Assembly (NCBI RefSeq): GCF_005771535.1
Contig: NZ_VANU01000002.1
Coordinates: 434,001-498,000 of the forward strand
Direction of reading: 5' to 3'
DNA: 64,000 nucleotides
DNA from: Arcobacter arenosus
GTDB lineage: Bacteria; Campylobacterota; Campylobacteria; Campylobacterales; Arcobacteraceae
Each line of letters opens with the position of its first letter. The stretch's first letter is position 1. The notes beneath the pieces were generated by a model that had not been told where the DNA came from, searched no databases, and saw nothing but the letters and a program-made list of their open reading frames with translations. Position numbers and translations under genes: made by a program. This document shows, piece after piece, positions 1 through 64,000 of the stretch.

Positions 1-75
1 CATTTAGATCATTGTCTTGAAGTTTTAGATTTTGATATAACTAATAAAAAGAATAAATTTCTTTTTGCTAACTAA
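1..75 (+). CDS. C-terminal tail of a GntR/FCD-type transcriptional regulator (partial)
   Basis: Only the last 24 codons of this gene are inside the window, reading HLDHCLEVLDFD and ending in a TAA at 73-75. The HLDH-x2-EVL pattern resembles the last helix of FCD-domain GntR regulators, but so short a piece cannot prove the family. Two things support the guess: it lies directly upstream of the allantoin genes on the same strand, and two TTGTAGACAA palindromes, the type of site bound by FCD regulators, lie between it and puuE. If correct, it probably regulates the allantoin genes. Any other protein with a similar C-terminal helix is possible. Confidence 0.4.
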   Translation, partial: HLDHCLEVLDFDITNKKNKFLFAN

Positions 76-110
76 GTAGTTCTCCAACTTAGTTAATTCT
101 ACTTTTTTAT
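69..110 (+). terminator. Hairpin terminator after the partial regulator gene
   Basis: A 9-bp perfect stem (69-77 with 87-95, 9-base loop) is followed by a T-rich tract at about 97-107. The left arm overlaps the stop codon of the upstream gene, a usual position for an intrinsic terminator. It separates that gene from the allantoin genes. Confidence 0.6.
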
Positions 111-142
111 TAAAAAAACAATTGTATAAAAAATAGACACAA

Positions 143-167
143 ATTGTAGACAATCATTGTAGACAAT
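143..167 (+). promoter_or_regulatory. Tandem ATTGT-AG-ACAAT palindromes, candidate GntR/FCD operator
   Basis: The palindrome ATTGTAGACAAT occurs twice, at 143-154 and 156-167, as a direct repeat with a 13-bp period. The core TTGT-N2-ACAA matches the general form of FCD-type GntR operators (family knowledge). The sites lie 64-88 bp before the puuE start and just upstream of AT-rich -10-like sequences (TAAAAT at 172-177, TATAAA at 183-188). A regulator bound here could control the allantoin genes. Which -10 is used cannot be decided. Confidence 0.5.
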
Positions 168-230
168 CTGCTAAAATTCTCTTATAAATAAATTAAGAAG
201 TCTTTTTGACTTTTTTTATGAGAGAAAAAA

Positions 231-1139
231 ATGATTTATGAAAACTATCCAAGAGATTTAATCGGTTATTCAAATGAGCCTATAAATCCAAAATGGCCTA
301 ACAATGCAAAAATAGCTTTACAGTTTGTTTTAAACTATGAAGAGGGTGCTGAAAATTGCATCTTACATGGTGATGAGGCTAGTGAGGTTTTTCTATCAGA
401 AATGAATAATCCACAAGCTTTTTATAATCAAAGACACAAATCCATTGAATCTTTATATGAATATGGTTCAAGAGTTGGGGTTTGGAGATTATTAGAACTG
501 TTTAAAGATTTTGATATCCCTGTAACAATTTTTGCAGTTGCAATGGCAATTGCAAGAAATCCAAAACTAGCTGAATATCTTGCCCTTAACAATTACGACA
601 TCTGTTCCCATGGATATAGATGGATTAACTATCAAACAATTGAAGAATCAATTGAAAGAGACCACTTATATAAAAGTATTGAAGTATTAGAAAAAATGAT
701 TGGTACTAGACCACTTGGTTGGTACACTGGACGTGATAGTGAAAATACTAGAAAACTAGTAGTTCAAGAGGGTGGATTTTTATATGATAGTGATGCTTAC
801 AACGATGATTTGCCTTACTTTTCCCCTGAACTTTCAAGTAAAAAACATTTAGTAATTCCATATACAATGGATACAAATGATATGCGATTTGTATTTGGTG
901 GATTTAATCATAGCGATGAGTTTTTCAACTACTTAAAAGATAGTTTTGACTGTCTTTATGAAGAGGGGCAAACTAGTCCAAAAATGATGAATATAGGGAT
1001 GCACTGTCGAATTTTAGGAAGACCTGGAAGATTTCAAGCTATCAAAAGATTTTTAGAATATGTAAAACAATTTGATGATGTATGGTTTTGTAAAAGAATA
1101 GATATAGCCAACCATTGGCACAAAAATTTCAATATATAG
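231..1139 (+). CDS. puuE: Allantoinase, PuuE family (polysaccharide-deacetylase fold)
   Basis: Hydrolyses allantoin to allantoate in the cytoplasm. The 302-residue protein matches the PuuE type and not the amidohydrolase AllB: it opens with the PuuE signature YPRDLIGY and WPNNAKIALQFVLNYEEG, followed by LHGD, and carries SHGYRWI near residue 125 in the NodB-like deacetylase fold. Length is usual for the family (about 300). ATG at 231 follows GAGAGAAAAAA. It is the first gene after two candidate operators and is followed within 10 bp by allantoicase, so it likely starts the operon. Assignment is strong because the two following genes encode the next two steps. Confidence 0.93.
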   Translation: MIYENYPRDLIGYSNEPINPKWPNNAKIALQFVLNYEEGAENCILHGDEASEVFLSEMNNPQAFYNQRHKSIESLYEYGSRVGVWRLLELFKDFDIPVTIFAVAMAIARNPKLAEYLALNNYDICSHGYRWINYQTIEESIERDHLYKSIEVLEKMIGTRPLGWYTGRDSENTRKLVVQEGGFLYDSDAYNDDLPYFSPELSSKKHLVIPYTMDTNDMRFVFGGFNHSDEFFNYLKDSFDCLYEEGQTSPKMMNIGMHCRILGRPGRFQAIKRFLEYVKQFDDVWFCKRIDIANHWHKNFNI

Positions 1140-1147
1140 GAATATTA

Positions 1148-2161
1148 ATGACAACTAATAATGAAGTGAATAACTTAACAAATGTAGCAAGTATTGACCT
1201 TGGAGCAAATGTAATTTATACAACGGATGAATTCTTTGCAGCTGCAAATAGAATGTTAGCAGAGACATCTGCTGTTTTTAAAGATGAGTATGATGAAAAT
1301 GGTCACTGGATGGATGGTTGGGAAACCAGAAGAAAAAGAGTTGAAGGAAATGACCATTGTATTATTAAACTTGGTGGCTTATCAAAAATTGAATCTTTTT
1401 TAGTTGACACTTCACATTTTAGAGGAAACTATCCCTTAGCCGTTTCTATTAAAGGATGTAGTGCAAAAGGTGTAAATGATGAAGAGTTTATTTCAAAAAA
1501 AGATGATTTTCAATGGATTGAATTATTAGAACAGAGTAACTTAAAGGGTGATTCAAAACACTATTTTGATTGTAATTCATATGAAGAGTTAACTCATTTA
1601 AGAATGGATATTTATCCTGATGGTGGAATTGCTAGATTTAAAGCATTTGGTACTTTATGTTTTGATGAACAGCTATATGGAAAAGAAAATGTAAATGTAA
1701 CTTCAATGAGAAATGGGGCAAGGGCAGTTTATGCAAATAATGAATTCTTTGGACCATTAAAAAATATCTTAAAAGATAATGTTGCAATTAATATGGGAGA
1801 TGGTTGGGAAACTAGAAGAAGGAGAGAACCAGGATATGATTGGGGGATTATAGAGTTAGCACAGCCAGCAATTATTGATAATATAATGGTTGATACAAAT
1901 TTCTTTAAAGGAAATTATGCTGATTCATTTTCTATTTGTGCCGCATATTTAGATGAGACTACTGATAGTGCAGTAGTTACTCAAAGTATGTTTTGGGAAG
2001 AGTTAGTATCTAAACAAAAACTACAAATGGATTCACAACATGAGTTTGATAATTCATATATCTTACATAATAAACCAGTAACACATATAAGGATGAATAT
2101 CTTTCCTGATGGTGGTATTTCAAGACTTAAAATGTATGGAAAATTTGTTAAGAAAGCCTAA
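1148..2161 (+). CDS. alc: Allantoicase
   Basis: Cleaves allantoate to ureidoglycolate and urea. The protein has two related halves, as known allantoicases do: MDGWETRRKR and MDIYPDGGIARFK in the first, and GDGWETRRRREPGYDW and MNIFPDGGISRLK in the second. An ATG at 1115 would overlap puuE by 25 bp. The ATG at 1148 is preferred because TAGGAAT lies just before it, giving 337 residues, normal for the family. It sits between puuE and allA with minimal spacing, so the three are probably co-transcribed. Confidence 0.93.
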   Translation: MTTNNEVNNLTNVASIDLGANVIYTTDEFFAAANRMLAETSAVFKDEYDENGHWMDGWETRRKRVEGNDHCIIKLGGLSKIESFLVDTSHFRGNYPLAVSIKGCSAKGVNDEEFISKKDDFQWIELLEQSNLKGDSKHYFDCNSYEELTHLRMDIYPDGGIARFKAFGTLCFDEQLYGKENVNVTSMRNGARAVYANNEFFGPLKNILKDNVAINMGDGWETRRRREPGYDWGIIELAQPAIIDNIMVDTNFFKGNYADSFSICAAYLDETTDSAVVTQSMFWEELVSKQKLQMDSQHEFDNSYILHNKPVTHIRMNIFPDGGISRLKMYGKFVKKA

Positions 2162-2163
2162 TT

Positions 2164-2679
2164 ATGAGTCTAGTTTTAAAGCCTATTGATTTAGCATCTG
2201 AGTCTTTTAAAGATTATGGAAAAGTTATAAGTGTTGAAAACACAAATTCTATAATCATAAACGATGGTTTTGCACAAAAACATTACAACCTTTGCGATAT
2301 GGATGCAACTGAAAAAAATGGAGTTTCAACACTGCATATTTATATAGCTAAAAAAAGGGAATTTCCTTTAGTTATTAATATGTTAGAAAAACATCCATAT
2401 TTTTCTCAAACATTTATGCCAAGAGATAATAAACCTTTTTTAGTGGTAGTTGCTTTGGGCGATAAAAAACCAGATTTAAGTACTTTGAAGGTTTTTAAAA
2501 CAAATGGAAATCAAGGGGTTTTTTATAAAAGGGGAATTTGGCATTTCCCTTTAATCTCAATTGAAGACAATGAACAATTTATCGTAATTGATAGAAACGA
2601 TTTAGGTAAAAAAGAAAATAAACTTGAAGATTGTATTGAAATTAATATTGATACAAAAATAGAAGTATTGGATAAATAA
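2164..2679 (+). CDS. allA: Ureidoglycolate lyase
   Basis: Splits ureidoglycolate into glyoxylate and urea, the last step of the allantoicase route. The 171-residue protein has family features: an N-terminal LKPIDLASESFKDYGKVI, an HIYIAKKREFPL strand with the next helix MLEKHPYFSQTFMP, and GVFYKRGIWHFPL near residue 120, which supplies the conserved His of the cupin-like site. It begins 2 bp after alc stops. The glyoxylate it makes matches malate synthase encoded downstream. The amidohydrolase AllC/UAH route is not represented in this window. Confidence 0.92.
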   Translation: MSLVLKPIDLASESFKDYGKVISVENTNSIIINDGFAQKHYNLCDMDATEKNGVSTLHIYIAKKREFPLVINMLEKHPYFSQTFMPRDNKPFLVVVALGDKKPDLSTLKVFKTNGNQGVFYKRGIWHFPLISIEDNEQFIVIDRNDLGKKENKLEDCIEINIDTKIEVLDK

Positions 2680-2715
2680 AATGAAATTTTTGAAAATAAA
2701 AAGTCCACCTTGAAG

Positions 2716-2797
2716 ATGACTTTTAAGCTCTCACAAAAAAGTCATACGGGCAATGTGATTATAAAAAAAACAACGTAAAAAGTTGTTTAAAGAGAGC
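2716..2797 (+). promoter_or_regulatory. Structured leader with possible pseudoknot before the NCS1 permease
   Basis: A 9-bp hairpin (2716-2724 with 2737-2745) carries GCTCTC in its loop (2727-2732). A second hairpin, AACAAC/GTTGTT, follows at about 2769-2787. Immediately after it is GAGAGC (2792-2797), the exact complement of the first loop, so an H-type pseudoknot could form. TCACA (2731-2735) could instead pair with TGTGA (2754-2758). The permease start follows about 55 bases later. I do not recognise a known riboswitch class. A cis-regulatory RNA is inferred. Confidence 0.4.
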
Positions 2798-2851
2798 CGG
2801 TTATTTGGGGAATGTTTATAAATGTATTTAAATAAAAAGGGAAAAATAACA

Positions 2852-4276
2852 ATGATTAAGAATATTAATAATGATTCTTTGGCTCCAACGTTAAAGAGTG
2901 AAAAAAAATGGAAATGGTTTGAGGTGTCAAATATTTGGGCAAATGATATACAAAGTTTATTTGGATATACCCTTGTGGCATCACTTTTTATAAGTTATCA
3001 AGTTACAGGTTGGACTGCTTTTTTTGCACTTATAGTAGCAGGTTTATTAGTTACATTTTTAGTTAATATCTCAGGAAAAGCGGGGGTTGATTATGGGATT
3101 CCATATCCTGTATTAGCAAGATCTAGTATGGGGATTAAAGGAGCAAAACTTTCAGCAATCATTAGGGCAATTGTCGCTGTTTTTTGGTTTGGGGTTCAAA
3201 CATATTTTGCTTCTACAGCACTTCATCTTTTAATTACTGCCTTAACAGGAATTAAATTAGAAACAACATATTTGGGAATTGATGCTATTGGATGGTTATC
3301 ATTTTTTGTAGTTTGGGTTTTACAAATGGTTATTTTTTCAAAGGGTATGAATTGGGTTTCTAAGTTTTTAAATTTTGCAGCTCCTTTTGTTTATATAATT
3401 ATGATTGGTTTATTAATTGTTTTATGGAGTAAATCAGGTGGTGAGTTATTTAGTGCCGCAAATAATATATTTTCAAATGAACAATCAAGTTTAAGTAGTG
3501 AGATTAATGGTTTTTTTGCAATTGTTGGAACTATGATTGCATATTTTGCAGCTGTTATGATTAACTTTAGTGACTTTTCTAGATATGCAAAAGATAATAA
3601 ATCAATGGTAGTTGGAAATCTTGTAGGACTTCCTTTTAATATGGTTTTATTTTCTGCTTTAGCCCTTTTAATTACAGCTGGTTCTGTTGTTGTATTTGGT
3701 GAAAAACTTACTAACCCTATGGATATTGTTGAAAAAGCAGATAGTACAATCTTAAGTTTAGTTGCGGCAATTACATTTTTTACTGCAACAGTTGGAATTA
3801 ATTTAGTAGCAAACTTTATTCCTGCTGTTAATGGTATTTCAAATTTAGCACCTAAAAAACTATCATTTAAAAAATCAGGGCTTATTACCTCTTTATTTGC
3901 ACTTATAATTGGAGGATTTTGGGTAAGCTTTATTAGTCAAGTTGGAATTAGTCCAATAGTTAATACTCTAGGTGCTACCTTAGCTCCCTTATATGGAATT
4001 TTAGTAATTGATTATTTTTTAGTTAAAAAACAAACTTTAGATATAGATTCTTTATATGATGAGTCACAAGATAGTGAATATTTTTATGAAAATGGATGGA
4101 ACAATAGTTCAATTATTGCTTTTTTAATAGGTGCAACATTTTCTATTTGCACTGTTTGGATTGAATCTTTAAGTTCATTAAATGGATATGGATGGATAAT
4201 TGGAGCAATTTTAGGGGCAACAGTACATTTAGTTCTATCAAAAAAAGAAACACAAAATCAATTAGCTTTTAATTAA
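2852..4276 (+). CDS. NCS1-family permease, probably for allantoin
   Basis: Inner-membrane nucleobase:cation symporter-1 family transporter (cytosine, purine, uracil, hydantoin, allantoin). Twelve hydrophobic segments are visible. The family motifs WFEVSNIWANDIQSLFGYTL near the start, GVDYGIPYPVLARSSMGIKG and FSDFSRYAKDNK are present. The ATG at 2822 has no good ribosome site. The ATG at 2852 follows AAGGGA at 9 bp and is preferred (474 residues). Allantoin as substrate is inferred from its place between allA and malate synthase. Uracil or another hydantoin cannot be excluded from sequence alone. Confidence 0.85.
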   Translation: MIKNINNDSLAPTLKSEKKWKWFEVSNIWANDIQSLFGYTLVASLFISYQVTGWTAFFALIVAGLLVTFLVNISGKAGVDYGIPYPVLARSSMGIKGAKLSAIIRAIVAVFWFGVQTYFASTALHLLITALTGIKLETTYLGIDAIGWLSFFVVWVLQMVIFSKGMNWVSKFLNFAAPFVYIIMIGLLIVLWSKSGGELFSAANNIFSNEQSSLSSEINGFFAIVGTMIAYFAAVMINFSDFSRYAKDNKSMVVGNLVGLPFNMVLFSALALLITAGSVVVFGEKLTNPMDIVEKADSTILSLVAAITFFTATVGINLVANFIPAVNGISNLAPKKLSFKKSGLITSLFALIIGGFWVSFISQVGISPIVNTLGATLAPLYGILVIDYFLVKKQTLDIDSLYDESQDSEYFYENGWNNSSIIAFLIGATFSICTVWIESLSSLNGYGWIIGAILGATVHLVLSKKETQNQLAFN

Positions 4277-4286
4277 AAGAGGGAAA

Positions 4287-6461
4287 ATGGAAAATAGAAT
4301 TTATCAAGGAAATCTAAAAGTAGAAAACTCTTTGTTTAATCTAATAAATGAAGAGATTCTTCCAACAACAACTATTTCAAAAGAAAAGTTTTGGGCTAGT
4401 TTTGAAAATATTATTGAAGAATTAACACAAGAAAATAAAAATTTATTAGAAAAAAGAGATACCTTACAATCTCTAATTGATTCATGGCATCAAAATAATA
4501 AATATGATGCCAACAATTTAGTTGAATATAAAAACTTTTTAAAACAAATTGGTTATTTAATTGAATCAAATGAGAGTTTTGAAGTTGAAACTTTAAATGT
4601 AGATGAGGAGATAGCTATTCAAGCTGGACCACAACTTGTAGTTCCTGTTAAAAATGCTAGGTTTGCATTAAATGCAGCAAATGCTAGATGGGGGAGTTTA
4701 TATGATGCCTTATATGGAACTGATGTTATCTCAAAAGAGGGTGACTTAGCACCAACAAAAGAGTATAACATCAAAAGAGGTGAGGCTGTTGTTTCCTATG
4801 CAAAAAAGTTTTTAGATGAATCAATACCATTAGAAAATGGCTCATTTAAAGATGTAAAAGAGTTTAAAATTTATGAAGATACTCTTCAATTTATTTTAAC
4901 TGATAATTCAACAACAAATTTAATAAATAAAGAAAAATTTCTTGGATATATATCAAATAAAACAAACCCTAAAGCATTGATTTTTAAAAACAATAATTTA
5001 CATATTCAAATTTTATTAGATAAACAAAGCTTCATAGGAAAGCTTGATATTGCAGGAATCAAAGATATAGTTTTAGAATCAGCAGTTTCTACAATTATGG
5101 ATTGTGAAGATTCAATTGCAGCAGTAGATGCCCTAGATAAAGTTGAAGTTTATAGAAATTGGTTTGGTTTGATGAAAGGGGATTTAGAAGAAAGCTTTTT
5201 AAAAGATGGTAAAACAATTACTAGAAAACTAAATGATGATATTGTTTATAAATCTTTAGATGGGAAAGAAAAAGTTTTACATGGAAGAAGTTTATTATTT
5301 GTTAGAAATGTAGGTCATCTTATGACAAATCCTGCAATTTTAGATAAAAATGATGAAGAGGTTTTTGAAGGAATTATGGATTGTATGATTACAGTTTTAT
5401 GCTCTCTTGTAGATATTGAACAAAAAAATTCTAAATCTAACTCTAGAGAAAAAAGTGTTTATATTGTAAAACCAAAAATGCATGGGCCAGAGGAGGTTGC
5501 CTTTGCCGTTAAACTTTTTGAAAAGGTAGAAAAAGCTTTAAATATTCCTAAAAATACAATAAAGATTGGGATTATGGATGAAGAGAGACGTACAACTATA
5601 AATCTAAAAGAGTGTATAAAAGAAGCAAAACAAAGAGTTGTATTTATCAACACTGGATTTTTGGATAGAACAGGTGATGAGATTCATACCTCTATGTTAG
5701 CTGGAGCTTTTGTTGCAAAAACAAAAATGAAAGAACAAACTTGGATAAAAGCTTATGAAAGTTGGAATGTTGATATTGGTTTAGAGTGTGGTTTACAAGG
5801 AAAAGCTCAAATTGGTAAAGGGATGTGGGCAATGCCCGATGAGATGGCAAAAATGATGACTGAAAAAATTTCTCATCCAAAATCTGGTGCAAATACAGCT
5901 TGGGTTCCATCTCCCACTGCTGCAGTTTTGCACGCAATGCATTATCATAAAATAAATGTTTTTGAAATTCAAAATGAATTAAAAAATAAAAAAAGAGCAT
6001 CTATTGATGAACTTCTAAGCCTTGCACTTTTAGATGAAAATGAGATTATGAGTAAAGATGAAATAAAAAAAGAACTTGATAACAATGCCCAAAGTATTTT
6101 AGGCTATGTTGTAAGATGGATTGATGCAGGTATAGGATGTTCAAAAGTTCCAGATATAAATAATATTGCACTTATGGAAGATAGAGCAACCCTTAGAATC
6201 TCATCTCAACATTTAGCAAATTGGATTGAGCATGGTATTTGTACTAAAGATGAGGTAATGGATTCTTTAAAAAATATGGCAATTATTGTTGATAAGCAAA
6301 ATGAAAACGACCCATCTTATATAAATATGGCACCTTTATATGATGGCTTTGCATTTAAATCTGCTTGTGATTTAGTATTTAAGGGAAAAGCTCAACCATC
6401 GGGTTATACAGAACCATTATTACATAAATATAGACAGGAATTTAAGTTAAATAACTTATAA
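4287..6461 (+). CDS. glcB: Malate synthase G
   Basis: Condenses glyoxylate with acetyl-CoA to malate. At 724 residues it has the length of the monomeric G isoform, not the shorter A isoform. Visible signatures are MDCEDSIAAVDALDKV near residue 271, KPKMHGPEEVAFA near 395, LDRTGDEIHTSM and MWAMPDEMA. It starts 10 bp after the permease with AAGAGGGAAA before the ATG. Its position next to allA says its job here is to use allantoin-derived glyoxylate. No isocitrate lyase is nearby, which fits a dedicated role. Confidence 0.95.
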   Translation: MENRIYQGNLKVENSLFNLINEEILPTTTISKEKFWASFENIIEELTQENKNLLEKRDTLQSLIDSWHQNNKYDANNLVEYKNFLKQIGYLIESNESFEVETLNVDEEIAIQAGPQLVVPVKNARFALNAANARWGSLYDALYGTDVISKEGDLAPTKEYNIKRGEAVVSYAKKFLDESIPLENGSFKDVKEFKIYEDTLQFILTDNSTTNLINKEKFLGYISNKTNPKALIFKNNNLHIQILLDKQSFIGKLDIAGIKDIVLESAVSTIMDCEDSIAAVDALDKVEVYRNWFGLMKGDLEESFLKDGKTITRKLNDDIVYKSLDGKEKVLHGRSLLFVRNVGHLMTNPAILDKNDEEVFEGIMDCMITVLCSLVDIEQKNSKSNSREKSVYIVKPKMHGPEEVAFAVKLFEKVEKALNIPKNTIKIGIMDEERRTTINLKECIKEAKQRVVFINTGFLDRTGDEIHTSMLAGAFVAKTKMKEQTWIKAYESWNVDIGLECGLQGKAQIGKGMWAMPDEMAKMMTEKISHPKSGANTAWVPSPTAAVLHAMHYHKINVFEIQNELKNKKRASIDELLSLALLDENEIMSKDEIKKELDNNAQSILGYVVRWIDAGIGCSKVPDINNIALMEDRATLRISSQHLANWIEHGICTKDEVMDSLKNMAIIVDKQNENDPSYINMAPLYDGFAFKSACDLVFKGKAQPSGYTEPLLHKYRQEFKLNNL

Positions 6462-6473
6462 AACTGCTTATAA

Positions 6474-6530
6474 AGTAAACAATTGTAAATATAGTAAACT
6501 ATATTTTTTGGATAAAATATTGCACAAAAC
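6474..6530 (+). promoter_or_regulatory. Palindrome and promoter region upstream of the urease genes
   Basis: A 20-bp palindrome (6487-6506, arms AAATATAG/CTATATTT, 4-base centre) overlaps a direct repeat AGTAAAC (6474-6480 and 6493-6499). Downstream is a weak -10-like TAAAAT near 6513-6518, then a strong AAAGGAGGTG ribosome site at 6531-6540 before ureAB. A regulator-binding site is inferred. It does not resemble the puuE palindromes. Confidence 0.35.
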
Positions 6531-6544
6531 AAAGGAGGTGTTGG

Positions 6545-7228
6545 ATGTTTTTAACAAATCGTGAACAAGAAAAATTGATGATTTATACAGCTTCAAAGCT
6601 TGCACTTGAAAGAAAAGAAAAGGGATTACAACTAAATTTTCCAGAAGCAAACGCAATTATAAGTTCATTTATACTTGAAGGTGCTAGAGAGGGGAAAAGT
6701 GTTGCCCAACTTATGGTAGAAGCTACTAAAGTTTTAAAAGCTGATGATGTAATGCCAGGTGTTGCTTCAATGATGCATATGGTTCAAACAGAAGCTACTT
6801 TTGATGATGGTACAAAACTTGTTACAGTTCACAATCCAATACCTGTAAACAAAACTGAAATTACTCCTGGTGAATATTTTATTGATGAGGGAGAAATTGA
6901 ATTAAATGAAGGTAGTGAAGTTACTACAATAGAAGTTGAAAATGTTGGAGATAGACCTATTCAAGTTGGTTCGCACTATCACTTTTTTGAAACAAATGCT
7001 TTTTTAGATTTTGACAGGGAAAAAGCTTATGGTCAAAGATTAAATATTCCAAGTGGAACCTCTGTTAGATTTGAACCAGGGAGTAAAAAACTAATTGAAG
7101 TAGTTCCTTTTAAAGGGAAAAGATATATAGCTGGATTTAATGGTTTAGTAAATGGTTACTTAGATGAAGAAGAGACTAAAGAAAAAGCTATGAAAAACCT
7201 TGAAACATTTATAGGAGAAAGATCATGA
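6545..7228 (+). CDS. ureA: Urease gamma-beta fusion subunit
   Basis: Structural subunit of nickel urease, which hydrolyses urea to ammonia and carbon dioxide. Residues 1 to about 100 are the gamma domain ([25 protein letters not shown]) and about 105-227 the beta domain ([33 protein letters not shown]). The fused layout, called UreA in Helicobacter and UreAB in Arcobacter, is typical of Campylobacterota; most bacteria keep ureA and ureB apart. A strong AAAGGAGGTG ribosome site precedes it. Its last 4 bp overlap ureC, indicating translational coupling. Confidence 0.96.
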
Positions 7229-8928
7229 AAATCTCTAAATCAAAATATGCCTCAATGTATGGACCAACAACTGGTGACAGATTTAGACTTGCAGATACCT
7301 CTTTAATTGCAAAGATTGAAAAAGACTACACAACATATGGAGAAGAATCAAAATTTGGTGGTGGTAAAACTATTAGAGATGGAATGAGTCAATCTCCTTT
7401 AGCCGTTGATACAGCTGATTTAATCATAACAAATGCTGTGATTATAGATTATACAGGTATTTACAAAGCAGATATTGGAATCAAAGATGGAAAAATCTTG
7501 GCTATTGGAAAATCTGGAAATCCATATAACTGTGATGGTATTACAAAAGGTTTAGAAATTGGTGCAAACACTGAAATTCTTTCAGCAGAGGGCAAAATCA
7601 TAACTGCTGGTGGAATTGATTCACATATTCACTTTATAAGTCCTGGTCAAATAGATGAAGCCTTAGCTAGTGGAGTAACCACTATGATTGGTGGTGGAAC
7701 TGGTCCCAACACAGGAACAAATGCTACAACTTGTACTCCAGGTGAGTTTAATATTCAAAAGATGATAGAAGCAGTTGATGATTTGCCATTAAATTTTGGA
7801 TTTATGGGAAAAGGAAATAGTTCAAATTATGATGCTTTAAAAGTTCAAATTGAAGCTGGTGCAATGGGATTAAAACTTCACGAAGACTGGGGAACAACTC
7901 CAAATGCTATTGATACTTGTTTAAAAGTTGCAGATGATTTTGATGTTCAAGTGGCAATTCACACTGATACTTTAAATGAATCAGGATTTGTAGATAATAC
8001 AGTAAATGCTTTTGGTGGAAGAACTATACATACTTTCCACTCTGAGGGAGCAGGTGGTGGTCATGCCCCTGATATTATGAAAGTAGCAGGACTTGCTAAT
8101 ATTTTACCATCAAGTACAAACCCAACTTTGCCATATACAAAAAATACAATAGAAGAACACCTTGATATGCTTATGGTTTGTCACCATTTAAGTCCAAAAA
8201 TTCCTGAAGATGTAAGTTTTGCAGAAAGTAGAATTAGAGGGAATACTATTGCAGCAGAAGATGTTTTACATGATATTGGAGCAATATCAATTACAAGTTC
8301 AGACTCACAAGCTATGGGAAGAGTTGGTGAAGTGGTTACAAGAACTTGGCAAGTAGCTGATTCTATGAAAAAACAAAGGGGTGCTTTAGAGGGTGATGAT
8401 ACTTTAAGTGATAATGAAAGAATCAAAAGATATGTTGCAAAATATACTATAAATCCAGCAATTGCGTGTGGTATTGATGAACATGTAGGAAGTGTAGAAG
8501 TTGGTAAAATGGCTGATTTAGTTCTTTGGACTCCTGCATTTTTTGGAGTTAAACCAGAAATTATCATAAAAGGTGGATTTATAGCTTTAGCTATGATGGG
8601 TGATTCAAATGCATCTATTCCAACTCCAGAGCCAAATGTTTACAGACCTATGTTTGGAAGCTTAGGAAAAGCAGCAGCTAATACAAGTGCAATGTTTGTA
8701 TCCCATTTAGCAATTGATAAAGGGCTTGAAGAAAAACTTGATACAAAAAAAGTGATGCTTCCTGTTAAAAACACAAGAAATATTGGTAAAAAAGATATGA
8801 AGTTAAATGATTTTATTGGAGATATTCAAGTTGACCCTGAAACATATGATGTAACAGTAAATGGAGAAATTATAACTTCAAGTTACCAAGAAGAATTGCC
8901 AATGGCAAAAAAATACTTCTTGTTTTAG
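7225..8928 (+). CDS. ureC: Urease alpha (catalytic) subunit
   Basis: Carries the dinickel site of urease. All key residues are visible: His134 and His136 in SHIHF, the carbamylated Lys217 in GLKLHEDWG, His219, the [10 protein letters not shown] loop, [13 protein letters not shown] and the flap MVCHHL. Numbering of these matches the Klebsiella enzyme. The 567-residue length is standard. It overlaps ureAB by 4 bp and is followed 11 bp later by ureE. In Helicobacter nomenclature this is ureB. The protein appears intact and catalytically competent, provided the nickel-insertion chaperones are complete. Confidence 0.97.
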
Positions 8929-8939
8929 GAATAAATATT

Positions 8940-9374
8940 ATGATTTGTAAAGTAACAGAAATTATTAGAGATGTAGAAGCAGATGATGAGGTACTACTAG
9001 ATTGGTTTGATATGCAAAAACCAAATCTATGTGCAATTAGCAAAAATGGATTAGAATTTATTGTTAAAGCAAAATATACTCATCTTCATGAAAATGATAT
9101 TTTAGTTTGTGAAGATGGGCATAAAATTAAAATCTCTAAATCAGAAGATGATATTTACACTTTAACATTTACTGACCATATCACTTTTGCAAGAATTGCA
9201 TATGAGATTGGAAATAGACATCAGCCAGTTTGTATAGAGGATTACAAAATCACAATTTTAGAAGATATCTCAACTCAAGATATCATAAAAGCTTGTGAAT
9301 CTATTGATAAAGTAGAAGTGAAAAAACATAGGGGTATTTTTAAACCAAATGGTAATGCACACCACAGCCACTAA
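8940..9374 (+). CDS. ureE: Urease accessory protein UreE (nickel delivery)
   Basis: Dimeric nickel metallochaperone that hands Ni(II) to the UreG complex. The 144-residue protein has the UreE peptide-binding N-domain (about 1-70) and the ferredoxin-like metal domain with GNRHQPVCIED near residue 90, which contains the conserved interface His. The C-terminal tail is short, GNAHHSH, a reduced version of the His-rich tail seen in Klebsiella. The last 26 bp overlap ureF. Confidence 0.93.
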   Translation: MICKVTEIIRDVEADDEVLLDWFDMQKPNLCAISKNGLEFIVKAKYTHLHENDILVCEDGHKIKISKSEDDIYTLTFTDHITFARIAYEIGNRHQPVCIEDYKITILEDISTQDIIKACESIDKVEVKKHRGIFKPNGNAHHSH

Positions 9375-10056
9375 CAGCAAAAATCAAGCAAAGGCTATAA
9401 GTAGATTTTTACAGCTTCTAGATGGGGTCTTCCCATCTGGAGCATTTGTTCACTCTTTTGGATTAGAACCTCATATTGTTTTAGATTTTGTAAGTGATAA
9501 AGAATCTTTAAAACAATATCTAGAAAATATAATTATAGACCAATATCAAAATTTAGAGTTTGTAGCTGTAAAAAAAACATATAAACTATTAGAAGAAAAT
9601 AGATTAAATCATTTAGTAAAAGAGGATGAAAAGTTTTCTTCAATGCTTAGTTTGGAATATGCCAAAGCTTCAAAGGATTTAGGTGAAAACTATTTAAAAC
9701 ATATAAATTTTGATATAAAAGAAAAGATTGTTCAAGAGTATTTTGAACTTGTAAAAAATAAAAAAAGTTTTGGAAATGAACTTTTTATTTTAAGTGCTTA
9801 TGCTTATGAATTGGGACTTGTATGTGATACATTTTTACTTTTTTGGACAAAAAAGTCTTTGATAAATATTGCAAGTGCAAGTTTAAAGATATCTAGGATT
9901 AAACCAACTGAGATACAACAAATTTTATTTTGGTTTGATGAGATTTTAGAAGAGAAAATTAGTTCAGATTCAAAGAACATAAGTAACTTCAATCCTTTAT
10001 TTGAAGAAGTTATCTTTAGTCATTTAAATCTTGAACCTAAATTATTTGCAACCTAA
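9349..10056 (+). CDS. ureF: Urease accessory protein UreF
   Basis: Chaperone that, with UreD/UreH and UreG, activates apo-urease; it acts as the GTPase gate for UreG. The all-helical 235-residue protein begins its domain with FLQLLDGVFPSGAFVHSFGLE, a hallmark of UreF. ATG at 9349 or a second at 9355 could be the start; both lie inside the end of ureE, so translation is coupled. Unusually, ureG does not follow directly: a 260-bp gap holding a nested palindromic element intervenes. Confidence 0.93.
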   Translation: MVMHTTATNSKNQAKAISRFLQLLDGVFPSGAFVHSFGLEPHIVLDFVSDKESLKQYLENIIIDQYQNLEFVAVKKTYKLLEENRLNHLVKEDEKFSSMLSLEYAKASKDLGENYLKHINFDIKEKIVQEYFELVKNKKSFGNELFILSAYAYELGLVCDTFLLFWTKKSLINIASASLKISRIKPTEIQQILFWFDEILEEKISSDSKNISNFNPLFEEVIFSHLNLEPKLFAT

Positions 10057-10079
10057 ACAAACTCAATATTATTATTTCT

Positions 10080-10260
10080 AAAACGGCTTCACTTTGGGTA
10101 CCCCAAAATCAAAGATTTTGACCCTAAAGTTGCAGAGGTTTTATTAACAATTATTTGAGTTTATTTTTTGGGAAAGAAAGTTTATATTAATTACAAAAGA
10201 AAACCTCTGCAGTGGCTGGAACGAAATTTTAATTTCGAGGTTCCACCACGAAGCCGTTTT
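10080..10260. repeat. Nested palindromic element with four-way-junction layout between ureF and ureG
   Basis: Outer arms of 11 bp (10080-10090 and 10250-10260) and inner arms of 12 bp (10131-10142 and 10200-10211) are perfect inverted repeats in nested order. Between outer and inner arms each side carries its own hairpin: left about 10096-10124 (GGGT/ACCC and CAAAATC/GATTTTG), right about 10218-10242 (GGAAC/GTTCC and GAAATT/AATTTC). The inner loop is 57 bases. The element is visibly more GC-rich than its surroundings. No open reading frame or clear target-site duplication is seen. It may be a MITE-like or REP-like repeat or an RNA processing site; other genome copies cannot be checked here. 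Confidence 0.65.
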
Positions 10261-10316
10261 CGTTGTGATTGATATAAGCTTTTAAATGTAAAATATTAAT
10301 TATAGGAATTTTATTT

Positions 10317-10904
10317 ATGAGTATTAAAATAGGAATAGCAGGACCAGTAGGAAGTGGAAAAACTTCTATTATTGAAAAACTAACAAATATGTTAAAAGAT
10401 GAACACTCTTTAGGTATTGTTACAAATGATATATATACAACAGAAGATGCAAATTATCTAAAAAATAAATTAGATATAAACAATGACCAAATTATTGGAG
10501 TTGAAACAGGTGGTTGTCCCCATACAGCAATTAGAGATGATATCTCTATGAATCAAAAAGCTGTAGAAGAGTTACAAGAAAAATTCAATCCTGATATTAT
10601 CTTTGTGGAAAGTGGAGGGGATAATCTTAGTGCTACTTTTTCATATGAATTAATTGATTATTATCTTTATGTAATTGATGTAGCACAAGGTGCTGATATA
10701 CCAAGAAAAAAAGGTGCAGGTTTACTTTTTTCAGACCTTTTAGTTGCAAATAAAATTGACCTTTGCCCATATGTAAATGTTGATTTAGAAAGTTACAAAA
10801 AAGATGTTTATGAAAGTAGAAAAAATAAACCAAGTATTTTTTTATCAAATCAAGATGAACAAAGTTTTGATAAACTAAAAGAGTGGATAAAAGCCTTATT
10901 ATAA
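10317..10904 (+). CDS. ureG: Urease accessory GTPase UreG
   Basis: SIMIBI-class GTPase that drives nickel insertion into urease. The P-loop GPVGSGKTS is at residues 9-17, followed by VTNDIYTTED, the metal-binding motif GVETGGCPHTAIRDD, VESGGDNL and the base-recognition VANKIDL. The 195-residue length is standard. ATTATAGGAATTTT precedes the ATG. It is separated from ureF by a palindromic element, so it may be transcribed less, more, or independently. No ureD/ureH follows; the next gene is unrelated. Confidence 0.95.
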   Translation: MSIKIGIAGPVGSGKTSIIEKLTNMLKDEHSLGIVTNDIYTTEDANYLKNKLDINNDQIIGVETGGCPHTAIRDDISMNQKAVEELQEKFNPDIIFVESGGDNLSATFSYELIDYYLYVIDVAQGADIPRKKGAGLLFSDLLVANKIDLCPYVNVDLESYKKDVYESRKNKPSIFLSNQDEQSFDKLKEWIKALL

Positions 10905-10976
10905 GCGTTTTTTAGAGTTCAATTAAATAGTATAATTATTATTCAGAAGTCAAAAATATTTTTAGTATTATTTGCG

Positions 10977-10982
10977 TATAAT
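10977..10982 (+). promoter_or_regulatory. Likely -10 box (TATAAT) for the GH15-glk operon
   Basis: A consensus TATAAT preceded by TTTGCG lies 32 bp before the start of the GH15-like gene, in an AT-rich spacer. No convincing -35 is visible, which is usual for Campylobacterota promoters. Confidence 0.4.
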
Positions 10983-11013
10983 TTAGTTATTTTATAAAAA
11001 AGGCTAATTTTAT

Positions 11014-14000
11014 ATGAATGCTGAAAATAACGATTTTTTGTTAGATGAATATTTCAATTCTATAGAAAAAATCATTCTTTCAAGACAAGATCCAATAACT
11101 GGTCTACTTCCAGCTAGCACAGCCATTACTGCCCATGGCGATTATACTGATGCTTGGGTTAGAGACAATGTATACAGTATACTTTGTGTTTGGGGTCTTA
11201 GCCTTTCATACAAAAAATATGACCCAGACCATTTTAGAACATACTATTTAGGACAAAGTGTTGTAAAACTAATGCGAGGTTTACTCTTATCTATGATGAG
11301 ACAAGCTGACAAAGTAGAGAAATTTAAATACACACTAAATCCAACTGATGCACTTCATGCTAAATATGGTACAAAAACAGGGCTTCCTGTTGTAGGTGAT
11401 GATGAATGGGGTCATTTACAGCTTGATGCAACCTCAATTTTTATTTTAATGCTAGCACAAATGATCGCTTCGGGATTAAAAATAGTATATAGTATTGATG
11501 AGGTTAATTTTGTTCAAAACTTAGTGCATTATATTAGTAGAACATATTGTACTCCTGATTTTGGTATTTGGGAAAGAGGTCATAAAATTAATACTGGTAA
11601 TGCAGAGATTAATTGCAGTTCAGTTGGTATGGCAAAAGCAGCACTTGAAGCAATAAATGGTTTTAATCTTTTTGGAAATGTTTCTTCAAAAGAATCAATT
11701 ATTCATGTTATTCCAAGTGATGTAGCAAGGTCTAGATTTACTTTATATAATCTATTACCAAGGGAATCAAGTTCTAAAGAAACAGATGCAGCACTTTTAA
11801 GTATCATTGGATTTCCTGCTTATGCAATTGAAGACAAACAAATTGTGAAAAAAACAAAAGACAAAATCCTTAAAAAACTTGTTGGAAATTATGGCTGTAA
11901 AAGATTCTTACTTGATGGACACCAAAGCTTTTTAGAGGACCATACAAGATTACATTATGAAGTTGATGAGTTAAGAGAGTTTGAAAATATTGAATCTGAG
12001 TGGCCATTATTCTTTACATATTTACTTCTAGATTCTTTGATGCAAGGGGATAAAGAGGAAGCAAAACTTTGGAGAGAAAAGCTTGAAACTTTATTTGTTG
12101 AAGTTGATGGAATTAAATTATTACCAGAACTTTATATAGTCCCAAAAGATTCAATAGATGCAGAAAAGGAAAATCCAGGAAGCCAAAAAAGAGTTCCAAA
12201 TGAAAATATTCCTTTAGTTTGGGCACAAAGTTTATTTTTACTATCAGATATGATTCAAAATGATTTATTAAGTCCAAGTGATATTGACCCTTTAAATAGA
12301 AGAAAAAGAATTGGCCATAAAAGAAAAACTTATCCAATGGTTACTTTTTTAAGTGAAAATGAGATTGTTAAACAAGAATTATTAAACTTAGGTTTTGAAA
12401 GTGAAACCTTTGAAGATTTGAAACCTTTAAAAATAATGCATGCTTCACAGTTATGTGAGGTACAAAATCTTATTGGAAAAAATGATAAGCTAGGATTAAC
12501 TGGTAGACCATCATGGGTTCCACGATCTATAACAACTGCAAGATTACATATTTTAGCTGGTGAAAAAATAGTGTTTTTACCATATTATTTTAATCCTAAA
12601 GGGTTTTATTTTAGCCATGACAATAAATTTTTAGTTGAGCAGTTTAAATCCTCACTAATATTTTTGGCAAATCATTGGGACCAAGCAGGACAACCTATAT
12701 TGCCTTTTTTAATTAGGGAAGATATGTTAAATGATATCAATAGGGATAAAGTATTAAAGCTTTTAAATGAACTTCAAAATGGAAGTCTTGAAGGTTTTGA
12801 GATAAAAACTGCTCCATTGGGACAACTTTTAAATACTGCTGCTGTTGAAAGGGTTCAAAACCTTCACGGATTTGAGTTAAAAAGTTTTGAAATAAATTCA
12901 GATAATAAAACTTTTTATAGTGCTTCTTTATTGGGTTGTGATGTTAAAAGCAGTGAAGAAAATTTATATTTATATAATATTAAAGATGAAAATGAATTAC
13001 AAAATTTACTTAATCAAAATATATCATTAAATGCAAAAGCACATATTATTGAGATTTTATATTCAAGATTTGGCTTTGATTATAAAATTTTAAGTGAAGA
13101 TAAACATATAGATTTAAAATCATTGGCTCATTATTATTATAAAAATGCATCTAACTGCCATAACTGGACTGTAGTACGTAAAATGGCAGATATTTTAGAG
13201 ATATTTGATGATAGGTTAGAGGATTCGCTTTTAGAAGTTGTTATTAGACAAAAAAGATTGGCAGTTGGAAGGGCATATAGTGAAAGTGCAACATTTTCAA
13301 AACCCCTTGAGAGTTTTAATATCTTAAAAACTATAAAAGAATCATGTGGGGGAAATTCAGCAGAGAATGTTTTAACCCAAGAGATAATTTTACATATTGG
13401 GCATTTAATTAGGATTGAACCTAATCTTTTTGAAAATATGATTACAATTCGAACTTGGTATTTAGTTCAACTTCTAGTATCAAATATTAGTAGAGAAAAT
13501 AGTGTTGCCATTGGAGATGCCTATGAATATCTTCTCTCTTTAGCACCCCATGCTGTTTATGATAGCATTAGAAATATTTTAGAGTCATTTTCAAATGAAG
13601 TTGGAATGATGAAAGAAAATGAAAATATCCATGCTTCTGGAGTAGACAATATTCAAAATATTACAACTCCCCATGAAAAAGTTGAAATTGAGATGGATAA
13701 AGATTGGGCTATTTGGAGAAAAAATATAGGTATGATTGGAAGTACAAATTCACAATTTTACAAAGGTGTTTGGTATTTACTTCAACAATGTAATGGTCTT
13801 GTTATTGGGGATAAATATAATCAGTGTAATAGAATGGGCTCTGATTTAACCCTTGACACAACAGCAGGTGAGAGAAATTTTGAATTAAGGGTTGATTCTT
13901 TACTTCAAAGTATAAAAGCCCCTGAATATAGACAATTAAATATTGAAGCCTTACAATCTTTATCTAGAGTTTTTAAAGAAAATCCTGAAATTAAAATTGA

Positions 14001-14193
14001 TTCAGATATTTTGATTGATGTATTAATTGGACATGCAGTAAGATTAGCTTGGCAAAAAAATCATAAAAATGAAAATTATGATGAGCAAAAAGGTCAAGCA
14101 TGGAGTGCCTTTTATGAACTTTCACCTAAAAAAACAGATGAGTTTTTTATTGAAAGTTTTATGCATTTACTAACATTAAAGGATAAAAGGTGA
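11014..14193 (+). CDS. GH15 / phosphorylase kinase alpha-beta-like glucan enzyme
   Basis: A large 1059-residue soluble protein, no signal peptide. The N-terminal half is an alpha/alpha-barrel of the glycoside hydrolase 15 / phosphorylase-kinase regulatory superfamily: SRQDPITGLLPAS, HGDYTDAWVRDNVYSILCVWGL near residue 45, GDDEWGHLQLDATSIFI near 130, and FGIWERGHKINTGNAEINCSSVGMAKAAL near 190. The C-terminal half (about 600-1059) is helical and resembles the rest of that family. Its exact reaction is not known to me; glucan hydrolysis is possible. It overlaps glucokinase by 4 bp, which suggests released glucose is phosphorylated at once. Confidence 0.75.
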   Translation: MNAENNDFLLDEYFNSIEKIILSRQDPITGLLPASTAITAHGDYTDAWVRDNVYSILCVWGLSLSYKKYDPDHFRTYYLGQSVVKLMRGLLLSMMRQADKVEKFKYTLNPTDALHAKYGTKTGLPVVGDDEWGHLQLDATSIFILMLAQMIASGLKIVYSIDEVNFVQNLVHYISRTYCTPDFGIWERGHKINTGNAEINCSSVGMAKAALEAINGFNLFGNVSSKESIIHVIPSDVARSRFTLYNLLPRESSSKETDAALLSIIGFPAYAIEDKQIVKKTKDKILKKLVGNYGCKRFLLDGHQSFLEDHTRLHYEVDELREFENIESEWPLFFTYLLLDSLMQGDKEEAKLWREKLETLFVEVDGIKLLPELYIVPKDSIDAEKENPGSQKRVPNENIPLVWAQSLFLLSDMIQNDLLSPSDIDPLNRRKRIGHKRKTYPMVTFLSENEIVKQELLNLGFESETFEDLKPLKIMHASQLCEVQNLIGKNDKLGLTGRPSWVPRSITTARLHILAGEKIVFLPYYFNPKGFYFSHDNKFLVEQFKSSLIFLANHWDQAGQPILPFLIREDMLNDINRDKVLKLLNELQNGSLEGFEIKTAPLGQLLNTAAVERVQNLHGFELKSFEINSDNKTFYSASLLGCDVKSSEENLYLYNIKDENELQNLLNQNISLNAKAHIIEILYSRFGFDYKILSEDKHIDLKSLAHYYYKNASNCHNWTVVRKMADILEIFDDRLEDSLLEVVIRQKRLAVGRAYSESATFSKPLESFNILKTIKESCGGNSAENVLTQEIILHIGHLIRIEPNLFENMITIRTWYLVQLLVSNISRENSVAIGDAYEYLLSLAPHAVYDSIRNILESFSNEVGMMKENENIHASGVDNIQNITTPHEKVEIEMDKDWAIWRKNIGMIGSTNSQFYKGVWYLLQQCNGLVIGDKYNQCNRMGSDLTLDTTAGERNFELRVDSLLQSIKAPEYRQLNIEALQSLSRVFKENPEIKIDSDILIDVLIGHAVRLAWQKNHKNENYDEQKGQAWSAFYELSPKKTDEFFIESFMHLLTLKDKR

Positions 14194-15176
14194 TTTTAGC
14201 TGGTGATATTGGAGGGACTAAAACAAATCTTGCTTTATTTGAGTTAGTTGATGGAAAGTTAGAAACTATTGTTCAAGAACAGTTTGCTAGTAAAAATTAT
14301 GAAAAATTTATGGATTTAATCATAACTTTTAAACAGAAACATTCTATTAAAAAAATAGATGCTTTATGTTTAGGAATAGCAGGTCCTATTATTGATGAAA
14401 GGTGTAGGACTACAAATCTTCCTTGGGATATAAAAGCAAGTGAACTAAAACAAGAGTTTGGAATAAGTAGTGTTAAACTTTTAAATGACCTTGAATCTAC
14501 TGCTTATGGGATGCTTTATTTAGAGGAAGAAGAGTTTATAAGTTTAAATCCAACAGGAAGAAAGAAAAAGGGAAATATAGCAGTTATTGCTGCTGGAACT
14601 GGACTTGGAGAAGCGATTTTATATTTTGATGGAAAAGGTTATAATCCAATTGGAACTGAAGGTGGACATACAGATTTTGCACCAATTACATCACAACAAG
14701 ATGAACTTCTAACTTGGCTAAGACGTAGATATCCTGGACATGTAAGTTATGAAAGAATTGTTTCTGGAATAGGAATTTATACTTTATATGAGTTTTTAGT
14801 TGAAACAAATTTTGCACCACAACCACAAGCTATGTTAAATTTAGAAGATGATGTAGATAAAAGTGCAATGGTAAGTCGGTGTGCCTTAGAACAAAATGAT
14901 CCCTTATGTTTAGAAGCTTTAAGAATATTTGCAGAAATTTATGCCGCAGAAGCAGGAAATTTAGCCTTAAAATCTATGTCATTGGGAGGAGTTTATATTG
15001 GTGGTGGTATTGCTCCAAAAATCTTACCAATTATAAAAAGTGAGTATTTTTTAAATGCTTTTTTTAGTAAAGGTAGATTTGAAGATTTACTTAGAATGAT
15101 GGAACTTAAAGTATCCCTTAATCAAGAGACAGCCTTAATTGGTAGTGCTAGATATGCCTTTGATAAATTAGTTTAA
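14190..15176 (+). CDS. glk: Glucokinase
   Basis: Phosphorylates glucose with ATP in the cytoplasm. The 328-residue protein shows the ASKHA fold motifs in order: phosphate-1 LAGDIGGTKTNLALF at the N-terminus, LLNDLESTAYGM near residue 97, adenosine-side AAGTGLGEAIL near 131, the sugar-binding EGGHTDF and GGVYIGGGIAPKI near 270. This is the bacterial Glk group, not the ROK group. The start is GTG, nested in the stop of the preceding gene (GTGA overlap), so the two are coupled. Its presence suggests the host can use internal or released glucose. Confidence 0.92.
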   Translation: MILAGDIGGTKTNLALFELVDGKLETIVQEQFASKNYEKFMDLIITFKQKHSIKKIDALCLGIAGPIIDERCRTTNLPWDIKASELKQEFGISSVKLLNDLESTAYGMLYLEEEEFISLNPTGRKKKGNIAVIAAGTGLGEAILYFDGKGYNPIGTEGGHTDFAPITSQQDELLTWLRRRYPGHVSYERIVSGIGIYTLYEFLVETNFAPQPQAMLNLEDDVDKSAMVSRCALEQNDPLCLEALRIFAEIYAAEAGNLALKSMSLGGVYIGGGIAPKILPIIKSEYFLNAFFSKGRFEDLLRMMELKVSLNQETALIGSARYAFDKLV

Positions 15177-15188
15177 AGATAAATATAT

Positions 15189-17954
15189 TTGAAATTAATT
15201 ACAAATAATCAAAACTCAAATTTTTACCAACATATATCTTCTTTGTTAAAAGAGTGTGATAGTTTTATTTTTAATGTTGCTTTTATAAACTTTTCAGGGG
15301 TACAACTACTTTTAGATATTTTTAAACAACTTGATAAAAAAGGGATAAAGGGTAAAATCCTAAGTTCTACATATTTAAATTTTACAGAGGTAAAGGCCTT
15401 AGAAAAATTAAAAGAGTTTAAAAATATTGAACTTAAAATATATGATAATAGTGAGATTGGTTTTCATGCAAAAGCTTATATATTTGAGTTTAAAGATGAA
15501 TATAAAATTATTCTTGGCTCTTCAAATTTAACCTCTAGTGCCTTTAAAAAAAATATTGAGTGGAATTTAAAAACCATACAAAAAAAAGATGAAGAGTTTG
15601 CAAATGAGATTTTAAATGAGTTTAATCAACTTTGGCAACAATCAACAATGGTTGATGAAACTTTTTTAAACTCCTATAAAGATTATAAAAAACAAATTCA
15701 AAATAGTTTTAAAAGTTTTAGTTCAAAAAAACAGATTTTTGCAAATTCAATGCAAGAAGAGGCATTAGTAAAATTAAATTTTTTAAGAAAAAAAGGTGAA
15801 ACTAAAGCTTTAGCTATTGCGGCAACAGGTTCTGGAAAAACTCATCTTTCTGCCCTTGATGTAAAAGCTTTTAAGCCTAAAAAAATCTTATTTATTGTTC
15901 ATAGAGAAAATATATTATTAAAAGCAAAACAAAGCTTTGAATCTCTGATAAGTGATTTCTCATGTGGTTTATTTACTGGAAATAAAAAAGAAAATAGCGA
16001 TTATCTTTTTGCAACTATACAAACCCTTAGTACATATTATAAAAATTTTAAAAAAGATGAATTTGAATATATAATTGTTGATGAAGCTCATCATATTGCA
16101 AGCCCAAGTTATGAGAAAGTTATGGATTATTTTAATCCAAAATTTTTATTAGGATTAACTGCAACACCAAATAGAATGGATAAAACTTCAATATATGAAA
16201 TCTTTGATGAAAATATTGCTTGTGATATTAGACTAAATGATGCCTTAGAGTTTAATTTAATTAGTCCTTTTCACTATTTTGGAATAAGTGATATAAATAC
16301 AATTGATTATTCAAATATCAACTTAAATGATATCCAAAGTTTAGCAAAACTTTTAATGGTAAATTCAAGGGTTGATTTTATTATAGAAAAGATGAATTTT
16401 TATGGATATTCAGGTGAAAAAAGAAAAGTTTTAGGCTTTTGTGTTTCAAAAGAGCATGCAAAATTTATGAGTGAAGAGTTTAATAAAAAAGGGATAAACT
16501 CAACATATCTTACAAGTAATGATAATATTTTACATAGAGAAAAAATCATTGAAAGATTAGAAGATGAAAAAGATTCTTTAGAGGTGATTTTTTCCATTGA
16601 TATTTTTAATGAAGGTGTAGATATTCCTTCTATTAACACATGTTTAATGCTTAGACCCACAAACTCACCCATTGTTTTTACCCAACAATTAGGAAGGGGT
16701 TTACGAAAAGCAAAGGGGAAAGAGTTTTTAACACTTTTAGATTTTATAGGAAATCACAATAGAGCATATTTAATAGCAATTGCTTTAAATGGTAATAGAA
16801 TAATTGATAAAGAGAGTATAAAGTTTTCTATTTTAAATGATTTTGCAAATATGAAAAATGCCCATATTTTAATGGATGAAATCTCTAAAAATAGGGTTTT
16901 AGAACAAATTAATAAAGAGAATTTTAATACTTCAAAATATTTAAAAGAGCAGTATTATGAGTTTAAAGCTAATTTGGGAAATAAAATCCCTATATTAGTT
17001 GATTATATAAATTTTGATGAATTTATTTCTCCTCTTAATTTTATTAGTGATTCTAAATCATATATTGAGTTTTTAAAAAAAGTGGAAATAGATGAAAGTT
17101 TTAAACTACTTTGTGATGATGAAAACTTTTTAAAAGCAAGTAGGTTTTTACAAGGATTATTACCGATTAAAAGGGTATATGAATTTGTTATTTTAAAGTA
17201 TCTGATTTCAAATGAGTCATGTGATATTGAAAATATAAGTAAATTTATAAATAAATATTTAGAGAAAGTTTCGAAAAAAACAATTGAACATGCTTTTTCT
17301 TTTTTAAATCAAGAATATTTTGATTCAGCTCAAATCTCAAGATTTTTAAAACTTGTAGAGTTAAAAGATAAAAAACTTTTTAAAACTAAAGAGTTTGAAG
17401 AGATACTAAAAGATAAAAGAAAAAAAGAGTTTATTGAAGATAGTTTAAATTATGGAATATTAAGTTATGAAGAGTCTTTTGGGATAAAAGATTATGGGAT
17501 GCCATTTTTAAAACTTTATGAAAAATATAATATGTTAAATATTGCTCAATTATGTAATTTTAATAAAATACATAGTTCTTTTAGGGGAAGTGGCTTTTTA
17601 AAGTTTAATAACGATTTCTTTTTATTTATAACTTTAGAAAAAGACAAATATTCAAAGGCATCAAAATATATAAATACCTTTTTTGATAAACAACACTTTT
17701 CATATGTAAGTAAACCTTCCCATTCCCAAGAAAAAGGTGATGGTCAAAGGTTATGTGATAATAAAAAATATGGGGTGAAGCTTCATATTTTTATTAGAAA
17801 GTTTTCCCATGTAGATAAAAAAGTTCAACCATTTATCTATTTAGGTTTAGCAAATTGTGTAGAGTATAAAGAAAATAAACCTATAAAAACTGTTTTAAAA
17901 TTGGAAAACTCTTTAAGTGATAATTTATACTGCGAGTTTACTAAGATTTTATAG
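15189..17954 (+). CDS. PLD-like nuclease / superfamily 2 helicase with DUF3427-type C-terminus
   Basis: A 921-residue multidomain protein. Residues 1-160 form a phospholipase-D-like domain with one HxK motif (His93, Lys95) followed by GSSNLTSSAF. Residues 185-560 are an SF2 helicase: motif I AATGSGKT (211-218), DEAHH (298-302), LTATP (323-327), and QQLGRGLRK in motif VI. The C-terminal third matches the DUF3427 arrangement of such proteins and holds FRGSGFLKFNNDFFLFITLEK. The start is TTG at 15189 following AAAGATAAAT. Function may be DNA repair or defence; sequence alone cannot say. It is convergent with the next gene and overlaps it by 14 bp. Confidence 0.8.
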   Translation: MKLITNNQNSNFYQHISSLLKECDSFIFNVAFINFSGVQLLLDIFKQLDKKGIKGKILSSTYLNFTEVKALEKLKEFKNIELKIYDNSEIGFHAKAYIFEFKDEYKIILGSSNLTSSAFKKNIEWNLKTIQKKDEEFANEILNEFNQLWQQSTMVDETFLNSYKDYKKQIQNSFKSFSSKKQIFANSMQEEALVKLNFLRKKGETKALAIAATGSGKTHLSALDVKAFKPKKILFIVHRENILLKAKQSFESLISDFSCGLFTGNKKENSDYLFATIQTLSTYYKNFKKDEFEYIIVDEAHHIASPSYEKVMDYFNPKFLLGLTATPNRMDKTSIYEIFDENIACDIRLNDALEFNLISPFHYFGISDINTIDYSNINLNDIQSLAKLLMVNSRVDFIIEKMNFYGYSGEKRKVLGFCVSKEHAKFMSEEFNKKGINSTYLTSNDNILHREKIIERLEDEKDSLEVIFSIDIFNEGVDIPSINTCLMLRPTNSPIVFTQQLGRGLRKAKGKEFLTLLDFIGNHNRAYLIAIALNGNRIIDKESIKFSILNDFANMKNAHILMDEISKNRVLEQINKENFNTSKYLKEQYYEFKANLGNKIPILVDYINFDEFISPLNFISDSKSYIEFLKKVEIDESFKLLCDDENFLKASRFLQGLLPIKRVYEFVILKYLISNESCDIENISKFINKYLEKVSKKTIEHAFSFLNQEYFDSAQISRFLKLVELKDKKLFKTKEFEEILKDKRKKEFIEDSLNYGILSYEESFGIKDYGMPFLKLYEKYNMLNIAQLCNFNKIHSSFRGSGFLKFNNDFFLFITLEKDKYSKASKYINTFFDKQHFSYVSKPSHSQEKGDGQRLCDNKKYGVKLHIFIRKFSHVDKKVQPFIYLGLANCVEYKENKPIKTVLKLENSLSDNLYCEFTKIL

Positions 17955-19653
17955 CTGATGAAGAAAGTTTTAGTCTTATTGTAAAGATAGCTCCCTCTTT
18001 TCCATTTTTAACTTCAAGTTTACCGTTTAAGTGTTTTTCAATCATTGTTTTACTCATATAAAGCCCTAGTCCAGTCCCTTGATATTGATGTTTAGTTGTA
18101 AAATATGGATCAAAAATTTTTGCCATTATATCTGAACTAATACCTCCACCATTATCTTCAATTATTATAAGTAATTGTTCCGCTTCAGTTTTTTGAATGA
18201 TTTTAATCCATCCCTTTTTGATTTTATTTTGAACTATTGCATCTTTTGAATTATTTATTAAATTTATAACAACTTGAGAAAGTTCGCCGCTAATCATTTT
18301 TAATGTTACTGGATTATCATAATCTATTTCATTTATTAATTTAATATGATGACTAGAGATTGTAGCACTAACAATATTTATACATTCATCAAGCTTTTCT
18401 TGAATATTAATATTTTTTAAAGCCTTTCCTTCTTTTATAAAATCTCTAAAAATATCAATTGTTTTTGATAGATGTTTTGTGTTTTCAACTATTAAATCCA
18501 TCTGTTTAGGGATATCTTTTGTATCTAAGATATTATATTCATAATTTATTTTTAATCCACTAGCAACAGTACTTATTGCACTTAGTGGTTGTCTCCATTG
18601 GTGGGCAATATTTCCTAACATCTCACCCATTTGAGCTAACTTAGCTTGTTCTAAAATTTGTTTATCTTTTTGCATCATCTCACGGAGTTTTTCTTTATCA
18701 AGAATATTTGTTACTTTTTGTTGGTAAAACAATAAAACTAATGCTAAATAAAATAAGATAAAAAGGGTTGAAAAGGCTTCATAATTATCATTAAATAATC
18801 CAATTGTTGAACCCTTTGTTAAAATTGAAATAAATCCTTGATTCTCATTCGTTATACTATTAATCAAAGGTATTATTGTTGCGATTGTTTTTTTATCTTC
18901 AATATAATAAGATTTAGGTATCTCTTTTCCCCCAATACTATAAAGTATATTGGTAATTTTATCTTCGGGTTTTAATACATCAACATTTTTTGAAAATTTA
19001 TGTTTAATCTCTTTTAAAATAAGTGTATTATGTAAAAAACCTTTCTTATGAGCATTTTTATATAATTTTGAGCCTTTTAAAAACTCTTTGTCAAAGAATT
19101 CTTCTCTTAGGATAATATTTGCTATAACATCATATTGGTTCATTAATAAAGAACTTATTGCCTGCTCATTAAAAGTAATAATAATTGCACCCAAAAATTT
19201 ATTTTCTTCTATTATTGGAAAAGCAAATTTTAAACCTGAGCAATTATCTCTAATCTCAAAGGTACTTTGTGGAAGATTAGTATCTTTAAGTTTTTTAAAC
19301 AATATTCTATTTTCAGAGATTTTATAATCATTATTTAAAGGGTTTTTCATATCTAAAAACATTGTCCCATTTTTGAGCATAAACTCAATATTTGAAACGT
19401 GTTTTTGTTTTAAAGTTTTAAATCTTCCAAGTGTTTCAATAAAAACAAGTTTTCTTAAATGATCTTTTTCCTCTTTCGATTTTTCTTGGATATTATCAAG
19501 TTTTTTATCAAGATTAGTATTATTTAATATCCCAGAAAATATTATATTTGCTAATTCTTGATGTTGTTCATATATGATTTTATAAACTTTTGTATAATTA
19601 AATGTTTTTTCATACAAGAACTTCTCTTTATTTAAATTTTTTACAAATTCCAA
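17941..19653 (-). CDS. Membrane sensor histidine kinase (orphan); true start probably upstream
   Basis: Two-component sensor kinase. A sensory region of about 290 residues is followed by a membrane segment (LFILFYLALVLLFY), the H-box MGEMLGNIAHQWRQP and an HATPase domain (EDNGGGISSDIMAKIFDPYF, GTGLGLYMSK). From the first usable start (TTG at 19653) it is 570 residues with no N-terminal membrane anchor. Reading further upstream in frame to the preceding stop gives a Lys-rich stretch and a hydrophobic run, YLIIFLILSFSTLYFL, an obvious first membrane helix, but no ATG, GTG or TTG. A rare start codon or a sequence error is likely. No response regulator is adjacent. Confidence 0.8.
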   Translation of the reverse strand: MEFVKNLNKEKFLYEKTFNYTKVYKIIYEQHQELANIIFSGILNNTNLDKKLDNIQEKSKEEKDHLRKLVFIETLGRFKTLKQKHVSNIEFMLKNGTMFLDMKNPLNNDYKISENRILFKKLKDTNLPQSTFEIRDNCSGLKFAFPIIEENKFLGAIIITFNEQAISSLLMNQYDVIANIILREEFFDKEFLKGSKLYKNAHKKGFLHNTLILKEIKHKFSKNVDVLKPEDKITNILYSIGGKEIPKSYYIEDKKTIATIIPLINSITNENQGFISILTKGSTIGLFNDNYEAFSTLFILFYLALVLLFYQQKVTNILDKEKLREMMQKDKQILEQAKLAQMGEMLGNIAHQWRQPLSAISTVASGLKINYEYNILDTKDIPKQMDLIVENTKHLSKTIDIFRDFIKEGKALKNINIQEKLDECINIVSATISSHHIKLINEIDYDNPVTLKMISGELSQVVINLINNSKDAIVQNKIKKGWIKIIQKTEAEQLLIIIEDNGGGISSDIMAKIFDPYFTTKHQYQGTGLGLYMSKTMIEKHLNGKLEVKNGKEGAIFTIRLKLSSSAIKS

Positions 19654-19761
19654 AAAATAAAGGGTAGAAAAACTAAGAATTAAAAAAATGATAAGATATT
19701 TTATTTTCGTTTTTTTTATGACAGTTTTAGAGTCGATTATTGCCCCTTGTTTATAATTAAA

Positions 19762-20262
19762 CTAATTATATCTAATTTTATTTAAAACATCTTCTAAATC
19801 TCCATGAAAAATCTTAGAAATCGAACAAGAAAGCATAAGGTTTAAGGGGTAATTAAAGTCCTCAATGATTCTTCCATCTTTATCATAGTATGTATTGTTT
19901 TCAAGTACTTTTTCTTCTTCTTTAAATTGATCTATATAGTTTTTCCCTCTAGATAAATAGCCATAAACCTCTTTACCTAATGCATAGGCATAACCACATT
20001 CCCAAACTGTACCACTATCGCACTCTTTTCCTCTAAAAGAGTCTAAGTTTGCAATTACAATATCGCACTCATCAATCATTTTTTTATTTGCCAAAAAAAT
20101 ATCTTGTGCAATTTTTTGTTTCTCTTGATTGAAATTAACTACATTGTCAAGGGGGTATAATCCTTCATATCCATATTTTTCACACAACTTAACATAGTGT
20201 TTCCCAAGTTCAATTGAGTTTTTTTCAAAAACATCTGGACCAGCTAAATATATTTTCTTCAT
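19762..20262 (-). CDS. Nucleoside 2-deoxyribosyltransferase family protein
   Basis: Small cytoplasmic enzyme of the deoxyribosyltransferase family, which swaps or hydrolyses bases of deoxynucleosides or deoxynucleotides. Visible motifs are KKIYLAGPDVF at the N-terminus, ANKKMIDECDIVIANLDSFRGKECDSGTVWE and the following GYAYALGKEVYGY. The Asp and Glu in this block correspond to the active-site region of the family. An upstream in-frame ATG at 20292 would overlap the MazG-like gene; the start at 20262 begins directly with the conserved strand. It is probably co-transcribed with the MazG-like gene, hinting at nucleotide pool sanitation. Confidence 0.8.
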   Translation of the reverse strand: MKKIYLAGPDVFEKNSIELGKHYVKLCEKYGYEGLYPLDNVVNFNQEKQKIAQDIFLANKKMIDECDIVIANLDSFRGKECDSGTVWECGYAYALGKEVYGYLSRGKNYIDQFKEEEKVLENNTYYDKDGRIIEDFNYPLNLMLSCSISKIFHGDLEDVLNKIRYN

Positions 20263-20275
20263 CTTATTTTCACTT

Positions 20276-20623
20276 TTACTTTTTTTTACCATATTCTATT
20301 TTTTCTCCATTTTCATCAAAAAGTGGATATTTTTTTTCATTTAATTTCATTTTTTCTAATATTGCTTCTTCTAAATCTATATTTAAATCCATACAAATTC
20401 TAATTAAGTAAATAGCAATATCTGCAATCTCTTGTTTTGCGTGTTCTTTTTTCTTTTCATCTAAAGATGAGGCTTGTTCTAAAGTAAGCCATTGAAATAT
20501 TTCTAGAAGTTCTGAAGCTTCAACACTAAGTGCCATTGAAAGGTTTTTTGGGTTATGAAATTTATCCCAATCTCTCTGCTGTGAGAATTTTTTGATAACA
20601 CCTTCTATCTTTTCCATATCCAT
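20276..20623 (-). CDS. MazG-like nucleotide pyrophosphohydrolase
   Basis: All-alpha NTP pyrophosphatase of the MazG-like/dCTPase group that removes unwanted nucleotides. Signature residues are ALSVEASELLEIFQW and KQEIADIAIYLIRICMDL, giving the EXXE-12-EXXD type metal site. An upstream start at 20689 would add 22 hydrophobic, non-conserved residues and overlap truD. The start at 20623 (ATGGATATGG after AAAGGC) gives 115 residues, normal for the family. It lies head-to-head with truD across a short promoter and ahead of the deoxyribosyltransferase gene. Confidence 0.82.
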   Translation of the reverse strand: MDMEKIEGVIKKFSQQRDWDKFHNPKNLSMALSVEASELLEIFQWLTLEQASSLDEKKKEHAKQEIADIAIYLIRICMDLNIDLEEAILEKMKLNEKKYPLFDENGEKIEYGKKK

Positions 20624-20650
20624 TTTAAAGCCTTTGAAATAGTATGATTG

Positions 20651-20656
20651 TATAAT
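20651..20656 (+). promoter_or_regulatory. Likely -10 box (TATAAT) for truD
   Basis: TATAAT sits in the 56-bp divergent spacer between the MazG-like gene and truD, 24 bp before the truD ATG. No clear -35 is seen. Confidence 0.45.
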
Positions 20657-20679
20657 AGCGAAAATTGAACTAAAGAAAA

Positions 20680-21684
20680 ATGATGACAAAAAGAGAATTT
20701 ACCCAAACACATAAAGCAATTGATTTTAAATTTTATCAAAATGAAGATGACTTTAAAGTTTTAGAAAAGCCAATTAGGTTTACAAATCGTGGCAATTTTA
20801 TTATTATGAAAATTAAAAAGAGAAATCTTGGAACTTGGGATTTATTAGATTCTTTGGCAAAAGGATTAAAGGTTTATGAAAGTGAGTTGGGTTATGCAGG
20901 TTTAAAAGATAAAAATGCAACTACAACTCAATATATCTCAATTCCTAGAAAGTATGTTAAAGATTTAAAAAAATTTAAACATCCAAAAATTGAAATTTTA
21001 GAGACTTTTTTACATAGTACTAAACTAAATATAGGAGATTTAGTCTCAAATTCATTTGAGATTAATTTACATGAAGTCAAGGAAGAGGATGTTTACAAAA
21101 TTGAAAAGTTATTAAAGCAAATAAGTAAAATCGGTATGCCTAATTATTTTGGTTATCAAAGATTTGGCTTTGATGGAGATGAAAATCTTGATAAAGCAAG
21201 AAAATATATTTATGAAGACTTGATTATTAAAGATAAAAAAATCTCTAAGATGTTAGTTGCTCAATACCAAAGTGATTTTTTTAATAAATGGCTTGTTCAA
21301 AGATTAAAATTATCAAAGGACGAGTTTAAACTATTATCTGGGGATGTATTTAGAGTTTATAAAACTGATAAGTTTTTTACACCTAAAAATTTAACTGATG
21401 TTATTATAGAAGATTTTAAAAATAAAAAAATAGTTCCAACTGGTTTACTTCCAGGACGACAAGCTTTTCGAGCTATTGGTGAAGCAAGAAAAATTGAAGA
21501 AAATTTTGATGATACGTATATTCAAGAAAAAGGTTTTAGGCGAGATGCAATCGTTTATCCAACAGATATAAGTGTTAAATTTGATAATGAAACTTCAAAG
21601 TGTAAAGTTAAATTTACACTTCCTAAAGCTTCTTATGCAACTGTTTTAATAGAAAATATAGCAAATAGAAATCTAAGAGTTTAA
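20680..21684 (+). CDS. truD: tRNA pseudouridine(13) synthase TruD
   Basis: Converts U13 of tRNA-Glu to pseudouridine. The catalytic motif GYAGLKDKNATTTQ is at residues 71-84 with the nucleophile Asp77. MPNYFGYQRFGFDGDENL near residue 152, typical of TruD, follows. It is 334 residues, close to the E. coli enzyme. ATG ATG at 20680 follows AAAGAAAA. The gene is monocistronic or co-transcribed with the NYN-domain gene 44 bp later. Confidence 0.93.
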   Translation: MMTKREFTQTHKAIDFKFYQNEDDFKVLEKPIRFTNRGNFIIMKIKKRNLGTWDLLDSLAKGLKVYESELGYAGLKDKNATTTQYISIPRKYVKDLKKFKHPKIEILETFLHSTKLNIGDLVSNSFEINLHEVKEEDVYKIEKLLKQISKIGMPNYFGYQRFGFDGDENLDKARKYIYEDLIIKDKKISKMLVAQYQSDFFNKWLVQRLKLSKDEFKLLSGDVFRVYKTDKFFTPKNLTDVIIEDFKNKKIVPTGLLPGRQAFRAIGEARKIEENFDDTYIQEKGFRRDAIVYPTDISVKFDNETSKCKVKFTLPKASYATVLIENIANRNLRV

Positions 21685-21728
21685 TAATTTTTTTACTATA
21701 ATATGAATCATTATAAAAAAGAGGTTAT

Positions 21729-22322
21729 ATGAGTACTAGAATTAATTATATATTTGTAGATTATGAAAATGTACAGCCTACTTCTTTTAATTTACCAGAA
21801 GAATATCTTTTTAAGGTATTTATTTTTATTGGAGCGAATCAATCTAAAATCCCTATTGAATTAGTAACCTCAATTCAAAAGCTTGGTTTGAATGCTGAAT
21901 ATATTCCTATTGAAGGGAGTGGAAAAAATGCATTAGATTTTCACATAACTTGTTATATTGGAAAGCTTTGGGAGAAGGATCCTGATGGATTTTTTCATAT
22001 AATTTCAAAAGATACAGGTTTTGATTTGTTAATTAAATATCTAAAAAAACAGAAGGTATTAATAAATAGATATCCCCAAGTAAATGATATCCCTGCTTTA
22101 AAAAAATTTGGAAATAAAAATGAACAAGTTGAAAGTATTGTTGATTATCTTGTTAAAAGAGGTAACGCAAAACCTAGAAAAATTGAAACTTTAGCCAATA
22201 CAATAAATTCGATATTTATGAGAACTTTGAAAAAAGAAGAGGTTGATAAATTTATTAATATATTAGTAAATAAAAAATATATAAAAATAGAAGATAGTAA
22301 AGTTGTTTACACGTTAAAATAA
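21729..22322 (+). CDS. NYN/PIN-like domain protein, putative nuclease
   Basis: The 197-residue protein begins with NYIFVDYENVQPTSF, the first acidic motif of NYN (PIN-like) nucleases, and continues with ALDFHITCYIGKL and HIISKDTGFDLLIKYLKKQ, giving the clustered Asp residues of the metal site. The C-terminal 60 residues (about 135-197) are helical and charged, possibly a winged-helix-like nucleic acid-binding part. A role in RNA turnover is inferred from the fold; no substrate can be named. AAAGAGG precedes the ATG. Confidence 0.75.
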   Translation: MSTRINYIFVDYENVQPTSFNLPEEYLFKVFIFIGANQSKIPIELVTSIQKLGLNAEYIPIEGSGKNALDFHITCYIGKLWEKDPDGFFHIISKDTGFDLLIKYLKKQKVLINRYPQVNDIPALKKFGNKNEQVESIVDYLVKRGNAKPRKIETLANTINSIFMRTLKKEEVDKFINILVNKKYIKIEDSKVVYTLK

Positions 22323-22323
22323 A

Positions 22324-22350
22324 ATTCAAAGGAAATAATTTCCTTTGAAT
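22324..22350. terminator. Hairpin terminator between convergent genes
   Basis: A near-perfect palindrome (11-bp stem ATTCAAAGGAA/TTCCTTTGAAT, short AT loop) lies between the NYN gene and the thioredoxin gene. The T-rich tail is better on the minus strand, so it mainly ends the minus-strand transcript. Confidence 0.7.
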
Positions 22351-22355
22351 TAAAA

Positions 22356-23372
22356 TTAGATTTTATCAGATAAGTCAATATTAATCCCTGCATTAATTAA
22401 TTCTTGTTGTCTAGGACCTAAATAATCTAAAAACGTTGGATATTCTTTATAGTATTCACCACTTACATATCTAAATAGCTCTTTAAAGTGGAAACTAAAT
22501 AAAAGTGCATCAATTCTAGCTATCTCTTTTTTATCATCAAAAAGTAAAATTCCCGGTCTATAATCTAAAGAAATCTGTTTTGCCCAATCATATGGTGTTG
22601 TAGTTGTACCATCTGGAGTTATAATTTTTTCTTTTGATGTTGCATCAAATCTAATAACTGTAAATTTACCCATCTCTTCTTGTACATCTTTATTTTTGAA
22701 AGTTGTGTTATACATATAATCACATTGAGTACAGCTTCCATCTTCAAAAATAACAGCTAAAGGGGAATCTATTTTTGATAAATCACTTATATCTTTATAC
22801 ATAGAATTATCTTTTAAAGTATAAAAAGTTTTATTTTTAACTTTTTCTAAATAAGTTGTTAATTCCATATTTTTGTATTCTTTATTTTTTACATAATCAA
22901 GTATAAGTTTAAAGTTTGGTTCTGACCTATATCCATTTACTCTAACAACTTGTTCATTATTTTGGTTTAGAAAAATAATTGTTGGTGTATACATAACTTT
23001 TAAGTAATCAGCATACTCTTTTTCAGTCATACTTTGTTCTTCATTTAAAGCTAGTTCTCTACTACCTTTAATATTAATCCCAATTACATCAAAATTGTTT
23101 TGGATATATTCTTGGTTTTTTGCTCCCTCTTTGAAGTTATCATCAAGCATTTTTGTACAATATGGACAAAAATCAAGACTTAAAAATAAAATCACATGCT
23201 TATCTTCTTCCTTAGCTTCTTCAATATCTTCCCCAATATTTAAGAAACTTTCTTTGAACCAACTTGGCCACTCATGGTAAGAACCACCTGTAACTTTCCC
23301 TTTTTCATTTGCGTTTAGATTAGTTAAGAACATTGAAGCAATAAAGATTAAAGCTAATAGTTTTTTTAACAT
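22356..23372 (-). CDS. Periplasmic protein with two thioredoxin-like domains
   Basis: Signal peptide at residues 1-21 (LLALIFIASMFLTNLNA) sends it to the periplasm. The first thioredoxin domain has a CPYC active site at residues 69-72 and the cis-Pro region YTPTIIFLN near 128. The second has CTQC at 214-217. The double-domain layout is like SoxW-type periplasmic thioredoxins of sulfur-oxidising and other Campylobacterota. Likely role is reduction of periplasmic disulfides or c-type cytochrome cysteines; the di-heme peroxidase genes that follow on the same strand are consistent with that, though the link is inferred. Confidence 0.8.
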   Translation of the reverse strand: MLKKLLALIFIASMFLTNLNANEKGKVTGGSYHEWPSWFKESFLNIGEDIEEAKEEDKHVILFLSLDFCPYCTKMLDDNFKEGAKNQEYIQNNFDVIGINIKGSRELALNEEQSMTEKEYADYLKVMYTPTIIFLNQNNEQVVRVNGYRSEPNFKLILDYVKNKEYKNMELTTYLEKVKNKTFYTLKDNSMYKDISDLSKIDSPLAVIFEDGSCTQCDYMYNTTFKNKDVQEEMGKFTVIRFDATSKEKIITPDGTTTTPYDWAKQISLDYRPGILLFDDKKEIARIDALLFSFHFKELFRYVSGEYYKEYPTFLDYLGPRQQELINAGINIDLSDKI

Positions 23373-23508
23373 TTCCCCATCTCCCTTTTTTAGTTTATAA
23401 GGAAAATATTAGATTAACTCTACTTAAAAAGAATGATAAAAAATATTTATAAAACTTATATAAGTATAGTTTAAAATTAGTAGTCTCTTTTTGTATCAAT
23501 TTTTCAAA

Positions 23509-23537
23509 AAGAAGAGTCTATTAGTTAGACTCTTCTT
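23509..23537. terminator. Hairpin terminator after the first cytochrome c peroxidase
   Basis: A 12-bp perfect stem (AAGAAGAGTCTA with its complement, 5-base loop) lies just 3' of the minus-strand peroxidase gene. On the minus strand it is followed by a TTTTTG tract, so it is a good intrinsic terminator for that gene. Confidence 0.8.
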
Positions 23538-23542
23538 AGTTT

Positions 23543-24568
23543 TTAGTTCATATCTGGTTTTGGAGTTTTTTCAGTTATAACTGGTAACTGTGGATATGAG
23601 ATTTCAGGTTTTTTACCTGTTAAAGATTTTAAGAATGTAACAATTTGAGAAGTCTCTTTATCTGTTAGTTTCATTCCTAATTGAATATCACCCATAAGTT
23701 TAACAGCTTGACCTAATGACCAAACATTACCATTATGGAAATATGGAGCAGTCTCTTCAATGTTTCTTAGAGTTGGAGTTTTAACCATTCCATCTTTTGT
23801 TCCTGTAAATCCACCAACATTTAAGTCATATTTTGAAGCATCAAATGGCATCATTGTTCCACCTAAACCAATATCATTATGACAGCTTGCACAACCTTTA
23901 TCGATGAATACTTTTAGGCCAGTTTTCTCTTCTTTTGTTAATGCAGAAGTTTTACCATGCATAAAGGCATCAAATCTTGATGGAGTGATTAATGTTCTTT
24001 CAAAAACTGCAATTGTATCTGTGATTAATTCAAAAGTGATTTTTACATCTGGACCATATGCTTTTTTGAATTCTGCAACATAATCTGGCATTGAAGTAAC
24101 TCTATCAAGTACTAATCCTTTAGGTGCTGCCATTTCAGGACCTGCTTGAACTGGTCCTTGAGCTTGTGCTTCTAGGTGTGGATCTCTACCATCCCAAAAT
24201 TGTGCTTTGTTTAATACTGAGTTATAAACAGTAGGTGAGTTTAAGTGAGCAGGGTTTGGAGTCCATTTATGTCCAATTGCTGCTCCTACTCCATCAACAC
24301 CACCCATTGCTAGGTTGTGACATGTGTTACATGAAATAATTCCAGACTTAGAAAGTCTTGGATCAAAGTATAGTTTTTTACCAAGTTCAACCTTACAATC
24401 AGTAATAGGGTTTTTTGGATTATCAACAAGTTTTAGAACTTCTAACTTTGATTGTGGAATTGGTTTTAGTCCAGCTTTTTTAGCTTGGTCTAATAAATCA
24501 GTGTCCCCCGCACCAAAAACACTTGAGCATGCGAAAACAACAGATGCCAAAATTATAGATTTTTTCAT
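23543..24568 (-). CDS. ccpA: Di-heme cytochrome c peroxidase
   Basis: Periplasmic enzyme reducing hydrogen peroxide with electrons from cytochrome c. Signal peptide 1-19 (SIILASVVFACSSVFG). Two heme c motifs are present, CNTCH near residue 80 and CASCH near residue 226, each in the usual domain; NLAMGGVDG and FWDGRDPHLEAQAQGPVQ are family blocks, as is GLGGTMMPFD. Length of 341 residues is standard. A ribosome site (AAGAGGAGAAAG) precedes the ATG. It lies 89 bp downstream of a sensor kinase whose operon contains a second peroxidase, so the two may be co-regulated. Confidence 0.92.
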   Translation of the reverse strand: MKKSIILASVVFACSSVFGAGDTDLLDQAKKAGLKPIPQSKLEVLKLVDNPKNPITDCKVELGKKLYFDPRLSKSGIISCNTCHNLAMGGVDGVGAAIGHKWTPNPAHLNSPTVYNSVLNKAQFWDGRDPHLEAQAQGPVQAGPEMAAPKGLVLDRVTSMPDYVAEFKKAYGPDVKITFELITDTIAVFERTLITPSRFDAFMHGKTSALTKEEKTGLKVFIDKGCASCHNDIGLGGTMMPFDASKYDLNVGGFTGTKDGMVKTPTLRNIEETAPYFHNGNVWSLGQAVKLMGDIQLGMKLTDKETSQIVTFLKSLTGKKPEISYPQLPVITEKTPKPDMN

Positions 24569-24657
24569 TTCTTTCTCCTCTTTGAAATATAATTACAATT
24601 TTAAAGAAAAAAAATGTGGAAATTCTGGGAAAATAAAAATAAGCTAAAAAATTTATT

Positions 24658-26157
24658 CTATTTTTTAAATTTGATAATAAACAAAGCACCAGATTTTGTA
24701 TTTGTTGCTTCTAGTTTACCATCACTTTTTTCAATTATGATTTTTGACATATAAAGACCAATACCCAAACCTTTGTCTTTAGTAGTGAAATATGGCTCAA
24801 AAATCTTTTGAAGAAGTTCATTTTTTATTCCCCCTGCATTATCTCCAATCTCTATTTTGATTTCATTTTTTGAAACTTGAGTTTTAATTATGATTTTTGG
24901 ATTTTTTGTTTTTCTTTTTAAAAACTCATCCTTTGCATTGTTTAGAATATTAAAAATAACTTGTAAAAATTCCCCTCGATAAGCTTTTATTTCTATAGTT
25001 TTATTTAAATTAGTTTCAATCTCAATTTCATGGTGAGTAAAACTATCTTTTAATAAATTTATTACTTCATTTACAGAAGAACTTAGGTTGAAAATCTCTT
25101 TATTATTGGTATTTCTAAAAAAATCTCTAAAATCATCAATTGTATTTGATAAATATTTTATTTGTGCATTTGCCATTGTGGTTTTTTTATCAAAATATTC
25201 AGGAGTTAACATCTTTTTTTCATAGGCAGTTTTTAAATTCATTAAAAGAAATGAAAGATGTGTTAATGGTTGTCTCCATTGGTGTGCAATATTACCTATC
25301 ATCTCACCCATTGATGCAAGTTTACTTTGGTATGTTAAGTTTTGTAGTTGTTTTTGCGAAGCTATTAGTTTTCTATAAAATAGCGTAAAAAGAGAGAGGA
25401 AGAGGGCAACCAAAACAAAAAGAATATTTAATGATAAATATACACTATTTTGTGCAAATTCTCTTTGTTTTAATAAAGATTCTTTCGCATCTCTTAATAA
25501 TATATCAATATTACTATTTATTGCAATATTTTGATACTTCAACTGAAAATTTATACTCTCTTGTAAGGCTTTTACTTTTTGGATAAAATTTTTAATAAAA
25601 ATATTATCTATATCAAACTCTAAATCATAATATTTGATAATATCTTTATCATAAACCCCATTATTCTCTAAACTTTCAAGAATATCAATTCTAATATTAT
25701 TAAGTTTATCATTTAGCTCTTGATCTAATTGTTCTAATTCTTTATACGACCTATCTACAATAATTGATATTATTCTTTTATTTGCTGCTTTTCTGGCTTT
25801 AAATCTTTCTAGCCAGATAACTTTTTCATTAAATTGAATTAATAATTCATCTAAAATTTTTATATATTGATTTTTGAACTTTGTAGAAACTGCATCGGTC
25901 TTTAATTTTTCCAATGAGTTTAAACTATAATTTATATCTTCATTTAAAATATCAAAATTGTTAATTTCGCTATTTCCTTTGATATAGTTGTTTAGTTTAT
26001 TGTTCAAAGCAGTAATGATATTTATTTGGTCATTATGATTAAAGAAAATTTGAGTGTTTTTTTTATGAACTATAATTATATAAATCATAAATAAAAAAAC
26101 TACTAGTAAGGTTACTAAAACTATATAAATATTGTTTTTTATTAGATATTGTTTCAT
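24658..26157 (-). CDS. Membrane sensor histidine kinase of the peroxidase operon
   Basis: Two membrane helices (IYIVLVTLLVVFLFMIYIII near the start and LNILFVLVALFLSLFTLFY near 248) flank a helical periplasmic sensor of about 210 residues. The cytoplasmic part has H-box GEMIGNIAHQWRQP, then N-box NAKDEFL, GDNAGGI and GLGIGLYMSK. It begins in a 4-bp overlap with the upstream cytochrome c peroxidase gene, and that gene overlaps the response regulator gene by 4 bp, so regulator, peroxidase and kinase are one coupled operon. The signal is unknown; oxidative stress or peroxidase state is a guess from context. Confidence 0.88.
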   Translation of the reverse strand: MKQYLIKNNIYIVLVTLLVVFLFMIYIIIVHKKNTQIFFNHNDQINIITALNNKLNNYIKGNSEINNFDILNEDINYSLNSLEKLKTDAVSTKFKNQYIKILDELLIQFNEKVIWLERFKARKAANKRIISIIVDRSYKELEQLDQELNDKLNNIRIDILESLENNGVYDKDIIKYYDLEFDIDNIFIKNFIQKVKALQESINFQLKYQNIAINSNIDILLRDAKESLLKQREFAQNSVYLSLNILFVLVALFLSLFTLFYRKLIASQKQLQNLTYQSKLASMGEMIGNIAHQWRQPLTHLSFLLMNLKTAYEKKMLTPEYFDKKTTMANAQIKYLSNTIDDFRDFFRNTNNKEIFNLSSSVNEVINLLKDSFTHHEIEIETNLNKTIEIKAYRGEFLQVIFNILNNAKDEFLKRKTKNPKIIIKTQVSKNEIKIEIGDNAGGIKNELLQKIFEPYFTTKDKGLGIGLYMSKIIIEKSDGKLEATNTKSGALFIIKFKK

Positions 26158-27107
26158 TGAATAATAGTGACTTTACCATTTAAAGATTTTAAAAACTCTT
26201 CAATTAAAAAAATCTCTTCATCTGTTAAATCTAATCCTAGCTGGGCTTTTGCAATAGAGCCAATTGCTTCTTTTAATGTTTTAACTCTTCCATCGTGCAA
26301 ATAAGGTGCTGTTAATGCTACATTTCTTAGAGTTGGTACTTTGAAATAGTATTTGTCAAAATCATTTTTTGTTACGTTATAAAGACCAAAATGGGGATTA
26401 TCATTTTCATAAATTTTATTTTCTAAATTATCAGTGATACTATTATCAATCAAACCAAAACGCGCATATAATCCTCCTCCAAGATTAATACCATTGTGAC
26501 AAGAAACACATCCTTTTTTTTGAAAAAGTTCATAACCTTTTTTTTGATTTGGTGTTAGTGCATTTTCATCACCTCTTAGATAGTCATCAAATGCACTAGG
26601 GGTTACTAAAGTTTTTTGAAACTCTTCAAGGGCATCGCCAATATTCTCTTTTGTAATTCCATTTTTATAAATTTCATTAAAGGCTTTATTGTATGAAGTG
26701 TCCTTTTCTAAAGCCTTGATGATATTATCAAAACTATTTCCCATCTCCTTTGGATTTGTAAGAGGAAATTGAATTTGGTGAGCTAAATCTTTTGCTCTAC
26801 CATCCCACATTTGTCTAAAGTTATAAATAGCATTTAAAACAGTTGGTGTGTTTACATCACCCTCTTGTCCCTCGACACCATATGAGTACTGTAAATTATC
26901 AACACCTCCACGTTCTAGGTTGTGACAACTTGCACAAGAAACAGAATTGTCTTTTGATAAAACTGTATCAAAATAAAGTTTTTTCCCTAATAAGGCTTTT
27001 TGTTTGTTAAATTTAATCTCTTTAGGTATTGGAGTTATATGTTGTGAACCATATAAATTTAATATGATTAGATTTAAAATGATAATTAAATTTTTTAACA
27101 TATTCAT
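26154..27107 (-). CDS. Di-heme cytochrome c peroxidase, encoded inside a two-component operon
   Basis: 317 residues with a signal peptide (LIIILNLIILNLYG). Heme motifs CASCH near residue 58 and CVSCH near residue 200, plus the family blocks NLERGGVDN, WDGRAKDLAHQIQFPLTNPKEMGN and PTLRNVALTAPYLHDGR, mark it as CCP/MauG family. It is a paralogue of the peroxidase at 23543-24568 but clearly diverged from it. It overlaps the response regulator upstream and the sensor kinase downstream by 4 bp each. It may be a normal peroxidase, or a redox input for the kinase; the arrangement suggests the second but does not prove it. Confidence 0.9.
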   Translation of the reverse strand: MNMLKNLIIILNLIILNLYGSQHITPIPKEIKFNKQKALLGKKLYFDTVLSKDNSVSCASCHNLERGGVDNLQYSYGVEGQEGDVNTPTVLNAIYNFRQMWDGRAKDLAHQIQFPLTNPKEMGNSFDNIIKALEKDTSYNKAFNEIYKNGITKENIGDALEEFQKTLVTPSAFDDYLRGDENALTPNQKKGYELFQKKGCVSCHNGINLGGGLYARFGLIDNSITDNLENKIYENDNPHFGLYNVTKNDFDKYYFKVPTLRNVALTAPYLHDGRVKTLKEAIGSIAKAQLGLDLTDEEIFLIEEFLKSLNGKVTIIQ

Positions 27108-27778
27108 TTTCCCAAATTAACTTGATAACCAATACCAGAGATATTTTTAATACTCTCTTTTGTAGTTTTTTTTCTAATCTCCCTAACAATAGAACGTAGG
27201 GCATCTTCACTCATATATCCATCCCATACATAGTTACTAAATTCATCATATTTTACTGCACGATTTGAGTTTTTGATTAGAAGTTCTAAAAATAGAAGTT
27301 CTTTTTTTGTTAAAGGGATTTGTTCTTGATTGCAAAAAAGTGTGTGGTTTAATATATCAAAGGCAAAGCCGCCGAAAATATTAAACACTGATTGTTCTTT
27401 TACAACATCTTCGGTACATTTTTCCAAAACTTGAAGTAAGGTATCTTCCATTATAGGTTTAACTAAATATTTTACTAAACCTAACTCAATTGCATCCATT
27501 AAATATGAAGTTTCTAAATGTGCAGTTGCAACTATGATTTTAGTTAGTTTATCATGTTGTCTAATTTTTTTAATCATCTCTATACCATTTAATTTTGGCA
27601 TTTTTATATCTGTAATAATGATATCTGGTTTATGCTCTTGGTATTTTTTTAAACCATCATTTCCATCACAAGCTTCATAAACATTTTCGCAATAAAAAGA
27701 AAGGTATTCCACTGCATCTTCTCTAATAAGCTTTTCATCATCAATATAGAGTATTTTTAAATTTTTAAGGATTTCCAT
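27104..27778 (-). CDS. OmpR-type response regulator of the peroxidase operon
   Basis: Receiver domain at residues 1-120 with acidic pocket YIDDE, phospho-acceptor Asp57 in DIIITDIKMP, the T in VATAH and the K in YLVKP. A winged-helix DNA-binding domain fills residues 140-224 (LTKKELLFLELLIKN, DALRSIVREIRKK, GIGYQVN). First gene of the RR-peroxidase-kinase operon. The partner kinase is two genes downstream. Targets are not visible, but the operon itself and the ccp gene at 23543 are natural candidates. Confidence 0.9.
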   Translation of the reverse strand: MEILKNLKILYIDDEKLIREDAVEYLSFYCENVYEACDGNDGLKKYQEHKPDIIITDIKMPKLNGIEMIKKIRQHDKLTKIIVATAHLETSYLMDAIELGLVKYLVKPIMEDTLLQVLEKCTEDVVKEQSVFNIFGGFAFDILNHTLFCNQEQIPLTKKELLFLELLIKNSNRAVKYDEFSNYVWDGYMSEDALRSIVREIRKKTTKESIKNISGIGYQVNLGK

Positions 27779-27878
27779 AAATGTAACTTCTTAGTAATAA
27801 ATTAATATATAAAACCAATTTCTGATTGTGACATTTTATTTATGAAAATACTCTTAGATGATAAAAATTATTAAATGA

Positions 27879-27912
27879 TAAGGAATTTATTTTATAAAAA
27901 ATAAACTCCTTA
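27879..27912. terminator. Terminator hairpin after nirBD
   Basis: TAAGGA and TTATTTT arms pair with AAAATAA and TCCTTA across a short loop with a 2-base internal mismatch. It lies 14 bp beyond the nirD stop on the minus strand. Confidence 0.6.
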
Positions 27913-27925
27913 ATTGTTAGGTTTG

Positions 27926-28237
27926 TTAAGGGATTTGTATATAGATTTGTTGATTTTCAATTTTTGTTTCATATGTTTTTGAACATTCATAATCTTCACC
28001 AATGGCAGAACCATTTTCTAAATTGATATCAGTATTATGCAGGGGGCATGTTACTATATGCTCATGAACTAAACCATCATTTAATTTACCTTGTTTATGT
28101 GGACAAATATTGTTTATAGCAAAAATCTCACCATCTTTTGTTTTAAAAATAGCAAGTTCTAATTTTCCAAATTCTATTACTCTTGCACCCATCTCTGGGA
28201 TATTATCTACTTCAGTTATTTTATACCAATTACTCAT
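27926..28237 (-). CDS. nirD: Nitrite reductase small subunit (Rieske type)
   Basis: Partner of NirB in cytoplasmic NADH-dependent nitrite reduction to ammonia. The 103-residue protein has Rieske-like [2Fe-2S] ligands CPHKQG near residue 45 and CPLHNTDINLENG near residue 64 (CxH and CxxH), as in the iron-sulfur-binding NirD variants; E. coli NirD lacks these ligands. It overlaps nirB by 4 bp (ATGA). A terminator hairpin follows. Confidence 0.9.
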   Translation of the reverse strand: MSNWYKITEVDNIPEMGARVIEFGKLELAIFKTKDGEIFAINNICPHKQGKLNDGLVHEHIVTCPLHNTDINLENGSAIGEDYECSKTYETKIENQQIYIQIP

Positions 28238-30699
28238 GCCTCTACTCCTTTTGCTTCAAAACTATGTGAATCCTCTGGGCTAATTACAATTTTGTCAAAT
28301 TCTTTTGTAAATCCATCTTCGATTGCTTTTTTCCATGGGTCAACTTGTGCTGATTTTTGTGACTCATCAAAACGGCTCGCCCAATATTTTCTTTTTTCTT
28401 CATCTAAGATTTCATCTTTGATATATTGTAAACCAACTCTTTCAATCCAATGGGCAGTTCTTTCTAAATAGTAAGCATCTTCCCTATAAAATTGCATAAA
28501 TGCTTTTGTGTATTCAAATACTTCCTCTTCTGTTTCAACTTTACATAAAAGGTCTGTTACTCGCACTTTTATACCACCATTTCCAGCAATATGTAGTTCC
28601 CATCCTGAATCAACTCCAATTACACCAAAGTCTTTGATTGTTGCTTCTGCACAGTTTCTTGGACATCCTGATACAGCGATTTTATATTTGTGTGGAGTCC
28701 ATGAACCCCAAGTAAGTTTCTCTAACTTAACACCCATACCCATAGAATCTTGTGTACCAAATCTACAATATGTATTTCCAACACATGTTTTAACAGTTCT
28801 AAGACCCTTTGCATAAGCTTGACCTGATACAAATCCACAATCATTTAAGTCTTTCCACATAGGTGCTAATTGCTCCTTTGTTACACCAAACATATCAAGT
28901 CTTTGACCACCAGTAAATTTGATAGTTGGAACTTCATATTTAACAGCAATATCAGCGATATCTTTTAACTCTTTTGGAGTTGTTAATCCACCCCAAATTC
29001 TTGGAACTACAGAGTAGGTACCATCTTTTTGAATATTTGCGAAGTTTCTGTCATTTACAAGTGCAGATCTTTTATCATTCATATACTTATCATCATTGTA
29101 TTTAGCTAATAAGTAGTAGTTAACTGCTGGTCTACATTTTGCACAACCATCTTCTGTCTTCCATTGTGCTTTTTTAAATACATCGTAAACTGTATCAAAC
29201 TCACCATTATCAATGATTTTTTTGATTTCTCCATGACCTTTATCTGTACAAGAACAAATTCCCTCAGGTGCAGAATTATACTCATCACCTAAAGTATTTA
29301 CTAAAATTTGCTCAACTAAACCAACACAAGATCCACATGAAGCCCCAGCTTTAGTACATGATTTTACATCCCCAAGAGATTTTAAATCTTTATCTTTTAT
29401 GGCATTTACAATATCACCTTTACAAATACCATTACATCCACAAACCTCTTCGTCATCACTCATAGCATTGACATCATCTCCACCATGACCAGAATCACCA
29501 AGTGCAGATTTACCAAATAAAATTTTTGTTCTTAAGTCACTTATATCTGTATGCTCTTTTAATAGTTTTAAATACCATGATGCATCAGCTGTATCTCCAT
29601 AAAGTACAATACCAATAATTTTATTATCATAGATAACAAGTTTTTTATAAACTCCAACTTTTTCATCAAGTAAAATTAATTCTTCAGTTGTTTCATCACC
29701 TAAATAATCCCCTGCAGAAAATAAATCAACACCAGAAATTTTAAGTCTAGTTGATAGTGTTGAGCCACTATAACCATGAACTTCTACACCAGCTAATTTT
29801 TTAGCTAAAACCTTTCCTTGTTCATAAAGAGGAGCAACTAATCCATAAGTGTTTCCATTGTGTTCAACACATTCTCCAACAGCATAGATTGAATCATCTG
29901 AAGTTTTTAGAAAATCATCTACTAAGATACCTTTTTTAGTTTCTAATCCAGCATCAATTGCTAGGTCTTTGTTTGGGATAATCCCTGTAGCAAATACTAT
30001 AAGATTTGAATCTACAATTGTTCCATCACTAAAAGTTACTTTTTCAACTTTTTCACTTCCTAAAATCTGTTCAACTGTAGTATTTAATTTAAACTCTATT
30101 CCATAGCTTTCTAAGTTTTTTTGTAAAAGTCTTCCACCAGTAGAGTCTAATTGTTGAGATAAAATTGAACCTGACCTATGCACTAAGACAGTCTTAACTC
30201 CATGCATAGCAATACCATAAGCTGCTTCAAGACCAAGTAATCCTCCCCCAACAACAACAGCAGTTTTTTCTTTGTTTATTGTAGACATGATAGTGTCAAC
30301 ATCAGCTTTGTTTCTAAAGGCAATTACATTTCCTAAATCACTTCCTTGTGTTGTAGGAATAAAAGGTTTTGACCCCGTAGCTATTAAAAGTTTGTCATAT
30401 GAAATCTCTAAGCCAGATTCAGATTTTACTTTTTTATTCTTTTTATCAATAGAAACTACCTTATCCCCTTTATGTAAAGCAATATGGTTTTGTTCATACC
30501 ATGAACGATGATTAATAATAGTATCTTCAAATGTTTTTTCGCCAGATAAGATATATGAAAGCATAATTCTATTGTAGTTTACATATGGCTCTTCACCAAA
30601 AATTGTAATCTCATATTTATCGTTTGTATATTCATATAAATCTTCAATTACACGAAGACCACTCATGCCATTTCCAATGACTACTAATTTCTCTTTCAT
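28234..30699 (-). CDS. nirB: NAD(P)H-nitrite reductase large subunit
   Basis: Assimilatory siroheme nitrite reductase, 821 residues. Domains in order: FAD site VVIGNGMSGLRV at the N-terminus; NAD site AVVVGGGLLGLEAAYG near residue 148; two BFD-like [2Fe-2S] regions (CGCNGICKGD with CTKAGASCGSC, then CSCTDKG with CAKCRPAVNYYL); ferredoxin-like half domain; siroheme/4Fe-4S domain with CVGNTYCRFGTQD and SGCPRNCAEATIKD. All cofactor ligands appear present. AAGGAAAAAA lies upstream of the ATG. A GTATA-N5-CATAC palindrome sits about 70 bp before the start. Confidence 0.95.
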   Translation of the reverse strand: MKEKLVVIGNGMSGLRVIEDLYEYTNDKYEITIFGEEPYVNYNRIMLSYILSGEKTFEDTIINHRSWYEQNHIALHKGDKVVSIDKKNKKVKSESGLEISYDKLLIATGSKPFIPTTQGSDLGNVIAFRNKADVDTIMSTINKEKTAVVVGGGLLGLEAAYGIAMHGVKTVLVHRSGSILSQQLDSTGGRLLQKNLESYGIEFKLNTTVEQILGSEKVEKVTFSDGTIVDSNLIVFATGIIPNKDLAIDAGLETKKGILVDDFLKTSDDSIYAVGECVEHNGNTYGLVAPLYEQGKVLAKKLAGVEVHGYSGSTLSTRLKISGVDLFSAGDYLGDETTEELILLDEKVGVYKKLVIYDNKIIGIVLYGDTADASWYLKLLKEHTDISDLRTKILFGKSALGDSGHGGDDVNAMSDDEEVCGCNGICKGDIVNAIKDKDLKSLGDVKSCTKAGASCGSCVGLVEQILVNTLGDEYNSAPEGICSCTDKGHGEIKKIIDNGEFDTVYDVFKKAQWKTEDGCAKCRPAVNYYLLAKYNDDKYMNDKRSALVNDRNFANIQKDGTYSVVPRIWGGLTTPKELKDIADIAVKYEVPTIKFTGGQRLDMFGVTKEQLAPMWKDLNDCGFVSGQAYAKGLRTVKTCVGNTYCRFGTQDSMGMGVKLEKLTWGSWTPHKYKIAVSGCPRNCAEATIKDFGVIGVDSGWELHIAGNGGIKVRVTDLLCKVETEEEVFEYTKAFMQFYREDAYYLERTAHWIERVGLQYIKDEILDEEKRKYWASRFDESQKSAQVDPWKKAIEDGFTKEFDKIVISPEDSHSFEAKGVEA

Positions 30700-30766
30700 A
30701 GTTTTTTTCCTTTATTTCTTGTTATTTTATTATTGCAAATTTTGATAATTTTAAATACAAAATACT

Positions 30767-30781
30767 GTATATAAAACATAC
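30767..30781. promoter_or_regulatory. GTA-N9-TAC palindrome upstream of nirB
   Basis: GTATATAAAACATAC is the same palindrome type seen at the nrtA and nitrite-channel promoters. On the minus strand it is 68 bp before the nirB ATG. The -10 at the expected 22-bp spacing (CAAAAT, 30744-30739) is poor; TATCAA at 30747-30742 is an alternative with 19-bp spacing. Weaker case than the other two. Confidence 0.35.
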
Positions 30782-30868
30782 TAATAAACTTAAAAATTAA
30801 TTAAAAATAAGTATTTAGCTAAAATAAATCTTATTTTTCTTGCTTTAATGCTTAAAAATACATTAAAA

Positions 30869-32593
30869 TTATGAAAGTAAAAGTATACAAACTAAAACAA
30901 AAAGTATTAGTGTACTACTTTGCCAAAATATTAATGGATTTCTTTGTATTAAAGCAGGCTTTGTTTTCCTTAAAAAATTCTCATTTGGATTATATAAATC
31001 ATAAATAAATTCAGAAATTTGAGAATATCTTTTTGATGGCTCAATCTCACACGCTTTTTTAATAGCTTCATCAACCCATATAGGGATATTTTTTTTATCT
31101 TCATCATAAATTGATTTATATTTTAATTTTCGTTGAAGAGATTTTGTATTTGATTTTGAAACATTAACTCCATATGGAAAAGAGCCCGACAACAATTGAT
31201 AAGTAATTATCCCAAGTGAAAAAATATCTGATTTTGTAGTCCCTTCAAATCCTAAAAAATATTCAGGGGCAGAATACATAGCTGTCCCTTGAATATGAAA
31301 TTGTTCTGTTAATGTAGAAATATCACATAAACCTGCAACTTTAGTTGCTCCAAAATCTATAATTTTAACTAGACCAGTATCATCTATCATTATATTTTCA
31401 GGACGTATATCTTGATGAATCATCTCTAATCTATGAAATGCATATAATCCTTTTGCAATTTGTTCAATTATATCTCTCACTTTTTCTAGTTTTGGGTTTG
31501 GGTTATCAATTATCCATTGAGTTAAAGTTTGTCCTTCAATAAACTCTGTTACATTGTAAACATAGTTTTGTTTTCTTGTTTGTATAAATGATTTAACTAC
31601 GTGGGGATTATTGATTTTTTTGGCAATCCAATCTTCTAATAAAAATCTTTCTAGATAAGCTTTGTTATCTTGTAGTTCAGTTGATGGAATTTTCAAAACA
31701 AGTTTTTTTGAAGTTTTGATATTTTTAACAACATAGGTGTGACTTCTACTACTTGATGTTAAGTTTCTTAAAACTAAAAACCCATCAAACTCTTGTCTTG
31801 CTTCAAGTAAAGAGGGAACTTTTTTTTCTTCTAGTTGTTCAGTAATCTCTTTAATTTGTTTATCTGGAAGATTTGTGATTTTAATTATTTGAATAGTTAA
31901 GTTATCATCACTACCATTTTCAAGTGCTTTTTCAACTAAAACTCTTGCAGCAGTGTCATAATGTCCATCAAAAATATTTAAAGTATCTTTTATGGTTTTA
32001 AAATCTAAAAATTCATAAATACCATCGCTTGCTAAAATAAATATATCATCTTTTTCAACGGCTGTATGTTCATAATCAATAGTAAGTTGGGAATCTAATC
32101 CCATAGCTCTACTTAAATAACTCTCTTGACTTGATACCCATATTCTGTGGTCAGTTGTTAGTAACTCTTCTTTGTTGTTTCTAATTCTATAAATTCGTGA
32201 ATCACCAATATGAAATATATGTGCAGTATTTGATTTAATAACTATTGAACTTAAAGTACAAACATACCCTTTGTCTTTGTCATAGGAATTGATACTTTTT
32301 TTAGATTGGGAAAAAAGCCATGAGTTTGTGGCGCTTAAAACTCTCATGGCTGATTTTTTTACAGACCAAGTCTGTGAGGTACAATAGTAATCTTCTAAAA
32401 AGGAGTTTACGGAAATTTGACTAGCTATATCACTAACATTACTTGAACTAATTCCATCAGCAAGGGCAATTGCAATACCTTTATATTTTAGTTGGTGTTC
32501 ATTTGGTACACAAATACCGTGAAAGTCTTGGTTTACTTCTTTCACACCTTTTGATGAGTATTGTCCATAGTTTATTTGTAATATATTTTTCAT
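30869..32593 (-). CDS. Fused PP2C phosphatase / Ser-Thr protein kinase with C-terminal membrane anchor
   Basis: A 574-residue bifunctional protein. Residues 1-240 are a PP2C phosphatase: Asp23, ADG (45-47), GDSR (130-133), SDG (189-191) and DDN (229-231) supply the metal ligands. Residues 270-530 are a Hanks-type kinase: Lys301, Glu320, catalytic loop HQDIRPEN (393-400) and DFG (413-415). The loop has HQD where active RD kinases have HRD, and the Gly-rich loop is degenerate. The C-terminus ends in a hydrophobic anchor (STLILFVLVCILLLS). Similar fusions lie by nitrate/nitrite assimilation genes in other bacteria; here it is between cynS and nirB. Confidence 0.9.
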   Translation of the reverse strand: MKNILQINYGQYSSKGVKEVNQDFHGICVPNEHQLKYKGIAIALADGISSSNVSDIASQISVNSFLEDYYCTSQTWSVKKSAMRVLSATNSWLFSQSKKSINSYDKDKGYVCTLSSIVIKSNTAHIFHIGDSRIYRIRNNKEELLTTDHRIWVSSQESYLSRAMGLDSQLTIDYEHTAVEKDDIFILASDGIYEFLDFKTIKDTLNIFDGHYDTAARVLVEKALENGSDDNLTIQIIKITNLPDKQIKEITEQLEEKKVPSLLEARQEFDGFLVLRNLTSSSRSHTYVVKNIKTSKKLVLKIPSTELQDNKAYLERFLLEDWIAKKINNPHVVKSFIQTRKQNYVYNVTEFIEGQTLTQWIIDNPNPKLEKVRDIIEQIAKGLYAFHRLEMIHQDIRPENIMIDDTGLVKIIDFGATKVAGLCDISTLTEQFHIQGTAMYSAPEYFLGFEGTTKSDIFSLGIITYQLLSGSFPYGVNVSKSNTKSLQRKLKYKSIYDEDKKNIPIWVDEAIKKACEIEPSKRYSQISEFIYDLYNPNENFLRKTKPALIQRNPLIFWQSSTLILFVLVCILLLS

Positions 32594-32609
32594 ACTATTA
32601 AACCTTAAG

Positions 32610-32630
32610 GAAGAACAAAAAATGTTCTTC
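32610..32630. terminator. Hairpin between cyanase and kinase/phosphatase genes
   Basis: GAAGAAC and GTTCTTC form a 7-bp stem around an A/T-only loop in the 51-bp spacer. It has no strong T tract after it on the minus strand, so it may be an attenuator or a processing site rather than a full stop. Confidence 0.4.
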
Positions 32631-32644
32631 GTTAAAGATTATTT

Positions 32645-33091
32645 TTACCAAGATTTATATGGTAAAAATTTCCCATTCATAGTTATAACTACTCTATCGC
32701 CAGCTGGATTTTTTTCTTTATCAATGTCCATTGAAAAATCAATTGCACTCATAATTCCATCACCAAATTTTTCACCTATAAGTTCTTTTATAGTATCCCC
32801 ATAAACTCCAATTACTTCATAAAACCTATAAACAACTGGGTCTGTAGGAATTGATTTTTCCCAAGTTTTATATGGAAATTCAATTAAAGCTTTTTCTACA
32901 TCTTTCCCTAGTTTTAAAACTTTACAAAGTTTTTTTGCAGGCTCTTTTGTTAAACTGTTTTGTCCTAAACAAGCGGAAGTTAAAAATACAGAACCTAATC
33001 CAACTTTTTTAGAAATCTCTTCCCATGAAAGTCCTAACTCTTTTTTTGCAACTATAATTTGTTCGGTCATTTCAATTTTTGTCATTTTCAT
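32645..33091 (-). CDS. cynS: Cyanate hydratase (cyanase)
   Basis: Converts cyanate and bicarbonate to ammonia and carbon dioxide. The 148-residue protein has the N-terminal helix-turn-helix-like part (LGLSWEEISKKVGLG) and the catalytic C-terminal part with Arg89, Glu92 and Ser115 in VVYRFYEVIG and GIMSAIDF, which match Arg96, Glu99 and Ser122 of the E. coli enzyme with a constant offset of 7. It sits within the nitrite/nitrate group, so cyanate is likely used as a nitrogen source or detoxified. Confidence 0.95.
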   Translation of the reverse strand: MKMTKIEMTEQIIVAKKELGLSWEEISKKVGLGSVFLTSACLGQNSLTKEPAKKLCKVLKLGKDVEKALIEFPYKTWEKSIPTDPVVYRFYEVIGVYGDTIKELIGEKFGDGIMSAIDFSMDIDKEKNPAGDRVVITMNGKFLPYKSW

Positions 33092-33142
33092 CCTTTTTGC
33101 TTTTAGATTATAAAAACATTGGTATCAATACTTTTAAAATCC

Positions 33143-33172
33143 AAAAGAGCGAAGGTTTAACCTTCACCTTTT
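33143..33172. terminator. Hairpin after the formate/nitrite-family channel gene
   Basis: GAAGGTT/AACCTTC (33151-33157, 33159-33165) flanked by AAAAG/CTTTT gives a two-part stem, 8 bp beyond the channel gene stop on the minus strand and before cynS. The T run on the minus strand is short, so partial readthrough into cynS is plausible. Confidence 0.5.
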
Positions 33173-33180
33173 GTTTTTAA

Positions 33181-34023
33181 TTATGCAGCTTTTTTATCAT
33201 AAGAAGCAGTCACACCTAAATCTCTTTTTGCCCCTGTTTTAACATGAGTAGCATAAATCATTAGGCCAACAAATACTAAACCACCAACTAAGTTACCTAA
33301 TGCAACTGGAAGTTCATTCCATAATAAGTAATCAGCGATTGTAAAGTCTCCACCCATGATTAAAGAGAATGGGAATAAAAACATATTAACAATTGAGTGC
33401 TCAAATCCCATAAAGAAGAACAACATAACTGGCATCCACATTGCAAGCCATTTACCTGAAACTGAAGTTGAAATCATAGCTCCAACAACACCCATAGATA
33501 CCATCCAGTTACATAACATACCTCTAATGAATACTGTAATCCATCCATCAACACCATGTGCTGAGTATCCTAAAGTTCTAGATTCACCGATAGTAGCAAC
33601 TTTTGCAGCTATAGCTCCACCGTCTGTATTAAAACCCATAGTAAAGATAAATGCCATCATACAAGCAACTGTAAAGGCTCCACCAAAGTTACCTAAAGCA
33701 ACTAATCCCCAGTTTCTTAACATTTGACCAACTGTAACCCCTGGTCTTTTGTCAATTAAAGCTAAAGGTACTAAAGTAAATACACCAGTTAAAAGGTCAA
33801 ATTTCATTAAGTAAAGCATAATGAAACCAACAGGGAATAAACAAGCTCCTAAAATTGGAGAACCTGATTTCATTGCAACTGTAATTGCAAATACCGCTGC
33901 TAAACCTAAAATAGCACCAGCCATGTAAGCTCTAATAAGAGTATCCTTTGTTGACATGAAGACTTTTTCTTCACCCGCATCTACCATTTTGGTAGCAAAC
34001 TCAGATGGGTTAATATACGACAT
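33181..34023 (-). CDS. Formate/nitrite transporter family channel, likely nitrite
   Basis: Inner-membrane pentameric anion channel, 280 residues with six membrane helices. Family signatures are AYMAGAILGLAAVFAI at the first helix, NWGLVALGNFGGAF and LCNWMVSMGVVG, the asparagine-rich re-entrant regions, and GFEHSIVNMF near residue 210, with the conserved central His. FNT members carry formate, nitrite or hydrosulfide. Nitrite is inferred because nirB, nirD and nitrate reductase lie close by, so a NirC-like role is likely. A GTA-N9-TAC box and TATAAT are present upstream. Confidence 0.9.
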   Translation of the reverse strand: MSYINPSEFATKMVDAGEEKVFMSTKDTLIRAYMAGAILGLAAVFAITVAMKSGSPILGACLFPVGFIMLYLMKFDLLTGVFTLVPLALIDKRPGVTVGQMLRNWGLVALGNFGGAFTVACMMAFIFTMGFNTDGGAIAAKVATIGESRTLGYSAHGVDGWITVFIRGMLCNWMVSMGVVGAMISTSVSGKWLAMWMPVMLFFFMGFEHSIVNMFLFPFSLIMGGDFTIADYLLWNELPVALGNLVGGLVFVGLMIYATHVKTGAKRDLGVTASYDKKAA

Positions 34024-34114
34024 CCAAACTCCTTTTTAATATTTATTTTTAAGATGTGGTATTAAATCAAATAAAGTGAGGAAAAAAATAGGATTTTTAA
34101 ATTTTTGTGTATAA

Positions 34115-34158
34115 ATTATATACATATATAGAAAAAATCAATTGTACAGAATAGATAC
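34115..34158 (-). promoter_or_regulatory. Promoter of the nitrite-channel gene with an NtcA-like site layout
   Basis: On the minus strand a GTA-N9-TAC box (34158-34144) is followed after 23 bp by a perfect TATAAT (34120-34115). The start codon is about 90 bp further. The box extends to a 21-bp inverted repeat (ATTGTA at 34141-34146 and TACAAT at 34156-34161). The TATAAT itself lies within a second palindrome GTATAAATTATATAC (34109-34123), which may therefore be chance. An activator bound near -42 is inferred. Confidence 0.5.
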
Positions 34159-34205
34159 AATTATGAAAAACTAAGGAAATTAAAATAAGACGGTCAATTG
34201 TATAT

Positions 34206-35726
34206 TTGTTTGTATTTTTTATACTATCTTTGTTTTTGTTAATTGGTAGTACTATAAAAGACTCATATAAAGTCCAAGAAGATTTATTAGTTGAAAGTTT
34301 ACGAAGTAAAGCAGAGGCTATCTTTAATCTTATTGTTGATATGCGACATTGGAATGCCCAATTTAATGGTGTATATGTAAAAACAGAAGAGTTACAGCCA
34401 AATCCATATTTGAATCCAAATTTCATCAAATCAGAAAAGGGTGAGACAATGGTTTGGGTAAATCCTGCCTTTATGACAAGGATGATTTCTGATATTGCAA
34501 GTACAAGGGAAGGTTTTACTCTTAAAATCACTAGTAATAAGCTTATAAATAAACACAATGCTCCAGATGAGTACGAGAAATCTGTCTTAGATAGATTTGA
34601 TGAAAATCCAGAAATACCTTATTATTGGAATATAAAAGGGGATACTTTTAGATTTGTAGGGGCTTTAAAAACTGAGCCTGATTGTTTAAACTGTCACTCT
34701 TTTCAAGGTTATAAAGTAGGTGATGTAAGGGGTGGTATTAGTGTTACCTTTGATGCAAAAAAAGAGTTTTCTCAACTTGAAGAGATAAATAAAGATAAAG
34801 AGCAAACAATAATGTTTCTTATAATAGCTGCCATTGGTTCAATTATTACATTAATACTTTATCAAACTATGCAAAGAAGAGATGAAAGAAAAATTTCAAA
34901 TCTAAACGAATCATTAGAGATAAAAGTAAAAGAGTTAGATGAGTTTAATAAAACACTTCATAAAAAAGTAAAAATAGAGGTTGATAAACAAAGAGAAAAA
35001 GAAAACTTATTAATTCAGCAATCAAAAATGGCAGCAATGGGTGAGATGATTGGAAATATTGCCCACCAGTGGAGACAGCCTATTTCAGCAGTTAGTGCTA
35101 TTATGATGAATATAAAATGGACTGCAATAGAACAAGGTGCTGATAAAAACTTCCTTGATGAAAGAATGAAAGAAGCAAATGAACAGTTAAAGTATATGAG
35201 TCAAACAATAGATGATTTTAGAACATTTTTTAAACCAGATAGAGAAAAAGAGTGCTTTAACTTAAAAGATGAGGTGCAAAAAGCATATAAAATATTGCAA
35301 GCATCTTTAGAAAATCAAAATATAAATTTACAAATTTATTGTAAAAAGGTGATTACAGTTTATGGATACTCAAATGAGTTTTCTCAAGTAGTATTGAACT
35401 TAATTTCAAACGCTAAAGATGTATTAATAGAAAGGGAAATTCAAAATCCAAAAATTAAGATATATTTAGATGAAGATGAAAAAAATATCTACTGTGAAGT
35501 AAAAGATAATGGTGGAGGAATAGATGAAAAAATTATTGATAAAATTTTTGAACCATATTTTACAACTAAAGAGGGACATGGAACAGGTATTGGTTTATAT
35601 ATCTCAAAAGAGATTATTCATAAACATATGAAAGGTTTACTAATCGCACAAAATATAGAAGAGGGTGCAAACTTTAAGATATCAATTCCTAAAACAAAGG
35701 ATATGTGTAATGCAAATATTGAGTAG
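34206..35726 (+). CDS. Heme-motif (Tll0287/DUF3365-like) sensor histidine kinase
   Basis: A kinase with an extracytoplasmic sensor that contains CLNCH (residues 160-164 from the TTG start), a c-type heme-binding motif, within a DUF3365/Tll0287-like domain (RSKAEAIFNLIVDMRHWNA, PEIPYYWNIKGD). Membrane segments lie at the very N-terminus and at about 203-220. H-box His287 in GEMIGNIAHQWRQP and an HATPase (DNGGGIDEKIIDKIFEPYF, GTGIGLYISKE) follow. The TTG at 34206 lacks a ribosome site; an in-frame ATA at 34185, 7 bp after AAGGA, would add seven residues. Divergent from the nitrite channel, it may sense redox, NO or a similar ligand. Confidence 0.88.
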   Translation: MFVFFILSLFLLIGSTIKDSYKVQEDLLVESLRSKAEAIFNLIVDMRHWNAQFNGVYVKTEELQPNPYLNPNFIKSEKGETMVWVNPAFMTRMISDIASTREGFTLKITSNKLINKHNAPDEYEKSVLDRFDENPEIPYYWNIKGDTFRFVGALKTEPDCLNCHSFQGYKVGDVRGGISVTFDAKKEFSQLEEINKDKEQTIMFLIIAAIGSIITLILYQTMQRRDERKISNLNESLEIKVKELDEFNKTLHKKVKIEVDKQREKENLLIQQSKMAAMGEMIGNIAHQWRQPISAVSAIMMNIKWTAIEQGADKNFLDERMKEANEQLKYMSQTIDDFRTFFKPDREKECFNLKDEVQKAYKILQASLENQNINLQIYCKKVITVYGYSNEFSQVVLNLISNAKDVLIEREIQNPKIKIYLDEDEKNIYCEVKDNGGGIDEKIIDKIFEPYFTTKEGHGTGIGLYISKEIIHKHMKGLLIAQNIEEGANFKISIPKTKDMCNANIE

Positions 35727-36390
35727 ATTAAAAGAAAAAACAATACTTTTAGTGGAAGATGAAGATATTATTAGAAATAATATTGCATCGATGTTGAAAC
35801 ATTTTTTTAAAGAAGTTTATACGGCAAGTGATGGTTATGAAGGTGTCGATAAATATGAAGATTATCTTCCTAATATAGTTATGACAGATTTAAAAATGCC
35901 TATTATGGGTGGATTTGAATTAATAGAAGAGTTAAAAAAACGTTCAAGTAAAGCTTACACAATAATAGTATCAGCCCATACAGATACAGAACTTTTAATA
36001 GAAGCGATTAATAATGGAGTTGATAGATATATAATAAAACCAGTAACAGAAGATGAACTATTTGAAGCTTTTGAAGCATATTTTAAAAAGCTTGATGAAA
36101 CAACGCCTAAAGTAGTTGATTTAAATGAAACCACTAAAATAGACATTGATAAACACTTAGCAATAATTAATGGTGTAGAGGTAAAACTAAATAAAAAAGA
36201 GAATCAACTTTTAACACTTCTTTGTGTTGATATGAATAAAGCAGTTTCATATGAAGAGATAGAGTATCAAATCTGGGGAAGTGATTCTATGAGTTTATCT
36301 GCTATAAGAAGTGTGGTTAGAGACCTGCGAAAAAAAATAGGAAGTGAGTTTGTTGTAAATGTTTCAGGAATTGGGTATAGGTTGAGGTGA
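35710..36390 (+). CDS. OmpR-type response regulator, partner of the heme-motif kinase
   Basis: Receiver domain (TILLVEDEDIIR; phospho-acceptor Asp60 in NIVMTDLKMP; VSAHTDT; YIIKPVTEDE) followed by a winged-helix output domain (LNKKENQLLTLL, LSAIRSVVRDLRKKIG, GIGYRLR). The open frame extends up to 35665, but the ATG at 35710 is chosen because it begins just before the conserved fold and overlaps the kinase gene by only 17 bp. It shares its architecture with the regulator at 27104-27778, so the two are paralogues. Its targets may include the divergent nitrite channel. Confidence 0.9.
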   Translation: MQILSRLKEKTILLVEDEDIIRNNIASMLKHFFKEVYTASDGYEGVDKYEDYLPNIVMTDLKMPIMGGFELIEELKKRSSKAYTIIVSAHTDTELLIEAINNGVDRYIIKPVTEDELFEAFEAYFKKLDETTPKVVDLNETTKIDIDKHLAIINGVEVKLNKKENQLLTLLCVDMNKAVSYEEIEYQIWGSDSMSLSAIRSVVRDLRKKIGSEFVVNVSGIGYRLR

Positions 36391-36665
36391 ATTTATCTAA
36401 TTAAATTGGGGTTTTAAAGTTCCAAATATTACAGGTTGTTGAACTTTTATATATTATAGACATCAGTTATTCATAAGTTGATGGTTTTAGATGGGTTGGC
36501 ATATCAACTAATACTTTATTACTATATAGCTCTTATTTTTAGGGTTTATTATATATCAATGTACTCAAATGACCTTTTAAAAATATATCTACATAACTTT
36601 CAAAATGCAATAATGTACTATTCAAAAAATAGGCAACTAAGTATAATTCCAAAAAAGGAGTACAA
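36391..36665. other. Non-coding spacer, 275 bp
   Basis: Nothing gene-like is convincing here. A 69-codon open frame starting at 36478 has a hydrophobic, Tyr-rich composition, lacks a ribosome site and overlaps the next gene, so it is not called. AGTATAATTCC lies near 36640 but is too close to the next start to be a useful -10. Confidence 0.5.
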
Positions 36666-37076
36666 ATGGAATTTCAAACTAAAGTAGCAATAGTAGTTGC
36701 TGAAGACTTACAAAGTTGGCAAAAATTAAATGTAGTCTCTTTTTTAACTTCTGGAATTGTGGGGCAATCTCCACAAATAATTGGAGAAATATATATAGAC
36801 AAATCAGGAAAAGAATATTCTCCTTTAAGTATTCAACCAACGATAATATTAAAAACTTCTAGAGAAAAGTTACAGACTATTCTTCAACGTGCAAAATCTA
36901 AAGAAATTACAGTTGCATTATATATCGAAGATATGTTTGCCACTGGTCACGACTCTGCCAATAGGGAAACAGTTCGTGCTTATAAAACAGAAAATCTTCC
37001 TGTGGTTGGAATTGGTATAAGAGCAGAAAAAAAGATTGTTGATAAAGTGACTAGAGGTGCGAAACTACATGAATAG
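36666..37076 (+). CDS. DUF2000 family protein
   Basis: The 136-residue protein shows the DUF2000 pattern: KVAIVVAEDLQSWQKLNVVSFLTSG at the start, QPTIILKTSREKL in the middle and YIEDMFATGHDSANRE near residue 90. The family is a small alpha/beta fold related to peptidyl-tRNA hydrolase 2-like proteins, with no established function. AAAAAAGGAG precedes the ATG. It leads a small plus-strand group with a 51-residue secreted peptide, a LysE exporter and an AraC regulator; this association of DUF2000, LysE and AraC suggests a shared export or detoxification unit. Confidence 0.8.
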   Translation: MEFQTKVAIVVAEDLQSWQKLNVVSFLTSGIVGQSPQIIGEIYIDKSGKEYSPLSIQPTIILKTSREKLQTILQRAKSKEITVALYIEDMFATGHDSANRETVRAYKTENLPVVGIGIRAEKKIVDKVTRGAKLHE

Positions 37077-37091
37077 TAAAAGGAGTCAGTT

Positions 37092-37247
37092 ATGAGATTT
37101 ATAAAACTAATGCTATTAATTTTATTTTCTTTAATAGTAATAAAAAGTTTAAGTGCAGGAAGTAGTAACCAAGCTGATAAGGGAGCTAACTCTACTTTAA
37201 CAAATAGCAGTAAAGAAATATTCTTTAAATTACATTGTAATATGTAA
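37092..37247 (+). CDS. Small secreted peptide, 51 residues
   Basis: An open frame of 51 codons starts with ATG at 37092, 6-7 bp after a good AAAAGGAG ribosome site. The first 22 residues (FIKLMLLILFSLIVIKSLSA) form a clear signal peptide ending in a plausible cleavage site before GSSNQ. The mature part is about 29 residues, Ser/Asn-rich, ending KLHCNM with one Cys. No family is recognised. It lies between DUF2000 and LysE genes with tight spacing. It could also be a remnant of a longer secreted protein. Confidence 0.5.
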   Translation: MRFIKLMLLILFSLIVIKSLSAGSSNQADKGANSTLTNSSKEIFFKLHCNM

Positions 37248-37267
37248 TAGCAAAAAAAGGAAAAAAC

Positions 37268-37858
37268 ATGAATATATTATCATTTTTAATCTACTGTATT
37301 ATCATCACATTTGCCCCAGGCCCTACTCATATAGTTACTTTGTCAACTGTTCAAAACTATGGAGTAAAAAGAGCAGTTAGTTTTTGTTATGGAGCATCTA
37401 TTGCTTTTGCAATTATTTTAGTATTGTCTGTTATTTTAAACTCTTTATTGGCTTCATTTACACCAAAAGCTATGCTTGTAATGGAAATAATTGGGGCAAG
37501 CTATATTTTATATTTAGCATATCAAATTTATAATATGGATAATTCATTAAATGAGAAAAAAAATTTTGGCACTTTTAAATCTGGATTTTTAATGCAGTTT
37601 ATAAATCCAAAAGTGATTCTTTTTTGCATAACAGTTTTTCCAAGTTTTATTATGCCTTATTATAGCTCTTTATCTGAGTTACTTATTTTTACTATTGTTG
37701 TTGCAAGTATAGGTTCAATGTCATTCTTTTTCTGGGTAATCTTTGGAAGCTTATTAAAGTCATTTTTGATAAAGCATAAAAGAATTACAAATACATTATT
37801 ATCCCTGTTTTTAGTATATTGTGCTATTATCATATCAGGAGTTACGGAGTTTAGCTAA
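37268..37858 (+). CDS. LysE/RhtB family amino acid exporter
   Basis: Inner-membrane exporter, 196 residues with about six hydrophobic segments. The LysE family signature FAPGPTHIVTLSTVQNYGVKRA is near the N-terminus, followed by GASYILYLAYQIY and FLMQFINPKVILFCITVFP, which is also characteristic. AAAAAAGGAAAAAAC precedes the ATG. The substrate is unknown; family members export lysine, threonine, homoserine or cysteine. The downstream AraC gene starts 5 bp after the stop and probably regulates it. Confidence 0.88.
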   Translation: MNILSFLIYCIIITFAPGPTHIVTLSTVQNYGVKRAVSFCYGASIAFAIILVLSVILNSLLASFTPKAMLVMEIIGASYILYLAYQIYNMDNSLNEKKNFGTFKSGFLMQFINPKVILFCITVFPSFIMPYYSSLSELLIFTIVVASIGSMSFFFWVIFGSLLKSFLIKHKRITNTLLSLFLVYCAIIISGVTEFS

Positions 37859-37862
37859 AAAT

Positions 37863-38639
37863 ATGGATAAATTTATATATAAAAATAAATTAGATATTAC
37901 TGTTTTATCTGCAAAAATGAGTAAATTCTCTTATAAAAAACATGCACATGAAGAATACACCTTAGGTGTTACTTTAAATGGTGTTCAACAATATAACTTA
38001 GAAGGAGTTTCTCAAACATCATATAAAAATGGTGTTATGCTTTTTAATCCAGAACAAGTACATGATGGAAATGCAGGGAACTACAAAGATGGATTAGATT
38101 ATGTTATGCTTTATATTAAACCTGATTTATTTTTAGAAGCTTTAGAAAAAAAAGATATAGTCACTTTTTCTAAACCTATTATTTATGAAGATAAATTGAA
38201 AAATGATATATTAAACCTTTCTTATTCAATATTAAACAATAAAGACATCACTTTATGTAATGAACTATATTTAAACTTGATGAGTAATTTTACTTCAAAA
38301 GACTTCTCTTTAGAATATACAAAAGAAACAGAATTTATAAAAAAAGCAAAAGAAATTATTTACTATAATCTTGATGAAGTTCTAGATATTGATGAAATAT
38401 CTAAAGAATTAAATATTTCAAAATTCCAATTTATTAGGATTTTTAAAGCAAATACAGGAATAACTCCTTATCAATATTTTTTAAACTGTAAAATAATCCA
38501 TGCAAAAAAATATTTGGATACAACAAAAGATTTATATGGAACTGTAGTTGAGTTTGGATTTACTGACCTTTCCCATTTAAATAGGCATTTTAAAAGAGTT
38601 TATGGTGTTACAGCGTATGAATATATATCAAAGAGTTAA
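37863..38639 (+). CDS. AraC family transcriptional regulator
   Basis: N-terminal cupin-like sensing domain (HAHEEYTLGVTLNGVQQY, LFNPEQVHDG) and C-terminal double helix-turn-helix (LDIDEISKELNISKFQFIRIFKANTGITPYQYFLNCKI; TVVEFGFTDLSHLNRHFKRVYGVTAYEY). An ATG at 37821 lies in the end of the LysE gene; the start at 37863 gives 258 residues and fits the family. AraC regulators of this layout are commonly paired with LysE exporters, so it likely responds to the exported compound. No operator could be picked out. Confidence 0.87.
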   Translation: MDKFIYKNKLDITVLSAKMSKFSYKKHAHEEYTLGVTLNGVQQYNLEGVSQTSYKNGVMLFNPEQVHDGNAGNYKDGLDYVMLYIKPDLFLEALEKKDIVTFSKPIIYEDKLKNDILNLSYSILNNKDITLCNELYLNLMSNFTSKDFSLEYTKETEFIKKAKEIIYYNLDEVLDIDEISKELNISKFQFIRIFKANTGITPYQYFLNCKIIHAKKYLDTTKDLYGTVVEFGFTDLSHLNRHFKRVYGVTAYEYISKS

Positions 38640-38909
38640 AATAAAGAAATAACAATTAATACCACAAAAAAATCTGAGTAATCTTATCAACAACCCCTTA
38701 TATTTGGAGCACAAAATACTAAAATCAATTTTCCTTGTTCCACAAAGTGTTCAAAAAATGAAAAATACAAATTCTCACATTTCTTTAAGAGATTTTGAAC
38801 ATAGAGTGTAGACCTTTTTTGTAATATTTTAGACCCAAACACACAAGAAGAATTAAATCACTAAATATCAAAGAAGAGCAAGATTTATTAGTGAGGTAAA
38901 AGTTATAAA
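38640..38909. other. Spacer of 270 bp, possibly a decayed gene
   Basis: No open frame of useful size exists. Short frames interrupted by stops read like protein, for example DLFCNILDPNTQEELNH on the plus strand around 38812-38862 and FLVPQSVQKMKNTNSHISL in another frame. This pattern fits a degraded gene, but no family is recognised and chance in AT-rich DNA is possible. Confidence 0.3.
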
Positions 38910-39152
38910 CTAACAAGTAGTTTGTGGCTTTTTACCATTTACTTTTAAAATTTTATCAAGTCTTATTTCAATTCCATTATCAAGTATCATAAACTCTTCT
39001 TTATTTAATGTCCTAAAATCAATGATAAAATCCTCAATTTCATTTTGAGAATCTCCATTTTGATATAAAATCTTTGATTTTATTTTTTTTACTGCTAAGG
39101 CTTCCAATTCATCATAAAAATAACAACTTATAGGTTTATATTTTTCATCCAT
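38910..39152 (-). CDS. Rho-binding antiterminator (Rof/YaeO-like) family protein
   Basis: The 80-residue protein begins DEKYKPISCYFYDELEALAVKK, close in pattern to the Rof family start (YxPIxCxxxDxLE), and continues with strands ILYQNGDSQNEIEDFIIDFRTLNKEEFMILDNGIEIRLDKI of the Sm-like fold; the R-T-x3-E-E and IRLD positions agree with the family. Rof binds Rho and blocks termination in E. coli. The size is right. It is a lone gene preceded by AAAGGATTAAA. Another small Sm-like regulator cannot be ruled out. Confidence 0.65.
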   Translation of the reverse strand: MDEKYKPISCYFYDELEALAVKKIKSKILYQNGDSQNEIEDFIIDFRTLNKEEFMILDNGIEIRLDKILKVNGKKPQTTC

Positions 39153-39303
39153 ATTTTAATCCTTTAAAAAGAAAATTATACCACGTATAATCATTTAATA
39201 GGTTACAAAAAACAATCATTGCTAAAAGATTGAAACTAACTAACTTCTTGAAGAGAATTACTACAAAAATTATGTTATTTTAAAAGAAAACAAAGGATTA
39301 TTT

Positions 39304-39984
39304 ATGGCATGGGTTATTGGTGATGTTCATGGTTGCATCAAGACTTTAAAAGCCTTATTAAATAAAATACCAAAAGATGACAAGGTTATATTTGTGGGTG
39401 ATTTAATGGATAGAGGTCCAAACTCAAAGGAAGTTATTCAATTAATAAAAGAAAACAATTATGATTGTGTAAGGGGAAACCATGAAGTAGCTATGTGTGA
39501 TGTTATATTAGATTTATTAGCAGATAACTCTTTGGTGAAAAGTTCGTATTGGGTGAATACATGGGGCGGCATGGAGACTTTAAAAAGTTATGGAAATTGC
39601 ACAAAAGAAGAAGTTATATTTGATGTACAGTGGCTTGAAAGTTTACCCTATTATATAGAATATAAAGATATTAAAAACAAAGATGGAAGATATTTAGTAG
39701 TTAGTCATTCAAGTATTGGTGATGTTTGGGAAATGAGAAACCTAGATAAAGATAGTTTTGAGTATCAAGATTTTATTGCCCAGATCACAAATAATAGAAT
39801 TAATCATCCAAAAGATATAAAAGAGATTTACAATATCCATGGGCATACACCACACAAAGAGGCTTTGATAACAGATTATTATGCCGATGCAGATACGGGA
39901 GCTTGTTATGAAAAACTAGGAAACTTAACTGCAATTGAGTTTCCAAGCTTAAGAATAATTAGTCAAGAAAATATTGATAAATAA
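39304..39984 (+). CDS. Metallophosphoesterase (PrpE/ApaH-like, Ser-Thr phosphatase fold)
   Basis: Has the full set of calcineurin-like phosphoesterase motifs in order: GDVHG (residues 7-11), GDLMDRG near 33, GNHE near 59, SHSS near 145 and HGHTPH near 180. Length 226 residues is in the range of symmetrical dinucleoside tetraphosphatases and bacterial PPP phosphatases such as PrpA/PrpE. Exact substrate cannot be told. AAAGGATTATTT precedes the ATG. It is convergent with the nitrate reductase gene, with no clear partner nearby. Confidence 0.85.
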   Translation: MAWVIGDVHGCIKTLKALLNKIPKDDKVIFVGDLMDRGPNSKEVIQLIKENNYDCVRGNHEVAMCDVILDLLADNSLVKSSYWVNTWGGMETLKSYGNCTKEEVIFDVQWLESLPYYIEYKDIKNKDGRYLVVSHSSIGDVWEMRNLDKDSFEYQDFIAQITNNRINHPKDIKEIYNIHGHTPHKEALITDYYADADTGACYEKLGNLTAIEFPSLRIISQENIDK

Positions 39985-40002
39985 AAATGCTAAAGTAGAA
40001 AA

Positions 40003-41991
40003 TTAAACCTTTTCTACTTTTACTGCACTATGGTTATAATCAGGTTCAAATGATTCTTTATCACAAAGGTCATTTGTAAGATAGTTTATCTCTCTATTAC
40101 TTACTGGAATAAATATACATTTTTCTCTTATATCTTTTGTAATTAAAGCCTTTGAAATAATTTCACCTCTTGTGGAACTAATTTTAATCTCTTCTCCATC
40201 AACTATTCCTAATTCCATTGCATCAATTGGATTTATTTCACAAAAGTTTAGTTCCTTATATTTTAATAAAGTTTTTGGAAGATTGGTTTTTGTACCACTA
40301 TGCCATTGGTCTCTAGTTCGTCCTGTTAAAAGAGTAAATGGGTACTTTAATGATGTTTTTTCACTAAGTAGTTTATTTTCAACAAAAAATAGGTTTGCTT
40401 TTTTATCAGGTGTTAAGAACTCTTTTTTAGCAATGATATCTTCTCCCCAAATAAATGGTTTGGCATTTATATCATCATAATTAGCTTCATGAATATTCAT
40501 ATGATCACTTAATTTTGTCATCTCTTGATACTCTTCAAAAATCTCTTTAGGGGTGTTATAATTAAATGTATGACCAAATCCTAAACCTTGTGCTAGTAAT
40601 TGGAAAATCTCCCAATCAGGTTTACAATCAATTGAACTCCTTGTAAGTTTTTCTTGTTTTGTTATAGTTCTATCAAGATTTGTTTGAGTTCCCTCTTTTT
40701 CTCCCCATGGAGCAGCAGGTAGTCTTATGTGAGCAAATTTTGCAGTCTCTGAGTTTTCATAAGCATTAATCTCAACTACCATTGGAATTTTTTTAATTAA
40801 TTGTTCCATTTTATTTCTATTTGGAAGATGGTATATTGGATCAGTATGACAAATTATCAAAATATCTAGATTAGCTTCAAGCATTTGTGTTGCAGTTAAT
40901 CCAGGTTTATTATCTATTGTTTTTGTTCCCCAAAATTTTGAAACTTTTTCAATGGAATCTTTATCAAAACCAAAATGAACAGCAAGCATAGTTGATAATC
41001 CTCCAACTTCCCTTCCTCCCATTGCATTTGGCTGACCTGTTAGAGAAAAAGGCCCATTCCCCTCTTTAAATATTTTTCCTGTTAAAAGATGGGTATTGAT
41101 TAGTGCTAGATTTTTATCAACACCTTGAACTGATTGATTTAATCCCATCGTCCAAGCAGTGATTATATTTTCACTATTTTTATAAATCTCCCAAAACTCA
41201 TCAAATTCATCTTGGCTTAGACCTGTTCTTTTTAGCATCTTTGTAACAGGGACTCTTTTAAATTTGTTTTTTAATAATTCAAAATTGTTAACGTGTTTTT
41301 CAACAAACTCTTTATTTACTAGCTCTTCATCAATAATTCTTTTAGATAGTAAATTAAAAAAATCAATATCACTTCCAGGTTTTATTGCTAAGTGTAAATC
41401 CGCTAATTTAGCCGTATCAGTTTCCCTTGGATCAATAACAACTATTTGAAGCCCTTTTTTCTTTGCTTTTTTTATTCTATTATGAAATACAACATGAGCT
41501 TCTGCTGTGTTTGCTCCTGCTAATATTAAAAGGTTTGCTTTTTCAACATCTTTCATTCTAACTGGAACAAAATCTGCTCCAAAGGCTTTTTTGTGTGCAA
41601 CAACAGCACTTGCCATACATGTTCTACTATTTGTATCAATATTATTAGTTCCAATAAACCCTTTTACTAGTTTATTAGCAATATAATAATCCTCCGTTAA
41701 TAGTTGCCCGGATAGATAAAACCCTATTTTATTTTTGGGCGTTTGTTTCATCTTATTAACAATTGATTCAATTGCTTTTTCCCAACTGGTTATTTTGTAA
41801 TCATTATTTATATCATTTCTTATATGGGGTCTTAGAAGTCTTGATGGTGTTTCTATACTAATTAATTCACTAACACCCTTTGAACAAAGTTTTCCTTCAT
41901 TTACAGGATATGTAATATCTCCAACAAGTTTATTTGTATCAAATTCTAATCCACATCCAACACCACAATATCCACAAACTGATTTAATCAT
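40003..41991 (-). CDS. nasA: Assimilatory nitrate reductase catalytic subunit (NasA/NarB type)
   Basis: Molybdenum bis-MGD enzyme reducing nitrate to nitrite in the cytoplasm. N-terminal [4Fe-4S] ligands CGYCGVGC with a fourth Cys in GKLCSKG; then TNNIDTNSRTCMASAVV (Cys ligand region for Mo), LILAGANTAEAHVV, VIDPRETDTAKLAD, MGLNQSVQGVDKN, GQPNAMGGREVGG and, near the C-terminus, TGRTRDQWHSGTKT. No Tat signal, so it is not the periplasmic NapA. A GTG at 42000 is possible, but ATG at 41991 follows AAGG at 8 bp. No NasB-like electron donor is encoded beside it. Divergent from nrtA. Confidence 0.9.
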   Translation of the reverse strand: MIKSVCGYCGVGCGLEFDTNKLVGDITYPVNEGKLCSKGVSELISIETPSRLLRPHIRNDINNDYKITSWEKAIESIVNKMKQTPKNKIGFYLSGQLLTEDYYIANKLVKGFIGTNNIDTNSRTCMASAVVAHKKAFGADFVPVRMKDVEKANLLILAGANTAEAHVVFHNRIKKAKKKGLQIVVIDPRETDTAKLADLHLAIKPGSDIDFFNLLSKRIIDEELVNKEFVEKHVNNFELLKNKFKRVPVTKMLKRTGLSQDEFDEFWEIYKNSENIITAWTMGLNQSVQGVDKNLALINTHLLTGKIFKEGNGPFSLTGQPNAMGGREVGGLSTMLAVHFGFDKDSIEKVSKFWGTKTIDNKPGLTATQMLEANLDILIICHTDPIYHLPNRNKMEQLIKKIPMVVEINAYENSETAKFAHIRLPAAPWGEKEGTQTNLDRTITKQEKLTRSSIDCKPDWEIFQLLAQGLGFGHTFNYNTPKEIFEEYQEMTKLSDHMNIHEANYDDINAKPFIWGEDIIAKKEFLTPDKKANLFFVENKLLSEKTSLKYPFTLLTGRTRDQWHSGTKTNLPKTLLKYKELNFCEINPIDAMELGIVDGEEIKISSTRGEIISKALITKDIREKCIFIPVSNREINYLTNDLCDKESFEPDYNHSAVKVEKV

Positions 41992-42077
41992 TATCTGCAC
42001 CTTATAAATATATTATACATTCAATTTTCTATGGAGTTTATTATATAGTTTATTTTATGAAAAATTAAGATTTGATT

Positions 42078-42120
42078 GTATAAAAAATATACTTTTTTCT
42101 GCTGAATAATTGTTTATACT
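42078..42120 (+). promoter_or_regulatory. nrtA promoter with GTA-N9-TAC box
   Basis: The perfect palindrome GTATAAAAAATATAC (42078-42092) is followed after 22 bp by TATACT (42115-42120), the best -10 before nrtA. The palindrome centre falls about 42 bp before the expected transcription start, the classical class II activator position. The same spacer also holds the start of the divergent nasA. A nitrogen-responsive Crp-family or other dimeric activator is inferred. Confidence 0.5.
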
Positions 42121-42172
42121 GTGTTAGAATTTTCACATCAAAACTAGATAAAGGTAAAATTAAGGAGAGTTC

Positions 42173-43552
42173 ATGTTAAAACAGGTATTAAAAATTGGTT
42201 TAGGTGTTTCAGTTGTAGCTTCTACATTATTAGCAGCACCGGAGAAAACAAAATTAAAAATTGGTTTTATTGCACTTACTGACTGTGCACCATTAGTTAT
42301 TGCAAAAGAGAAAGGTTTTTTCAAAGCAGAAGGGCTTGATGTTCATGTTGCAAAAGAGGGTGGTGGATGGCCAGGTATTCAGCAAAAAGTTATCAACGGA
42401 GAGTATGATTTTTCTCACGCTTTAGCTGGTATGCCAATTGCTGCAACTTTAGGAATCAATGGAAATGCTAACTTACAAGCACTTTTATCACTTGATTTTA
42501 ACGGTAATGCAATTACTTATGGTAATGATATTATTGATAAAATGAAAGAGTATGGACTTGAAGAGACTAAAAGACCTGTTTCAGCTGAATCACTTAAAAA
42601 ATATATCGATGCAAAAAGAGCAAAAGAAGGTGATAATTATCAACCACTTAACTTTGGTATGGTTCACCCAGTTTCTACACACAATTATGAATTGAGATAT
42701 TGGATGGCTGGTTCTGGAATTAAACCAGATCAAGATTGTACAATTAAACCATTCCCACCACCAACAATGCCATCAAATTTAATTGCAGGTAATATTGAAG
42801 GTTACTGTGTAGGTGAGCCATGGAACTCAAGAATTGTACTTAAAGGTAAAGGTTCGGCACTTGTAACTAACTATGATATTTGGAACAATAACCCAGAAAA
42901 AGTTTTACAAGCAAGAGCTGATTTTGTTGAAAAATATCCAGAAACTACAAAAGCGGTTATGAGAGCAGTTATTAAAGCTCAAATGTGGTTAGATGAATCA
43001 TGGGAAAACAGAGAAGAAGCTATTGGTTACTTAGCTCAGAAAAATTATGTAAAAGCTCCAAAAAATGTACTTAGAAAATCTATGTCAGGAACTTTCCTTT
43101 ATAACAAAGGTGTAGATTCAGCAAACCCAATGTTTAACGTTTTTGCTAACTATTATGCATCTTATCCTTTTTATTCACACGGTATGTGGTTTATTACTCA
43201 AATGTATAGATGGGGACAACTTGATAAACCAGTTGATATGAAAGCAACTATTGAAAAAGTTTATAGACCTGATTTATTTGAAGAAGTTGCAAAAGAGGTT
43301 GGATATACATTACCACCAAGTGCTTGGAAAAAAGATGGTGTTGATGAATACAATAAGTTTATTGATGGAAAAGTTTGGGATCCAAATAAAGCTGTAGATT
43401 ATATCTATGATTTTGAAGTTCAAAATTCTTTAGTATCAAAAGAAGATTTAGCAGCTGCAAATAAGTGGTCTGTTGAAACTAAACAACCTGCATATGTTTG
43501 TCCTTATGGACCAGCAGGATGTGCTGATGAAAAATATGTAACTAAAAAATAG
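42173..43552 (+). CDS. nrtA: Nitrate ABC transporter substrate-binding protein
   Basis: Periplasmic binding protein of the NrtA/CmpA family, 459 residues. A Sec signal peptide ([16 protein letters not shown]) is present without a lipobox, so it is soluble. Family blocks: [68 protein letters not shown] and the exit EPWNSRIV near residue 220. These include ligand-contact positions of NrtA. CmpA (bicarbonate) and NrtA are close; nitrate is inferred from neighbours nasA and nirB. GGAGAG precedes the ATG. Hairpins follow in the spacer before nrtB. Confidence 0.92.
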
Positions 43553-43559
43553 TAATTAA

Positions 43560-43593
43560 AAAAGACAAAATCCCTTTAGGGGTCTTGTCTTTT
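43560..43593 (+). terminator. Terminator-like hairpin after nrtA
   Basis: AAAAGACAA and TTGTCTTTT form a 9-bp stem with an inner CCC/GGG pair around TTTA, followed by ATAATG. The right arm is also part of the next, longer hairpin, so the two structures exclude each other. It may limit transcription into nrtB or protect the nrtA message. Confidence 0.55.
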
Positions 43594-43654
43594 ATAATGC
43601 TTAGTCATCTCTTCTCCTACGCAATTTGTCAGGCTAAGCATTATAAAGGACAAG
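43584..43654 (+). promoter_or_regulatory. Long 21-bp stem-loop between nrtA and nrtB
   Basis: Bases 43584-43604 pair with 43634-43654 over 21 bp with a single G-U type mismatch and a 29-base loop. It shares the arm CTTGTCTTT with the preceding terminator-like hairpin. The nrtB ribosome site (AAGAAGG) comes 10 bases after it. RNA processing or stabilisation that raises binding protein over permease is the likely role, by analogy with other ABC importer operons. Confidence 0.55.
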
Positions 43655-43677
43655 AGATTAATTAAGAAGGTAAATTT

Positions 43678-44487
43678 ATGAATAAAGAATTGTATAAAAA
43701 GATATTTCTACCACTTGTAGTTTTAGTAATAATAATTCAAGTTTGGTCAACCCTTGCAAATGTAGTGGAAAATTTTCCAACACCAAGTGATACATATGTA
43801 TATGCATTTGGTGGCGAAACATCAGATGGTGAAGAACCAGAAGGTGTATTTTCTGATCCATTTTATATAGAGAATCAAGATGACAAAGGTATTTTTTGGC
43901 AAATCTTAGCATCTTTAGAAAGAGTATTTAGTGGTTTTATTTTAGCAATTATTGTAGGTGTTCCAGTTGGTCTTGCTGTTGGAATGAGTAAATCATTTCA
44001 ATATGCATTAGATCCATTTATTCAAATATTTAAACCAGTTTCACCATTAGCTTGGCTTCCATTATTGTTATTTGTATTTCAAGATATTGATGCAACAGCA
44101 ATTTCAACAATATTTATTACATCAATATGGCCAATTATTATAAACACTGCACTTGGAGTTAAAAGTGTTAATCAAGACTATTTAAATGTAGCAAAGGTTT
44201 TACAATTTACACCTTTAGAAAAGGTTACAAAAATTATATTACCAGTAGCAGTTCCTTATATATTTACAGGTATGAGATTATCTTTAGGTATTGCTTGGTT
44301 AGTTATTGTTGCTGCTGAGATGTTAACAGGTGGAATTGGAATAGGTTTTTGGATTTGGGATGAATACAATAACTTAGCATATCATAATATTATTCTAGGG
44401 ATTATCACAGTTGGTATAATCGGATTTATCCTTGATGTTATTATGGGGTTTATTGCAGATTTCTTTGATTATAGAAAAAAAATGTAA
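43678..44487 (+). CDS. nrtB: Nitrate ABC transporter permease
   Basis: Inner-membrane permease, 269 residues. The N-terminal helix (IFLPLVVLVIIIQVWSTLA) is followed by an extracytoplasmic stretch and five further segments. The binding-protein-dependent transport motif that contacts the ATPase is visible as EKVTKIILPVAVPYIFTGMRLSLGIAWL near residue 180 (EAA-like loop). SLERVFSGFILAIIVGVPVGLAVG is typical of NrtB/SsuC permeases. Gene order binding protein, permease, ATPase supports the call. AAGAAGGTAAATTT precedes the ATG. Confidence 0.92.
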   Translation: MNKELYKKIFLPLVVLVIIIQVWSTLANVVENFPTPSDTYVYAFGGETSDGEEPEGVFSDPFYIENQDDKGIFWQILASLERVFSGFILAIIVGVPVGLAVGMSKSFQYALDPFIQIFKPVSPLAWLPLLLFVFQDIDATAISTIFITSIWPIIINTALGVKSVNQDYLNVAKVLQFTPLEKVTKIILPVAVPYIFTGMRLSLGIAWLVIVAAEMLTGGIGIGFWIWDEYNNLAYHNIILGIITVGIIGFILDVIMGFIADFFDYRKKM

Positions 44488-44489
44488 AA

Positions 44490-44598
44490 GCTTTATTTTT
44501 AAAGCACTTTAGATTTTGCTACTTTTAACAATTTTTTATAAATTGTGTTAAAAAGTAGAAAGAAAATGATATTGGTCCCTTAAAAATGGGATCATTTT
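44490..44598 (+). promoter_or_regulatory. Three successive hairpins between nrtB and the ATPase gene
   Basis: GCTTTA/TAAAGC (44490-44505), a bulged long stem CTACTTTT.../...AAAAGTAG (44519-44558) and AAAATGAT...CCC/GGG-ATCATTTT (44563-44598) follow each other through the 124-bp spacer. The ribosome site AAGGA begins right after the last stem. The first two could terminate or attenuate; the last could mask translation initiation. Roles are inferred from pairing only. Confidence 0.45.
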
Positions 44599-44611
44599 TA
44601 AGGAATATATT

Positions 44612-45409
44612 ATGAGTAAAAACAATTTTTTAGAATTAGAAAAAATAAGAAAATCATTCCCTTTACCAGGGGGAAAAGAGTATGTTGCCGTTGTTGATGT
44701 TGATTTAAATATCAAAAAAAATGAAATCATTTCAATCATTGGTCATAGTGGATGTGGTAAATCAACACTTCTTAATATGATTGCAGGTTTAGATATGCAA
44801 ACTGAGGGAAATATAATCTTAAATAATAAAGAGATTAAAGGACCAGGACCAGAAAGAGCAGTTGTATTTCAAAACCACTCATTACTTCCTTGGTTAACTG
44901 TTTATCAAAATATTGAGATGGCAGTTAAAAAAGTGATGCCCGGATTATCCAAAACTCAATTAAAAGAAAGAGTAGAAAAATTTGTTTCTATGGTAAATCT
45001 TGACCATGCAAAAGATAAATATCCTGGCGAAATATCAGGTGGTATGAAACAAAGAGTTGGTATTGCTAGAGCACTATCAATTAAACCTCAAGTTTTATTA
45101 ATGGATGAACCATTTGGTGCACTTGATTCTTTAACAAGGGCAAATTTACAAGAACATTTAATGAGAATTCAACAAAAAGTTCAAAATACTGTAATTATTA
45201 TTACCCATGATATTGATGAAGCAGTTTTATTAAGTGATAGAGTAATTATGATGACAAATGGCCCAGAAGCTACTATTGGTGAGGTTTTAGAAGTAAACTT
45301 AGATAGACCAAGAGATAGAGTAGCTTTACAATCTGATCCTGAATATATTAGATGTAGAGAAGCAATATTAGATTTTTTATACAAAAAATTTGCAAAGGAT
45401 GATGAATAA
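44612..45409 (+). CDS. nrtD: Nitrate ABC transporter ATP-binding protein (NrtD type)
   Basis: Cytoplasmic ATPase, 265 residues, with Walker A GHSGCGKST near residue 47, Q-loop FQNHSLLPWLTVYQN, ABC signature SGGMKQRVGIARAL, Walker B VLLMDEPFGALD and the H-loop ITHDIDEA. It has only the ATPase domain, so it is NrtD-like; cyanobacterial NrtC carries an extra NrtA-like domain that is missing here. It likely acts as a homodimer with NrtB. AAGGAATATATT precedes the ATG. Confidence 0.92.
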   Translation: MSKNNFLELEKIRKSFPLPGGKEYVAVVDVDLNIKKNEIISIIGHSGCGKSTLLNMIAGLDMQTEGNIILNNKEIKGPGPERAVVFQNHSLLPWLTVYQNIEMAVKKVMPGLSKTQLKERVEKFVSMVNLDHAKDKYPGEISGGMKQRVGIARALSIKPQVLLMDEPFGALDSLTRANLQEHLMRIQQKVQNTVIIITHDIDEAVLLSDRVIMMTNGPEATIGEVLEVNLDRPRDRVALQSDPEYIRCREAILDFLYKKFAKDDE

Positions 45410-45425
45410 ATTGTTATACTAGGGT

Positions 45426-46649
45426 ATGAATTCACCATATATAACAGATAATAATTTAATAGAAAAAATATTAAGCAACAAGGCTGTTGAAATTCATCTT
45501 CAGCCTATTGTTTCAATTAGAACAAAATCAATTTTTGCTTATGAAAGTTTAACAAGATGTAGATTTGAAGGCAAAATGATTCCCCCTCAAATACTTTTTG
45601 AGTTAGCTAACAAAGCTAATTTAAGTAGTCAATTAGATGAAATGACAAGACAATTGGCAATTAAAAAGTTTCATACTTACTATAAAAAAAACAATAAAGA
45701 ACTACTTTTTTTAAATGTTGAAGCAGACATAATAAATAACTTTGAGAAAGAAAAACTAGGCTTTATAGATTTAATAACAAAACTAAATATTCCTTTTAAA
45801 AATTTTATTTTAGAGATAAAAGAGGATGAGATAGAAAATATAGAAGCTTTAGAAAAATTTTGTAAATACTTTAAAGGTTTAGGTTTTGGGATTGCCCTTG
45901 ATGATTTTGGTACAGGAAACTCTAATTTTTACAGATTAAATGTAATTAGTCCTGATATTATTAAGATTGACAAGTCTTTATTTACTGCGACATCTAAAAG
46001 AATTATAAATAAAGAGATAGTTAAATCAATATCAAAAATGAGTCAAAATTTAGGAATAAAAGTATTAGCAGAAGGTGTTGAAGATTTCAATTCAATCTCT
46101 ATGGCAATGAAAGCAGGAATAAATTTATTTCAAGGGTATTATTTTTCAAAACCAAAGGATTCTTTTAACCATGAAGAGTTTTTGGAAATCATAACTTTAA
46201 TTAACAAAACAGGTAATGAATTTAAAGATAAAGTATTAAATAGTATCAAAAAGAAAAGGGATACTATAGGGAAGTTTGATCAAATTGCAATTGATATGAT
46301 TAATGGAAATAAATCCATTGAAGAAATACACCAGTATTTAAATAGAAATTTTAAATACTATAATGAAATTGAAGCAATTTATATTATTGATGTTTTAAGC
46401 TCAAAACAGATTAAAGATACAATTCTTGATGAATCTATAAGTGGAATGTATAATATAACTAGTGATGGTGATGAACACTATTTAAAAGAGTATTTTTATA
46501 TAACAATGGAAACAAAAAAAGGGATTTATTTAAGTAATAGGTATGTTTCTTTTGCAACAGGAAATGTATGTAAAACCTTTGCAAAAAAGTTTGATTTAAA
46601 TGGTGTAAGTTATATTTTGTGTTTGGATATTATAATAGAAAAAAACTAG
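45426..46649 (+). CDS. EAL-domain protein, probable c-di-GMP phosphodiesterase
   Basis: Residues 10-255 form an EAL domain: the signature is ESL (in FAYESLTRC) in place of EAL, and the other catalytic blocks are well kept: LNVEADI, EIKEDEIE, ALDDFGTGNSN, IKIDKSLF, LAEGVED and FQGYYFSKP. It is soluble, with no membrane helices or GGDEF domain. The C-terminal 140 residues form an unassigned domain that may sense a ligand. It begins 17 bp after the nitrate ATPase gene on the same strand, so it may be in the nrt operon. A convergent terminator follows. Confidence 0.85.
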   Translation: MNSPYITDNNLIEKILSNKAVEIHLQPIVSIRTKSIFAYESLTRCRFEGKMIPPQILFELANKANLSSQLDEMTRQLAIKKFHTYYKKNNKELLFLNVEADIINNFEKEKLGFIDLITKLNIPFKNFILEIKEDEIENIEALEKFCKYFKGLGFGIALDDFGTGNSNFYRLNVISPDIIKIDKSLFTATSKRIINKEIVKSISKMSQNLGIKVLAEGVEDFNSISMAMKAGINLFQGYYFSKPKDSFNHEEFLEIITLINKTGNEFKDKVLNSIKKKRDTIGKFDQIAIDMINGNKSIEEIHQYLNRNFKYYNEIEAIYIIDVLSSKQIKDTILDESISGMYNITSDGDEHYLKEYFYITMETKKGIYLSNRYVSFATGNVCKTFAKKFDLNGVSYILCLDIIIEKN

Positions 46650-46651
46650 AA

Positions 46652-46690
46652 CATTTAAACCTTATAAAAAAGGTTTAAATGGTTTTTTGA
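46652..46690. terminator. Bidirectional terminator after the EAL gene
   Basis: A perfect 12-bp stem (46652-46663 with 46670-46681, 6-base loop) is followed by TTTTTT on the plus strand and preceded by an A tract, so it can stop both convergent genes. Confidence 0.85.
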
Positions 46691-46694
46691 GCAT

Positions 46695-47666
46695 TTATTT
46701 TAAGATGATATACTCATCATCATAATAGATTGTGTCACCTAAAGCGATAACTTTTCTTTCATTATCAAATCCAAAATCATAAACTGCATCAGATTTAAAA
46801 TCATCAGAGATATTGATTAAATATCCTTGAGATTCTAAAGCATAAAGTGAAGTTCCATATGCAAGAGCATAAACTTTTGCATATTTATATTTTTTTCTTT
46901 GGATGATATTTAATGAAATATCTGTTTTAATAATTTGTCCATCAATAGTTGCTATATATATGTAGCTACCATGTGCAATGATATCTCTTACATTATAATT
47001 TTTTAAGTTTAAAACTCCATCACCAACAGAGATAACTTTATTTGCTGTTGCTGCAACTAAAGTATCATTGATTACATCTAAAAATGTAATATTGTTAAAT
47101 TGTCCATCAGGATCAACAACAATATTTTTTACAATTTTATTTGTAGAAGATACAACAATAATTCTACCATCTAATGTAGGGAATAAAACAATATTACTCA
47201 TAAAATATGGATTTGCAATTCTTGTATCATTTACAAAAGAGTGGTTAAAATACTCTTTTAATAAAGTTTTATTTTCAGCTATATCTCTTAATTCTATTGA
47301 ATTATCAGAATATAATAAAGCTAATTTATTATCTTTTAGTGATGCTGCAACAACAACTCCACTAACTTCAATCTCTTGTTTATCAATTAAAATTTTATCT
47401 TTGTAATTTGAAGAGATAACTTTATCATCACTGATATTTAAAAAATTATAACCTTCTGGAATTTTAAATTTTGATAAACCTCTTTTTGTAATTATTTCAC
47501 CATTATCTAAAGTTGCCCCATCTTTGTTCATTGATGTAATTTGTGCGCTTAGATTTGCTTTTGTATTATCATAACTACCAATAGTATCTTCTGGTTCAAA
47601 ATGCTCTTTTGTAGCACAACCTGCTAGGATAAATACTAAACTTACAAATAGTAATAGGTTTTTCAT
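46695..47666 (-). CDS. Beta-propeller lipoprotein, BamB-like
   Basis: Signal peptide with lipobox LAGC (Cys16), so a lipoprotein of 323 residues. The rest is made of repeated short beta strands (LSKFKIPEG, VISSNYKDKILIDKQ, NIVLFPTLDGRIIVVSSTNK, GSYIYIATIDGQIIKTD) in the manner of PQQ-type propellers. In E. coli the yfgM and bamB genes are neighbours; here a YfgM-like gene lies just upstream on the same strand, which supports a BamB-like outer-membrane assembly role. The sequence is divergent, so this is mainly a fold plus context call. Confidence 0.65.
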   Translation of the reverse strand: MKNLLLFVSLVFILAGCATKEHFEPEDTIGSYDNTKANLSAQITSMNKDGATLDNGEIITKRGLSKFKIPEGYNFLNISDDKVISSNYKDKILIDKQEIEVSGVVVAASLKDNKLALLYSDNSIELRDIAENKTLLKEYFNHSFVNDTRIANPYFMSNIVLFPTLDGRIIVVSSTNKIVKNIVVDPDGQFNNITFLDVINDTLVAATANKVISVGDGVLNLKNYNVRDIIAHGSYIYIATIDGQIIKTDISLNIIQRKKYKYAKVYALAYGTSLYALESQGYLINISDDFKSDAVYDFGFDNERKVIALGDTIYYDDEYIILK

Positions 47667-47675
47667 CTTTTTTCC

Positions 47676-48257
47676 TTATTTTGTTACTAAATAATGTTTT
47701 AAAACATTAACTAAATCATTAACTTTTGAATCCTCAGGAATTAACTGTAAAGTTGCTTTTGCATCTTTATATTTTCCTTCATTTGTTTGAATTAAGGCTT
47801 TATTAAAAATTGCAAACTCTTTTAAAAGAAAATCATTATTCATAGAAAGTGTATTTAATTGTTCAATATTTTTATTACTTAATGCTTTTTCATAAGCTGT
47901 TAATTCTTTTAAAAACTTAACTTGGATATCTGCACTAGTTCCCTCTTTTGATGCTTGGATAAATTTTGCAACTTGAAAAAGTTGTTCATTTTTTTCTTTT
48001 AATAAATCAAGTGCAGCTTTGTCATTAGGGTTTTCTAATACCTTATTAAAGGCAATATTAGCTTCTAGTTTAGTTTGCTTTTGAAAATAATTAGATACAT
48101 AATATCCAATAGTTCCACCAACAATAATTACAACTGCCGCAATAATAATAAGTTTATATTTTTTGTAAAATCTTTCAATTTTTACAAAACCTTCTAAAAA
48201 TTTTTCTTCACTACTTAACTCTTCTTTTACGAAATCAACATTGTCTTTTATGCTCAT
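47676..48257 (-). CDS. Single-pass membrane TPR-like protein (YfgM-like)
   Basis: 193 residues. A cytoplasmic N-terminus of about 35 residues precedes a membrane helix (LIIIAAVVIIVGGTIGYYVS), then an alpha-helical periplasmic region resembling tetratricopeptide repeats (ANIAFNKVLENPNDKAALDLLKEKNEQLFQVAKFIQA and further). This is the layout of YfgM, a SecYEG-associated protein. The BamB-like lipoprotein gene begins 9 bp later. The name is by topology and neighbourhood, not by strong motif. Confidence 0.65.
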   Translation of the reverse strand: MSIKDNVDFVKEELSSEEKFLEGFVKIERFYKKYKLIIIAAVVIIVGGTIGYYVSNYFQKQTKLEANIAFNKVLENPNDKAALDLLKEKNEQLFQVAKFIQASKEGTSADIQVKFLKELTAYEKALSNKNIEQLNTLSMNNDFLLKEFAIFNKALIQTNEGKYKDAKATLQLIPEDSKVNDLVNVLKHYLVTK

Positions 48258-48331
48258 TTAAAACCTCTTCTAAAAATTAAGTGTAAATAATACAAAAAAA
48301 TTTATAAAACCTTACTTTTATGTATTTTTGA

Positions 48332-48337
48332 TATAAT
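48332..48337 (+). promoter_or_regulatory. Likely -10 box (TATAAT) for ctpA
   Basis: TATAAT, preceded by a T-rich stretch, lies 37 bp before the ctpA ATG in the divergent spacer. Confidence 0.45.
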
Positions 48338-48373
48338 ACAAACTCTTATAAATAATAAATATAAAGGTGAATA

Positions 48374-49678
48374 ATGAAAAAGTTTTTTTTAGTAACTTCA
48401 TTTTTACTAATTATCTCACAATCAATTATTGCAAAAGAACAAGTACAAGAGGACGAATCAAGTCAAACTAGATTTGAATCACTTTCAAAATTAACTCAAG
48501 TTATAGGAACTGTTGAAAAATATTATGTAGATGATATAAAGCTTGAAGAGATAGTAAATAAAGCACTAAAAGGTTTAATGCAAGAGCTTGATGCTCACTC
48601 AACTTATCTTGATAGAAAATCTTCAAAGGAGATGAGTATTCAAACACAAGGTGAGTTTGGTGGTTTAGGAATTACTGTTGGTATGAGAGATGCCGCTTTA
48701 ACTGTTATTTCTCCAATTGATGATACTCCAGCTTATGAAGCGGGTGTTAAAGCAGGTGATATTATTTTAAAAATTGATGATAAATCAACTTTAAATATGA
48801 CTTTGGATGAAGCGGTTTCTTTAATGAGAGGAAAACCTAAAACTCCAATTACTTTAACAGTTGTTAGAAAAGGTGAAAATAAACCAATTAAAATTGATAT
48901 CATTAGAGATATTATAAAAATACAATCTGTTTTTGCTAAAACAATTGAGAATGAAGACTTATTATATTTAAGGGTTTCAAGCTTTGATAGAAAAGTAACT
49001 GAAAGCTTAAAAAAAGAGATTAAAAATAAACCAAATGCAAAAGGAATTATCTTAGATTTAAGAAATAATCCAGGGGGACTTTTAACTCAAGCTATTGGTG
49101 TAACAGATCTTTTTGTAAATAATGGAGTTATTGTTTCACAAAAAGGTAGAGATATTGGAGATGAAGAAAAATTTACAGCAAAAGCTATAAATACAGTTAC
49201 TGATATCCCTTTAGTTGTTTTAGTTAATGGTGGTTCTGCATCAGCTTCAGAAATTGTATCGGGAGCTTTACAAGACCATAAAAGAGCAATTATCATTGGT
49301 GAAAAAACTTTTGGTAAAGGTTCTGTTCAAGCAATTTTACCAATTACACAAGATAGAAAAGAGAATATTAAATTAACTATTGCAAAATACTATCTACCAA
49401 GTGGAAGAACTATTCAGGCAACTGGAATTACTCCAGATGTAATTTCATATGCAGGTGAAGCTGTAAAAGAAAGTGATAGTGAATTTAAAATTAAAGAAGC
49501 TGATCTAAAAAAACATCTTGAAGAAGAGCTTGAAAAAGATAATGGTGGTAAAAAAGTTAAAAAAGAGAAAGAAAAGGTTTCTAGTAAAAAAGTTATATCT
49601 GCAGAAGATGTACTTAAAGATAATCAATTAAATACTGCAATTGGTATTTTAAAATCATTAATTATTGTTAATAAATAA
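48374..49678 (+). CDS. ctpA: Carboxy-terminal processing protease (S41 family)
   Basis: Periplasmic serine protease of the tail-specific family, 434 residues. Signal peptide 1-20; PDZ domain about 88-180 (EFGGLGITVG, AGVKAGDIILKIDD); protease core with LRNNPGGLL, catalytic Ser292 in GGSASASEIVSGA and Lys315 in TFGKGSVQ. The C-terminal part (370-405) is rich in Lys and Glu, then a short helix. Targets are not evident. purC follows after 14 bp with its own ribosome site, so ctpA and the purine genes may share a transcript. Confidence 0.92.
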   Translation: MKKFFLVTSFLLIISQSIIAKEQVQEDESSQTRFESLSKLTQVIGTVEKYYVDDIKLEEIVNKALKGLMQELDAHSTYLDRKSSKEMSIQTQGEFGGLGITVGMRDAALTVISPIDDTPAYEAGVKAGDIILKIDDKSTLNMTLDEAVSLMRGKPKTPITLTVVRKGENKPIKIDIIRDIIKIQSVFAKTIENEDLLYLRVSSFDRKVTESLKKEIKNKPNAKGIILDLRNNPGGLLTQAIGVTDLFVNNGVIVSQKGRDIGDEEKFTAKAINTVTDIPLVVLVNGGSASASEIVSGALQDHKRAIIIGEKTFGKGSVQAILPITQDRKENIKLTIAKYYLPSGRTIQATGITPDVISYAGEAVKESDSEFKIKEADLKKHLEEELEKDNGGKKVKKEKEKVSSKKVISAEDVLKDNQLNTAIGILKSLIIVNK

Positions 49679-49692
49679 AATCAGGAGAATAA

Positions 49693-50646
49693 ATGAACAT
49701 TAGTGATATTGTTGCACTTGGGCTTTGGCCAGAATCAAAAAAGACTACAACACAAAAAGGTATAAATGAACTTGAAGATTTAGGTTACAATTTATTTTAT
49801 ATTGGTAAAAATGCAGACCTATATACTTGTCCAGGTGATGAAGCAAAAGTATTATTAGTTAGAAGTGACAGATGTTCTGTTTTCGATATCCCTTTAAATC
49901 TTGAGATTGAGGGAAAAGGTGTTTCTCAAACAGCTATTTCAAATAATGGTGCAGCGTTTGCAAAAGAAGCAGGAATAAGAACAGCAATTTTAGATGAAAA
50001 AGTTGACCCATCTTTAGAGGTTGCACCAAGATGTCAATTTATGGAATTATGTAAACCATTAGAAGCTCAAATTGATGGAGATGTAGTTCAGTTTGAATTT
50101 ATTTTTAGAAACTATTTAACAGGATCACTTTATGATGCATGTCAAAATGGTATTGATCCATATGGTTTAGAATTATCTTCAGATTTACCACAATGGCATA
50201 AATTTGAAACTCCAATTTTCACTCCAACAACAAAAGGGATTAAAGACGTACCTTTAAATTCTCAAGTTGTAAGGGAAAAATTTCCAGAGATTATTTCAAG
50301 TATGGAAAACCTATTTAAAAGTTTCACACAATATGCCCTTGATAATGGTATTGTGATTGTTGATACAAAATTTGAAATTTTCATAAATTCAAAAGGTGAG
50401 TGGGTTTTAGGTGATGAAGTATTAACACCTGAAAGTTCAAGATTTATTTCAAAAGAGGATTTTGATGCAGGAAATTATATCTCTATGGATAAACAAATCT
50501 TAAGAGATTTTGGTAAGGCACAAAACTGGAAAGAGCAAGCTAAAAGTTTAAAAGCTGGAGAAAAATTAGAAGTTAATGTACCACAAGAGATTAAAGATAA
50601 AATTTTAAGTGGATATACAACAATTTTAAATAGATTAAGCAAATAA
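49693..50646 (+). CDS. purC: SAICAR synthase (phosphoribosylaminoimidazole-succinocarboxamide synthase)
   Basis: Ligates aspartate to CAIR in purine synthesis. 317 residues; ATP-grasp-like motifs LYTCPGDEAKVLLVRSDRCSVFDI at the N-terminus, GKGVSQTAIS, VAPRCQFMELCKPLEAQ, FIFRNYLTGS, VDTKFEIFIN and LGDEVLTPESSRF, the last two being the classical PurC signatures. AGGAGAATAA precedes the ATG. It leads a purC-purS-purQ group, which handles two non-consecutive steps of the pathway. Confidence 0.93.
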   Translation: MNISDIVALGLWPESKKTTTQKGINELEDLGYNLFYIGKNADLYTCPGDEAKVLLVRSDRCSVFDIPLNLEIEGKGVSQTAISNNGAAFAKEAGIRTAILDEKVDPSLEVAPRCQFMELCKPLEAQIDGDVVQFEFIFRNYLTGSLYDACQNGIDPYGLELSSDLPQWHKFETPIFTPTTKGIKDVPLNSQVVREKFPEIISSMENLFKSFTQYALDNGIVIVDTKFEIFINSKGEWVLGDEVLTPESSRFISKEDFDAGNYISMDKQILRDFGKAQNWKEQAKSLKAGEKLEVNVPQEIKDKILSGYTTILNRLSK

Positions 50647-50713
50647 ATTGGCAAATAAAACTACTAAGGCAGTTTTAGATATAATCCCAAAAAAATTAAA
50701 TTGAAGGTAATAA

Positions 50714-50959
50714 ATGAAAGCAATTGTAAATGTAGCACTTAAGCAGGGAGTTTTAGACGACCAAGGTAAAGCAACTCATCATGCTTTAGATACTCTAGGA
50801 TTTAAAGAAGTTGTAAAAGACGTAAGAATTGGTAAGCAAATTATTATGGAACTTAACTCTTCAAATGAAGAAGATGCTAGAGCTGAAGTTGTAAAAATGT
50901 GCGAAAAACTTTTGGCAAATACTGTTATTGAAGATTATGATATCGAAATTGTAGGTTAA
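50714..50959 (+). CDS. purS: FGAM synthase subunit PurS
   Basis: Small structural subunit that joins PurL and PurQ in the three-part FGAM synthetase. The 81-residue protein shows MKAIVNVALKQGVLDDQGKATHHALDTLGF and the later AREDAR-like EEDARAEVVKMCEKLLANTVIEDYDIEI, both typical of PurS. Translation begins after GAAGGTAATAA. purQ starts 5 bp later. Confidence 0.93.
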   Translation: MKAIVNVALKQGVLDDQGKATHHALDTLGFKEVVKDVRIGKQIIMELNSSNEEDARAEVVKMCEKLLANTVIEDYDIEIVG

Positions 50960-50963
50960 TATT

Positions 50964-51635
50964 ATGAATGTTACTGTACTACAATTTCCAGGTACTAACT
51001 GTGAGTATGATACAAAATATGCTTTTGAAAAACTTGGATGTGAAGTAAAAATTTTATGGCATAAAGAAACAAAACTTCCAGAAGATACAGAACTTTTGGT
51101 TATCCCTGGTGGGTTCTCTTATGGAGATTATTTAAGATCAGGGGCAATCGCTAGATTTGCAAATATTATGGATTCAGTTCAAGAATATGCTGCAAAAGGT
51201 GGTAAAGTTTTAGGTATTTGTAATGGTTTCCAAATTCTTTTAGAAGCTGGATTATTACCTGGTGCTATGAAAAGAAATGATTCTTTACACTTTATTTCTA
51301 AATTTAACCATTTAAAAGTTATTAATAATGATAATATCTTTTTATCAAGATTAAAACTTGATGAAGTTGTTAATATCCCAGTTGCACACCATGATGGTAA
51401 CTATTATATTGATGATGAAGGTTTAAAAGAACTTGAAGAAAATGGTCAAATTTTATTAAAATATTGTGATGAAAATGGTGAAGTTAAAAATCTTAATGGT
51501 TCAGTTTCTCAAATTGCAGGTATTTGTAATAAAGAGAAAAATGTATTTGGATTAATGCCACATCCAGAAAGAGCAATGGAAGACTTACTTGGTTGTGATG
51601 ATGGTGTTATCATGCTAAAAGGGTTTTTAAAATAG
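50964..51635 (+). CDS. purQ: FGAM synthase glutaminase subunit PurQ
   Basis: Class I glutamine amidotransferase supplying ammonia to PurL. 223 residues: TVLQFPGTNCEYD at the N-terminus, PGGFSYGDYLRSGAIA near 50, catalytic Cys in VLGICNGFQILLEAGLLP near residue 86, VAHHDGNY, and the His-Glu pair in GLMPHPERAMED near residue 195. All triad residues are present. Its stop overlaps the GTG of the next gene by one base. The partner purL is not in the window. Confidence 0.95.
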   Translation: MNVTVLQFPGTNCEYDTKYAFEKLGCEVKILWHKETKLPEDTELLVIPGGFSYGDYLRSGAIARFANIMDSVQEYAAKGGKVLGICNGFQILLEAGLLPGAMKRNDSLHFISKFNHLKVINNDNIFLSRLKLDEVVNIPVAHHDGNYYIDDEGLKELEENGQILLKYCDENGEVKNLNGSVSQIAGICNKEKNVFGLMPHPERAMEDLLGCDDGVIMLKGFLK

Positions 51636-52783
51636 TGAAAAGGCTAATTGCACTATTTTTAATATTTTTATCTACATTTGCTTTTGCAAATGAACTTACA
51701 AATGAAGAAGCTTCAGCTTTTGGTGATCAAACTCAACCAAAAGCTCAAAGCTATTCAAACACAACTTTTACAAAAAATCTATATTTATCATATTTAAATT
51801 ATCCAAATCACGTTTTTAGAAATCAAAGATTTGTAGTTGAAATAAAAGCATTAATTACAAGAAAAAATTTTAATTCAATACAAACAGTTTTTTTAAATGG
51901 TAATGGAATTGCACCTTCTAATCCAAAAGAGATTTGGAAGAAATTAGAAACTGAAGATAATACATACACAAATAAATTTTATTTTAAAGCAAAAAATCCA
52001 AATTTTGTAATGCCTACAATTGAAGTTAGATTATATAATGGAAATCAATTAGTAGAGTCTAGACAAATCATGGGAAAAAATGTAGGTTTTTCTGATATTG
52101 CAAAAAGTGACGAAAGATTTACAAATGTAATCGCTTCACAATTGACATTAATTGGTACAAAAACAAAACAATATAATAATAAAGAAGCATTAACAATTAT
52201 TGATATTAATGCTAAAAATTCAAACTTAGAAGATTTTAGTTTAAAAGGATTTGAAGAACAGGGAATTACAGTTTTTGAAGAAAACTTACCTGATCAACAT
52301 ATTATATATAATGTAACTATTCCTATTCATAAAAAAAATATTATTTTTAACTACTATAATACAACAAAAAATCAATTTGAAAAAATTGAAGTTCCTATTA
52401 CTTTTGATGAAGAATTAGTTAGTACCCAAACTGATTTAAATCCAAATAATTCAAGTTTTGAATTTTATAAAAAAATTGCTATGGGTGTTTTATCACTTGT
52501 TTTATTGGTATTATTAATTTGGAAAAGAAAATATTATATCTTGATTCCTTTTTTAATTTCACTTGCAATTTTTATTTTATTCGCTATGCCAAATAAAACA
52601 ATTACATTAAAAGAAAAAACAGTTATTTATATTCTTCCTACTAAAAACTCTACTATATTTCAAAAAGTAGAAAAAGAATCTACAGTTGAAGAGATGAAAA
52701 GAAAAAATGGTTTTATTAAAATTATGTTTGGTAGTGGAAATTATATTGGATGGGTAAAAGAAGAAGATGTTAGCACGAATTAG
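51635..52783 (+). CDS. Membrane protein with signal peptide and C-terminal SH3-like domain
   Basis: 382 residues starting at GTG, which overlaps the purQ stop. An N-terminal signal (LIALFLIFLSTFAFA) is followed by a large exported beta-rich region (about 40-265), two membrane segments near 280-295 and 300-320 (VLSLVLLVLLIWK and ILIPFLISLAIFILFAM), and a C-terminal segment that looks like a bacterial SH3 domain (TVIYILPTKNSTIFQKVE, MFGSGNYIGWVKEED). I do not know its function. The next gene, plsC, overlaps by 17 bp, suggesting a link to the envelope. Confidence 0.65.
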   Translation: MKRLIALFLIFLSTFAFANELTNEEASAFGDQTQPKAQSYSNTTFTKNLYLSYLNYPNHVFRNQRFVVEIKALITRKNFNSIQTVFLNGNGIAPSNPKEIWKKLETEDNTYTNKFYFKAKNPNFVMPTIEVRLYNGNQLVESRQIMGKNVGFSDIAKSDERFTNVIASQLTLIGTKTKQYNNKEALTIIDINAKNSNLEDFSLKGFEEQGITVFEENLPDQHIIYNVTIPIHKKNIIFNYYNTTKNQFEKIEVPITFDEELVSTQTDLNPNNSSFEFYKKIAMGVLSLVLLVLLIWKRKYYILIPFLISLAIFILFAMPNKTITLKEKTVIYILPTKNSTIFQKVEKESTVEEMKRKNGFIKIMFGSGNYIGWVKEEDVSTN

Positions 52784-53447
52784 AGGTTTATTTGTATTAG
52801 TTCAGTTTTCTGTAACTGTAGCAATTGTAATTGCTGCAATGTATACGTTAAGAAACCATGTCCATAAAATTATTAAAATCTGGATGAAAGTTCAAATCTA
52901 TTTATTAGGTATAAAACTAGAAGAGGTTGGAAAACTAGATGAATCATGTGATTTAGTCTTAATGAATCACCAAAGTTTATTAGATATTATTATTATGGAA
53001 CATATTCACTCAAGACACTTAGCTTGGGTTGCAAAAAAAGAGATTACTGATTTACCATTCTTTGGACATATTATTAAGGGACCAAATATGATCTCAATTG
53101 ACAGAGAAGATAAAGCTGGCATTATCCATTTAATAAAAGAAGTAAAAGACAGACTTGGGCGTGGAAGACCAATTGCAATGTTCCCTGAAGGAACAAGATC
53201 AACTGGAAAAAAAATGTTTGATTTTAAGCCAGGTGCAAGGTTAATTGGAAATAAATTTAATTTAAAAGTTCAACCTGTAATCATCATAAACACAAGGGCA
53301 ATTTTAGATTCTAAAAAACTAACACAAACACCTGGTATTGTAAAGGTAATTTACTTAGACCCAATACAAGCAGATAAAAACACTGATTGGTTTGAGAAAA
53401 CAGAACAAAATATGAAATCTGTATTTGAAAAAGAGATTAATAAGTAA
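52767..53447 (+). CDS. plsC: 1-acyl-sn-glycerol-3-phosphate acyltransferase
   Basis: Makes phosphatidic acid by acylating lysophosphatidic acid at the inner membrane. An N-terminal membrane helix (VLVQFSVTVAIVIAAMY) precedes the catalytic NHQSLLDI (His and Asp of the HX4D motif) near residue 72, then the substrate motif MFPEGTRSTG near 140 and QPVIIINTRA. 226 residues, a usual length. It overlaps the preceding SH3 gene by 17 bp and abuts crcB. Confidence 0.92.
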   Translation: MLARIRGLFVLVQFSVTVAIVIAAMYTLRNHVHKIIKIWMKVQIYLLGIKLEEVGKLDESCDLVLMNHQSLLDIIIMEHIHSRHLAWVAKKEITDLPFFGHIIKGPNMISIDREDKAGIIHLIKEVKDRLGRGRPIAMFPEGTRSTGKKMFDFKPGARLIGNKFNLKVQPVIIINTRAILDSKKLTQTPGIVKVIYLDPIQADKNTDWFEKTEQNMKSVFEKEINK

Positions 53448-53833
53448 TGACTCTTTCTTGGCAAACAATATTAGCTATTGGTTTAGGTGGATTTTTAGGT
53501 GCAATTGCAAGGGCTTACTCTGTACACCTAAGTAATAAACTTATACCTTTGGAGTTTCCTTTAGGTGTATTAATTGTAAATATTTTAGGAAGTTTTATAA
53601 TAGGTGTTTTATTTGCTATCTTTGCCCACTATACAATAAATGATTCCCTTAAAGCCTTTCTTACAACAGGATTTTTAGGGGCTTTAACCACTTATTCAAC
53701 CTTTGCAATTGAGAGTTTCTTTTTATTACAAACTTCACTATTCCTTGGATTAACTAATATGTTCTTAAATCTATTTGGAACAGTACTTGCTGCTGCAAGT
53801 GGATATAAGTTACTTCACTTTTTTCTGAAATAG
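53447..53833 (+). CDS. crcB: Fluoride channel CrcB/Fluc
   Basis: Four-helix dual-topology fluoride exporter, 128 residues. Signature blocks GGFLGAIARAYSVHL, PLGVLIVNILGSFIIGVLF and TTGFLGALTTYSTFAIES, including the pore Asn and the Phe/Thr/Ser region, are intact. No fluoride riboswitch is visible ahead of it because it is coupled to plsC with a one-base overlap, so it is probably constitutive. Confidence 0.93.
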   Translation: MTLSWQTILAIGLGGFLGAIARAYSVHLSNKLIPLEFPLGVLIVNILGSFIIGVLFAIFAHYTINDSLKAFLTTGFLGALTTYSTFAIESFFLLQTSLFLGLTNMFLNLFGTVLAAASGYKLLHFFLK

Positions 53834-53889
53834 TATTCACATTAACTTAAAAAATTGACTTACGTCATTTCATTTAAGCTTCAAAAAGA

Positions 53890-53895
53890 TATAAT
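53890..53895 (+). promoter_or_regulatory. Likely -10 box (TATAAT) for tatA
   Basis: TATAAT is preceded by an A-rich run and lies 34 bp before tatA. A TTGACT further upstream is too far to be its -35. Confidence 0.45.
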
Positions 53896-53928
53896 TATCA
53901 CTAAAAATTAGATAAGAAGGATTTAAAA

Positions 53929-54156
53929 ATGGGTATGCCAGGTGGTATGGAGTGGATATTAATTGCTCTAGTTGTATTACTATTATTTGGTGGAAAGAAA
54001 ATTCCAGAATTAGCAAAAGGTTTAGGAAGTGGTATTAAAAACTTCAAAAAAGCTGTAAAAGATGATGAAGAAGTAGCTACAACTGAAAAAGCTGAAGAGA
54101 TTGAAAAAAAAGCTGAGGCTAAAAAAGAAGAGCCTACTGAAAATAAAACTGTATAA
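53929..54156 (+). CDS. tatA: Twin-arginine translocase subunit TatA
   Basis: 75-residue pore component of the Tat pathway that exports folded proteins. The layout is classical: short N-terminus, membrane helix [25 protein letters not shown] with the FGxxKxPEL hinge, an amphipathic helix, and a charged tail rich in Lys and Glu. AAGGATTTAAAA precedes the ATG. TatC is not nearby. argS follows 14 bp later. Confidence 0.93.
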
Positions 54157-54170
54157 TATAAGAGACTAGA

Positions 54171-55760
54171 TTGCAAAAATTAGTAAAAAATTATATTGAA
54201 GATATTTTAGAAAAAGAGGTAGTTTTAGAGAAACCTAAAGATATTACTTTAGGACACTTCGCAACACCAGTAGCTTTTTCTTTGGCTAAAGAATTAAGAA
54301 AATCACCTATGATTATAGCTGAAGAACTAGCTTCAAAGTTTGATGAATCAATTATTTTCGAAAAAGTTGAAGCTGTTAAAGGTTTCATTAACTTTAAACT
54401 TTCAAATGGATTTTTAGAACAACTTTCAAAAGAAGCATTACAACTTGGAAACGATTTTGGAAAATGTGAAAAAAGAGATCAATCAATACTTTTAGAATAT
54501 GTAAGTGCTAATCCTACTGGACCACTTCATATAGGTCATGCAAGGGGAGCTGTTCTTGGTGATTCTATTGCTAGAGTTGGTAGACATTTAGGTTTTGATA
54601 TTACAACTGAGTATTATGTAAATGATGCAGGTGCTCAAATGGATATGTTAGGTCTATCTATCTCTTTAGCAGGTCGTGATTTAATTTTAAAAGAAACTGT
54701 TGAATATCCTGAAAAGTATTATAGAGGTGATTATTTAGTTGATATTGCCCAACAAATCTTTGAGAAACATGGAGCAGAAATTTTCCATGATGAATCAAGA
54801 TTTAGAGAAATGGCTGAGTTTGGAAAAGATATTGTAATGAATATTATAATTTCTGACCTAAAAGATGTAGGGATAGAATTTGATAACTTTGTTTCAGAAG
54901 CATCTTTATATGACGCATGGCTTGATACAAAAAAAGTTCTACTTGACAATGGTTCACTTTATGAAAAAGATGAAAAAATATTTTTAAAGTCAACTTTACA
55001 TGGTGATGACAATGATAGAGTTGTAGTAAGAGAAAATGGAATACCAACATATCTTGCTGGAGATATAATTTATCATAAAAATAAGTTTGATAGAGCTTAT
55101 GACCATTATATAAATATTTGGGGTGCAGATCACCACGGATATATAAAAAGAGTACATGCTGCAGTTGAGTTCTTAGGAAACGATTCTTCAAAACTTGAAA
55201 TTTTACTTTCTCAAATGGTTCAATTACTTAAAGGTGGAGAACCTTATAAAATGAGTAAAAGAGCTGGTAATGTAATCCTAATGAGCGATATAGCTGAAGA
55301 GATTGGTTCAGATACGCTAAGATTTGTTTTCTTAACTAAAAAAAGTGATACTCACTTAGAGTTTGATTTAGATATGTTAAAAAATCAAGATAGTTCAAAT
55401 CCAATTTTTTATATTAATTATGCATATGCTAGAATTAATCAAGTATTCAAAAAAAGTGAAAAAAGTTTTGAATCAGTATTAAATGAAAACTATGAAAATC
55501 TTAATCAAGATGGTTTAAATTTAGTATATGAGTCTTTATTAATGCCTTCAGTATTGGAAGAGGCATTTGCAAAAAGAGATATGCAAAAGATTACTGATTA
55601 TCTTTATTCTCTTGCATCATCAGTACATAGATTTTACAATGAACATAAAATTGTTGGAAGTGATGATGAAAATAAATACTTAAAAGTTTTAAGTCTTTGT
55701 GCATTAACAATTAATGTAACATTAGGTTTATTAGGAATAAAAGCTAAAGAGGTGATGTAA
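54171..55760 (+). CDS. argS: Arginyl-tRNA synthetase
   Basis: Class I synthetase, 529 residues. Arg-specific N-terminal domain (1-105), HIGH motif in TGPLHIGHARGAVLGD near 118, and YKMSKRAGNVI near 362 (KMSK variant), plus the helical anticodon-binding domain. The start is TTG at 54171, because the coding pattern begins QKLVKNYIEDIL directly there and no other start is available nearby. It shares tatA's direction with a short spacer. Confidence 0.94.
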   Translation: MQKLVKNYIEDILEKEVVLEKPKDITLGHFATPVAFSLAKELRKSPMIIAEELASKFDESIIFEKVEAVKGFINFKLSNGFLEQLSKEALQLGNDFGKCEKRDQSILLEYVSANPTGPLHIGHARGAVLGDSIARVGRHLGFDITTEYYVNDAGAQMDMLGLSISLAGRDLILKETVEYPEKYYRGDYLVDIAQQIFEKHGAEIFHDESRFREMAEFGKDIVMNIIISDLKDVGIEFDNFVSEASLYDAWLDTKKVLLDNGSLYEKDEKIFLKSTLHGDDNDRVVVRENGIPTYLAGDIIYHKNKFDRAYDHYINIWGADHHGYIKRVHAAVEFLGNDSSKLEILLSQMVQLLKGGEPYKMSKRAGNVILMSDIAEEIGSDTLRFVFLTKKSDTHLEFDLDMLKNQDSSNPIFYINYAYARINQVFKKSEKSFESVLNENYENLNQDGLNLVYESLLMPSVLEEAFAKRDMQKITDYLYSLASSVHRFYNEHKIVGSDDENKYLKVLSLCALTINVTLGLLGIKAKEVM

Positions 55761-55888
55761 TGAAATGGTTTATAATTATACTTATAATTTTAATTGGTAT
55801 TGCAATCTCAACGGGATATATGGGTGGAGCTAAAGATGCTGCATCAAACTATAATAAACTATTAACAGGAAAACCTGCTGCTAATTAA
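55760..55888 (+). CDS. Small membrane peptide, 42 residues
   Basis: Starts with ATG overlapping the last base of the argS stop and is preceded by AGAGGTGATG. Residues 2-18 (KWFIIILIILIGIAIST) form a membrane helix, followed by a polar tail GAKDAASNYNKLLTGKPAAN. No family is recognised; a Tat- or Sec-linked role is a guess from being next to tatA and argS. A terminator hairpin begins at its stop, which supports it being the last gene of the operon. Confidence 0.55.
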   Translation: MKWFIIILIILIGIAISTGYMGGAKDAASNYNKLLTGKPAAN

Positions 55889-55911
55889 TAAAAGGGATTA
55901 TCCCTTTTATT
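55887..55911. terminator. Bidirectional terminator between argS operon and rsfS
   Basis: A perfect 11-bp stem (AATAAAAGGGA with its complement, TTA loop) is flanked by A/T-rich tails on both strands and lies between two convergent operons. Confidence 0.8.
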
Positions 55912-55921
55912 ATATAGATTT

Positions 55922-56245
55922 TTAGGCTTTAGCCTCAAGTTCACTTAAGAACTCTTCAATAGTATATTTTTCTCTATATTTTTCACTCATTAGATGAATA
56001 AAAATATCACCCATATCTATAATTGTCCAATTTTCATCATCATCAACTCTTAAAAACTCTTCACCTAAAGGTTTTAAATCATTTTTTAAATAGTTTAATA
56101 ATGCAAATCCATGTTTTGGGTTTAATGTAGTAGCTATAACCACATAATCAACTATATATTCTTTGTTTGTTAAGTCAATAACTTCAATGTTTTCAGCTTT
56201 TTTATCATCTAAAATAGCTTTAATTGTCTCTAATCTTTTGTTCAA
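55922..56245 (-). CDS. rsfS: Ribosome silencing factor RsfS
   Basis: Binds ribosomal protein L14 and stops subunit joining when nutrients run out. 107 residues with the RsfS/Iojap pattern KKAENIEVIDLTNKEYIVDYVVIATTLNPKHG and WTIIDMGDIFIHLMSEKYREKYTIEEF. Its start overlaps the nadD stop by 4 bp; the nadD-rsfS pairing is widely conserved. Confidence 0.92.
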   Translation of the reverse strand: MNKRLETIKAILDDKKAENIEVIDLTNKEYIVDYVVIATTLNPKHGFALLNYLKNDLKPLGEEFLRVDDDENWTIIDMGDIFIHLMSEKYREKYTIEEFLSELEAKA

Positions 56246-56793
56246 ATTTTACCTTTTTCTTTCCAGATGTTTTTTACATCTTTTCTAATTTTTTTGGGAA
56301 TATAATTTAATCTAAAAGTGTTTCTTAATTCAGTAGAACTAATTTTAATATCAACCTTTAGTTTTTTAACATTTCCATTGTTATTGTATTTTATTCCATC
56401 TCTAGTAACTACAACAAGGGTTACAAGTTTTTCAATCTCTTCAAAACTGTCCCATAAATGAAACGACTTATAATTGTCCGCACCTATAATTAAGTACAGT
56501 TTTTCAGGTTTATACTTTTTTAAAACAAATTTAATTGTTTCAATAGAATAAACTGGTCTTTTCATATCAATTTCAAAAGAAGAAACTTTAACAGATTCTT
56601 TTTTTGAAAAGAGTTTTTTTAGTAATTTAAATCTTGTTTTAGCATCCAAAAAAGATTTGACTTTAAGGGGATTTAAATATGCAGGGACAATAAGCAATAA
56701 ATCTATATCTAACTTTTTTAAAGCTTTTTTTACAATGGTTTGGTGACCAATATGTGGAGGGTCAAAACTTCCACCAAAAATTGCTATATGCAC
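56242..56793 (-). CDS. nadD: Nicotinate-nucleotide adenylyltransferase
   Basis: Makes deamido-NAD in NAD synthesis. 183 residues with the nucleotidyltransferase start GGSFDPPHIGHQTIV (HIGH-type), IIGADNYKSFHLWDS near 100, and the ISSTELRNTFR motif near 152, which is the ISSTxIR signature of NadD. Divergent from pgk across a 171-bp spacer. Confidence 0.93.
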   Translation of the reverse strand: MHIAIFGGSFDPPHIGHQTIVKKALKKLDIDLLLIVPAYLNPLKVKSFLDAKTRFKLLKKLFSKKESVKVSSFEIDMKRPVYSIETIKFVLKKYKPEKLYLIIGADNYKSFHLWDSFEEIEKLVTLVVVTRDGIKYNNNGNVKKLKVDIKISSTELRNTFRLNYIPKKIRKDVKNIWKEKGKI

Positions 56794-56882
56794 CTATATA
56801 TTACCTTTATACAATGATTAAATAATATTATAGCAATTTTTCGATAAAATATCCACGATTTTGTTAATTAAGTGGGGAATTG

Positions 56883-56898
56883 ACTATAAATTTATAGT
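56883..56898. promoter_or_regulatory. Perfect 16-bp palindrome upstream of pgk
   Basis: ACTATAAATTTATAGT lies 67 bp before the pgk start. It overlaps a TTGACT at 56880-56885 that could be a -35. It might be an operator or a chance AT palindrome. Confidence 0.25.
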
Positions 56899-56964
56899 TA
56901 TAACTTGGCTAGGTGTGTGAACAATTTTTAACACAAATTTAATACAGTTTAAAATGAGGGAAAA

Positions 56965-58161
56965 ATGAAATTACAAGAGATTAAAAACATTGATATTGAT
57001 GGGAAAAAAGTATTTATAAGATGTGACTTTAATGTACCTATGGATGAATATAATAATATTACAGACGATAGAAGAATAAAAAGTGCATTAAACACAATTA
57101 GATACTGTATTGATAGAGATTGTTCAATTATTTTGGCATCACACTTTGGTAGACCGTCTGAACCAGGAGAAGAGAAATATTCTTTAAAACCAGTTGCAAA
57201 AAGATTACACACTCTTTTAAAACAAGAGATAAAAATGGCAAAAAATGTAATTGGCGATGACACACTTGAAACTGCACAAAATCTTGAAGCAGGTGAGATT
57301 TTATTACTTGAAAACTTAAGATATGAGCAAGGTGAGAAAAAAAATGATGAAGAATTTGCTTCAAAACTAGCATCGATGGCTGATGTATATATCAATGATG
57401 CTTTTGGTGTTTCTCATAGAGCTCACGCATCTGTAGAGGCTATTACAAAATTCTTTGATATTAAACATAAAGCAGCAGGGTTTTTATTAGCAAAAGAGAT
57501 TAAATTTTTCTATAAAATTATTGAAGAGCCAAAAAGACCATTTGTTTCTATTATTGGTGGGTCAAAGGTTTCTGGAAAGCTTGAAGTTTTACATAATCTA
57601 ATTACAAAAGTTGATAAGATTTTAATTGGTGGAGGGATGGCGTTTACATTCTTAAAAGCCCAAGGTTATGAAGTAGGAAAATCATTAGTTGAAGATGATT
57701 TAATCCCTGATGCAAAAGAGATTATGCAAAAAGCACAAGAGTTAGGAGTTAAACTTTATCTACCTGTAGATATTGTTGCAGCTGAAGCTTTTGATGCAGA
57801 TGCAATAGCTAAACATGTAACAGCTCAAGAGATTCCAAGTGAGTGGATGGGACTTGATATTGGACCAGCAACTGCTCAATTATTTAGATTTGCACTTTCA
57901 GATGCAAATACTATTTTATGGAATGGACCAATGGGTGTTTATGAAATGGAAAAATTTGCAAAGGGAAGTACTAGAATCTCTAATACTGTTGCTCAATCTT
58001 TTGCAACAACAGTTGTTGGTGGTGGAGATACAGCAGATTTAGTTAGAGTAACTGGAGATGAAGAGGATATGACATTTATCTCTACAGGTGGTGGAGCATC
58101 ATTAGAGTTAATTGAAGGAAAAGTTTTACCTGGAGTTAAAGCTTTGGTTTTACAGGATTAA
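56965..58161 (+). CDS. pgk: Phosphoglycerate kinase
   Basis: Interconverts 1,3-bisphosphoglycerate and 3-phosphoglycerate. 398 residues with [18 protein letters not shown] at the N-terminus, [13 protein letters not shown] near 52, [15 protein letters not shown] near 145, [11 protein letters not shown] near 195 and the GGGDTADLV nucleotide site near 352. GAGGGAAAA precedes the ATG. In related genomes gap commonly stands directly upstream of pgk; here nadD does. Confidence 0.96.
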
Positions 58162-58165
58162 TTCA

Positions 58166-59706
<1,541 letters not shown>

Positions 59707-59935
59707 TTATAAACTATAATCTTTTGTAGAACTTCTACGTTGTCAAAGAAAATTTAACTAGTCATTTACTTTAGTAAACTCCTAGATTAAATTTTCTTCT
59801 CCGTCTTGAATTTCAAACAAAATCTCACTATTTTTAACTATTTATTTGAAGTTAATTTATCAGTACAGATTAAAAGTTTTTGTTTAAAATTTATTGGAAT
59901 TTTAAATTAAAATTTTAAATTGTTATAGGAAAAAA
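59707..59935. repeat. Inverted-repeat element in the fabI-lysA spacer
   Basis: The 229-bp spacer has nested pairing: AAGAAAATTTAACTAG (59746-59761) with CTAG-A-TTAAATTTTCTT (59782-59798), one extra base on the right, around an inner TTTAC/GTAAA hairpin (59765-59778). A smaller GTAGAA/TTCTAC hairpin sits before (59726-59738). The rest is AT-rich. It could be a terminator for fabI or a dispersed intergenic repeat. The lysA promoter must lie after it, and its position is not clear. Confidence 0.5.
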
Positions 59936-61144
59936 ATGAGTATTAATTTTAAAGAATTAGCAGACAAATATCAAACACCATATTATGTATATGATTTTGA
60001 TTATATTACAAATCAATATCAAGAGTTAAAAACTGCATTTAAAGCAAGAAAGTCTTTAATCGCATATGCTGTAAAAGCAAACTCAAATCTATCAGTTATA
60101 AAACATTTAGCATCTTTAGGTGCAGGGGCTGATTGTGTTTCTATTGGTGAAGTAAAAAGAGCATTAAAAGTTGGAATAGCTCCATATAAGATTATTTTTT
60201 CAGGTGTTGGTAAAATTGACTCTGAAATAAAAGAAGCATTAGAACTTGGTATTTTAATGATAAATGTTGAATCAGATGCAGAGTTACAAAGAGTAGAAAC
60301 TATTGCAAAAGAACTTGATGTTGTTGCAAGAATCTCTATTAGGGTTAATCCTAATATTGACCCAAAAACACATCCATATATTTCAACAGGATTACATGAA
60401 AATAAATTTGGTGTAGATATTGATACAGCAAAAAGAATGTATATTCAATGTAAAAACTCAGATAATTTAGAACCAACTGGTATTCATTGCCATATTGGTT
60501 CACAATTAACTGAACTTCAACCAATTAAAGAATCAGTTCAAATTATTGCTGATTTAGTAAGAAATCTTTCTGCTCTTAAAATTGAGCTTTCTTTTATAGA
60601 TGTTGGTGGGGGACTTGGAATTATTTATGATGATGAAAAGTTAATTGATACAAATGAATATGCACAAGCAATTTTAGAAACAATGTTTGGTCTTGATATT
60701 ACAATTGTATGTGAACCAGGAAGGTTTTTAGTAGGGAATAGTGGTACTTTTGTAACTAAAGTTTTATATGAAAAAATAAATGGTGAAAAAAGATTTGTTA
60801 TTGTTGATGGAGCTATGAATGATTTAATTAGACCAGCTTTATACAATGCCTACCATAAAATTGAAGTTTTAAATGATAATAAAGAGTTTAGCGATTGTAA
60901 TTTAGTTGGTCCTGTTTGTGAAAGTGGAGATTTCTTTGCTAAAAATATTGAATTACCACAAACACAACATAATGATTTGGTTGCTATATATTCTGCAGGA
61001 GCTTATTGTTTTACAATGGCAAGCAATTATAATACTAGGGGAAAAGTTGCTGAAATTGCATATGAAAATGGTGAATATAGATTAATCAGAAAAAGAGAGA
61101 CTTTTGAAGATATAATTGCTTTAGAAGAAGAGTTTATAAAATAA
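59936..61144 (+). CDS. lysA: Diaminopimelate decarboxylase
   Basis: PLP enzyme forming lysine from meso-diaminopimelate. 402 residues: LIAYAVKANSNLSVIKHL (PLP Lys) near 44, GLHENKFGVD near 155, HCHIGSQL near 187, GGGLGI near 225, EPGRFLVGN near 262 and GPVCESGDFF near 333, with active-site Cys at the dimer interface. TATAGGAAAAAA precedes the ATG. Leads into the pheA-hisC-dxs run. Confidence 0.95.
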   Translation: MSINFKELADKYQTPYYVYDFDYITNQYQELKTAFKARKSLIAYAVKANSNLSVIKHLASLGAGADCVSIGEVKRALKVGIAPYKIIFSGVGKIDSEIKEALELGILMINVESDAELQRVETIAKELDVVARISIRVNPNIDPKTHPYISTGLHENKFGVDIDTAKRMYIQCKNSDNLEPTGIHCHIGSQLTELQPIKESVQIIADLVRNLSALKIELSFIDVGGGLGIIYDDEKLIDTNEYAQAILETMFGLDITIVCEPGRFLVGNSGTFVTKVLYEKINGEKRFVIVDGAMNDLIRPALYNAYHKIEVLNDNKEFSDCNLVGPVCESGDFFAKNIELPQTQHNDLVAIYSAGAYCFTMASNYNTRGKVAEIAYENGEYRLIRKRETFEDIIALEEEFIK

Positions 61145-61168
61145 TAAAAGCAATAAAAAGGTTGGGTT

Positions 61169-62236
61169 ATGAGTGAGACTGGACTACAAGAATTAAGAGA
61201 TAAGTTAGATTCAATTGATAATGAATTATTAAAACTTATAAATAAAAGAATGGAAGTTGTTCATCAAGTTGGAGCGTTAAAAGCACAAAGTGGGGGAGCA
61301 ATATATAGACCTGAAAGGGAAAAAGCTATTATTGATAGACTTGAGTCATTAAATGATGGTAAACTAAATAGAACTGCAATTGAAGCACTTTTTTTAGAGA
61401 TTTTTGCTATTTCTAGAAATTTAGAACTTCCAGAAAATATAGCATATTTAGGTCCTGAAGGAAGTTTTACTCATCAAGCAGCAGAGGGTAGATTTGGTGC
61501 AATGAGTTCATATTTGCCAATTGGCTCTATTAAAGGTGTATTTAGGGAAGTTAGTTCAAAAAAAGCAAAATTTGGAGTTATACCTATTGAAAACTCTTCA
61601 AATGGAATTGTAAGTGATACCATTAGTTGTCTTTCAAATTATGACCTTAAAATTATTGCTGAAGTGGTTCTAAATATTCACCATACTCTAGCAACAACAT
61701 GTGATAAGGTTTCAGATATAAAAAGAATTTATTCTAAAGATATTGCCTTTGATCAATGTAGTAGATTTTTAGAGAATGTTGGACTTGATGAAGTTGAACA
61801 TATACCTGTTGAGTCAACAACAAAAGCTGCAAAATTAGCTTTAAATGAAAAAGGAAGTGCAGCAATTTGTTCCCATGTTGGAGCAAAGATTTATAATCTT
61901 CCAATTTTATTTGAAAATATTGAAGATAAAGATAACAATAAAACAAGATTTTTTATTGTTAGTGATTTTGAAAATGGTAAAAGTGAACATGATAAAACAT
62001 CAATATTAGTTAAATTACCAAATACTCCTGGTGCATTAGTTGAATTTCTAACAGATTTTGATAGAGCAGGAATAAACCTGACAAAAATCAAATCACACAT
62101 TGTAGAGGGTGTTTCTATTTTCTTTATTGATTTCAATGGACATAAAGATGATGATAATGTAAAAACAATTTTTGATAAACATGGTGAATCTATAAAATTC
62201 TTAGGTTCATATGTTAAAGAAGTAGAGGATATTTAA
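61169..62236 (+). CDS. pheA: Chorismate mutase / prephenate dehydratase (P-protein)
   Basis: Makes phenylpyruvate for phenylalanine. 355 residues in three parts: AroQ chorismate mutase (1-90; LDSIDNELLKLINKRMEVVHQVGALK), prephenate dehydratase (94-270; YLGPEGSFTHQAAE, IPIENSSNGIVSDT, IKRIYSKDIAFDQC, ESTTKAAKLA, NKTRFFIV) and a C-terminal ACT domain. In the ACT domain the usual ESRP-like block that binds Phe reads KSHI (62090-62101), so feedback control may be altered. AAAAGGTTGGGTT precedes the ATG. Confidence 0.94.
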   Translation: MSETGLQELRDKLDSIDNELLKLINKRMEVVHQVGALKAQSGGAIYRPEREKAIIDRLESLNDGKLNRTAIEALFLEIFAISRNLELPENIAYLGPEGSFTHQAAEGRFGAMSSYLPIGSIKGVFREVSSKKAKFGVIPIENSSNGIVSDTISCLSNYDLKIIAEVVLNIHHTLATTCDKVSDIKRIYSKDIAFDQCSRFLENVGLDEVEHIPVESTTKAAKLALNEKGSAAICSHVGAKIYNLPILFENIEDKDNNKTRFFIVSDFENGKSEHDKTSILVKLPNTPGALVEFLTDFDRAGINLTKIKSHIVEGVSIFFIDFNGHKDDDNVKTIFDKHGESIKFLGSYVKEVEDI

Positions 62237-62238
62237 AA

Positions 62239-63348
62239 ATGAAATTTAATAAAGTTCTGGATAATTGTAAAATCTATGAAGCAGGAAAGCCAATTGAGCT
62301 TGTAGTTAGAGAATATGGAGTTGATACAAAAGATATTGTAAAGCTTGCTTCAAATGAGAATCCATATGGAACCTCACCAAAAGTAACTAAAAAAATTCAA
62401 GATATTTCAAAAAATATGTTTATGTATCCTGATGATTCAATGTATGAATTAAAAGAAGCTCTTGCTAATAAGTTTAAAGTTACTAGTGAAAACATTGTTA
62501 TTGGTGCAGGAAGTGACCAAGTAATTGATTTTTTAGTAAAAGCAAAATGTGATGAAAATTCTAAAATTTTAATGAGCAAAACTACTTTTGCTATGTATGA
62601 AATTTATGGAAGACAAGCAGGTGCTGAAATTTTAAGAACACCGGATGATCAGCACAATTTAGAGCAATTTGAAGCTATGTATAAAGAACATGGTGCAGAT
62701 ATGATTTTCTTATGTTTGCCAAATAATCCACTTGGTGAGTGCTTGGATACAAAAGATGTCTATGAGTTTTTAGAAAAAATTGATAGTGAGACATTAGTTG
62801 TTGTTGATGGTGCTTATCAAGAATATGCGGCATTTAAAGATTCAAAAAAGAGAATTGATCCAGCTGATTTAATAAATAAATTCCCAAATACAGTTTATTT
62901 AGGAACATTCTCAAAAGCTTATGCTTTAGGTGGAATGAGAACTGGATATGGAATTGGTCAAGTTGATATTATAAAAACAATGTATAAATTAAGACCTCCA
63001 TTTAATATTTCAACATTATCTCTTGCAGCTGCTATTGAGGCATTAAAAGATGAAGAGTTTGTAAATGAGTGCATAAAACTTAATTTTGATGAAATGAAAA
63101 GATATGAAGAGTATGCTTTAAATAAAGGTTTTTCATATATAGATAGTTATACAAATTTTATTACACTGAAATTTGAAGATAAATATATCTCTAAAGAAGT
63201 TGCTCAAAACTTACTTGAAAGAGGTATTATTATAAGAGATTTAACTTCTTATGGAGTTAATGCAATAAGAATTACAATTGGATCAGAAGAACAAAATACA
63301 AAAGTATTTAAAGTATTAGATGAAGTATTGGACGAACTAAAAAAATAA
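62239..63348 (+). CDS. hisC: Histidinol-phosphate aminotransferase family (class II)
   Basis: PLP aminotransferase, 369 residues: LASNENPYGTSP near 37, GAGSDQVIDFL near 91, CLPNNPLGECLD near 158, VVDGAYQEYA near 188 and the PLP-lysine motif GTFSKAYALGGMRTGYG near 227, all typical of HisC. It sits 2 bp after pheA, and HisC homologues can also act on phenylpyruvate or prephenate; so a role in phenylalanine or tyrosine synthesis as well as histidine is plausible. Confidence 0.9.
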   Translation: MKFNKVLDNCKIYEAGKPIELVVREYGVDTKDIVKLASNENPYGTSPKVTKKIQDISKNMFMYPDDSMYELKEALANKFKVTSENIVIGAGSDQVIDFLVKAKCDENSKILMSKTTFAMYEIYGRQAGAEILRTPDDQHNLEQFEAMYKEHGADMIFLCLPNNPLGECLDTKDVYEFLEKIDSETLVVVDGAYQEYAAFKDSKKRIDPADLINKFPNTVYLGTFSKAYALGGMRTGYGIGQVDIIKTMYKLRPPFNISTLSLAAAIEALKDEEFVNECIKLNFDEMKRYEEYALNKGFSYIDSYTNFITLKFEDKYISKEVAQNLLERGIIIRDLTSYGVNAIRITIGSEEQNTKVFKVLDEVLDELKK

Positions 63349-63361
63349 AGAGCTTAGGACT

Positions 63362-64000
63362 ATGGAAATAAAAGAAAAGAGCCTTGACGAATTAGAAGTA
63401 ATTTGTCAAGATATCAGAGATAGGATTATAGATGTTGTATCAAGAAAAGGTGGACACTTTTCTTCTACACTTGGTGCAGTTGAGTTAACTGTCGCAATGC
63501 ATAAAGTTTTTGATGTAAAAAAAGATCCTTTTATCTATGATGTATCTCACCAATGTTATCCTCATAAATTAATAAATGATAGATGGGATGAATTTGAAAC
63601 AATTAGACAATTTGATGGTTTAAGTGGTTTTACAAAGCCTAAAGAATCAAATGCTGACTATTTTGTAGCAGGGCATAGTTCAACTTCTATTTCCTTAGCA
63701 GTGGGTGCTGCAAAAGCTATAAAACTAAAGGGTGAAAATAGAATTCCTGTTGTTATGATAGGTGATGGTTCTATGACAGCAGGAATGGTATATGAAGCTT
63801 TAAATGAACTTGGGGACAAGAAATATCCAACTGTAATTATTTTAAATGATAATGAGATGTCAATAGCAAAACCTATTGGTGCAATTTCTAAATATTTATC
63901 AAAAATTTTAGCAGGAAAGTATTATCAAAGTTTCAAAGATAAAGTAGACAGATTTATTAAAAATAATATGCCAGAAGGGACTACTTATATAGCTAAAAGA
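63362..64000 (+). CDS. dxs: 1-deoxy-D-xylulose-5-phosphate synthase, N-terminal part
   Basis: First enzyme of the MEP isoprenoid pathway, cut by the window edge after about 213 residues. The N-terminal thiamine diphosphate domain shows GGHFSSTLGAVELTVAMHKVFD, YDVSHQCYPHKLI, GHSSTSISLAVGAAKA and GDGSMTAGMVYEALNE with the Mg site, followed by NDNEMSIAKPIGA. Starts 13 bp after hisC with GAGCTTAGGAC ahead. The rest of the gene is outside the window. Confidence 0.93.
   Translation, partial: MEIKEKSLDELEVICQDIRDRIIDVVSRKGGHFSSTLGAVELTVAMHKVFDVKKDPFIYDVSHQCYPHKLINDRWDEFETIRQFDGLSGFTKPKESNADYFVAGHSSTSISLAVGAAKAIKLKGENRIPVVMIGDGSMTAGMVYEALNELGDKKYPTVIILNDNEMSIAKPIGAISKYLSKILAGKYYQSFKDKVDRFIKNNMPEGTTYIAKR

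Follow-up and report, generated by a model that had tools for sequence, protein, structure and literature searches.

Which protein reads the palindrome that separates the nitrate-uptake genes of Arcobacter arenosus from a divergent reductase gene, and what does it control? In the window (the whole stretch of 64,000 nucleotides analyzed here), the 172-bp gap between a narB-like gene and nrtA holds the box GTATAAAAAATATAC at 42078-42092, followed 22 bp further on by TATACT at 42115-42120. The first-pass annotation had seen here a perfect GTA-N9-TAC palindrome, 22 bp and TATACT, all of which are present, and had read them as the site of an NtcA-like activator, perhaps of the Crp family, at about -42 of nrtA. 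Nitrogen sensing in Campylobacterota is little described, as far as the literature was searched; excerpts of the literature matches listed named no nitrogen regulator for Arcobacter, for Campylobacter or for the phylum that holds them. For C. jejuni reference strains, the excerpt of a 2026 paper gives PII, NtrBC, Amt and GlnE as absent and the regulatory mechanism as unidentified (PMC12795558).

A box shared by two divergent promoters

The features of the nrtA region are as follows.

42078..42092, symmetrical (no strand): nitrogen box GTATAAAAAATATAC, core of TGTATA-W5-TATACA, common to the divergent nrtA and narB promoters
42173..43552, + strand: nrtA, nitrate ABC transporter substrate-binding protein (NMT1-like), named from operon context, its own NCBIfam matches being below cut-off
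43678..44487, + strand: nrtB, nitrate ABC permease (TIGR01183 above cut-off)
44612..45409, + strand: nrtC/D, nitrate ABC ATPase (TIGR01184 above cut-off)
40003..42000, - strand: narB/nasA-like molybdopterin oxidoreductase, divergent from nrtA (best NCBIfam matches Fdh-alpha, NasC and NasA, below cut-offs)
42125..42130, + strand: conserved nrtA -10 TAGAAT with TGT upstream (extended -10), 32 bp after the box
42115..42120, + strand: TATACT of the first-pass annotation, 22 bp after the box, a spacing that is not conserved
42040..42045, - strand: TATAAT, -10 of the narB-like gene; on this strand, too, the distance from the box is 32 bp

The GTA arms noted at first are real and under-describe the palindrome, the arms of which are perfect over 5 bp (GTATA-N5-TATAC) and reach 6 bp in most relatives. 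Among the 30 nrtA orthologs fetched, and scored without a shuffled control, the best box match fits at least 16 of 19 positions in 29 (60-112 bp before the start codon) and 14 of 19 in the outlier, L005; the centres of the matches lie 74-98 bp before the start codon. By alignment, the spacing is N9, odd and with a central base pair, in the window box and in 29/30 nrtA orthologs. The pattern used for the family-wide searches itself fixes N9, so the pattern counts given below are no test of this spacing.

The box marks nitrogen genes across the family

Short forms of the box are uninformative as counts. GTA-N9-TAC is about as common in the window as chance predicts (11 matches vs. 9.5 +/- 2.8 expected), and the seven copies of GTATA-W5-TATAC in the 3.13-Mb genome are unremarkable by themselves, since the reversed control gives five. 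However, all seven of these sites lie before nitrogen genes (the places of the control sites are not given), and the full box, TGTATA-W5-TATACA, has 327 copies in 104 family genomes vs. 22 for its reversed control (present in 79 vs. 20 genomes, respectively). The objection that AT-rich sequence yields such matches at random thus holds for GTA-N9-TAC alone in the window and fails for the full box in the family. Because of the seven sites and the excess over control, we conclude from these sequence comparisons that the palindrome is the operator of a global nitrogen regulon of Arcobacteraceae, in agreement with the earlier suggestion of a nitrogen regulator's operator in a Campylobacterota lineage. 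The exact box was found in 58 of 397 genomes of the class, 28 of the 43 sampled from the family and 30 of the 354 others, with 0-3 copies each; as written, it is therefore mainly an Arcobacteraceae trait.

The seven targets in A. arenosus are nrtA/narB, nirC-cynS with a divergent histidine kinase gene, urtA, glnA, amtB1, amtB2 and a divergent operon ending in glnD, which encodes a 286-aa membrane protein, an AAA+ protein with a Fis-type helix-turn-helix (HTH; hereafter the AAA+/Fis protein) and GlnD. The nirC-cynS site and a further, imperfect box, before nirB, lie in the window.

34109..34123, symmetrical (no strand): second perfect box GTATAAATTATATAC, between nirC-cynS and the heme-type histidine kinase gene
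33181..34023, - strand: nirC-like formate/nitrite transporter (PF01226; below NCBIfam cut-offs)
32645..33091, - strand: cynS, cyanase (TIGR00673 above cut-off)
34206..35726, + strand: histidine kinase with a Tll0287-like sensor domain (CLNCH motif); the box is 32 bp before its TACAAT
35665..36390, + strand: OmpR-type response regulator adjoining that kinase (domain match)
30767..30781, symmetrical (no strand): one-mismatch box GTATATAAAACATAC before nirB, with an AATAAT extended -10 32 bp after it
28234..30699, - strand: nirB-type assimilatory nitrite reductase (NIR_SIR, Pyr_redox_2, Fer2_BFD)

Two side observations concern this cluster. Between nirB and cynS, 30869-32593 encodes a protein in which a PP2C phosphatase is joined to a Ser/Thr protein kinase. 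Kinases related to the 34206-35726 product are encoded divergently from the AAA+/Fis gene in four loci (L050, L053, L064 and L107).

We also took the complete site sets of eight genomes, 55 sites made up of the seven above (15-bp core) and 48 (17-bp box) in G047, G061, G079, G083, G085, G091 and G102. On a strict count, 33 of the 55 lie before genes for nitrogen acquisition or nitrogen signalling (7/7 in A. arenosus, 7/15 in G047, 4/6 in G083, 1/6 in G102, 2/7 in G085, 4/5 in G061, 3/4 in G091 and 5/5 in G079). This becomes 35 if two GAF-AAA+ genes (L066 and L113) are included, the products of which look NifA-like, a name read from their domains. The nitrogen targets in these genomes are amtB or Amt-like genes, glnA, nrtA/narB, urtA, nirC, EutB, UreD, the regulator operon and a NirB-like gene recognized from its start. 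The remaining 22 sites have no obvious nitrogen gene behind them; they precede porin-like, Cache-domain, TRAP binding protein, panB and other genes, one precedes a TOBE/HTH (ModE-like) protein and two are inside genes.

Box and -10 element are held at regular spacings

To describe promoter geometry, we took the family loci fetched and scored every perfect box core within 130 bp of a BLAST-recognized target start for -10-like hexamers behind it (A at position 2, T at position 6 and at least four of six matches to TATAAT). Earlier spacing sets had been hand-picked (e.g. 19 amtB1 and 8 narB promoters); the full count comprises 27 and 12, respectively. A hexamer 31-33 bp after the box was found in every promoter of six targets: glnA (10/10, vs. 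a background of 1.6 per average three-position window), amtB1 (27/27 vs. 5.1), amtB2 (11/11 vs. 3.1), nrtA (12/12 vs. 2.4), narB (12/12 vs. 3.2) and the histidine kinase gene (2/2 vs. 0.4). The operon for the membrane protein, regulator and GlnD has its hexamer at 21-23 bp instead (7/7 vs. 1.1), and urtA at 51-53 bp (2/2, and 3/3 in the hand-picked set). In promoters of operons that begin with the AAA+/Fis gene, 31-33 bp is seen in 5/7, yet 34 bp is commoner (6). At nirC, hexamers occur in 0/2 at 21-23, 31-33 and 41-43 bp and in 1/2 at 51-53 bp, and by eye there is a weak TTTAAT near 42 bp. The rows for any one promoter are related sequences, so it is the agreement between different genes that provides independent support.

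With starts placed from the -10 positions, the box centres would lie near -42, -52 and -72, i.e. in steps of about 10 bp. Hexamers at about 22, 32 and 52 bp would keep the protein on one and the same helix face, which suggests an activator of sigma-70 polymerase, and the activator reading of the first-pass annotation is probably right. Its placing of the box at about -42 of nrtA, in contrast, does not agree with the conserved TAGAAT, which puts the centre near -52, and TATACT is not the conserved nrtA promoter element: a -10-like hexamer stands exactly 22 bp after the box in 3 of 12 nrtA promoters, and at 21-23 bp in 4 of 12. The spacing of about 22 bp does recur, before the candidate regulator's own operon. 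As a separate observation, three urtA promoters (L039, L070 and L127) carry an AAACAACACT direct repeat between box and -10.

An NtrC-like gene tracks the box

In A. arenosus, the gene for the 252-aa AAA+/Fis protein lies outside the window (contig C3:180861-181616), between the membrane-protein gene and glnD, in an operon divergent from amtB-glnK-amtB-glnK. It is found in 81 of the 104 family genomes at E 1e-10. Gene and box occur together in 77 genomes and are both missing from 21; four have the gene only (G066, G068, G069 and G097) and two the box only (G056 and G065, where the box is perfect). Within one genus (g2) the division has zero exceptions (17 with both, 14 with neither). The Fisher p of 5.7e-16 takes no account of relatedness and overstates independence, since the losses are few, with a minimum of three changes of the gene-presence label on a glnA tree of 32 rows. 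Nor can co-loss alone single out the AAA+/Fis protein, because genomes without its gene may have lost neighbouring nitrogen genes as well.

The glnA promoter offers a comparison at a single gene. A perfect box lies 74-76 bp before glnA in 9/9 genomes with the AAA+/Fis gene, vs. no site under four mismatches within 250 bp in the 18/18 readable loci of genomes lacking it (one unreadable locus lacking the gene is left out).

More distant homologs point the same way. In g8, g11 and g12, where protein identity is about 40%, the gene is near amtB2 and glnK in seven of nine fetched loci (L163-L166, L171, L174 and L175), and a perfect box precedes amtB2 in four of these seven (L164, L166, L171 and L175). 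Gene, amtB-glnK and box also occur together in two genomes of other families: in L162 (family f8) the box lies between regulator and amtB, with a TACAAT beginning 22 bp after it, and in L178 (family f4) it lies in the gap between membrane-protein and regulator genes. Most homologs fetched from outside the family (about 32-44% identity) are at a slyD-fabD locus, and none of the fetched loci of this type has the box. In five loci of other Campylobacterota families (L148, L150, L152, L154 and L155), the homolog sits between slyD-like and fabD-like genes with a tol-pal-like cluster adjoining, the names being a reading of the ORFs. The recognition helix of the slyD-fabD homologs reads NRNTLRKK; the fetched amtB-linked homologs have I, V, T or A at the position of the second N, with two N exceptions (L170 and L177). 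The related-locus set, retrieved with a pattern requiring I or V, is unfit for this comparison.

Together these data make it likely that the box is read by the 252-aa NtrC-like AAA+/Fis protein, a protein without a receiver domain or GAFTGA loop. The 286-aa probable membrane protein (L046:5973-6833), which is without a convincing family match, has its gene at the head of the regulator-glnD operon in A. arenosus and several relatives, and might help to relay the signal.

A trimmed NtrC fold

An AlphaFold model of an ortholog 91% identical to the A. arenosus protein (L179; 34 sequences) has a mean pLDDT of 91.8 and a pTM of 0.78. Its best fold match among those listed is the AAA+ domain of NtrC1 (1ny6; Z 17.0, rmsd 2.3, 177 aligned residues), and VpsR is also among the fold matches. 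Model residues 2-180 align with residues 137-372 of the 1ny6 chain, so about 57 residues of the NtrC AAA+ domain are missing. Profile searches likewise returned NtrC1 and Fis chains. The protein matches the ntrC family TIGR01818 (E 1.3e-10) far below its cut-off (score 40.7 vs. 558.6), and the Fis HTH family PF02954 (E 2e-4) 0.5 bit under the Pfam cut-off (21.5 vs. 22). The HTH motif N-R-x-T-L-R-K-K is invariant. No receiver domain was found in the 252 residues, which begin at the AAA+ domain. GAFTGA occurs in 0 of 46 aligned rows (12 + 34, some possibly from the same organisms), Walker A is kept in 45 of the 46, and the acidic pair of Walker B is not kept.

The DNA-binding domain of sigma-54 was found in 33 of the 104 family genomes, A. 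arenosus included. Of the 77 genomes that have both gene and box, 45 gave no match to this domain, 38 of these 45 being at least 90% complete, and we reject a sigma-54 promoter for the 45. In genomes that do encode sigma-54, A. arenosus among them, such a mechanism is only unlikely, because of kinship with the others and the missing GAFTGA.

A second element at nitrate-pathway boxes

A second sequence, TTAATGWAWWWTTAAG, accompanies the box in the nitrate and nitrite cluster of the window, with one mismatch at each of the first two places listed.

42054..42069, + strand: TTTATGAAAAATTAAG, which differs from TTAATGWAWWWTTAAG at one position and precedes the nrtA box by 8 bp
30789..30804, - strand: TTAATTAATTTTTAAG, one mismatch, preceding the nirB box by 7 bp and so arranged as at nrtA
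30851..30866: further copy of TTAATGWAWWWTTAAG type near nirB

By eye, most nrtA orthologs have this element ahead of their box. The 104 family genomes contain 81 copies vs. 39 of the control. Genomes with nrtA have 1.59 copies each vs. 0.44 for the control, and those without nrtA 0.42 vs. 0.35; the element is thus specific to the nitrate pathway, being enriched only where nrtA is present. It is probably the site of a nitrate-pathway regulator; an OmpR-type protein would fit its two half-sites, which are 11 bp apart.

Proposed mechanism and alternative readings

Taking these observations together, we consider it probable that the box is a nitrogen operator at which the 252-aa AAA+/Fis protein binds and activates sigma-70 promoters when nitrogen is short. 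Its Fis-type HTH would let the protein bind as a dimer, which would then activate sigma-70 RNA polymerase under nitrogen shortage. At 42078, a single symmetrical box would allow nrtABC and the divergent nitrate reductase gene to be induced jointly. The nitrogen signal would most likely arrive via GlnK/GlnD, encoded beside the gene, or via a nucleotide at the Walker A site; this is the least certain step, and for gating by GlnK/GlnD it is the gene neighbourhood alone that suggests it.

Several other explanations of the box were weighed. A chance AT-rich palindrome would fit the count of GTA-N9-TAC in the window and the near-equal control of the 15-bp core in the genome, and we reject it, with virtually no probability left, on the seven of seven nitrogen sites, the excess of the full box over its control and the conservation in 29/30 nrtA orthologs. 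An activator of the Crp/Fnr family and NtcA type has in its favour the GTA...TAC arms, the nitrogen targets and the 7/7 regulator-operon promoters with a spacing of about 22 bp, all of which resemble NtcA promoters as the excerpt of PMC3898017 presents them, and Crp-type genes do exist in the A. arenosus genome (five matches). The resemblance to NtcA sites nevertheless breaks down, since the spacing is the odd N9 vs. the even N8 of NtcA in that excerpt, and the conserved nrtA -10 is TAGAAT at 32 bp, not TATACT. Crp-type HTH genes (Crp subfamilies pooled) are moreover present in 103 of 104 genomes regardless of the box, whereas the AAA+/Fis gene tracks it. We reject this reading, which we consider very improbable, on the spacing, on the position in the promoter and on the failure of Crp-type genes to follow the box.

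The box might instead be the site of a repressor that keeps the promoters off under nitrogen excess, and a symmetrical site close to a promoter often belongs to a repressor. The box centres, however, lie upstream of clear -10s in steps of about 10 bp, the usual activator pattern, and we regard repression as unlikely. Alternatively, the box might be bound by a different DNA-binding protein that comes and goes with the nitrogen genes, be it of LysR type, of MerR type like GlnR/TnrA or the OmpR-type regulator at 35665, the AAA+/Fis protein then acting otherwise. The LysR box motif is T-N11-A, which the box contains along with a TGT...ACA frame, and the kinase/regulator pair at 34206-36390 adjoins a box. 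Yet no LysR, MerR or OmpR type is encoded in the amtB-glnK/glnD neighbourhood of A. arenosus, where the AAA+/Fis gene is, and it is this gene that stands beside amtB-glnK with the box in the two genomes of other families as well. In addition, the geometry of the box equals that of the NtrC box given in the excerpt of PMC8743547, and a different reader is in our opinion quite unlikely.

Within the preferred reading, activation by the AAA+/Fis protein, we tentatively put forward a more specific version, of which we are doubtful: Arcobacteraceae may use a one-component, minimal NtrC that dispenses with receiver, sigma-54 loop and phosphorylation and is gated directly by GlnK or by its nucleotide/2-oxoglutarate state on sigma-70 promoters. 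If true, this would be a nitrogen master regulator short-circuiting NtrB-NtrC. Apart from this version, box and gene already offer a regulon that can be tested throughout the family, with targets in the use of ammonium, nitrate, nitrite, urea, cyanate and ethanolamine and perhaps in nitrogen fixation, and the protein looks like a member of the NtrC type that has abandoned sigma-54. The position of the box and a single HTH residue (mostly I/V here, N in the slyD-fabD paralogs read) lend themselves to a natural specificity experiment.

Comparison with known nitrogen regulators

Enterobacterial NtrC (NR-I) shares with the candidate the AAA+ fold, the Fis-type HTH, nitrogen-acquisition targets and GlnK/GlnD encoded nearby. 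The GlnR/TnrA regulators of Bacillota are MerR-type proteins with the box TGTNA-N7-TNACA; like the Arcobacteraceae box, theirs is a 17-bp TGT...ACA nitrogen operator, and the two differ at box position 5. NtrC-type architecture in sigma-70 use is known from VpsR and TyrR. Proteins of the VspR, VpsR and TyrR type have other signals and regulons and longer N-terminal parts. In the excerpt of PMC10274813, VspR is a further case of this architecture in sigma-70 use.

In E. coli, the NtrC box is TGCACCAnnnTGGTGCA, of 17 bp, in the excerpt of PMC8743547; it agrees with TGTATAwwwwwTATACA in its 17 bp, its odd symmetry and the outer TGnA-N9-TnCA, and the inner letters differ. Unlike enterobacterial NtrC, the candidate has no receiver or GAFTGA, sigma-54 is not found in 45/77 of the genomes with gene and box, the box core is TGTATA, and Arcobacteraceae boxes have sigma-70-type -10 elements at fixed spacing. 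Closer in this respect are the NtrC proteins of Rhodobacter capsulatus and Caulobacter, which are NtrC-type nitrogen regulators without GAFTGA, reported active on sigma-70 promoters and in need of their receiver (excerpt of PMC10274813). They keep, according to the same excerpt, a phosphorylated receiver and the NtrB kinase, whereas the candidate has no receiver. NtcA of cyanobacteria resembles the present case in having a nitrogen-control box upstream of a -10, and differs in protein family, in its even palindrome (GTA-N8-TAC) and in a canonical position near -41.5 (excerpt of PMC3898017). The candidate would thus work like NtcA or a GAFTGA-less NtrC, yet the protein appears to be neither NtcA, because of spacing and position, nor a classical NtrC, because it has no receiver, no GAFTGA and no need of sigma-54.
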